A DNA stretch of 64,000 nt from Tubulanus polymorphus (taxonomy: Eukaryota; Nemertea; Palaeonemertea; Tubulaniformes; Tubulanidae). Made by a program: the position numbers and the translations under genes. Below, one piece after another: positions 1 through 64,000 of the stretch. The notes under the pieces were generated by a model, which ran no database searches, was not told where the DNA came from, and saw only the letters and a list, made by a program, of their open reading frames with translations. Position 1 is the stretch's first letter, and each line of letters starts with the position of its first letter. The stretch covers positions 24,464,153 through 24,528,152 of the forward strand of contig NC_134028.1 in assembly GCF_964204645.1 (NCBI RefSeq), written 5' to 3'.

Positions 1-1426
1 GGACATCATTCGAAGTGCCTTTTTGGGATGTGACAAGTTCTTCAAAATTGGCCTCAGGATCCACCCCTGCAATTATCAAAACCAGCACCCAACCCAAAGG
101 TGGACTTACAAGCCACTCACACTATAAACAGAGCCAGATAAGAAATGATACTCACTTGATTCATACTTCTGAGACTGGCTGTACGACTCCTGAGACTGCT
201 GAAATTTGTTAGAAAATGAATTACTTTCAGTCTCGTATAAATGAGGCACTTGAAACAATTTTGAGCGAAATATCATCGCGTTAAGCGTTTTCATTTTTAA
301 GTAGGCAAGTACCTCACATCCGACATAGACGGTGTTCCATATCTTTGAGACAGCAGTTGAGCTCGAAGTCGAATGAATTCCTTTCTGACAAGGGGATCTT
401 TTCTCTAATTAGATAGAATGGAAATTGAAATATTTGGTATAAAACTACTTAAGCCTTTAATGGGTAAATTTATCAGTTTTTTAACTTGCTTTATCCGAGG
501 CACTCTCCCTCAACAACTGACTTCTACGTCTTATATAAAGCGTTCCTGAAAATACCACATGCATAATTATTGAAGTATTTCGTATCGTGTGAAGATTACC
601 CCCGCATTAACCGGGCCCCCAATAGAAAATACTATTAAAACGGTTTTTTTCGGTAATTAGTCCGCCGCTTCGAAAATTACAACGCGTCAAGCCTTCAATT
701 CAAAGCGTTATTTCTTAAAGCAAGTGGATCTAAAACAGTTTAAATGGCCATAGAATGATAGATAAGCGTTAAGTGAATATAAATCTATAGTTGACACCTA
801 CTGAAATGCGTTTTATTTGGAACCCTGTACGCGTTATACCGTGCGTCGAGCGCCAGAGCCTGCTGCCAAACAGCGGCCATTTTCCATAATTAGCGACTGA
901 GCTCGCGTGCCAGTGGAAGCGTCCTCGCATGCCGCGGGGGTTTGTTTTTTCAGTTCGTCGGAGTTCACTGAGTTTAGATGAGTCCATTTTCAAGTTTTCG
1001 AGTTAACTCTCGAGTCAAATATTAATCAACTGTACGGTAGCAAAAGAATCCAAAATTAACACTCGATTTAGCAAAAAAACGGATGCTTCATTCCAATCCG
1101 CGGTCCACAGTATAGTTTCGTAAGATTAATTTGGAAGTTGCGCAGTTCAATCTTTTTTCCTATATTTATTTCTGTTCACGAGATAATACTCTGTCGTCCA
1201 GTGACACGGGCGGAATTTAACTTCAGTATTTTACATTTCAACGTGAAATAACGATTAGACAGCTTTTGAGACTAAATATTCAAATTGTGCTGTAAAATGA
1301 ATTCGCAGCATTAACCATATAATAACAATGATACATCGTAGCAGTTTTGACCCTGATTGAAGTATTTTACGACGTGTAAAACTATTCGTTTAAAGGTGCG
1401 AAATAAAAAAGTCTATTTATTTCTGA
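1..1426. other. Non-coding or unresolved left edge
   Basis: No gene can be supported here. One weak possibility is a 5' coding exon on the minus strand at about 157-294. It opens with a methionine, encodes a Ser/Gln-rich peptide and ends at a GTGAGT donor. It has no recognisable domain and no partner exon inside the window, so it is not called as a gene. The rest is AT-rich sequence, presumably the 3' flank of the GPCR gene that follows on the minus strand. Confidence 0.5.
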
Positions 1427-2746
1427 TTAATACTTTTGCGCCGAAATACACTTCTTCTTGCAATCAAAGATAGATATGAAATCCGAGCGAAAATCACGAA
1501 TTGTGTAAAGATAAATGAAGAAATTTGTTATGAAGGCTAAAAAGCGAAAACTTTCCGTAATTTCTTTTACATAAGTCGCTACGTCTGCTGTTCTGTTACT
1601 GATTCTATCCGTAGTCCAGACCCATAACTGAAAACTTCGAGTTCCCCTGTAAAAAGCCAGTGAATGACGTATGGGATATATATAATGGTTAATCTGTACG
1701 CTGATCTCTTTAATCATAACGCTGGTTGAATACGGACCTATCAGAACTATGAAAACGAGCACGACACACGTTAATGTTTTGTGGGCTCTGATATTGGGCC
1801 TGCTGCCCTGGTTGGTTTCAGAATTCCCTATAAGTTGGGTTTTGCGAATTCGAGATGAGATTTGAGAAAACGTCGTTAGAACAGTGAAAATGATACATAT
1901 AAAGATTGGTAGAAAATCACTGATGAATGAGTGCACATTACGGTACGCAGTCACCGTTACTACTATTGGATTCGGCATCCTACGTACTGTTTGGTCTCTA
2001 CATAGATTAGTATAAACAAATGTGTCATTTATGTTTGGAAAATCCCTCATTGTCCGTTTAACATCGCTTCTTAACTTCACGCCTTCAAAAATTTCAATCA
2101 CTACCCAGGGGGTACAGAGCACCACTAGAACACATATGACTATTTTTCTTAGTCGTATAGTGACGTGTCTCATGTGAGTGAACGGTGAATACACGGCCCA
2201 CCATCGCTCAACGGCCATCGATATTACGATCCAATTACTGACAAAACTTGACGACGCGGCCAACGACCTGATTATATAACATAATGGTGGAAACAGATAT
2301 GTGATATCGTACAAAATCAGATAATTTATGATCGGGCAATCTCTATGTATACGTCTACGTCCCCAAGTGGATGAGAACCAGAATGCACCGCATAACTTAT
2401 TCAATTTCGGGAACAGTTCGACGAAAGCACTCACCCATGGTTGCAATTGTACAAGTCCCTTCGAAACGACAAAAACCTGGTCGGATATTGCAAGAACGAA
2501 GATAAAAATGAACATTGCCCGGATGGAAACTTTAGCGCGACATCGAAACAGAATAACGATTGAAAACGTATTCAATACGAATCCGATTGGGAAAATGAAA
2601 ATGGGTAAAGCGCGTCGGATATTTTGAGCTAGCTCCCAGTAAAGAACATACGGAGATGATCTACTCATAACGCCAGCGAATTGAATGGCTCGAACTGTTG
2701 CTTGAACTTCCAAACTGCTGAATTGATTTCTTGATAAAAACCTCAT
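1427..2746 (-). CDS. Intronless rhodopsin-like (class A) GPCR
   Basis: A 439-residue open frame from one exon, reading as a class A G-protein-coupled receptor of the plasma membrane. Landmarks are Asn59 in TM1, the LAISD motif with Asp89 in TM2, Cys119 before TM3 paired with Cys249 in extracellular loop 2, an E-R-W triplet (180-182) in place of DRY, Pro338 in TM6, and NFFIY (408-412) in place of NPxxY in TM7. These substitutions are common in invertebrate peptide-receptor-like orphans, but the ligand cannot be inferred. One oddity: Cys119 and Glu180 are 61 residues apart, against about 24 in typical class A receptors. Roughly 37 extra residues therefore interrupt TM3, either as a real insertion or as an unrecognised short intron. 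The loop before TM7 is also long. The start is the first Met of the frame; Met27 is an alternative. Confidence 0.82.
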   Translation of the reverse strand: MRFLSRNQFSSLEVQATVRAIQFAGVMSRSSPYVLYWELAQNIRRALPIFIFPIGFVLNTFSIVILFRCRAKVSIRAMFIFIFVLAISDQVFVVSKGLVQLQPWVSAFVELFPKLNKLCGAFWFSSTWGRRRIHRDCPIINYLILYDITYLFPPLCYIIRSLAASSSFVSNWIVISMAVERWWAVYSPFTHMRHVTIRLRKIVICVLVVLCTPWVVIEIFEGVKLRSDVKRTMRDFPNINDTFVYTNLCRDQTVRRMPNPIVVTVTAYRNVHSFISDFLPIFICIIFTVLTTFSQISSRIRKTQLIGNSETNQGSRPNIRAHKTLTCVVLVFIVLIGPYSTSVMIKEISVQINHYIYPIRHSLAFYRGTRSFQLWVWTTDRISNRTADVATYVKEITESFRFLAFITNFFIYLYTIRDFRSDFISIFDCKKKCISAQKY

Positions 2747-3677
2747 TCAATCTGCGAACAAACACGTTGTGTACGTAGCTCATTCTATTGGTGCAAAAAT
2801 GCTTTGCGGAAACAGTCTTTTGTGTTCATGTAGTGAAAATCCAGGTAGTAATTTGAGCCGTCAAATTGTGTTCATTAAATAGAAATACCAAGCGTTATTC
2901 GGCATCAGCGACATTAGATTGAATTAGGATACAGTTTTGTAGCAGCGGAAATAATAGTTCGGAGATGTGTGCATATCATGAAAATCGATCTAATAATAAC
3001 GTGGTAAAACGTGACCTACAAGCTGAAAATGAATGAACGTTCGTGACGCCAAAACGATACTATAGACATGATTTACACTACGTGGAACTCTGCAGAAAAC
3101 TAAGTTCACCAGATTCATCGGACCCTTCCTTCGGCCTGATATGCCGACGTAAAGAGAATTTGAGCGTCGATTTTGAGAAAGTTAACTGTTTGGTGACAAT
3201 GCGCATGCTTTCATACTTATTTGATTCGAGGTGAATTGCAGGATAAAGAAGCAAAGGTCCCGGCTGCACCTAAACATCCCGGAAGTTCTGGAATGCTGCT
3301 TATCGCATGTTATCTTCAAAAATATTGTGCGCAAGCAACTACGAGGGTCCTGACTAAAGCTACGCCTTTGACGTATCCACTTCCGTGAAAATCGATCCTC
3401 ACTCGATCGAAGGGGTTCATTTTAAAGTTTGCAACTTTGCAAATTTGGAAAACAACTCCGTATATTTCCAATCTTGTGCGCTGGATTGTGTTTGCAAGTC
3501 GACATCTCAGTGAATTTGGTTACATTTGGTAATTATAGATGCTTCCATAAATGTAGCCACCAAAACGTGTATCTTAGCTATCTAATGAAAATAAAAATCT
3601 AATGCTACCGTCATTCGTAATAGCAAATGCAAACTGTTGGTTTTTATTCATTTTGAGCCACCCCATCAAAACAACAA
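2747..3677. other. Intergenic region between divergent receptor genes
   Basis: This lies between the GPCR on the minus strand and the first GR-like gene on the plus strand, so it should hold both promoters. The short frames in it have no recognisable content. I see no RNA gene or clear repeat. Confidence 0.5.
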
Positions 3678-3813
3678 GAGAATCTAATGGAAGCTAACAC
3701 AGAACGATGCTCGGTAAATAGGGGGATTGTCACTGTTACTCTTTACTCGGCAATCATCAGTTCAGGTATAATCAACTGTCCCTGCACGATAGATGTGTTA
3801 GATACTTTTTATC
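3678..3813 (+). promoter_or_regulatory. Upstream block shared by both GR-like genes
   Basis: The bases just upstream of the first GR-like ATG match those upstream of the second copy (about 6533-6668). Both contain a G-rich run followed by GATTGTCACTG, then TACTCTTTACTCGGCA, then a run ending TACTTTTTATC directly before the ATG. The block probably holds the 5' UTR and core promoter that were duplicated with the gene. This function is inferred from position and conservation between copies only. Confidence 0.4.
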
Positions 3814-5932
3814 ATGCCGGTTGTACGTATCAGTCATAACAGCAATCCTGATGCTCCGCCAAAAATTATGAATAGTGTTCAACAGTTAAAAGAGAACAAA
3901 CTATGGATTTGCTTGCGACCGATTATCTTATGTTTCAAGGTGTTCGGTATTTGGTATGACACCGACCTGCCGGGTTACCCCGGTGTGCTGCATAAGATCT
4001 ACTGTTACTTCGTATATTCTATCAAACTCGTCTTTTTCGGACGCGCTTTGATGACGCTCGTGGACCCGGCGTGGACGATCGAAAACACCACTATGACGCG
4101 TCTTATTTATCTCATGTACGCCATGTTGCCTGTGCTTTGGGGAATTTCGGAAATTTACGCGTCTAAGAAGCGCTGGATCCAGGAGATATGCTTGCGATGG
4201 CAGAAGATAGCAATTCCGACGTACATAGAAGATGAACAGCAAGAAAGCATCGATCACAACCGTGAGCGTTATTTGAAATCGCTCAGAAGATGGGTGATCG
4301 TTTATTGCGTGGTCTCCGTGTTAAGTTCGGTGATATCACCTATTTGGGTGTTAACATCTCAGTTTGTATCATCGGACACAACAACCTTCCCAATGCTACT
4401 GGAATTCACCTATCCGCTTTCTACGGCAAGCCCATATCTACCGTATGGCCTATCGTTTCTGGTTATATTTCACAGTTTTAGTCAAATGGACATAATTCTA
4501 TCTATGAGCTTCTTCTTACCGTGTTCCCAGCTGATCGCCCACGAGTTTGACTCTGTAAATGCTTACACCGAAAAAATAATCGAGGATCCAAATTCGACGG
4601 AGGAGCTCACCGATATCTCCAGTTCTAAAACCTGGCACCAAGCTGTTTGTAAGCTTTTCGAACCTATCCAAGATTACTTTTCCGTCTACATAGCTTCTGG
4701 ATACATCGTTTCAGTGGTTATACTTTGCTTAGCCGTGTACGACATCATTCAAAGAAGCGACGACCACAATAAATACGATTTAGAAACGATTTTATCCATG
4801 TGTTTTTTCGTGGTAATGTGCGCCATTTTCTTCACTGTTGTCACCACAATGGCTCTTCGCATCAACGTAAAGGTAAGCTCGTATGATAATTCTGACTTGT
4901 ATGATTCAATATACATCTTTTATATTGAAATAGAGAATTGCCTTCCTCATTTATTTGAATGATTTGATTTTATGTCATTTCCATTTTTGATGCACACCTT
5001 ATACAAACAAACTCACCACTCTGCCGAAAACGAAACGGGGGTTTGTTCGTTTTGGATTAACAGTTAGTTTATTTATACATCTTAAGTAAAAAAAATATGT
5101 AATCATATGAAGTTGGGTTTGAAGTTTGTATCGAGTTTGGTTTTGCTAAGGACCGTGGAACCGTTAGATAATGTACCCATGAATTGGACATACACCAAAG
5201 TCAGTAAACGGAATCATCTATAAACAATGTGTGTAGCAGTCATTTCTTATTCAGGCACATGCTGTCGTAGGTAAGCTGTACTCGATCAATTCAAAAAAGC
5301 TGGGCGCAGAATCAAGAGATGAGGTATGAAACATTGCGATTGAATAAAAATCATCGCCTTAATTCAGTTACTTTCAGCAAAATATGTCGTTGAGCATCTA
5401 GAAAAAACTATTCCAATTTGATATGATAAGTGTATTACAACATCATTTCCCGTATTTTTAACAGTCATCGTCAAGTACAATCATAATTTTCAACTAAAAT
5501 ATTTTAATCCCATAGAATTTCGCTTTATCAAATAAATATTTTTACGAAAAAATATCTTCTATTTGTGAACAGGTTATGATGTTCATTCACCAGTTAACTG
5601 GACCGCCTATAGGATATAGCGGCTTAGGTCTGGTGACAATAGATGCTTCATTTCTAACTTCGGTGAGAATTTCCTTACTGTCATAACTACACAAAAAAAT
5701 TTGAGTCTTCATTGATCAGGAGACTATCGTACATTCCCCCTATTGGTTTTACAGTAAAATATCATATTCAGTTGCTAACATTAAATGAATCAAATTCAAG
5801 CTTTTTTTTCATTTGCAGCTTCTGGGAACCCTGCTTACTTATTTGATCATTACAATACAGTTCAAACAAGCCGCTAGTGATAACAGTTCAACAGCGTCAA
5901 CCAGTCAGAACGATACGGCTGCGAGTAAATAA
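3814..5932 (+). CDS. Gustatory-receptor-like 7TM protein, copy A
   Basis: Four exons joined by phase-0 introns: 3814-4872, 5255-5323, 5573-5662 and 5819-5932, giving 443 residues. The product is strongly hydrophobic, with seven or more membrane stretches, a long cytoplasmic-type loop rich in charged residues (about 118-160), and a last helix carrying TYLIITIQF. TY, five hydrophobic residues, then QF is the hallmark of insect gustatory receptors and their animal-wide GR-like relatives. A phase-0 intron just before the exon coding TM7 is also typical of that superfamily. Members are usually ligand-gated cation channels with an intracellular N-terminus; the ligand here is unknown. The Ser/Thr/Asn-rich tail after QF is unusually long for a GR. 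A consensus AATAAA lies at 5948-5953. The tandem neighbour is a close paralog. The GR assignment rests on the motif and gene structure, not on a search. Confidence 0.8.
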
Positions 5933-5953
5933 TACAACATATTCATTAATAAA

Positions 5954-6532
5954 ACGCGAAAATCCACGAGAAACTATCGACAATTCAACACTTGTATATG
6001 AAAATGCATCATGATACTTTTAAAGAAATTTAAAGTTCTAAGAACTCTGCATACGGTTTCGCCTAGAGCACATACAACTTTTAACCTGGAGGAAGTAATT
6101 AAGAAGCTGAAATGAAAGAGACGACCAAACGCAATCCTTGCTCGATCGATCAGTTACAAAACAATAAGTCTTTAGGGAACTTTGAGATTTTCATCTTTTT
6201 AGTTTCTAGTTAGCAATAACCATCGGTAAAACACTCCAGTGTTGTAATGATAATATAAAATACCTCGCCAAGAAAGAAAAATTCTGACTCCAGTTTTCTA
6301 TCTAAGTATGCAAATTCTTGCTAAATTCTGTTCGCATGTCGGCATCAGCGTTTTTAGTTTCATCTGGTAATTCTAGTCATGATTCCGCTAATAGACTATC
6401 ACCAAAACTAACACCGTGACTATTTGATGAAAATGGAAAGATAATTTGCTACCGTCATGTTGCGATTCGAAATACCAAACGTAAATGTGTTTTCTATTTG
6501 TATATAGCCATCATCTCATCATATAAAAAAAC
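5954..6532. other. Spacer between tandem GR-like genes
   Basis: No gene is visible. The first bases after copy A's stop match the 3' flank of copy B up to about 5985, marking the 3' edge of the duplicated segment. The rest is AT-rich. Scattered similarity to the 5' flank of copy A resumes near the next promoter. Confidence 0.5.
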
Positions 6533-6668
6533 GGAGAATTTAATGGAAAATAAACACTGAACGATACTTGGTCAATAGGGGGATTGTCACTGATACTCTT
6601 TACTCGGCACTGAGTTCAGGCACAGTCATCAACTGCTCCTGCACCGTAGGTGTTAAATACTTTTTATC
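6533..6668 (+). promoter_or_regulatory. Duplicated upstream block of GR-like copy B
   Basis: Counterpart of the block before copy A, with the same order of short conserved strings ending TACTTTTTATC before the ATG, plus several small indels. Retention of this region in both copies suggests both may be transcribed. Promoter function is inferred. Confidence 0.4.
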
Positions 6669-8860
6669 ATGCCGGTTGTACGCATCAGTCATAACAGCAA
6701 TTCTGATGCTCCGCCTAAAATTATGAATAGTGTTCAACAGTTAAAAGAGAACAAACTATGGATTTGCTTGCGACCGATTATCTTATGTTTCAAGGTGTTT
6801 GGTATTTGGTATGACACCGACCTGCCGGGTTACCCCGGTGTGCTGCATAAGATCTACTGTTACTTCGTATATTCTATCAAACTCGTCTGTTTCGGACGCG
6901 CTTTGATGACGCTCGTGGACCCGGCGTGGACGATCGAAAACACCACTATGACGCGTCTTATTTATCTCATGTACGCCATGTTGCCTGTGCTTTGGGGAAT
7001 TTCGGAAATTTACGCGTCTAAGAAGCGCTGGATCCAGGAGATATGCTTGCGATGGCAGAAGATAGCACTTCCGACGTACATAGAAGATGAACAGCAAGAA
7101 AGCATCGATCACAACCGTGAGCGTTATTTGAAATCGCTCAGAAGATGGGTGATCGTTTATTGCGGGATCTCCGTGTTGAGTGCAGTGGCATTGCCTATTT
7201 GGATGTTGATATCTCAGTTTGCATCACCGGACTCAACGACTCTTTCAATGCAACCCGAATTCATCTATCCGCTTTCTGCGACGAGTCCATATCTACCGTA
7301 TGGCCTATCGTTTCTGGTTATATTTCACAGTTTAAGTCAAATAGATGTAGTTTTTTCGATGGGCTTCTTCTTATCGTGTTCCCAGCTGATCGCCCACGAA
7401 TTCGACTCCGTCAATCGTAACGCCGAAAAAATAATCGAGGATCCCGATTCGGAGATCAACGATATCTTCAGTTCCAAGACTTTGCACCAAACTGTTTGTA
7501 AACTATTCGAACCTATTCAAGATTACTTTTCTGTCTACATAGCTTCTGGATACATCATCTCAGTTGTTACACTTTGCCTAGCCGTGTACGACATCATTCA
7601 AAGAAGCGACGACCACAATAAAAACGATTTAGAAACGATTCTATCCATGTGTTTTTCTGTTATACTTTGCGCCATTTTCTTTACCGTTGTTACCACAATG
7701 GCTCTTCGCGTCAATGTGAAGGTGAGTTCGTAGTAATTTTTTGGGTGATCGTTTGAATCCCGTTTTTCTTTAGAACACACACGAATTTATGATTTATTGA
7801 TTTAATATTCATCTTTTTATCATGAAATGAGGAGTTGTTCCTCTTTGATTTGTTTTGATGTTTTGCTCATTTTTGGTGTGTCCCATACAAGCCCGCCATC
7901 CTCGAGAACTAAATAGGGGTTCATAGTTTTTTAACAACAAATACTTTACTTAAAACTATCTTCAGTGAGACTCATAACAAAACAGTTTTTGGTTTGGAGT
8001 TTTTATTCTATTGCATTCGAGTGTGATTTGGTTTGGGTAAATGTAATAAGCATTTAAACAGAAATAATCAGACATCGTGAAATGAATTGCACAATCACAT
8101 GTCACACAAGACAATGAACTTAGTCATCTATATACAATGTGTAGAGGTCTTCCTTTTTATTTCAGGCACACGCTCTCGCGGCAAAACTATATTCGGTCAA
8201 TCTGAAAATGCTGGGTGCAGAATTAAGAGATGAGGTATTGAAGTTGAACGGCGTATCGTTTTCAACTAATTACTCCCATATTAAAAGCATATTACGAATA
8301 TTTTGTTGAGTTTTAAGAGCACTCTTATCTTGTAATTTAATGATTTGAATGTCAAGTTGCAAAGTTAATTGACACCAGAACGTTTCGGACGTTTCCTAGC
8401 AGCCATCGTCAGGTGGTATTTAAATTATCAACATAAACAATTTCCTCATTGGATTTCCTACTTTATCAAATACATATTTACGAAAAATACTTTCTATTTG
8501 TTGACAGGTTATGATGTTTATTCACCAGTTGAATGGACCGCCGATAGGATATACCGGTTTAGGTCTGGTGACCATTGATGCTTCATTTCTAACTTCGGTG
8601 AGAGTTTTCGTATTTTCATAACTACACAAGAAAAGAACTATGGATCAAGAGACTATCGTACATTCCCCCTATTGGTTTTACAGTGAAATATCATATTCAG
8701 TTGCTAACATTAAATGAATCAAATTCAAGCTTTTTTTCATTTGCAGCTTCTGGGAACCCTGCTTACTTATTTGATCATTACAATACAGTTCAAACAAGCC
8801 GATAGTGATAACAGTTCAACAGCGTCAACCAGTCAGAACGATACGGCTTCGAGTAAATAA
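6669..8860 (+). CDS. Gustatory-receptor-like 7TM protein, copy B
   Basis: Exons 6669-7721, 8166-8234, 8508-8597 and 8747-8860, all phase 0, encode 441 residues with the same layout and the same C-terminal TYLIITIQF signature as copy A. The first roughly 165 residues differ from copy A at only three positions. Residues about 166-300 differ at a few dozen, and include a two-residue deletion in the acidic loop before SSKT. The last two exons are again nearly identical. Introns 1 and 2 have diverged in length and sequence, but the 3' half of intron 3 is nearly unchanged. No stop or frameshift is present, so both copies look functional. The canonical AATAAA seen after copy A is AGTAAA here (near 8876), so polyadenylation may be weaker or elsewhere. 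Confidence 0.8.
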
Positions 8861-8881
8861 TACAACATATTCATTAGTAAA

Positions 8882-10105
8882 ATGCGAAAATCCACGAGAA
8901 ACTATCACCGACTATTTGCCTTACGCGTGTCTGATATTTACCGCTGTGAAATGTGGCACAGCGTATTAATGGGTCTGTCAATACAAGTTGGGTTCTGTTA
9001 GAAATCTATCAAATATAACACATTTATTCAGGATTCTGTAACATCAGAATATTCAACAACCGGATATCCTCCTTAATTGTTCATTTCTCGCCGCGGCTTA
9101 AGTTAGTTCATCTGCTATGAAAAAAAACAACCATTTGACAGTGCAACATGTGCAAACTTCGTCGCCTGAGTTAAGAGCAAGAACATATACTTCTGACTGG
9201 TAACCGTTTTGATGATCGGCCTTCGTAAGATTGTTATAATGAAGAAAAAAAACCACAATATATCTTCGAAAAGAACCAAATGAAAGATTTGCGATGAAAA
9301 TTGATACCCTTTAACATGTTGACAATGTATGGCATATGTGTATGTACGCTTGACTTAATGCTGATTCGGTCTCAGGGTTTTTGTAAATCAAAATTGTGTT
9401 TGGAATGACTGAAATGGCTCCAGAAGAAATTTAATAATCAGTTTCACCTCTTAGGCGTTCGCTTCGTCGGGATATCCCTAAAGATGCAAAAAGGTTCCTT
9501 TCATAATGTTGGCCCTCCCTAAGAATGATTCTAGATCGGCCCTAGCACCTGGTATAAATACATAGGCCTGCCATTATGTAGGGTTGGCTAATCCTATGGT
9601 TTCGATTGATCTATAGCTGGCTATTAGAAACTGGGTTATCCCATGGTTGACTTACCCTAGTGTCCTAACATGCTGCGAATTATCATTTCGAGTTACTCAT
9701 ACTTATAGCTCTAGTATCTAATTATGTGGTATTGATTATTAGGAAAAATAAATTGATGTTAACCATCATAATCCTTGTTTTGAGTTTATCTTTAATTTCT
9801 CTGTTTACGTATCATCGCAGGACTATATTCGTTAGTTGTATCTATCAATTACATTCATATCGATTTAAGATTGGATCTTTTAAAACATTTCTTTATCGTA
9901 AGTTTGTTTACGACTACTGATAAATACGATAGATTGTGAAATGGAACTCATGTGAGTTTCAGCAGCTTTCAAACACACGCAAATTTACTCTCAATGGATG
10001 TATCTACACAATCTGATATTACAATTCTTATCAATCATTTATAACCGCAGCACCTCAGTATAAGAGTTGTTTTGACCAGACCTCATTTCAGATCGTGTCA
10101 ACGAC
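8882..10105. other. Intergenic, no gene seen
   Basis: AT-rich sequence between GR-like copy B and the lipocalin gene. A short open frame near 9726-9920 is hydrophobic but low in complexity and has no domain, so it is not called. The lipocalin promoter should lie in the last few hundred bases. Confidence 0.5.
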
Positions 10106-11182
10106 ATGAATCAGTTACTGTTATTAACAACTTTAGTCGGACTTTGTTCCGGTTTGAAGTTTCTGCGCGGAGTTAAGACTGTACCGGAACTTGATGCATC
10201 CAAGTATCTAGGAAGATGGTATCAGGTGAGTTTATGTCGTGGAATTTAAGGGCTTCAATATTGGGGATATTAGTAAATGATTTATGTTCTCTTGCAATAT
10301 AGGTTTATGCCGACGCAGTAGTGATGAAAACATTTGAAAGGAATGGAGTATGCATCACAGCTGACTGTAAGCGAACCTAATTTGCATATATTTTGCATAT
10401 GTCTCATCTGTATTTGCGCATGCATTGTAAGCCTGTAATCAGTAAAAACTAGTCGCAGCCTTGATGAATATCGTGAAATAATCTAAGATAGTGATTCATT
10501 GAAAATGTGTAATTCGTTTTTCACTGACTTTTTTGGGTGAATGCTTTTACGCTTCTAAGAGTTTATTCAAAATGTCAGCAGTCAGTGAAAAAAAAGGATG
10601 ATAGTTTAATAGAATCGCTATTGCGGGTTCTTTTATGATAACATTTTTTATTTGAATTCTTATTTTCGCAGATGGTTTATTAGAAAATGGCGTCGTCAGT
10701 GTATTTAACGCGATGCGAATTACGAAACCGAACGGAGAACTGAAAACTATCAAGGGAACAGCGAAACAAAATGTTAAAGAACCTGGAAAACTGACAGTTA
10801 ATCTCAACGGTGGTTTACCTTTTGGTGCTCCGTGTAAGTAAACTAATTCTTTCTTTTCTGTTTTTTTTTCTAGGAAATGTAGAAATGCCATCGGATGATA
10901 GTTTTAGAATGAATATATTTATTATTCATCCATTAGAATTTACTTCTTTCAGACTGGGTGGTAAGATTGGGACCAGTTGTTGATGGAAAATACGAATACT
11001 CAGTAGTCACTGATCGCGAACGGTTTGCTCTGTTCGTTCTGGTCCGCGATCCTCAAAGATTCGCTGATCTATACGAGAAGAAAGTACTGGAAGAACTTAA
11101 ACAGCTCAAATTTGTTCATTTCTTTAACAAACCGATTAAAAATTACCAAGGAGCCGATTGCCTCTACGCACCTAAGCCATAA
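10106..11182 (+). CDS. Secreted lipocalin (apolipoprotein D-like)
   Basis: Four exons (10106-10225, 10303-10366, 10672-10833, 10953-11182) splice in frame to a 191-residue protein. The N-terminus is a signal peptide (MNQLLLLTTLVGLCSG). It is followed by the lipocalin structurally conserved region 1, seen as YLGRWYQVYA near residues 35-44, with the invariant Gly-x-Trp. SCR2 appears as SVVTDRERFALFVLVRDP around residues 140-157, and an amphipathic helix with LEELKQL follows. Cys57 and a Cys near the C-terminus (GADCLYAP) sit where apolipoprotein D and bacterial Blc-type lipocalins form a disulfide. Lipocalins carry small hydrophobic ligands in an eight-stranded barrel; the ligand here is unknown. 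Length is typical of the family. All four junctions are GT..AG and keep the frame. Confidence 0.85.
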
Positions 11183-11362
11183 GTCGGAAATTAGGACCAA
11201 TGGATAGAATGAGAATAATTCAAGACTTTAAGTCGCAATGTGAACTTCATCCATGAGCAGTGACTCAAAATCAGAATTAATGATATAACTTCTATATAAT
11301 GTATGATAATGGTAAAATACATCAATCGTGGTCAATACTTACTGCTACGATGTATTGTTATT

Positions 11363-11510
11363 TCTATTATTATCATTCATACAAATTCATTTACAACACG
11401 AACAATTTAAAACTAGTGTCAATAAATACATCGCTGCTTTGCAGCTATATTTATTATTATCATTATTATTCATACAAATTTATTTACAACACGAACAATT
11501 GAAAACTACT
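11363..11510. repeat. Imperfect tandem duplication, unit about 95 bp
   Basis: The string TCATACAAATT followed by ATTTACAACACGAACAATT occurs twice about 95 bases apart, each time preceded by an ATT/ATC-rich run. It forms two diverged copies of one unit in the 3' flank of the lipocalin gene. Confidence 0.7.
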
Positions 11511-12689
11511 ATGGTCTCAATGAATACAATAACGTACTGTCTTATCGTTATTTCACATTTAAATCTAAAACAGTTATTTGTAACTTATAGTATATATTTG
11601 ATATGCACTTTCGTGTAGGATTATACACAACAAACAAAAAACAATTCCTAGCACCGGATGCACAGAGTCTTTTCTGATAATTCATCTACCAACAAATCGG
11701 GCCACTGACTCTTATTACAACTTCAAATTTAATTTCAAAGTTACAAATACAGATATATCGCAACAACGCACGAAATATGTAGAATAGGCTCAATCGTAAT
11801 GCGTGTATATAATGAATGCAAAATGAAACAGGATCAGTGATTGGCTTCATCTATGATAAAGAGATACAAATGCCAATAATAACACACGTAAAAGTTCAAT
11901 TTTGACTCATTTTTCTCTTGTTCATCGCTTCTAATTGAATTCAAAAACAAGAAGGAATGTAAGACTCTTCATCGAATAGTCACTCTTAGAATATATCAGA
12001 CAGAATATCAATTCAGGGCAAAGGAGATTAATATATCGTATGGATACCATTAAAAACGCATTACGGAAAAGTTTCACTACAAAGAGATGAATTGATCGTT
12101 TATTAGTCAATTAATGATATGTTGATTGTCTAAAGGTCGACGTTAAAAACGCTCCAATATTGCTGTCAGAGCCGATCCAGTTCCAATGAAATGGGGGTTC
12201 AGTTATGGTACATATGAATTTTGTCTATTTCTAAAGCAGATTTAGCAGAGAACTGCGGCATTGGGTGCGTATTAGAAGTATTATAATAGTTTTAGCTCAG
12301 TGTAAGCAAGCGTTTCAAAATAGACGCTCTCGTTACCCATTTCATAGAATAATCAGCAGCAAACGTATGAATCATTCAACTCAATCAAATCAAATAGTTT
12401 ATTGCTGTTATCTGTATTTGTATTTTCGCTTATAGAAAACGCAGCCAAGAGAATATTAAAGACAATATTGAATCTTATTTCACTGATGACCAGTTTTTAA
12501 AATATGTTTATAAGATTAACGATATTTACAAATGGATATTTTGAGCATCAAAATCTAACAGTGAACAACTGACTTAAGTAATGTCGCTATCAAATTTACA
12601 GTTAACAAATGATCTCATCCAGGTGAATTTGATTACACAAGCTTTCAAAATGAATTCTAGATATATCCTGAACGCCTGGTAGTTTGCTC

Positions 12690-12800
12690 GGACTGGGGAA
12701 TAGTAATAGGCTGGGGAATATAATAACAATTTTATGAAAAGCGCCTTTGAACATCGTATGTATCACAGGGAAAAGGGCGCTATATAAATTGAATAACTAT
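12690..12800 (+). repeat. SINE-like tail
   Basis: AAAAGCGCCTTTGAACATCG is followed 26 bases later by GGGCGCTATATAAATT. Strings of the form GGCGCTATATAAAT recur at the 3' ends of tRNA-derived SINEs in many invertebrate genomes. The 5' head is not clear, so this is a probable truncated copy. Confidence 0.45.
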
Positions 12801-13408
12801 TACTATAATTCTACTCGTTAATCGGAGTTTCCGAATAGTCGCGGACATTTTTTTATCGCGCATTCGTAACGAATCGCGATAAGGACAAATAAATAACGTA
12901 CTTTAAACTTTTACAGCATTAAAATATAACATGATAACATTATGAATCTTATACATACATTTTACATACACATATATTTACATAACTATTATTCAAATTA
13001 CTATGTACAGATTAAGGCATTGGAATGTACGTTATACTTTTCATAATGACGTATTTGATCACAGTCTTGCCTTCGTATTGTTCTACAATATTAATTTACA
13101 TATCGGGGAACTGTTTCACAGAACGACTCCTTGAAGTACCGGTAGTCGTTCCGTTAAAAAGGTCCTCTTGTTAAATCTACCCGCTATGATTACATACACC
13201 GGAACAGCTCAGTTACAACATCGTCTATGAACACGATTTGGCTTCTAGTCAATTAGAAACGACTGCAGCAAACGATAACGATTAAGATTCACAGTATTTT
13301 AGTATTTTTCAATGAAATATTTGTGAAGCTAAGTTCTCGTAATTGCACTTCGGCTGCGGTCTCGATTTCCAGTCCGCAAAAAAAAAGAAAATCGTTAACT
13401 GATTCGTA

Positions 13409-28352
<14,944 letters not shown>

Positions 28353-29476
28353 ATATATGAAATATATATGTATATATTGCTTAATCTATCACCTGACGAG
28401 AGTTATAAAAGTTTTGATCGTTTATTGTGTCCGGTGAAAAGATATTCCAAACTCAGGCAACATGCCTGATAAAACAAGTCCAAGTCGGACTCGTCTCATT
28501 CCGCTATTTCAATGCGACAACTCGAGACAATCCAACCGCTGCTGATGAATATATTCGCTCGAACGCCTCGGCTTTACATTATCGTAATCAAGACACCGTT
28601 CAACTCGAATCGAATCTGAAATATAAAAACAATGCTTCGTTTAACGTATTCATCGCGATTATATAGGATGTGATGTTTGTGTCGGTTCGCACACGTGACT
28701 CGGCGACTAATTAGTGATTTGAAGTATGAACGATGTTTCTAAACGCTTGTTGTTGCGGTCGAGACTCGCTCGCACTTCGAGGTTTGATTAGATTTAAATC
28801 TAATATTCGAAGACGATCATTAAGTCACGATATACTTTCGAGTCCTTCCCTCAGTTTGCACCCGTGAACCTTATCCGAAATTACGATACATGCGCAATTT
28901 TGTTTGATAACAATTGCACCTCAATTCAGTAAATCATCGTTTTCCATCAAGGTTGCGAAAAAAATGACAATCTTATCTTCAATCCGTCTTATCTTACAAT
29001 AACTTGTATGATTCACTCGAACTATTGTAATTTAATTCGTGAATATGCATCATCATTAAAGGCCCGGTTCCATAGACGAGACTTAGCGACATTACATTCT
29101 TTACAATGAAATTTACCTTTTATCTAACTGATGTCAAAATAAACTTAACTAAACTAAACTTAACCTGACGATACCAAGTCAGCAAACAAGTAGACGTCAT
29201 GATAACCTAAATTAAACTCGATGTTCATATCTTGCCTCGTCGCAACCGTGAATAAATCTAATACCTTCAGACAGAAAAAAGGCGGAGCACAGAACGTGGT
29301 AGTTAATCTGAAAAAATACCGCAGAAAATCCCGCTAACCGCGGACAAACAACTGACGAAAGTTTGATATGCAAAATCTTTGCCTCCCCCAAAAATCTCGT
29401 TTCAAAAATCGAGAGAAAATTCGATTTTTCTCTATAATGAAATAATGATATCTCCTGTTTTTCCACTGTATCAAAC
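28353..29476. other. 5' flank of the guanylyl cyclase gene
   Basis: Upstream of the guanylyl cyclase start codon on the minus strand, so promoter and 5' UTR should be here. No exon or RNA gene is recognisable. Short open frames show no domain. Confidence 0.45.
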
Positions 29477-29651
29477 CCAACGCACACGACGGAAACTGGA
29501 GACGGAAACATGTTTTCGAGTGTTTCTAAGAGTCGTGTGCGTTTAAAACGAGAAACATGAAACATGGTTTCGAAGAACAATGTTTCCGAGATCAAACATG
29601 TTTAATTCTGTGTTTCCGTGTTTTCCTGTTTCCGTGCGTGGTGTGCGTTGG
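29477..29651 (+). mobile_element. MITE-like element with GTGTGCGTTGG ends, copy 2
   Basis: A 175-bp element with perfect 11-bp terminal inverted repeats (CCAACGCACAC / GTGTGCGTTGG). TCAAA lies close outside both ends and may be a target duplication. The interior carries repeated GTTTC/GAAAC words. It is in opposite orientation to the diverged copy at 18437-18618. There is no coding capacity, consistent with a non-autonomous DNA transposon. Confidence 0.7.
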
Positions 29652-32338
29652 ACTCAAAGAGTAAATAAACAGAAAAAAATGTTTTCATAGTTACCACAAT
29701 TTGTAAAATCCGACTGTTGCACGTGACGACGTTTGGCAATTGAATCGGGAACTGCAACTAACGTCTGGTCTTAAATTGCTGACAAGCGACAATCGACTAA
29801 TATGATTAATGAAGAACCCACGATTGAGTTCTATTTACCAAGAATTGGAAGCCTTCCTTCGCGTTGGGTTTATTACTTAAAACCCTAGAAAGTTCTGATT
29901 AACTTCAAATGCGAGCAACGAGTAATAACTGGTGTTGTGTAAATTGCACCGCGATGAATCCTTAAACGGCCCCCGTGTCATTAAATGCCAGCGCGCCGAA
30001 CACCAAAAATAGCCGGAACGCGCGGATTGCGGCAATTCGGATTAGCTTTAGGGGTTAATTCGAAAAGAAAATATCGAGATTTATTTTCAATGAGTTTATC
30101 CGGATGACGTAAGAAATCTTGTTTCCGAAATTAATCATCAAGTCCCACTTGTTAAAGGGCATTGGAACTTTACGAACCTTTTTAGTCCGATGAGGCCCGC
30201 TTCATTTTACGAAAGGTTTTGCTCCTTCTTTTCATTAGATTATCAGTGTATTACATGGATAAGTTAATGAAATACCTTTTATTATTTTTATGTATAAATT
30301 TAAATATTTGAAAAAAAAGTCTCAAATTTCTCAATGCATCTTATATTACTCTCAGACCAATATATAATTTCATTCCACAGATTTTGGTTAATTCTAATCA
30401 TCAAAGTCATCGGAAACTTTTTGGAAATTCCCTTTTATCTGCATTAAGAGGTTATTAAAACTATTTCCTTTCTTCTATAGCGTATTTAAGTTGGATAGGA
30501 AATTATTGGTTTTCCAAAAATTACCAACATTTATCCGTTGGACGATTTGACATTTTCAGACAGCTAGACGTCGTGGTGACCAGGTTATTCCAGCGGATTA
30601 CCAGGAATTCAACTCGGTTAATGGGCGTTATTTTTGTCGTTGTGTGAACCGGCTCTGGACACAGCGAGCACTCGGGGCATTCAGTACCTGGATTCGAATT
30701 TCCTGTTCAACACGAATCAATTAAGGAGAGTTAAATTTCCAGTGTAGCTGCCAAGTTAAACATATCCGCGCTCGATACTTGTCTCGTGTATACCTCAGTC
30801 ATTATCAACTATAACGCCTGGAAGGTTGCGGCTAAAATGATACAGAGTTTCGGCGAAAAAATACAGAGAGACGCTCTTGGATAAATATCCGTAACAGCAA
30901 TAAAAGCATTCAGACCCGAACGATTAGTGACCTGTACGACAAAAATGATTGATTCCAACCATTAAAACGCAGAAACGCAGCGGCAATTTTTGTAGATTAT
31001 AAGAATTTATGGCTTTCGCTCGGCGGTTTTTTGATTGTAGGAAAACGATAGGGTAAAACCACACCTGTTGTACAGTTCATTACAACCGATGCGGCTTCCA
31101 TGATCTCGTCGTGCGTCGTAAAATTAATCAGCGAAGCCAAAATCATAAACGTATATCGTGTTCGGTATCGTATCGTTATCGTTGCCGGTGACATTTAAAT
31201 GTTTTTTTATATCGATTGCATTATCATATTATAATGTCGACTTTGACTGGCCCGAAAACAAACTTTACTCGCGCTCTCTTGATATTAATCAATTCAAAAG
31301 TTGGCAAGTTCATAAATACAAAAGTCTGAAAAAAGTCCCTTTCCTATTCAATTTCTCTTGATTTTATTTTCTGAGGGGCTTACATTTTTTAAGCTTACTG
31401 TTGCTACAAAGCAGCTTCATCTTGTATTATTATATCTTTTATGTATGTAGACTTATATCATACTGTTAAATAATTAATTTTTGTAAAACTTTCAAATAAA
31501 AACAAAAATAATTAGATATCATATCAAATTTATAGTATATATAGTAAAGTAGCATATTTCATTTAGTCATCACAGTTTATTTTTTAAACTATATCTGATT
31601 GTTAATGGTCGCTAGATGTTGCAATCATGGCTATTTTTGATTATAATCGCTACAATTTTAAATGGAAATAGAAATTAGTACTTTTACGAAGAAATAAAAG
31701 AAATCAACATTATTTCAACTTAGCGGTAAATGAAAGGGGCAGATTTGTCGCAAATTACTACACTAAAGTGGCAAACCAACGTAAAAAAACCGAAAGTTTA
31801 AAAAAAAAACTTCGAAAAATTGATGAATTATTCCGAATTTTTCGTTTGCATCGAAAAACCATCATCAATGAATGACTGAGCAGTATGTGACCCGACCTGA
31901 CCCGATCGAACCAGACCAGACCAGACAGGGAATAATTATTACGTCAACGACTCACAGGAATGAAACTGGCATTACAAATGCATACATGATATTATTATTG
32001 GATATCGGATTACAGCACCTGTTGCTTCTTCTACGAAGGCTATTGACCGATACCACACAACTGTCGTCACCCTTAAGGCAGGCTAGATGTCGACTCGACG
32101 CTAACTGACGCAAATGGCTTGTTCGAAGAGGGTGCTGATCTTGAAAAACGAATGCCTATTTCAATGCCTAGTGTCGTGTTAATCACATAGCGTGTTGCTG
32201 GTAACGAGACGTTAGAATTGTAAATGTCAGTATAATTTCAAAAAAAGAATTATCAAAATGTCGTTAGCTACGAATATAGAATAAGCGAATGAGGAATGCA
32301 GTAAAGTGACTAACTAATTCGGGTCAAATCAACATTTC
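29652..32338. other. Intergenic, no gene seen
   Basis: AT-rich sequence with only short, unsupported open frames. Nothing with RNA-gene structure was recognised. Confidence 0.45.
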
Positions 32339-33104
32339 AATAAACCATTTTACAGTTGCTAGCCGCCATTTTGTTAGGGTACTTTTGTCCCGTATTGTTG
32401 GGTCATTTTTTTCTCTTTTTTAAAAACTATCCGTGATGTGTATTGTATCATATTTCATCTGTCCATGGATGGATGTTGACAGTTTCAGCAACATTCAAAC
32501 CGCATAAATCTCTAGTTTTCAGTTATGTAAAAATCATTTTTTAAATTTGCAACAATGCGACATGACCATTTTCCGTAGAGACAAGTGTAGTAAAAATGAA
32601 AAAAAATAACACCCATATACTGAAATACACGCAAAGAAAACAGCGCCGAATCTCGGAATGACAATACACGCGCTGCAGTTAAAGAGCCATAGGAAAAAAA
32701 CTAGGCAAGATATCTTAAAATTTCAAAGTTCACCTGAAAGGGGGCATTTATGCGCACAGTTCTTGAAATGTTTGGATTTTTTAGAAAATTATTTATGAAA
32801 ATAACGAACTTCAAAGTTCAGTACCCTTGATTTCTATGCGCACGGCAAAAACTGACCGCCAATTTTTATATCGCTCTCATGTCGCATTGTTGCAAATTTA
32901 AAAAATGATTTTTACATAACTGAAAACTAGAGATTTACGCGGTTTGAATGTTGCTGAAACTGTCAAAATCCATCCATGGACAGATGAAATATGATACAAC
33001 ACACATCACGGATAGTTTTTAAAAAAGAGAAAAAAAATGACCCAACAATACGGGACAAAAGTACCCTAACAAAATGGCGGCTAGCAACTGTAAAATGGTT
33101 TATT
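32339..33104. mobile_element. Large foldback element, arms about 225 bp
   Basis: The left arm (about 32339-32565) and right arm (about 32876-33104) are near-perfect inverted repeats. The left begins AATAAACCATTTTACAG and the right ends CTGTAAAATGGTTTATT, and the inner arm ends are GCGACATGA and TCATGTCGC. The spacer of about 310 bp has no plausible gene. RNA from it would form a very long hairpin. Size and ends suggest a foldback-type or MITE-like DNA transposon. No target duplication could be assigned with certainty. Confidence 0.8.
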
Positions 33105-36100
33105 TACTACGTTCGATTTAATACATTGCATTATCGTGATAATATCGTAAAAAATGCTGAATGTGGCGTAATTTTCAAAAAGTTTCCACAATTTCTCGTG
33201 GTCATTTATCGTCCGGTGTAATGTCTCACTGAATAAGAAAATCCCATCTCACCTTCTAGAAACGATGGCTCCATGAATGGACATCAGTAATAACCACCAA
33301 TCATGAACCCAAGTTGTGTAACATAACAAAAATCTTGACAATTTGATGATGACAAAGGTGTATTTTATGGAGGCAGTTTCCTTTCGGGAAGGCTACGTGC
33401 TTCGAAATTCCGAATATTTTCCTAATTCGACAAACATCTAGTGTTAATTTACGATACGATAAAGCGACGCCATGTCAGCAATTAGTACTTACATTTACAA
33501 CTCTAGTGCGCATAACGATCTGGCCAAATGGCAGGCTATAAAGAACGTCAATTGAGCAGCTATCATACATCGAATAATGATGCTTTGTTTTACAAAAACT
33601 TTCAGATACGTCGAAATTTACAAAATCTAAAAATTCGAAATTAACAAAATCCGAGTCTGACGAAGTATTTGAAAGTCTAGAATGGAAAAGATCGAATTAA
33701 ATCATTATAGCCAAACGCACAGAGCAGTCGACAAACACGTTTTGTTGCGCAGCGATAAACTCGATAAGGATTTGGCAAAACTTGGAACGGTAGAAAACTG
33801 CTTAGATCATCTCTTGTTGTCGTTCGTCTGTTCGTCTGGCTAAAGACGATGATATCAAACCTGTTTGATGGCGGTTCACACGCGGGTGACGTTTTCGCTA
33901 AAGATAAGGCAGAACAAAACCCGTCTGCGAAACGCATTATCATAAATCCGAGTGTATAATAAATCTGTAACTAAATTGAAATATTTGCAGCACGTTGTCG
34001 CCTGTTGCCCTGATCAGTGACAGATGCGACGTGTCCCAGGGTCCTTCAAGGCCTGCAACTTGTTAAAACTGGCGCTGAGTAAGAACTCGCGCCGCGATCG
34101 TGTTAGAACAAATAGACCTCGAAAAACGGAAGATGTTTTTCCGAATTCTAGAAAGAAAATAACACGCGCGTTTAGCCTGTCGGAGACAAAGCGAGTTTTT
34201 TTTCGATGATTAAATCGGAATGAAAAAAAGATTTAGGCTTATACGTTTAACGGGTGAACAGATTAAAATGCCCAGGGCATCGGTTTTTAGTTGTGAGTCA
34301 GATCAAAGATCATGGCAGTCATTGCCAATATGGACTATAGTTATCGGTTACGATTTGACTACATAAGGTAATCAATACGTGACCGGGATTTCCAATTATG
34401 CGCTTACTTGGATTTAATCATTTCAATTCTATCGATATTACGTACCTTCCATATATTATACTACAATTTCTGATTTCGAAATCTAAGCCTCTGGGTGGTG
34501 CGTAACGGGTACACACTCGATAAACAACCGCAGATAGAAAAATTGTGGAACTTGGTCCAACAGAATTAAAGCCGGATTGATATTCAAACCCGCCATCACT
34601 TAGTACGCAATCCTATAATCCTATGTGAGTAAAATTTTGCTCTGCATTTGTAGAAAATGTCAATTTTTTTACTAACGAAACCCTAACAATAGAACAGCGT
34701 TTAATGTCGTAAATCTCACAGGTTTTTATTTACACAACAACATATATTCGATGATAACGTTAATAATTATGTCCCTTTTTGACCATAAAAACAGATGTTG
34801 TCACCGAACGAGTGTTTTTGGTTGTAATCGCCAGAAAGGTTTTCGAAAAATTCGAGGGACTCAAAGGCGTGTACAATAAATCAAAAATCATTTCGATCGA
34901 AAAAGGAATATTAAATGGAATTACATACCTACGGATCAGTCAGAGCCGGACCTGGATTCCTGGAAAAAAATAGAGCGCTTTTTACTGTTGTAACAGTTTG
35001 CTAGTTGTAATTGGTTTAACGCGTTGCGCGAATGTCTGAACCAATTTGAGCCGTGTACGTGGACCTACTGACGGCATTAACAATTACAGAATCTTAGATT
35101 TATCTCACGATACTAAACGATACCAAACCGTTTGATGTGAGTTACAGGTCAATGAATCAACCCCCACGGGGAAACCAGTTTCAGCCTAACAACGGGGATC
35201 AAAACAATGTCTGTTATGGAGGCCTCAATCCGAAAAAGCCTTCAAAAATACGCAATTTTGAGCGATTTTTTTTTACAATGAGTTTCTGAATGTCTCGCGT
35301 ATGGTGTGTTCATTTTCAATTCAAAGTGTATCCGTTGAATTCCTGGGCAGATATGAAGTGTGGACCATCACTCCTTGAACTGGAAAATGGTAAAATTCTC
35401 TGATCTCCGGAGTGTGTTTTTGGATCATTTTCAATTAAAAAAGGGATGTCTGCACCGTCAAAGATTGATAGAGTGGTGATGAAGGTATCCAATGCTGAAG
35501 TTCAGGCAGCTGATTCATACCTGTTCAACATTATGTTTATCACGGCGTTAATTAGTAGGGAATTATTAAACCATATGCAAAACATTCGAACCAAATACCG
35601 TAAAAGTTTGCATCTACTTTACTTGAAATGATGTTCTTTCTGTTTGTTTTTTGTTTTTTGTTTATTCAGATGGGATATTAAAAACGCAACGATAGAAAAT
35701 GCGTTCAATATAACTGGGTTCATCTTACCCGAGTATCACGTGTTCATTCTCGCAGACGATAGCGACGATCGACTATACACGTCGCTTCAAATCTCATAAA
35801 ATCTCGTATAATATCGCTATCAATTATTCATAACAATCGTAATATTATGGCGCCCTTTCGATAAATGTAGCTTTCGAGACAATGCACTTGAAAAGCATCT
35901 TCATTGATCTCAGTACTTGGCACGTAGAAGGGAAACGAAAGGTTTGGGTGCTGTCTGACCTGAAACCGGCCAAATAACGATTTTCGACCGTCTGAGAACG
36001 ACATTATTTTCAAGGCAATCAATTTTCGAAAACTGCTTAACCTTCCGAATAAACATTGACAGTAACCGTATAGCTTTTGGTAAAGATTGATTTCCGATGT

Positions 36101-36482
36101 TTTATCTGAGACTAGACTTATACTGCCACGGGGGAAGTTTAGATCGGTATGGAACACACACCCGCGGAAAATCTAGAAGTTCGTGTTTATCGATAGATAT
36201 ACATAGATTCTAGATGCAAATACGACACAAGACTAAACAATAAACCTTTAAAAAACATGATTTCCTCGGTAAGATTCTAACAAGCTTTTATTCATATGCA
36301 GGTGTTTATCTTCATGAAAAATAGGAATAAGAAAGCCGGAAGATAATTTTCAAAAACCAATTTCGGAAGATTATCTTCTTCTATGGCACCTAGTTTGGTC
36401 ACATGATACGGCATTCCATTTCACATTCTCGTATGGAAAGTGAAAGCTCTACATGGAATATCTTATCAGTTCATAATATCCA
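33105..36482. other. Intergenic, no gene seen
   Basis: AT-rich. A 109-codon frame on the minus strand at 35828-36157 has no recognisable domain, splice partner or membrane pattern and is left uncalled. Confidence 0.45.
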
Positions 36483-36700
36483 AAACGTGCATTTTCAGAA
36501 ACCAAGATGGCGGTTGGATCCGATTACGGACTCGCCCGAGATTTTATGGCCATACACAATATACCCGAATTTGAAGACGATCGGACAAAAATTTTGGTCT
36601 GAAGAGTATTCACAAGAAACCTGACGCACGCACGCACGCACGCACGCACAAACGCACGCACGCCAGACCACCACTTAAACTCAGGGGTACAGCATAATAC
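36483..36700 (+). repeat. Dispersed repeat ending in ACGC microsatellite
   Basis: Starts around GTGCATTTTCAGAAACCAAG and runs through TTTATGGCCATACACAATAT into an (ACGC)n run at 36623-36664, followed by CAGACCACCAC. Long non-coding segments ending in ACGC tandem repeats are a familiar type of dispersed repeat in invertebrate genomes. The open frame through it is not thought to be a gene. Confidence 0.5.
36623..36664. repeat. (ACGC)n microsatellite
   Basis: Tandem ACGC units with one AACG interruption. Confidence 0.9.
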
Positions 36701-37320
36701 TGCTGAAAAGGCTTATGTAATTATGGAAGGAATGCTGTGATATTGATAGTTTTTGGATTCGATGGTGGAGTATACTGTGTAAATATTAGATATTCATGTA
36801 ATTCAACTTGATGACCAGCTCTGATTTTCCACACCACGTATAGAACCTATCGAATATTCACTCATCACGCGGAAGGTATAAGACAATTCGATATATTCCT
36901 CCCGCGGCCGCCGCGCCGGAATTTCCTAATTTTCCAAGTAGATTTATAGAAATCTATAAAAACTAATTATCTTTATTTACTAAAAACAATAACCACCACG
37001 CGGTACTTATAGATAATAGCGTGAAAACCACCGCCGTTCACAGTTCGGTAAAAAGATTTGTCGACCTCTCAAAAATAACGTGTGCAGAAAAGCAATTATC
37101 ACTTCAATCCACTGCGCTTATCGCTGAAGCACCATTGGGAAGTCATTTACCGATGTTTGCTACGAACGATTTCTCAAATACGCTCTCCTTCTCGAACAAC
37201 ATAACGTATGTTGAATTTAGCTTTTTACGCCTTTCTTATTTCGAAATAACATACGCCCAAAATCTTCTTTTTGACGCCGTAAAAACCGTTACATTAATGT
37301 TTATATACATCGATACCTAG

Positions 37321-37690
37321 TATGCGTTATAAGGGGTTCTGTGTGAGTCGATGTGCACTACGTCATCAATATTGGCGTTTCAAAATAACAGTTACATGTG
37401 TGAATTTTGACGTTTATTTTCTAATTAAACATACTTCATGACTTATTTTAATTTCTGTATTAATTTTGATAAACATTTTTTGAGAGAATGTGTACATCGT
37501 CATCAATATATCCGGGCTAGACTGGTTGCCGGTCAATTCAATTTAATTTTCGTTATTTTTAATCCAAAGAAACTAACTGATCTTATATTATATGATTTAT
37601 ATTATAGTGATAATTGTCGACAATGTTAAGCAGTATATATATTATTTTTCAAGGTGTCGACAAACTTTTAAGTTAGATTTCTTGTTGATG
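37321..37690 (+). repeat. Dispersed repeat R1, uninterrupted copy
   Basis: Reads TATGCGTTATAAGGGGTTCT, then CTACGTCATCAATATTGGCG, then TTTTGACGTTTATTTT, CATCAATATATCCGGGCTAG, and ends near TTTCAAGGTGTCGACAAACT. The same blocks in the same order occur at 39363-40050, where another element is inserted in the middle. R1 has no intact gene. It is an AT-rich non-autonomous repeat. Confidence 0.65.
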
Positions 37691-38334
37691 CCTGAATCGA
37701 ACAATAAATGGCTTATATCTAAAAACGGCGGCATTTCCTTGAAAATTGTATGACTTAGCAATTGGTAGCTTTATACGTCATCGTTTGAGTATACGGATAT
37801 CTGAATACGATGACCTTGACATTGTTAAACACCGAACTTCATAATCAAAACGCATAAAAGAGAATATTCTACGGCGCGGTCTTAAATCAGGCGACGATAT
37901 AAAACGTATCTTAGTTTAGAATAGCAACTCATTTTATAGGCGTATCTAACCATACGCCGAACAAGAAATATCGTTGATAAGGTCGGATGATAGCAGCCAG
38001 ACGCGCGATACGCTCGCAAGAAAAAGACAAGATCCGCCGCGTATATATTCAAAAAAATGGAGGCTTTACGTAACTGTCATCGTAGCCACTTCGTAAAATG
38101 CTGATAGCGGCAACTTTAATGTTTTTGTAAAAGAAAACTTCGCGTGATGCGCATTAAATATTTACATATTTTAGCGGCGCAATAAATAAACATGATAAGA
38201 TTTTTGTCTTTAAACTCGCGGATAATAAAAACGCGCAGTAAAAGACACTTTGTATGTGTTTTTATTTGAAAATCATAAAAATGTGAGCGTCATGGATAGA
38301 GAAATTCTACGCCGGCAAGAACCAGAGAAACTCT

Positions 38335-38402
38335 GTCGCCACCAGTATTCGAACCCGAAACCTATGACGATCCGTCTTTAACCACTCGGCCATTGCGGCT
38401 CT
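38335..38402 (-). repeat. tRNA-like sequence (probable SINE head or tRNA pseudogene)
   Basis: On the minus strand: GCCGCAATGGCCGAGTGGTT, then AAAG (A-box TGGCCGAGTGG, a perfect class II Ser/Leu-type box), followed by a near-perfect B-box GGTTCGAATACT. The A-box to B-box distance and anticodon arm do not give a clean cloverleaf, and the acceptor stem has mismatches. A functional tRNA is therefore unlikely. Confidence 0.5.
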
Positions 38403-39362
38403 AGATATTTCGTTTGAGGCCATGATGTTTTGAGCACATAATGATATGGTACAATAAATTTTCTCGTTAGACGTGAGGATAAGGTATAGAGTTAGAGTTA
38501 GATAAAGGAAATGTTGAAGAAAAAAACGAGTAATGATCTCTCAGTAAATCAAAAGATTGGAAGTAACATAAAGCATCGTTGAATCGGCTCCTGACGCGCG
38601 GTATGCTTTAATTCATTGTGATCTAATTGATATAACCAGTATCCGCAATAAGAAGCAAAAACGTTTCCTCCACTCACGACAACGCGTGCGATACTGTACG
38701 TCAGGATTTATTACGTTTATCCGTGAGTGCGAATTCCAGCGGTGAGCACCTCGGTCGAATCGACACGGCCGAATTTACGACCGCCGTTATACGCCTTGAG
38801 ATGACAATAATAAAGCAAAGAAAAAGCGTCGGTTATGGTCGGGTCGTTTCTCGGGAGAAATATCGCTACTTAGCCGTAGTCGATGGTCTGCGAGAATGTT
38901 GCGTCCGAACGGGAAAAGGGAATGGAATCAAATCAACTCTTATAAAAGAATTACCGGTTTCTCGCGCTATCAGTCATACGTTCTACTATACGGGAATGAT
39001 TGGATAGATTATTTGAAGAACGCGTTGCATTCAGTTATAAGAAATAGGGAATAAGCGAAATTCAATGAAGAAAAAATGTGCAAACCATTGCGTGGCAATT
39101 CGAATATTTCGGAACGTTTTTTATTCAAATATTGTATATCCCCCACCCTTGTAACACGGCGTAACAAAATTCTGGACACTCCCGCGCGCATCCATGGCGT
39201 TTGTTTGAACCGGGATCCTATGCCTTGCTGTTATTTTATTTTTCACGAAGCCAGCAGGACAGAAGATTCCCAGAATCTCAGCTTGAATTCCATTGCCACA
39301 TAAATAAGAAGCAAGAACGCATTTTTACGAAGATTTCTCATTCAATACCTCTCATTGATACC

Positions 39363-40050
39363 ATGCGTTATATAAGGTGTTCTGTGGGAGTTGATGTGAA
39401 CTACGTCATCAGTATTGGCGTTTCAAAATATCAAAAACAATTGAGAATTTTGACGTTTATTTTGCATCTAATTATATTTCATAACCCTTATTTCATATTT
39501 AATAAATTTCAATATCATTTTATGATGAATTTTTGAGTGGATGTGCTATATATCATCAATATTGCATCCTCGCTTGCCAGGGGTCCGGTATCACTCCCGA
39601 ACTCGCTTCCACCAGCCCCCTGGCCTCACGAAGCGTGATTTCATTACTGGCGCTGTTGCGCGTGACGTCATATATCGATTTGCGAAACACTTCCTTGTTC
39701 GGTAAAACGTTCGCTGATTGGTCAATTTAACGGGAAACCAACAGAAGTCTACTGACGGTTTGTTACAAGCGCTGTGATTGGTACGACCGAATTCTGGTCG
39801 GCTAGTAACGACTCCAACGACTCGTGAGGTCAAGGGGTTCGGGGAACAGCTTTAGCGTAGTGGGTTCGAATCCCTTGACGGGTGAAGATGCAATATTGGG
39901 ACTAGCCTGGTTAGACTGGTTTACGGTCCATTCGTTGTCGATATATTTAAATTCAATGATTGATCCTTGATATCACGTTTTATTATTCACCGTTGATAAT
40001 ATTAGGCATATATGTGTAATTTTTCTTCAAGGCGTCAATAAACTTTCAAG
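39363..40050 (+). repeat. Dispersed repeat R1, copy interrupted by a nested element
   Basis: Second copy of the repeat at 37321-37690. It opens ATGCGTTATATAAGGTGTTC, contains CTACGTCATCAGTATTGGCG and TTTTGACGTTTATTTT, and ends TTCTTCAAGGCGTCAATAAA. The middle is split by the 326-bp element at 39565-39890. The junction CATCAATATT..GGGACTAGCCTGG matches CATCAATATATCCGGGCTAG in the uninterrupted copy. Confidence 0.65.
39557..39898 (+). mobile_element. CATCCTCGC element with 8-bp target duplication
   Basis: The element proper is 39565-39890. It begins CATCCTCGCTTGCCAGGGG and ends GACGGGTGAAGATG. It is flanked by perfect 8-bp direct repeats CAATATTG (39557-39564 and 39891-39898). Near the right end an 8-bp stem, GTCAAGGG..CCCTTGAC, encloses TAGCGTAGTGG and a perfect RNA polymerase III B-box GGTTCGAATCC. 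The ends are weak inverted repeats (CATCYTC / GARGATG). It is related to the elements at 41720-41852 and 63333-63635. Eight-bp duplications are typical of hAT-type transposases, but the B-box points to tRNA ancestry, so the class is open. Confidence 0.75.
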
Positions 40051-41719
40051 TTAGTTTTCTTAGTTCCATATTTCTCTAAATCTATTCATTCGTCTGTTTG
40101 TTTTGATGGATTTGATTTAGATATTCTCGCAGAGCTGGGGCGACACTAATAACGGACGCGTTCGATGAAAAACTCGATTAATAATCTCATTAAAACTCGG
40201 AATTTTGATCGTCATGGGAAAACGGCACGCATAAGCGTCTGGTGCATCGAGTTTCTTTGATTTCATGATCGTAACAAATAGTGAATGGAGTCGCAACGCT
40301 TTTACACACCGCCAGCAGCTAGTTTTGCAACATCCAGTTTGATAGTAGAAGGGGATCGATTCTAAAATCATGGATTAAAACAGGTCTAAGACCAACTTCA
40401 TTCTATAGTCAATCTAACAACTACGACCACTTTAGAACTTAAATCTTGCCAATGGTACAGATACCCGGGGTTCTAAATCTTCTAATTTATCTATTCAGTT
40501 GGTTACGCAAAATGTGAAACAGCATACGAATTTCTACAAATACAATTGTCGACCTTGACCTTTGAGGAGGATGCGTGGTGGTAAAGTATTCAATTTTGGA
40601 AAAATTTAAAACATCATCAGACACATTTGAAAAAGCACCAGTTGGTTATGAAACTAATTATAAGGATGAAAGTGGACACAGTCCTTTGTAATGAATATCG
40701 ATATTGCTAGCATCAAAAAGCTGTTTCTATACGCGCAAAGAAATGCCTCACACTTAGGAGCGTGCATTCCCACATCGATTATCCAATTGTAATCTGAAAA
40801 ATGTGTTACAATTTATGAAACGGGAAACCGGCAAGCGCGGATCCGGCACAATCTAGCAATGAAATATTAAACACACGCTCGACGCTATCGGTCACACGAC
40901 GATCGAAAATAAAGAGCGCACAGAAGCTCGATCCACACAGATCTAAATCTGTTTCTAGAATCTGTTCTCCGCCATCCCACGCCATTTTTTCGCGTATTAT
41001 TCGTTCAAAGTAAGAGCAATCGATACGGTTTTGAAAACAATTCCATTATGATATCGATGTTCTTAACAATCGACATACCGTAATGTCTGTTTCGAGCAAC
41101 TCTATACATCACAGCTGGTCTGATATATCATATCAGTTATAATGCTTTGTATTTGAGGCAAAAAAAACCCTGATTTTTCCTATAGGGAGTCAATAAATCA
41201 ATTCCCCTTTTTAAAGACGAATCAATGACAAGACCAGTCACACGCATTAGTCCCCTGAGGAGAGATTTTCCATTTTACCAAGGTTGTCATAATCAATACC
41301 CTCTCGTGGAACCGGGTTTTTGTAGTTTTTACTAATAGTAATTGGCGATGAACTGATTTTGTTGCGAGAATGCATTTGTTTCAAATCAAAACTATTGCTT
41401 ATAGCTTACGAATAATATTTGCGTATATCTTAACGGTATTGAGTGATATAATTGCTACTTGACTTTAAAATCCTAAACGATAGAACAGTATCGAATGACC
41501 AGCTGCAGAGAACTGCAAATGTTTTGCTGGTAAATTACTTCCGTCTGGCGAAACGATTCGGCGGAAGTGACGACAGAAAGTAGTGTGCGTCGCCGGAGCA
41601 GTTTCCTATGATTTCCATTTATTTCGTTTGGTCGATTCCGAAGAAAATATGACTAAAATAAAACGTAGAATACAGACGGCTGCTAAATGAGGAGTTGGCG
41701 AGGGGAGCCACGATTGGCA
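40051..41719. other. Intergenic, no gene seen
   Basis: No supported exon, RNA gene or repeat was recognised. Confidence 0.4.
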
Positions 41720-41852
41720 CATCCTTGCTTGCCAGGGTTTGGTTACCATTTGCCGAAGCTCACGCCAACACAAACCCTGACCGCAAACCCAGGCCAACTT
41801 GTGTTGGCGTGAGCCTCTACGGGAGGCAATCAAGCCCTGGCAAGCGAGGATG
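41720..41852. mobile_element. Short hairpin element of the CATCCTCGC family
   Basis: 133 bp with terminal inverted repeats CATCCTTGCTTGCCAGGG and CCCTGGCAAGCGAGGATG (one mismatch). An inner inverted pair, GCTCACGCCAACACAA and TTGTGTTGGCGTGAGC, makes most of the element a hairpin. The ends match those of the element at 39565-39890, so both arms seem to be end sequences of that family arranged head to head. Confidence 0.75.
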
Positions 41853-47381
<5,529 letters not shown>

Positions 47382-47664
47382 GGAAATGGCATTTTTCCAT
47401 TAATTTCCCACTCAAATGAAAATATTAAGGACGGATTGAGAGAGTTGAAAGTTCACCAGTATTAGCTGGATTTTTTCTGGAACACGTTGAATCTGAATTA
47501 CTTTGTCAAGGTGTTTTCCCTCCTTGTGGTTAAGATATGTTGATGCTGTTTTGTGTTTAGTGTCCGATTCTTTCAATGTTAAATATTTTCTAAACTTTCT
47601 CAACTCTCTTCCCGTCCTTAAAATGTCCATTTGAGTGGGGAATGAATGGGAAAATGCCATTTCC
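47382..47664. mobile_element. Foldback repeat, arms about 70 bp
   Basis: The left arm (47382-47451) opens GGAAATGGCATTTTTCCATT. The right arm (47595-47664) ends GGGAAAATGCCATTTCC and carries CTTTCTCAACTCTCTTCCCG against GAGAGAGTTGAAAG on the left. Arms pair with a few mismatches and indels around a spacer of about 140 bp. There is no coding content, so this is probably a MITE-like element. Confidence 0.65.
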
Positions 47665-48657
47665 AATTGAGGATACTGGGCCGTCACTTTATAGGGTATA
47701 TCATACTCTCTAGAGGTACACTGAGGGTTACGCAAATCTTAATTAAGTTTGATATTACGTTGTTAGATTGGCTACAGAACTGAGATGGTTTCCCTATAAG
47801 CCATGATTGGTGGCCCGAGTTTTTTTTATGAACAATAAGACATCTTATATAATCTAATGAATGATATAATGTCCTCTGTTATACATATACGTGTTTGATT
47901 GAAAATCTCAAGGTCACACACGTGGCCGGGCGCAGACCTTCGCTATTTGAGTTTTATATTTGACTTTTAGACGCGTGACATTTATAAACCAGACAAAAAA
48001 GTATTTAAACCGTATTTTATTCCGGGGTCTACGGGTACAACTTGACGTCGTTGAATGAAGAAGTTTTTATCGGCAGTAAACTGGTTCCATATTATGTGGG
48101 TTAAGATAAATTTATGGAGGGCTGGAGCTAACTTTACCTATCTCAGTTGATAAACGCGTAAATGTCGGGCTATAGGTCCCCGTTTTGTCTATTTTGCTTA
48201 AAATAAGCTTCAATTTCAAGTAAATATCTTAAGTCTCCAATTCCCGTAAAAGAAGACTATCAGAGATTTGACAACACTGATGTTTCTATAGAGACACGCA
48301 ATAGCAAACAGGGGAAACGGTAACAAATGGCAGGGAATGTATTAATGTGTCTTTCGTGTAAACGCAACAAAAATGAGTTCATCAAAAAAGATAATGCCTT
48401 ACGCAGTACTTACTTAAAATGTCTTGAATGAAATATATCGATGATAAACTCTCTGCCACACGACTGTTTAGCCTTCTCTGATAACCGCTAACAAATAACG
48501 GGAAAGCGATTCTTTTCGTCGTCGATTGTTTTACCATTAGACCGGCTTATCGTCGTTATTGGATGATAATCGCACGGACGTCTTACTCGGGAGCGTGAGA
48601 CAATCGAAATAAGCCGGTTTATCAGTTAAAACAGTTCTCACACACTTCATCATTTGC

Positions 48658-48684
48658 CATGATGATGATGATGATGATGATGAT
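48658..48684. repeat. (ATG)n microsatellite
   Basis: About nine ATG units in a row. On the minus strand it would encode a serine run, which is not taken as coding. Confidence 0.85.
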
Positions 48685-49240
48685 AACATCGTGAAATATC
48701 GCAGAATACTAATTGTAGTCCGAAAATTCGGAGAAATTCCGGATGATTTTTTCACTCGTTTGATACGCGCTGTATCTGGTTACTATCGGATGTTGATATC
48801 TTATAATTGATACAAATGTATCGTCGAATAATTAATCCAGGCCTACACGTGTGTTATCGGGCTGCCCGGTTTAACATCATAAATCCATTTCAGATAGACT
48901 AACTGAATTGATTAAGAAATCAAATCGAGTTAACCCCGAAACTACGGACAGTATAACGAATAGCTACAGCAGAGTTTACAGAAAGAATTCTCTAAAAAAA
49001 AAGTTGGGACACGAACCCGACCCTATCTTCTCCGTTAACACGCTTGATCAAGCTAAGTTTTTCAAATTGTGGTAAATGAGTTTCTCAGCTTTTGTGGCCA
49101 TTGGTTCAATGCCGGCATCGTAAACCGTTGGTCACTTGATCGTTCTGGCCATCCATTTTTCGTTGACTTGGTTGGAGATTTCGGATATATTATGTATATA
49201 TATATGAAAAATCCTGTTTGGAAAATCGCCCCGGGTGACA

Positions 49241-49323
49241 ACGCATTAGCAGGGTTTATTTCACATACAGCGATACAGCAGATATTTCACAAACGCATTA
49301 GCAGGGTTTATTTCACATACAGT
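49241..49323 (+). repeat. Direct repeat, 30-bp unit spaced 53 bp
   Basis: ACGCATTAGCAGGGTTTATT followed by TCACATACAG occurs at about 49241 and again at about 49294. The two copies are identical, just upstream of the second GPCR gene. Confidence 0.8.
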
Positions 49324-49505
49324 GTTCAATATCATGTTTTTGTCTTAACCGTGTTTGGCTTGCTGTGAAAATTACCACGTATTTCTCCACGGAGTTGCGC
49401 TGGAAATCGTCTTCCAATGGCGACGTGTTGGGATCAAACATCTGACTTGTAAAACATTTAGCTTTTGAGTCAAGGTTTTAGAAAAGACTGACGAGAAAAT
49501 CGAAA

Positions 49506-50564
49506 ATGAATGGAACCGTAAATATTACGGCAAGTGCTCTGCAGCCTGGTGGTGACGACAGCGGAATATACGAGCGTTCATCACTACCAGGCTTCCCGGG
49601 TGCGACCATAGACTTCATGTCGGGCAGCGAACAGTTAAAAACCAGATACGGCGCTATTCTCTTCCTTGTCGGCTATTTCGTGATAATTGTCGTCGGATTT
49701 ATCGGTAATTCGACGACTATTTTGATCATGTGCCGGAAAGTCATGCGCCGACATTCGTATTCCGTTTATATTATTTTCATAGCGATAATTGATAACTGTT
49801 GTTTAAGTATTTGTGCCGTAGCTTGGCTCAGCGTGTCCGCGTATCTGCTCACCGGACGGCGTATCAAAACACCTTTCTCCGCGTCTTACCTGGGATGCGT
49901 TATTTCAGATTATATCGTCCAGTTGATATATTACATCAGTTTGTGGATTATGGTTACCCTATCGTTAGAACGGTTTGTTGTAGTTTTCTTCCCACTGATT
50001 TCGAAGCAAATCTGCACCAGCAGAAATGCAACAATAGCAACTTCTTTGACGTTTTTGTTACCGGCCCTGTTTTGTTTATATTTCCCTTTATACCCGGCAT
50101 ATCGTGATATCAGTTCCTATCCGGCCGGGCCTTATTTCTCTTACCGCGGGGTTTGTTGGTATATGAATAAGCCTGCCCGGATAGCTATGAAACTAAAAGC
50201 GTCGAACACCATCATCGCTACCTTACTCGTTTCGGCAATTAACGGTGCGATGATTTTAAAATTACGTATCTCAAGACATAAATTCGAACATAAGAAAAAC
50301 AGAAATGATAAAGTCAATAGAACGACGGTAGTACTGATTCTAATCGCTGTGTCCTTCGTTGTCGGTATGATTCCAACAGTAATCGGATATTTGGTGAATT
50401 ATTTGTTAAGAGTCATATCTGATTTTGAAATGTCGGATATCGGCTGGGGTGTACTGTTTAATATGCAAGATCTGTTCAATGCTCTTACACACGCGACGAA
50501 TTTTTTTATCTATCTAACCGGTGCTGAGATGCGAACTGAATTCTTGAAACTGATCAAAATGTGA
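49506..50564 (+). CDS. Intronless rhodopsin-like (class A) GPCR
   Basis: A 352-residue single-exon receptor. The N-terminus is extracellular, with possible N-glycosylation at Asn2 and Asn6 and no signal peptide. TM1 holds GFIGNST (Asn68), TM2 IAIIDNC (Asp96), TM3 begins at Cys131 and ends E-R-F (155-157), the likely partner Cys217 lies in loop 2, TM6 holds Pro290, and TM7 ends NFFIY (332-336). IC3 is basic (HKFEHKKNRNDK), as expected for G-protein coupling. The E-R-F and NFFIY variants resemble neuropeptide-type orphan receptors of invertebrates (FMRFamide-receptor-like groups), but the ligand is unknown. Size is normal for the class and no TM is missing. It shares the NFFIY variant and the lack of introns with the receptor at 1427-2746 but is not a close copy. 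Other Met codons (38, 75) lie too far inside to be likely starts. Confidence 0.85.
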   Translation: MNGTVNITASALQPGGDDSGIYERSSLPGFPGATIDFMSGSEQLKTRYGAILFLVGYFVIIVVGFIGNSTTILIMCRKVMRRHSYSVYIIFIAIIDNCCLSICAVAWLSVSAYLLTGRRIKTPFSASYLGCVISDYIVQLIYYISLWIMVTLSLERFVVVFFPLISKQICTSRNATIATSLTFLLPALFCLYFPLYPAYRDISSYPAGPYFSYRGVCWYMNKPARIAMKLKASNTIIATLLVSAINGAMILKLRISRHKFEHKKNRNDKVNRTTVVLILIAVSFVVGMIPTVIGYLVNYLLRVISDFEMSDIGWGVLFNMQDLFNALTHATNFFIYLTGAEMRTEFLKLIKM

Positions 50565-52291
50565 AAAACGGCAAAAAAAAGTTCGTTATCACGCGACCAA
50601 GAGACTACAACTACTGTACTGAAATTACCGCGATCAGATCCCGAGGTTATACTGATATATTCGAAAGGATCCGGTAATGGGTGAATGATCTTCATGTCCA
50701 GTCAGTGTCTAGTTAATGTGTGAATTCGTGAGATCGATAGCAATATGGGATTCGAACCTGATGGCAGTCCCAATACGATGGCATCAGGTTCAATCACCCC
50801 GGCAACTTAAAAATGGGACAAAACTGAAACCATCTTTTCACTTTGAAAGCATGTTCATTACTGATTTCGGAAAAGAAAACTTTGCAAATCATTCTTATAA
50901 TTTCTCTGTCATAATTTGTTTCTCTTGAATTTCTTTTGATTTCCCCCACGTATTCACCGAATGTATAATGCCTAGATCCAGAATATACAATGTTCCAATT
51001 CACGGTGTTTGAACGGTCACTTCTGGGCCTCCGTCAACAAATATTTACCCAGCTGAGCTGCTGGGTTATAAGCGAATGAATGGCTAATTAAACTGGATAA
51101 TTCAGGTTCTAATTATAGCTCTTCTTTGTCCGCTGCCGTCGTCACTCGATTCAGCTGCAGTATCGCGATCAATGTACACAAACCCGCCGAAACCCCAGAA
51201 ATAAAATTCACGACGAAGGATTTGTTTTATATTTTCTATACTTTTCAGTTTATTCAGACGTAATAATATGCAAAAAAGCTTTGATCGAAATGTACATCTT
51301 TAAGAGCCACAAGCCGTAGATAATAAATAACAATCTTATCATTGATAAGGTATCTAATATATACGAATCCCTGAAACCCCAGATGAAACGCAAACAAGTA
51401 ATATTTCCAATTGAGTGGAAAGAATTTCATTCATGAGTTTTTGAACTCGGTTCCACAATGAATCAATTTTAATCGCTTAAATCATTGAAAATGAGAAATT
51501 TAGCAGGTCTCGAGGATCGGAATTATTGTTTATTCTTTGTGAAACCGGACTGGCTACAAATCGTTACCGTGGCACCGTACATGTAATTTCATTCCAAATA
51601 TATCCACTTCGAGTTGTCCGAGTTTTGAACACTGAGAATGTCACGGAACTTTTGTCAGAATCAGGATTTTAGGTTTTTGAAACTATTGGATTGTAAACCC
51701 TTTACTATCTTAAACGACTAGAGCTGTTTTCTGCAGAGTTGACTGCATAAACTGAGTATTGGAAGTCTATAGACCGCACACTGGGAATGTTATGAACAAA
51801 CTTATGAAGTTAAGAAAAAAATCAAATTTTCACCATCTAATACACCTTTAACAACAATTTCCCAAATTATCTAAACTGTAAATGAACGAATTTTCTTTTA
51901 AAGATTTCAAACAGTAACAAACGATAGACTTTTAAACTCTACACGGTGCAAAAAATACCTAACTTCCATCATCACCAAAAACGGAGAAAAAATATGTATA
52001 TACAAGAAAAATAGTTATCAACAAAATAAATAAAAGATATGAGTAAATTCTTCGCGTATGCAAGTATAATATATACATTAAATTACAGAACCACTGCCTT
52101 AAGGTAATACGTCAAAAGGGAAAAATATTAAACTATGCAGTTTTCGTCTATTGAGTTGTTTTAAAGCTTAGCGTAAATATGAAATGCCATATTTGCAAGG
52201 TATGTAATAATATCAGTGCTGCAGTTTTATCACCGTAAGTAGTTAAATAATGTAGATCTTAAATTTACGTTATTACAAACTTTATCGTCGA
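50565..52291. other. Convergent intergenic region, no gene seen
   Basis: This lies between the GPCR (plus) and the proposed 3' end of the RUN-PDZ-PTB gene (minus). It should hold both 3' UTRs. No coding region or repeat was recognised. Confidence 0.45.
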
Positions 52292-55200
52292 CTAGTGATA
52301 AAACTCAATAAAAGTTTTGATACTTCGATAAGCATATTCATAATGACTACCGGTAGAGTTATCTGAACCCTTGGCTTTATTGCGGCGTTTTTTCCAAAAA
52401 GTAAAGTATTTTCCTTTATTTTTGATTCGCTGTGTTATAAAGTGCAATTTCACGTCACGTACTGAAAACACTTCATCACACGAACCAATGAGTTCTTTCA
52501 AATCCTTGAGCTGAAAAGATAAGATTCAAAAAAAGGTAAAAATCTAGAGTCTCTTTACGTATCAAATGTTGAAATGTCTCGAGTGTTGAAATGTCACAAG
52601 TAGGTTCGAGTCCAATTTCATAAGACGACTTTTTATAGTTTAGTTAGTCACGATAACACAAAATCAATGGAGCTTTGACTTCTGGATCCAGCAAATGGAC
52701 TCAGGGTCAAAACATCAGAAACAAACTTTACATTTTAGCTCACTTTTGACTAAAGCTCAGTTTCACAAAATGTTAACATTTTCGTTGAATTTTAATTAGC
52801 TGTCGCTAATTTTCAGTTTTTCAAAGAGGAAAACAATTAAAACTTAATCATTTTATACTTAAGACTTTTTCCTGACACTGGAACCAGAATCTAAACATTG
52901 CAATTTGTGGAATACAGAAGCATTTTTTTTTAATTAACTGTCGTTTTATCTCTTGTTAGTAATTAGTAATAACTCCCAGGGTCAATCGCCTACAGTCATG
53001 GCTTGAGCGCAGTCTACTCCTGCGAACTATTTTCATTCTGTGATGAAACCGTGTCTCGGGTACTACATACACTACCGACACCAGACACACAAACTACGGC
53101 TTTTAATCGTGTTTTCATCGTGTATATGAAATTTATGCATTTATGCATAGCGTCGTGGAAATTGATAGCCCGATATGTTTGGAGGCGTCGATAAGTTTAA
53201 TAAACTTCAAATTATATTCACAAATTAAGTGGTCTGTTTACCGCGGGGAGAAGTTGCTCAGAAGTTGGTTAAGAGTTAACCAGTGGATAGTTGACATAGT
53301 GACAATTAAAAGTTCATTGTTACTATGGTATTTATCCGCTGGTTATCTTTAACCAACTTTTGAGCAACCGGCCCCTCAGTCTCGGCTCGGCCAATCCAAC
53401 AACTAAAGACCATCCTCATATTCCGGTTCATATTGTATCTAAGATTTAAGAACATCGCGCAAATCATCCCCGAACCAATCCTATACACTATACCGAGATT
53501 CAGTCGGATTTTTATGACGCTAATGCTTTTCTAAATCTCATATCGATCAACCGGTATTTTCAATCAGTGTTATTAACTATACAGAGTTGCTGAAGGCAGA
53601 TGAACGCGATGAGGCATCGAGGAACGACGCACTATTTTCGCTAATGCAACATAATTGCTGATTAAATTTCGCCTGAGCGACGTTGTTGAACGCAAACAAG
53701 TGAATGAAAGTTCTTTTATTTTGCACTGCTTATTCTAGCATATTTGTTTTGGATCTAGAAATCTATTCGAATATGTAAAGTAACCGATAAAGATGTATAG
53801 CGGACTGTTACAGAGCAAACTGATGGGAAAGCGAAGGTCCAAGTTGAGGATTGGAAAAATACGTTCCGAAGTCAAAAGATGATTTCGTTTCGTCAGAAGT
53901 CCCAGTTGGCCATATCGATTTCTTTCTGAATCGGATTTCTCGAATCTTCGAGAAAACCGCATGCACAGCCACGGACAACTTTTGAACATGGCTCATAGAA
54001 TTATGTCTAAACGTTACTACTCTCTTAGTTTTTGAAAATGTCTCATAGAATTGAGTCTAAACGTCACTCCTCTCTTAGTTTTTGAAAATGTCTCATAGAA
54101 TTGAGTCTAAACGTCACTACTCCCTTAGTTTATCATAATTGCGTTTTTTTCTACTTAATTCTAATTGACGCACACCGCAAGATGCTCTGATATTCACACA
54201 ATCAGTAGAATCGACTCTCTCGCATTCTGTCACATCCCCCGCAAATGATCATCTTGATCTTGTATGGACAATATCTCAATGTAATTTCTCAATGAAATGA
54301 ATTCGTGATATTTCATAAAAACACGCAAAAATAGCGTATACACATTGACGTACACAAGATTCATCAATTATTTATCGTATCAACCACGAAATAACTGTAT
54401 CATCACCGCGGTGATAGCGCTTCTCGAGAGAGAAACAAGTGCTTTTTTGCCCTCGAATGTTGTTGCTATCTACTTGAGAATCCCACAATGTTTCGGTCTA
54501 AGCAAATATTACATCTTCGAAACCGAGAGGAGCAGTGATATACGTACTCCAGTGTAGATAACAACTTAAACAGATAAACTAACTATTTAGACGATTCGAT
54601 CTGAGTAGGAAAGAATGATGGCGATTGCTAAAAGGTTTCAGCTCGACTCGAACGGAAAACACTTGTTTTGAACGATGTAAGAAACAGAAGATACAAGACT
54701 CGTTTCGGCGCGCGTAACCAGTTAATAAAAAACAAACCGTTCCAATTGTCAGAGTTAACTATACCCCTAAAGCTGAAAATATTGCGAAATTATCCGAAAT
54801 GCAGCGACAAGGAAATGCTTATTGCAAGCTTCCTCGTAGGTTCTACGCCGAGACGGCATCATTAAGTGCATCAACGAACGCGTTAATCGCTACTTAAACA
54901 TCGATAAGCTGCTTTAAGATTGTCACCTTCGTCTTCCGGGAGCGTACTTGACTATTATACCGTCTAGACCAGACCAGACCGATCATACGTCGTCAGCGAA
55001 TAGACTGATATTCTGTACCCCCCGGGAACGGATTAGATGACTCAGGTGAACTTTTAAAAAAAAGAAGAAAGTTTCTAGCCGTTGAACTAAGTTTCTTCTG
55101 TTGTGAATATCCATAAAATTATTCAGAACAAGGGCTTTCTGATACACAGGCAATGAAGCAAAACATTAAGTTTTTTATTTATTAGTGGTGCACATATGGT

Positions 55201-58200
55201 GTTAGTGGTGCGATCACTGATCTTGTTTCTCGCTCATCTGGCTTAACGTCGTCGGGATCTTGGTTTGCCAAAACTAACCCTATTGGATTATTCATGTTTA
55301 ACCTCATGACGGGACCACTTCCTTTAAAACGATACCCGCGCACTGTAAGCAGCCAGCAGGACTCGAACATCGCGACCTGATGGCCGTTAGGAAACACCCG
55401 GGTGGTGATCGCGATAACCTTTTCAATCTTTGAACTTTTAGTTTTCAATTGTGGCCATACGTTTCGATCGCTATAGATCCATCCCTTCTGAAGCCGTGGC
55501 TGGAGGAACGTAACCTTTCACTTCGAAAATAGTTTACAATCTAATTTACAATCAATTCTATCGGCTTAGTTCATGTTCCACAGGAGCCATACATCTAACG
55601 GGAAAACGAGGAAAAAAACTGCTGATGTCGAAGCAAATTGCTCGTACTTTGTAAGCGTGTTGCTACTTGTAAATCGCGCTAATCCTGAAGGAGGCGTCGA
55701 CTGCAGCATTTTTAACGTGAAATTCGCATTTATTCAAATACATGCGCGACAGCATTATCGCTTCTAGCATAATCGAATTGTTCGATGACAGACAAAAGTA
55801 AATTGAGGACTACATTAAAAAAAACACCAGTCTCGCAACGTCTCAGATATAAAGAACAAGTCAATGGAGAATTCCCGATGACGAAAAGATTAAGTCCGAA
55901 AATGTTTCCTTGAGCTGGTAGTTTATTCGACGTTTCGAATATATTCTGAATTAAGTCATCTTCAGGAATACATTGAAACATCGAATGAACTACCAGCTCA
56001 ATGAAACATTTTCGGACTGTAGGCCTATATTATTTTTTGCTATGATTGTGGGATTATCTATAGGTTATCGTCGCAACACGGGTATAGTGTTTTACCAATG
56101 GTTATAAAGAACGTTCAAAGTGTTTTCAGGTTCTTACAGATCAGGTAATCCGAAATTCTCTAATATTTCCCTGATTTTCCCGACCCTTGACGGTACCAAG
56201 AATAGTCTGATTAAATTGTAAGATATCCTCGGTGGGGGCTGTTGTTCATCAAGAGGTTCCTAGTGCCACCGAACATCAGCTTAAACAACACAACACCAAA
56301 TATTCAAGACTGTAGTGAACTGATATAAATCTCAGTACAGTTAACGAATAAAAACCCACAGTAGATTTGAGGAACAAAAAATACAATTATGAAGTTTATT
56401 GTATTTTTTGTTCCTCTGAAGATGAGGTTTAGTTTTAACCTGGAAACTTTGAGGAAATGAACTGTTTCTACAAATCTACTGTGGCTTACCGTTTATTCAC
56501 CAAATATTCAAATTCCTTGATTTTCTCTTTATTTTCAAGAAGAATCGGAATTCCCAGTCAAAGTAACAACGAATGATGACATAGAATTAGAATCAGCTAG
56601 AGTTTAAAAAGAGTAAAGGTGATTTTTGTTCGCGGGGTAGTCATCCGTAGATTTCTGAGAAACATCGAGTAGACTGTCTGAGTACCGCTGGGAATAAAAC
56701 AGAGCCCAGTCAGACACGCTCAACACAATTACAAATCTTAAAGCGATTTCTTAGAGTTTCTCATTGCTGTCATAAATGAACATTATTATCAAGTTTACGG
56801 TGCTTTTATCCGTATTTAAATTTTTTAATGGCTGCGTAACGTTGTATATTCAATCTCTTTCGAGAAACACATGTTCCACTTCGAACAATTCAATAATCCA
56901 ACAATTCTACAAGGTGTCACTTTTATTTCACTTGCACGTTGCTTTATATGAGATTCATTTAATCAAATGCTTACCGATGCTGCATAGTATAGTTTTTGCC
57001 TGAAAATAAAATTGAACATTTTTATCAAAAGGAAGCTTTCTACAGTAGACTCCGCTCGTGTCGGATCTGATCAACTCGAATTTTTGACGAAATATTTTCT
57101 GTGACAATATTCAAGAAAACATAGCATCAAACTTGGATGTCGGACACATTTTTAAGTCCCAAAAGATCAGAGAGCGGAGTCTACTGTACAATCGAATCGA
57201 TACTAGCTGTGTCTTAGTCTTTTATTCTGACGATGAGAAGAAATTAGAAACCGTTGTTTTTTTGCTCTGATGAAACTGCTTTATTATTCATAGAACTAGT
57301 GACAACCAGAATTAGTAACTAGAGCATCGAGAAGCGTTAACCGCTTGTCAATAGTATGTATTCAATACCCGGTGACCTGTTCCTAAATTCCAAATTGGGT
57401 AGAGTTGAATTATTGGAAATGAAATTTAAATGGGATTAAATGATTTTAAATGGGAGCCTATTCAAATCAAAATTGTGAAACTGGACACTGGTGTGAAGCA
57501 CCAGCAATTAAAGCTTAAGAATTAGTCAGCCCCGTTAAAGTTAATGATTGAGATTCCTAGCTGATCAGCAGAACCAATACGCCACCTAACTCATTAACTA
57601 TTTACCTCGTCATCAGTTTTGGCTTCAAACGCGTGACATTGGAACTCTTTTGATAGCGTGCACGTCGTTTCACTGAAACCAGAATAGTTTACCATGAACC
57701 ATCGCAATATCTGTCATTTTAATCAGTGTACAGTTGTCAGTATCAGAACAGAGTTTAACAATTCCTCATCTTAGACAATCGAGTTAAAAATGAACTTATT
57801 TCAACTTATATAGAAAATGATTGTATATATTCTGTGACCAGTTGGGGCATGCCCGGAATAGAATAACCTACCCAGCTAAATATGCGAATATCTTTACACA
57901 ATCAACCCTGCGACCACAGGCTGAAATTTCCGTGTAGGAATGTCTCATAATCTCCTGAAAAATTCACAAAGAAACAAACTTCAGATTTATCAAACTGATA
58001 CCGAATTTATGCTATATTTTTCAGATATTTTTCTTCACCTCTTCGCTATCCATTTCAGTGACTATCACATCTTTTTCTCCGAGTTCGAAAATAAACGTCT
58101 GGAAAAAGAAGACCGTGATATTCACATCATGAACCGTAAAAAAATAACACAGGATATTATTTCCCTCTTTCCAAAATCTCTCAAAAAAAGTTAATTTTCA

Positions 58201-61200
58201 GACAACCAGAAAATGCCACCGATCACCTAGAAATAAAAGCTACCTTAGATTTTTCTGATTCAGCCTAGAAAACACAAAAAATTTTTTAAAAAATATCAAA
58301 GAAATATGTTAACTCGTTCATGGCACGATCCATTATCACAGATCTGAGTAAAGTTTGACTCATATTCGTGTGAAAATAAGTTTATTTTCACTGTTTTGAC
58401 TCATAATTATGTTACTGATTGGATCAAGACAATTACTTTGAAATATTTACTTTCTTAAGACTTACTTTCGACTTTTCCTGTTCCCGAATTTTATTGATAG
58501 CTATTTCGATTTGATCGACGCTGCCGTCCTGAATTCAAACAGATGAAACGAACCAATGATTGAAAGAATAGAAAAATGAAAATTTACTGTTTCGGAACTT
58601 TGATGAATATAACTTACAGTTCCTACGAATGTGTTCCCGAGATATTTCACTATATAGCGAGCCCTAAAATAGAAATCTAATTTCTTATGAAGCTGACTTA
58701 CAATACAGCATCCCTGATTTAAAGCTTATTTACAAATGGCTATTCACTGATTTTTGTAACAAAAAGGAATTCCCAGACTTTTCCCAGATTTCCAAGTAAG
58801 CGGCCACCCTGACTTAAAATCAGATCCAGTATTCAATATCTATTTAGAAAGCGTGCTGATGGATAGTGACTTTCTAGAGCGCGAGAAATAAGGTGTGCTG
58901 CACGTACTTATCATCAGGATTAGAAACCGGAACCTCCTCGAGTTCGTCTTCGGGAAGCTGGGCGTGCGGCGGTATACGAGCGGTCTCAGCACGCGCCGCA
59001 CGCCGTAGTTCCTCTTCCTCTTCTAACAGTCGTTGTAACGAATCGATATTTTTGCCGACTTTTTGAAGCAATTCGATGATCGGAGGAAACACGGTGCCGT
59101 TCAGCAGACGACATTTGATCACAGACATGTAAATCGGAAGACCTTGATTCTCTTTCAATACGGCGGACATCTAAAAATAAACAACATGTTTCCATAAACT
59201 AGTTACACATCCAGAGGTGGATCCAGCCTCTTATCCTGAATAATAACATTACAGGAAAACTTTTTTAAATTTTACCATCTTCAGATGCATTCTGAGCATT
59301 TGTGGAGATGATAGATTTAATTTTCCAAACATCGACCCAAAATAACTTAAACTTAAAGAAAAGTTAAACGAGTTGAAAAGCAAATCCTTAAAATTTCAGA
59401 CGGGGTTTGAAAAATAATTTGGTATTTGGAGCATACTAGAAGGTCATAAACATTATTGAAAACAAATATCGAAGAACACAGAATTGTTTCCTTTTATTTC
59501 AAATACCTTTCCTCGTTTGACGCCGCGAAGTGGAATCCCGTATAGTTCATCTAACACATCGCCTAACTCGATTTTATTCTGAAAATTGAGATCACCAAAC
59601 AATTAGTAGTGGTTAGAAATTTTAAAATCGTAATGCCGAGATTCTGTAAGTATGTAAATAAGTAAAGCACCATCAATATGTACACAATTAATAAATAATA
59701 ACAAATTTAATTAGCTAGGTGAAAAAAATGATTGCTGTTGAGCTTAAAAGTTGACTCAGCTGGCTACCTATCTACCCTGTACATTACTTTCTTTTATAAA
59801 TCATGATCACACTAGCCATATCAGACTCCGCAGTTATAGAAATTAACTGAAACAAACTTTATTGCAGTTTACAAAAGTAACCCGGCCGATTAGAAGAAAC
59901 AAGGTATCATCTTATTTTAGCCTAAGCAGTGAAGTACATATCACGCAGATGACAGGAGCCATACAGGATGTTCAGACACCCTGACAATAAGGCAAAAACA
60001 AAAACAAATGAAAAGGGATGGAGACTTACATCTTCTTCAGCGACGCTGCCTTTTTCTACGTAGGATATTATTTGCCTACCATCAATATGTCTGAAATTGA
60101 TGATTTATCAATACAGTTTTACAGAGCTAACACAAATCTGCAGACGAAACTCATTAACTTAAAACTTACTGGACTAGAATTCCTAAATCTTTGCACGGAA
60201 CAAATTCATACTTTTTATATAACTGGAAATAGAATCATTGAATTAAATATCAAAGGAAATTTGCTTTTTCTACCTGAAAATTGGTGTTATCTACTGAAAT
60301 AAGCAGCATTACTTACAGGCATTATCCAAGTTTCATCCAAGAAGGTACAGCACTGGAAATAAAGCAAATTTCTTTAACAGCTTAACAATTGTCAGTTACA
60401 TTTGATTTTAGGATTCAAATAAGTTCATTCCATATGTTTTAACAAGGGTCAAATTTTTAAATGAGAACTGTGAAACTGGATCCGCAGAAATGGATCTAGT
60501 GGAACTGGGTACAAAACTGTGGAATTGAATCTAGACATTTTAATTAACTTCCGTATCAGTGATATATGTCATAAAGAGTCAATATCCTCCTACCTTCATG
60601 TTAAGTTTGAAATTTATTTCAGCAACTTCGTGTAGCAATGACAGGAATATTTCTATGTGAGAAAAGCGAGAAATAAAACAAAACGGTTTCAAATACTGAA
60701 CAAAATATGTCTAAATCTCGAAACGAAAGAAAGATCATCTTCATCTTACCGCATAGAATTTCATTTCCAAGGACAGAAAACAGCGGATCGTACCAGGACT
60801 AAAAAGAAATCCAACAAATCATTGATGAATCTTTTTTAAGAAATTTCGCTAAAGAAAATGCTCATCCGAATTTACTAACCTCTAAGAACGGGCGATTTTT
60901 GATCAACATTTCCACGGGATATTTCAGGCACTTTTTCTGTAAAGCGAATCTAATGAAGCAACGGCCACGACCTTGAGCGTACTTAATCTATCAACAAAAA
61001 AATGAACAAATCAAACATGAACATTCCGAATAAAGGACTAAGGTTTAGGTTTAAGAGTTAACTCACTGAAAATGAAATGATTTCATACTCTGCGGTGCAG
61101 AAATCTAAAAACTTTTTTAGGAAGCATGTCATAAATTCTATGTTCATATTCTTTTACACTTATGTAACCTGACATTTTTGTAAGCATTTTAAATGCATCT

Positions 61201-62114
61201 TTGGGCTTAACAAATTATCTTCTATTATTTATAACATAATCAAAACTAAACTGACCTTTGATACTCCACGTATTGATGTCACTACGAGATTAAATGTAGG
61301 ATTATAGCTACAAAGAAAGAGCGAGTAATAAGAAATCTTGGTAAGGTCAAATGGATTCAAGAGGCCAAAAGTTTGTTTAAAAGTTGATTGATAATAAACT
61401 TAGTTTGACAACATTAGAACAGGTGCTCGTGTCATCTAGAGGGATAGCTCACTGGTGGTGCAGTTCATGCACATGTCACAGTGATGTCTTCCCACTTTGC
61501 CTCTTTCCCATTTCACTCCATTGAACGTCTTCGGAAAGGGTCAAAATGGGAATAAACCGATAATAACAAATGTGCAAAACTTACGAAGATCCTTGTATTT
61601 TATCGCACATGAAATTGATCCATTGCCAGTAATCTCGTTTTTGTATGCCGAAGAAAGACGCTGTATCTGAAGAATTAAACAGCAATCAATGAAAATGATT
61701 GGTGGCATGGATCATAGTATGATCATGGACGTACATGTTTTAGAGTTTAAACTCTAATGTCTGTTTCAATTTTGCTTGAGGCCTACAATATTCATGTTGC
61801 AATACAAAGGAAAGCATCTTGAAGAAGTCAGAATTCAACAGCATCCTTATCCAACTCATCCTACTTTCGCCCCCTCCCCCCTCCTCTCATCTCACTCCTT
61901 TTCTCTCCATGGATCTGCTGCAGTCATTACGAACTAACTAGTATCTAAAATCATTCCCTAACAACCCGTACATTGTCTGGTATTTCAGTCTGGTAACAAA
62001 CTTACTTTTCATCCCTTTTCTGAATATGTTTTCAATTGTCCTGCAGAATGGTAACAGCATAGGATGGTGATTGGAAATTGGAACATTGCTCAATCTTAGT
62101 TCAGAAATATAACC
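52292..62114 (-). CDS. RUN - PDZ-like - PTB domain adaptor protein
   Basis: Exons in transcript order: 62114-62006, 61666-61585, 61307-61256, 60981-60880, 60798-60750, 60652-60594, 60352-60317, 60222-60170, 60090-60030, 59578-59507, 59170-58908, 58663-58618, 58528-58466, 58098-58039, 57954-57872, 57672-57606, then probably 52510-52292 with the stop. All phases agree (419 codons before the last exon). Residues 1-165 form a RUN domain: YWQWINFMCDKI, YAQGRGRCFIRFAL, WYDPLFSVLGNEIL. Residues 165-250 look like a PDZ fold: VPCKDLGILV, VEKGSVAEED, IELGDVLDELYG. A Glu-rich coil follows (LEEEEELRRAARAE). Residues 312-419 are a PTB domain: ARYIVKYLGNTFVG, MRHSYTEISACGRRVD, KIFAYLAGETTC, FQCHAFEAKTDDE. 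RUN domains usually bind small GTPases, PDZ binds C-termini, and PTB binds NPxY tails, so a cytosolic trafficking or receptor adaptor is likely. The 5' coding start is unsettled. Confidence 0.78.
53981..54131. repeat. Tandem repeat, three copies of a 50-bp unit
   Basis: The unit runs CTCATAGAATTGAGTCTAAA then CGTCACTACTCTCTTAGTTT, with starts at about 53991, 54041 and 54091. It lies inside the long intron proposed for the RUN-PDZ-PTB gene. Confidence 0.85.
55182..55526 (-). other. Possible coding exon of unknown affiliation
   Basis: An open frame of about 115 codons ending at a stop near 55182. Its composition looks coding: few low-complexity runs, with peptides such as QPRLQKGWIYSDRNVWPQL and IAITTRVFPNGHQVAMFESC. 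A possible acceptor CTCCAG lies near 55503, phase 0. It could be an alternative terminal exon of the surrounding minus-strand gene, a separate small gene or a transposon fragment. No family was recognised. Confidence 0.3.
55894..56017. mobile_element. Hairpin repeat, arms about 50 bp
   Basis: The left arm reads GTCCGAAAATGTTTCCTTGA, then GCTGGTAGTTTATTCGACG. The right arm reads GAATGAACTACCAGCTCA, then ATGAAACATTTTCGGAC. The short centre contains CATCTTCAGGAAT. A half copy lies at 19852-19935. It is non-coding, within the long intron of the RUN-PDZ-PTB gene. Confidence 0.75.
56369..56455 (+). repeat. Hairpin plus third copy of the GATGAGGTTTAG repeat
   Basis: GAGGAACAAAAAATACAA (56369) pairs with TTGTATTTTTTGTTCCTC (ending 56416). 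It runs straight into GAAGATGAGGTTTAGTTTTA and ACCTGGAAACTTTGAGG, the diverged third copy of the repeat at 14490 and 17398. This shows what may be the fuller form of that family, a hairpin followed by the conserved tail. Confidence 0.55.
57043..57186. mobile_element. Tc1/mariner-superfamily-like MITE
   Basis: 144 bp with inverted ends CAGTAGACTCCGCTC and GAGCGGAGTCTACTG, flanked on both sides by TA, the target duplication of Tc1/mariner/pogo elements. CAGTAGA-type ends are common in pogo/Tigger-derived MITEs. It has no open frame. It lies just downstream of the last PTB exon. Confidence 0.8.
61435..61570 (+). mobile_element. tRNA-derived SINE
   Basis: An A-box-like GGATAGCTCACTGGTGGTGC near the 5' end is followed by TCTTCGGAAAGGGTCAAAAT and GGGAATAAACCGATAATAAC, an AATAA-type tail usual for invertebrate SINEs. 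It lies in an intron of the RUN-PDZ-PTB gene, on the opposite strand. Confidence 0.5.
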
Positions 62115-62314
62115 TGAAAATGTTCAATTAATGAATAAACGAACCAATAAGCGCCTAGCCAGCGATATGACTGACGTCGACGACGTTTTTTCGATACTTT
62201 TTATCGAGAATCAAATCAACTTTAGTATAGGGGCTTAACTTTCAAATAAATAGAATATTAGATATTGAAGGGCTACCTTTGAGGTCTTTTAGAAGTGGAT
62301 CAGTCACTGACATA

Positions 62315-62893
62315 TTTATTTTGCGTAATTTCGCTCACTTTCCAGCTCGAAACTTCATAATTTGAGAATTGACATTTTTGACAATCACTTCCGCATCCAC
62401 TTCGACCTTGAAAGTCGTATTAATGCAATAATGCAATCAATTTAGATTTTATTAAGGCCTTTCCTACACAATATGTTCATGAGGCACTTTCACTAAGAGA
62501 TTGACATAAGATAAAAAGCAGTTTTCAGGTATGCATTCTAAAAAATTAAAATGAAATACTGACAAACGAGTATCACGCGTATGACGCGTTAAACCAATTC
62601 AATTAAATCCAAAAATAGTTGCGCTCCGAGATCAAAAGTGGAGCCGAGACTTGAGTTTATACTCGATCGTAACTACCAGAGATCTGATAACCATTCGAGC
62701 GGCGTGCTTTAATAGCCTGCGCACTGGCGATATCAAAGCTGTGCGGAGTGTAATTCAATACCGACCTCCGATTTGACAGCGATGGTCACGTTTTTGACGC
62801 CGAGTGACAACAAACTGGTATCGCTGCAGCTGTTGCTGCTGAGATGAGGCGCCGGTGGTCATCAGTTAGTGACAGTCAGTGTTGATTGCCGCG
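62315..62893. promoter_or_regulatory. Divergent intergenic region, likely shared promoter
   Basis: Fewer than 800 bases separate the first recognised exon of the RUN-PDZ-PTB gene (minus) from the start codon of the xylosyltransferase gene (plus). The part nearest the latter is more GC-rich, with CAGCTGTTGCTGCTGAG and several CG dinucleotides. The two 5' ends face apart, so a shared or abutting promoter is likely. Sites were not resolved. Confidence 0.4.
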
Positions 62894-64000
62894 ATGAGAT
62901 TCTTCTCGAGATACAAGATATTTTTCTATATCGTGCTCGTTATCATCGTCGTTCAAATATACGTCGGGTTTTATTTCATCAATTCGACGACGACGAAGAA
63001 ACGAACGGAGGAAGAGAACGGGCCGAATTCCTACGTGGTCGTAGATGATGGGAATTTACAACTTCGCTATCAAGATGGGAACGGTATCCAGATTAAACCT
63101 GCACAAGAAATCGTAAGTTTGGTCGTAAACATGGATTGTAGGCTTATACAGTACAGTGAATATATTGCTGGTGGTTCATTCATTCATTCATGAACAGCGA
63201 TTTCCTCCAGCTCACTGACATTCATGTACTTTGTTTGTAAAAAGAAAAACACTTGCTGCTTTAAAAGAAGGAAAAGAAAGTGCATATAGAAAATTTGGTC
63301 AATCATGGTTTTGTTATTTTTCACTCAACCAACATCTTCACCCGTCAAGGGATTCGTACCCACAACGCTAAAGCTGTTCCCCGAACCCCTTGACCTCACG
63401 AGTCATTGGAGTCGTTACTAGTTGACCAGAATCCGGTCGTATCAATCACAGCGCTTGTAACAAACGACTTTAGGCTTTTATTGGTTTTCCCGTTAAATGG
63501 ACCAAGGAAGTATTTTGCAAATCGATGTATGACGTCATGCGCAACAGCGCCTGTAATGAAATCAGGCTTTGTGAGGCCAGGGGGCTGGTGGAAGCGAGTT
63601 CGGGAGTGATACCTGACCCCTGGCAAGCGAGGATGCTCAACCAATAGAGCAACTGGCCCCTGCTGGTCCATTAGTTTACTGAAAAGGGGGATTGTGCATC
63701 ATTTGTACAAAGGTCCTCTCCCCAAGTACAATGGGTTATGGACCATTCAGGAGTAGCCCCTAATCAGAATCAAATTTGAAGTGTCGGCATGTTTTCCGTT
63801 TTTAGTATCGAGGCAAGGACGATGATAAGTCGAATTCGCTGGTTCCGTCTCGGACCATGAATTTCAAGCCGAAATGCGAAATAACGAGCAAAGACGCGTT
63901 ATCGGCGCTTTCCCGCGCGAGAACTACGCAGTGTAAACAGGAAATCGCCGACGTCGCCTGCGAAGCTCAACGCGGGACGCTTTATTGGAAGAAACTTCCT
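62894..64000 (+). CDS. XYLT: Peptide O-xylosyltransferase, N-terminal exons (runs off window)
   Basis: Two coding exons are visible: 62894-63112, and 63806 to the window end, where the gene is cut. The N-terminus has a short basic tail (MRFFSRYK) and one hydrophobic helix (residues 9-29), the type II topology of a Golgi enzyme, then a polar stem. The second exon encodes [20 protein letters not shown], followed by [15 protein letters not shown]. This matches the cysteine-containing segment that precedes the catalytic domain of animal XYLT1/XYLT2 and fly oxt. The enzyme transfers xylose from UDP-xylose to serines of proteoglycan core proteins, the first step of heparan and chondroitin sulfate synthesis. 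The catalytic domain lies beyond the window. The start chosen is the first ATG; the upstream codons in frame are not ATG. The intron carries the repeat at 63333-63635. Confidence 0.85.
63324..63644 (-). mobile_element. CATCCTCGC element with 9-bp target duplication, in XYLT intron
   Basis: The element proper is 63333-63635, read on the minus strand from CATCCTCGCTTGCCAGG to GACGGGTGAAGATG. The flanks are perfect 9-bp direct repeats CTCAACCAA (63324-63332 and 63636-63644). It aligns along its length with 39565-39890 but is about 23 bp shorter, mainly in the middle. Its B-box is mutated (GGTACGAATCC on the minus strand). On that strand the bases just before it read GTTGCTCTATTGGTTGAG, which resembles a tRNA D-arm. 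Confidence 0.75.

Follow-up and report, generated by a model that had tools for sequence, protein, structure and literature searches.

A predicted protein joining RUN, PDZ-like and PTB domains in Tubulanus polymorphus

Organization of the locus

The stretch of Tubulanus polymorphus DNA analysed here (64,000 nucleotides; hereafter, the window) contains a predicted gene on its minus strand, running from position 62313 to position 52476. Its 19 exons, separated by 18 introns, would encode a protein of 452 amino acids. As a gene prediction, the presence of a RUN domain, a PDZ-like domain, a Glu-rich stretch and a PTB domain in this single protein is well supported. No tRNA or Rfam matches were found in the window.

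The coding sequence opens with an ATG at 62313 in exon 1 (62277-62313), which has its donor site at 62277 and supplies residues 1–13, an N-terminus ahead of the RUN domain. Exons 2–8 specify residues 13–177 and contain that domain (exons 2–4: 62113-62006, 61666-61585 and 61307-61256; exons 5–8: 60987-60880, 60798-60750, 60652-60594 and 60352-60317). The first part of the PDZ-like domain, residues 178–239, derives from exons 9–11 (60222-60170, 60090-60030 and 59578-59507). Exon 12 (58908-59170; 263 nt; residues 240–327) completes the PDZ-like domain, adds the Glu-rich stretch and runs up to the PTB domain, which exons 13–18 encode over residues 327–442 (exons 13–15: 58663-58618, 58528-58466 and 58098-58039; exons 16–18: 57954-57872, 57672-57606 and 56999-56975, the last of only 25 nt). 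The final intron (52511-56974) is 4464 nt long and holds a tandem repeat of three 50-bp units at 53980-54131. Beyond it, the coding part of exon 19 (52476-52510) contributes a junction codon, the residues QGFERTHWFV, which would end the C-terminal helix of the PTB domain, and the stop codon.

All 18 introns are bounded by GT and AG, and the exon phases are compatible throughout. By itself, the agreement in phase is weak evidence, because splice sites are open to choice; indeed, those of exons 5 and 18 were chosen with the domain scores in view. Chance is excluded because the RUN and PID profile matches span many exon junctions, and we regard the gene as credible. Codon usage was not taken as evidence for the model, since the exons were barely separated from presumed non-coding frames: with a score derived from six training stretches within the window, the coding sequence averaged a log-odds of 0.05 per codon, and 204 ORFs presumed to be non-coding averaged −0.02 (sd 0.09).

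The original prediction had described 17 exons in perfect phase over 52292-62114. In substance this held up, whereas the number of exons, the start of exon 5 and both ends had to be revised, with the start codon now in an additional first exon and the stop at 52476. Judging from its coordinates and exon count, the earlier model probably lacked exactly exons 1 and 18. The five motifs that it quoted, among them GRGRCFIRFAL, YLGNTFVG and FQCHAFEAK, all fall within minus-strand exons.

Domains of the predicted protein

When the full protein was compared with Pfam, residues 35–165 matched the RUN profile (PF02759) with an E-value of 3e-17 and a score of 63.4 bits (cut-off 22), and nearly the whole profile was covered (model positions 2–130 of 131); the RUN domain proposed earlier is thus confirmed. 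For the RUN segment, starting exon 5 at 60987 gave 65.2 bits. The alternative start at 60981 gave 57.6 bits and was disfavoured. In a search of solved structures, the nearest RUN domain was that of FYCO1 (E 1.3e-9, residues 8–174), followed by RUFY3/RPIPX (E 3.2e-6 and 3.7e-6) and then by PLEKHM1 (0.02) and PLEKHM2 (0.33). FYCO1, RUFY3, PLEKHM1 and PLEKHM2 are trafficking adaptors.

In the alignment with PLEKHM1, R100, R102 and R106 match the R-x-R-x-x-x-R spacing of R117, R119 and R123, the residue numbering of the structure chain and that of the paper having been matched by us; PLEKHM1 H60 falls outside the stretch aligned with the predicted RUN domain. According to the excerpted text on PLEKHM1 (all papers are cited here from excerpts), these arginines are three of four basic residues reported to be important for Arl8b binding, although R117 and R119 had been mutated together (PMC5379943). 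The pattern does not predict which GTPase is bound, because RUFY3 (RGRAWLR) shares it while two other proteins deviate: FYCO1 (KGRAFIR) has Lys at the first Arg, and PLEKHM2 (RSRAWLY) has Tyr at the third, though PLEKHM2 is an Arl8b effector. The available part of a review likewise states that GTPase specificity is not set by RUN structure alone and that RUN domains have other partners too (PMC7431699).

The middle segment, residues 176–261, was compared with solved structures, yielding 83 matches at E-values up to 5; among the best 60 of these, which were named, 56 were PDZ proteins by molecule name. Control queries returned none (0 of 1 match for the shuffled segment, 0 of 2 for the reversed one). 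The Pfam evidence was less favorable. No PDZ profile was matched at E-values up to 10 in the full 452-residue protein, and the segment alone matched only PDZ_6, at 12.1 bits (E 0.17; cut-off 27). An HMM search of the spliced protein, which the original prediction had called for, recovered the RUN and PID profiles but not the PDZ profile, and its PDZ-like assignment stands on the structural matches. Taken together, the comparisons support reading these residues as a PDZ-like domain.

The PID profile (PF00640) matched residues 348–448 of the full protein (E 8.6e-8; 32.8 bits, cut-off 20.9) over model positions of about 32–133 of 140, so that the first ~30 positions are uncovered. The PTB domain had been called full; its score clears the cut-off, but the first strand, YLGNTFVG, lies outside the profile match. 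The nearest solved PTB domains were those of ANKS1B (E 4.7e-4) and LDLRAP1 (E 0.0016), with Numb weaker (0.12). F445 falls opposite a Phe in ANKS1B as well as in LDLRAP1, and the residue at this position presumably helps to grip NPxY peptides. The frame of exon 19 is set by exon 18, and the resulting end of the protein aligns with the ends of the ANKS1B and LDLRAP1 PTB domains. AATAAA motifs occur at 52420 and 52381, 56 and 95 nt beyond the stop.

Two departures from this gene structure were weighed. The locus might comprise two adjoining genes, or one gene with alternative promoters, in which a RUN-PDZ product is accompanied by a Glu-rich/PTB product initiated within exon 12. An ATG at 59170 does open this exon and, if the intron after it were retained, the frame would stop at 58874 (ORF 58874-59170). 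However, exon 12 encodes residues 240–261, the final helix and strand of this PDZ-like fold, and a two-gene split would sever them from the rest; moreover, just 244 nt of intron separate exon 12 from exon 13, and the phases are compatible. Exon 12 is entered in phase 0 and left in phase 2, and the Glu-rich stretch within it (LEEEEELRRA, residues 288–297) is probably helical. Because this one exon reaches from the closing part of the PDZ-like domain across the Glu-rich stretch to the PTB lead, we argue for one gene and consider the divided arrangement highly improbable. Skipping of exon 18, whether as the sole form or as an isoform, appears improbable as well. It would preserve phase 0 and open a frame of 72 codons to 52292, encoding a longer, basic tail, and the PTB segment would still score above the PID cut-off (28.3 bits). 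Against it, the score with the exon included is 35.5 bits, a cost of 7.2 bits for skipping; neither AATAAA nor ATTAAA occurs from 52292 down to 51900, compared with the two AATAAA motifs just beyond 52476; and the codon score of the longer tail is unremarkable (18th percentile of the 204 presumed non-coding ORFs). The 19-exon single gene was retained. With RUN and PID together above their cut-offs and exon 12 bridging the two halves, the domain chain originally proposed for one protein is upheld in the predicted spliced product.

Comparison with known proteins

Like the predicted protein, RUFY proteins and FYCO1 (RUN, coiled coil, FYVE; the RUFY layout is given in the excerpted review, PMC7431699) have an N-terminal RUN domain. 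Here, however, a PDZ-like domain and a PTB domain stand in place of FYVE, and membership of the RUFY/FYCO1 group was rejected because no FYVE match was found in Pfam at E-values up to 10. SGSM1 and SGSM2 (RUN, Rab-binding domain, TBC; PMC13090580, in excerpt) similarly place another domain behind an N-terminal RUN; where they have TBC, the predicted protein has a PDZ-like domain and a PTB domain of the PID type. A TBC-family RabGAP of the SGSM or TBC1D4 kind was rejected, as Pfam gave no TBC match at E-values up to 10. The Arl8b effectors PLEKHM1 and PLEKHM2/SKIP (RUN, PH) share the N-terminal RUN domain, and the predicted protein retains the R-x-R-x-x-x-R pattern seen in PLEKHM1, but the RUN domains of these effectors are weaker matches (E 0.02 and 0.33), and the predicted protein has a PTB domain with no PH or C1 match. 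The PTB adaptors ANKS1B and LDLRAP1, though nearest among solved PTB domains, are only distantly similar; no ankyrin or SAM match was found in the predicted protein, in which a RUN domain precedes the PTB domain. PDZ and PTB domains are combined in RGS12 and also in Mint/X11, neither of which, to our knowledge, has a RUN domain. Mint, compared by description only, resembles the predicted protein in this combination but pairs its PTB domain with two PDZ domains (PMC9203973, in excerpt).

Proposed role

We propose that this minus-strand gene encodes a cytosolic scaffold, a reading to which we assign a probability of about one half; its binding steps are drawn from the known behavior of the domain families. 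The PTB domain would most likely recognize the NPxY-type tail of some membrane protein, and the RUN domain would most likely engage either a motor complex or an activated small GTPase of the Arl/Rab/Rap type; the central PDZ-like domain may hold one further partner. In this way, a single membrane cargo would become linked to the transport or tethering of vesicles. The original suggestion, that the protein could link a receptor tail to a GTPase-driven step, follows reasonably from the same families.

It is also conceivable, though unlikely, that a single gene is present but that its PTB and RUN domains both serve GTPases or motors, with no receptor tail involved. Precedents are found in the excerpted literature: PLEKHM1 binds Arl8b through its RUN domain and Rab7 through its second PH and C1 region (PMC5379943), RABGAP1 and TBC1D4 use their PTB domains to bind Rab36 and Rab2a (PMC13090580), and JIP1 binds kinesin-1 via its PTB domain (PMC9203973). 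On the other hand, the predicted PTB domain lies nearest to those of ANKS1B and LDLRAP1, no RabGAP is among the matches listed (though the structure set may lack RabGAP PTB domains), and the predicted protein has no TBC domain in Pfam. The scaffold linking a cargo tail to a GTPase or motor is thus preferred.

What the protein offers looks like a new arrangement of known domains and not a new kind of machine. No description of RUN and PTB domains in one protein, or of this domain order, was found in the main texts of open-licence papers, so far as these were available, and the earlier idea of an undescribed adaptor family is compatible with this literature. Co-mentions mostly placed PLEKHM1, Rubicon or RUNDC3A next to an unrelated PTB term; in an excerpted lungfish paper, RUNDC1 and PID1 are separate genes (PMC4378924). 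Searches for relatives used single-protein queries against collections of viruses and prokaryotes, and thus reach close relatives only and are uninformative on animals: the full protein gave five pattern matches among viral contigs and the PTB part 62 among prokaryote and virus genome contigs, none of them confirmed. We view as doubtful the broader proposal of a conserved, undescribed invertebrate RUN-PDZ-PTB family, absent from vertebrates, that would link NPxY receptors to an Arl/Rab GTPase in lysosomal or axonal cargo selection. If this is merely an unnamed orthologue group, its value would lie in the annotation to be made.

Having RUN and PTB domains in one chain would permit a direct test of whether RUN-GTPase contact is coupled to tail recognition. 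In the literature consulted, links between cargo tails and transport are split over separate proteins. In C. elegans, for example, kinesin-1 and UNC-16 are binding partners of UNC-14, a RUN protein (from a title cited in PMC13174285), and JIP-1, which has a PTB domain, is a protein separate from UNC-14 (PMC13174285, in excerpt).

A predicted minus-strand gene of 19 exons

Motifs were placed on the minus strand, splice sites were tabulated nearby, and exons were joined into a final model. The predicted gene runs from an ATG at 62313 to a stop at 52476 in 19 exons; its coding sequence, stop included, is 1359 nt long and specifies 452 aa. Spliced genes and the families they belong to suggest an animal host. 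RUN and PTB domains occur together in this one predicted spliced protein. All 18 introns begin with GT and end with AG; their sizes range from 79 to 606 nt, with the exception of the last (4464 nt). Within this long intron, a 50-bp unit is repeated three times (53980–54131, 92% matches).

The original prediction had placed a RUN/PDZ-like/Glu-rich/PTB chain in 52292–62114, encoded by 17 exons that join in phase. The chain was indeed found, and the phases fit, which is weak evidence since splice sites are readily chosen to fit phase; however, there are 19 exons, and both ends were corrected. The added exon 1 contributes MSVTDPLLKDLK and then the opening base of the following codon. If exon 5 begins at 60987, the protein gains two residues and the Pfam score of the RUN segment climbs from 57.6 to 65.2 bits. 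Toward the other end, a 25-nt exon 18 (56999–56975) encodes AKTILCSI plus one base and puts exon 19 into a different frame, giving a C-terminus that reads ...AKTILCSIAQGFERTHWFV. Its inclusion lengthens the match of the PTB segment to PID, the Pfam profile for PTB domains (28.3 to 35.5 bits). Downstream of the corrected stop, AATAAA occurs twice, at distances of 56 and 95 nt, and a sequence scan past the earlier stop (52292) found neither AATAAA nor ATTAAA down to 51900. Because such signals are common in A+T-rich sequence like this one (30 places in the scanned stretch), the AATAAA position serves as supporting evidence only. By codon usage, the coding sequence barely differed from presumed non-coding ORFs.

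A Pfam check of the whole spliced protein matched both expected profiles: RUN at aa 35–165, spanning exons 2 to 7 (63.4 bits, E = 3e-17), and PID at aa 348–448, spanning exons 14 to 19 (32.8 bits, E = 8.6e-8). Since these curated profiles match across many exon junctions, the model goes beyond chance, and we consider the gene credible.

RUN and PTB domains and their candidate partners

Among solved structures, the RUN part returned seven rows: FYCO1 (E = 1.3e-9), RUFY3 (3.2e-6), RPIPX (3.7e-6), the weaker PLEKHM1 (0.02) and PLEKHM2 (0.33), and two cytochrome c552 chains (1 and 1.9). RUN domains are described mainly as binders of Rap and Rab GTPases, with motors and other partners as well, and the RUN structure by itself confers no fixed specificity (PMC7431699, PMC3634510, PMC3338420). 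By analogy with this family behavior, the present domain would bind a small GTPase, a motor or another partner. H60, R117, R119 and R123 of PLEKHM1 are reported to be important for Arl8b (PMC5379943). In the structure-match alignment, with chain numbering inferred, R100, R102 and R106 share the spacing of the three PLEKHM1 arginines; H60 is outside the aligned stretch. The RUN domain of RUFY3 has the identical pattern, whereas in FYCO1 a Lys replaces the first Arg and in PLEKHM2, an Arl8b effector, a Tyr replaces the last of the three. Given these deviations, Arl8 is not singled out, and the pattern supports a working RUN domain rather than Arl8 binding in particular.

The PTB part returned eight rows: ANKS1B (E = 4.7e-4 and 0.0032), LDLRAP1 (0.0016), Numb (0.12) and four unrelated entries. 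ANKS1B and LDLRAP1 are the nearest solved PTB domains, and the helix Phe is retained. The main rival to a receptor-tail ligand is that this PTB binds Rabs or motors instead, because PTB domains of some RabGAPs bind Rabs (PMC13090580) and JIP1 uses its PTB to contact kinesin-1 (PMC9203973).

The PDZ-like middle and the case for a single protein

The PDZ-like segment of the original prediction drew no PDZ call from Pfam in the whole protein, and a 98-aa segment gave PDZ_6 alone, under the cut-off (E = 0.17). Solved structures gave a different picture: with E allowed up to 5, aa 176–261 (86 aa) had 83 matches, and 56 of the 60 listed were PDZ proteins by molecule name. These rows are not independent, because many are repeat entries of DLG, dishevelled and PALS1, but they span several families (GRIP1, MPP7, PTPN13, LNX, neurabin, GIPC1 and others). 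The other four were two V-ATPase rows, eS10 and S17. The top PDZ E-values were modest: that of GRIP1 (4.9e-4) adds up two PDZ domains that are individually weak, and MPP5/PALS1 matched at 0.0038. Shuffled and reversed controls yielded one and two matches, respectively, none to PDZ proteins. We take the segment to be a real but divergent PDZ-like domain. KDLGI occupies the position of the carboxylate-binding GLGF loop of PDZ domains, and peptide binding is possible.

Exon 12 (59170–58908) is the join of both protein halves. The final helix and strand of the PDZ-like domain (KMSAVLKENQGLPIYMSVIKC, of which exon 11 supplies the first K only) lie here, followed by the Glu-rich stretch and by the greater part of NPDDK ahead of the PTB. 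This exon opens with an ATG, and a separate shorter product may arise from an internal promoter there; a two-gene split, however, would cut the PDZ-like domain, whose end sits in exon 12.

Because Pfam found neither FYVE nor TBC in the 452-aa protein, membership in the RUFY/FYCO1 and SGSM families, respectively, is ruled out. No human RUN protein is known to have a PTB. An undescribed adaptor family had been proposed, and, among the papers listed by searches of the open-licence literature, no protein combining RUN with PTB came to light. This absence is no proof of novelty, since the search covered open-licence papers only; public databases quite likely contain a group of orthologues that is annotated but has no name. 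We conclude that the product combines known domains in a new, adaptor-like way.

Neighboring features in the window

Stop-to-stop ORFs 85 aa or longer number 61 in the window, and 18 of them were scanned with Pfam. Seven had no match at the thresholds used, and one matched only Retrotrans_gag, and that weakly (E = 0.098). No second copy of the RUN/PTB gene was found in the window: all 16 tblastn matches (E up to 1) fell on its own exons. The scanned ORFs include two rhodopsin-type GPCRs with no visible introns, at 1430–2746 on the minus strand (7tm_1, E = 2e-13) and 49482–50561 on the plus strand (E = 4.3e-13). Receptor guanylate cyclase-like exons occupy 14690–28385 (minus), where an ANF receptor part is followed by a kinase-like part and then by guanylate cyclase; four of six pieces exceed the Pfam cut-off, and 27828–28385 (ANF receptor) and 16016–16270 (kinase) fall just under theirs. 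Two tandem 7tm_6-like ORFs on the plus strand (3802–4959 and 6657–7730) both surpass the Pfam threshold of PF02949 (“7tm Odorant receptor”), with E = 5.4e-9 and 4.6e-7, and are identical at 315 of 358 aligned residues. PF02949 is an insect-typical family, so in a host other than an insect the pair would merit attention. At 45095–45246 lies a (TA)n microsatellite with 76 copies.
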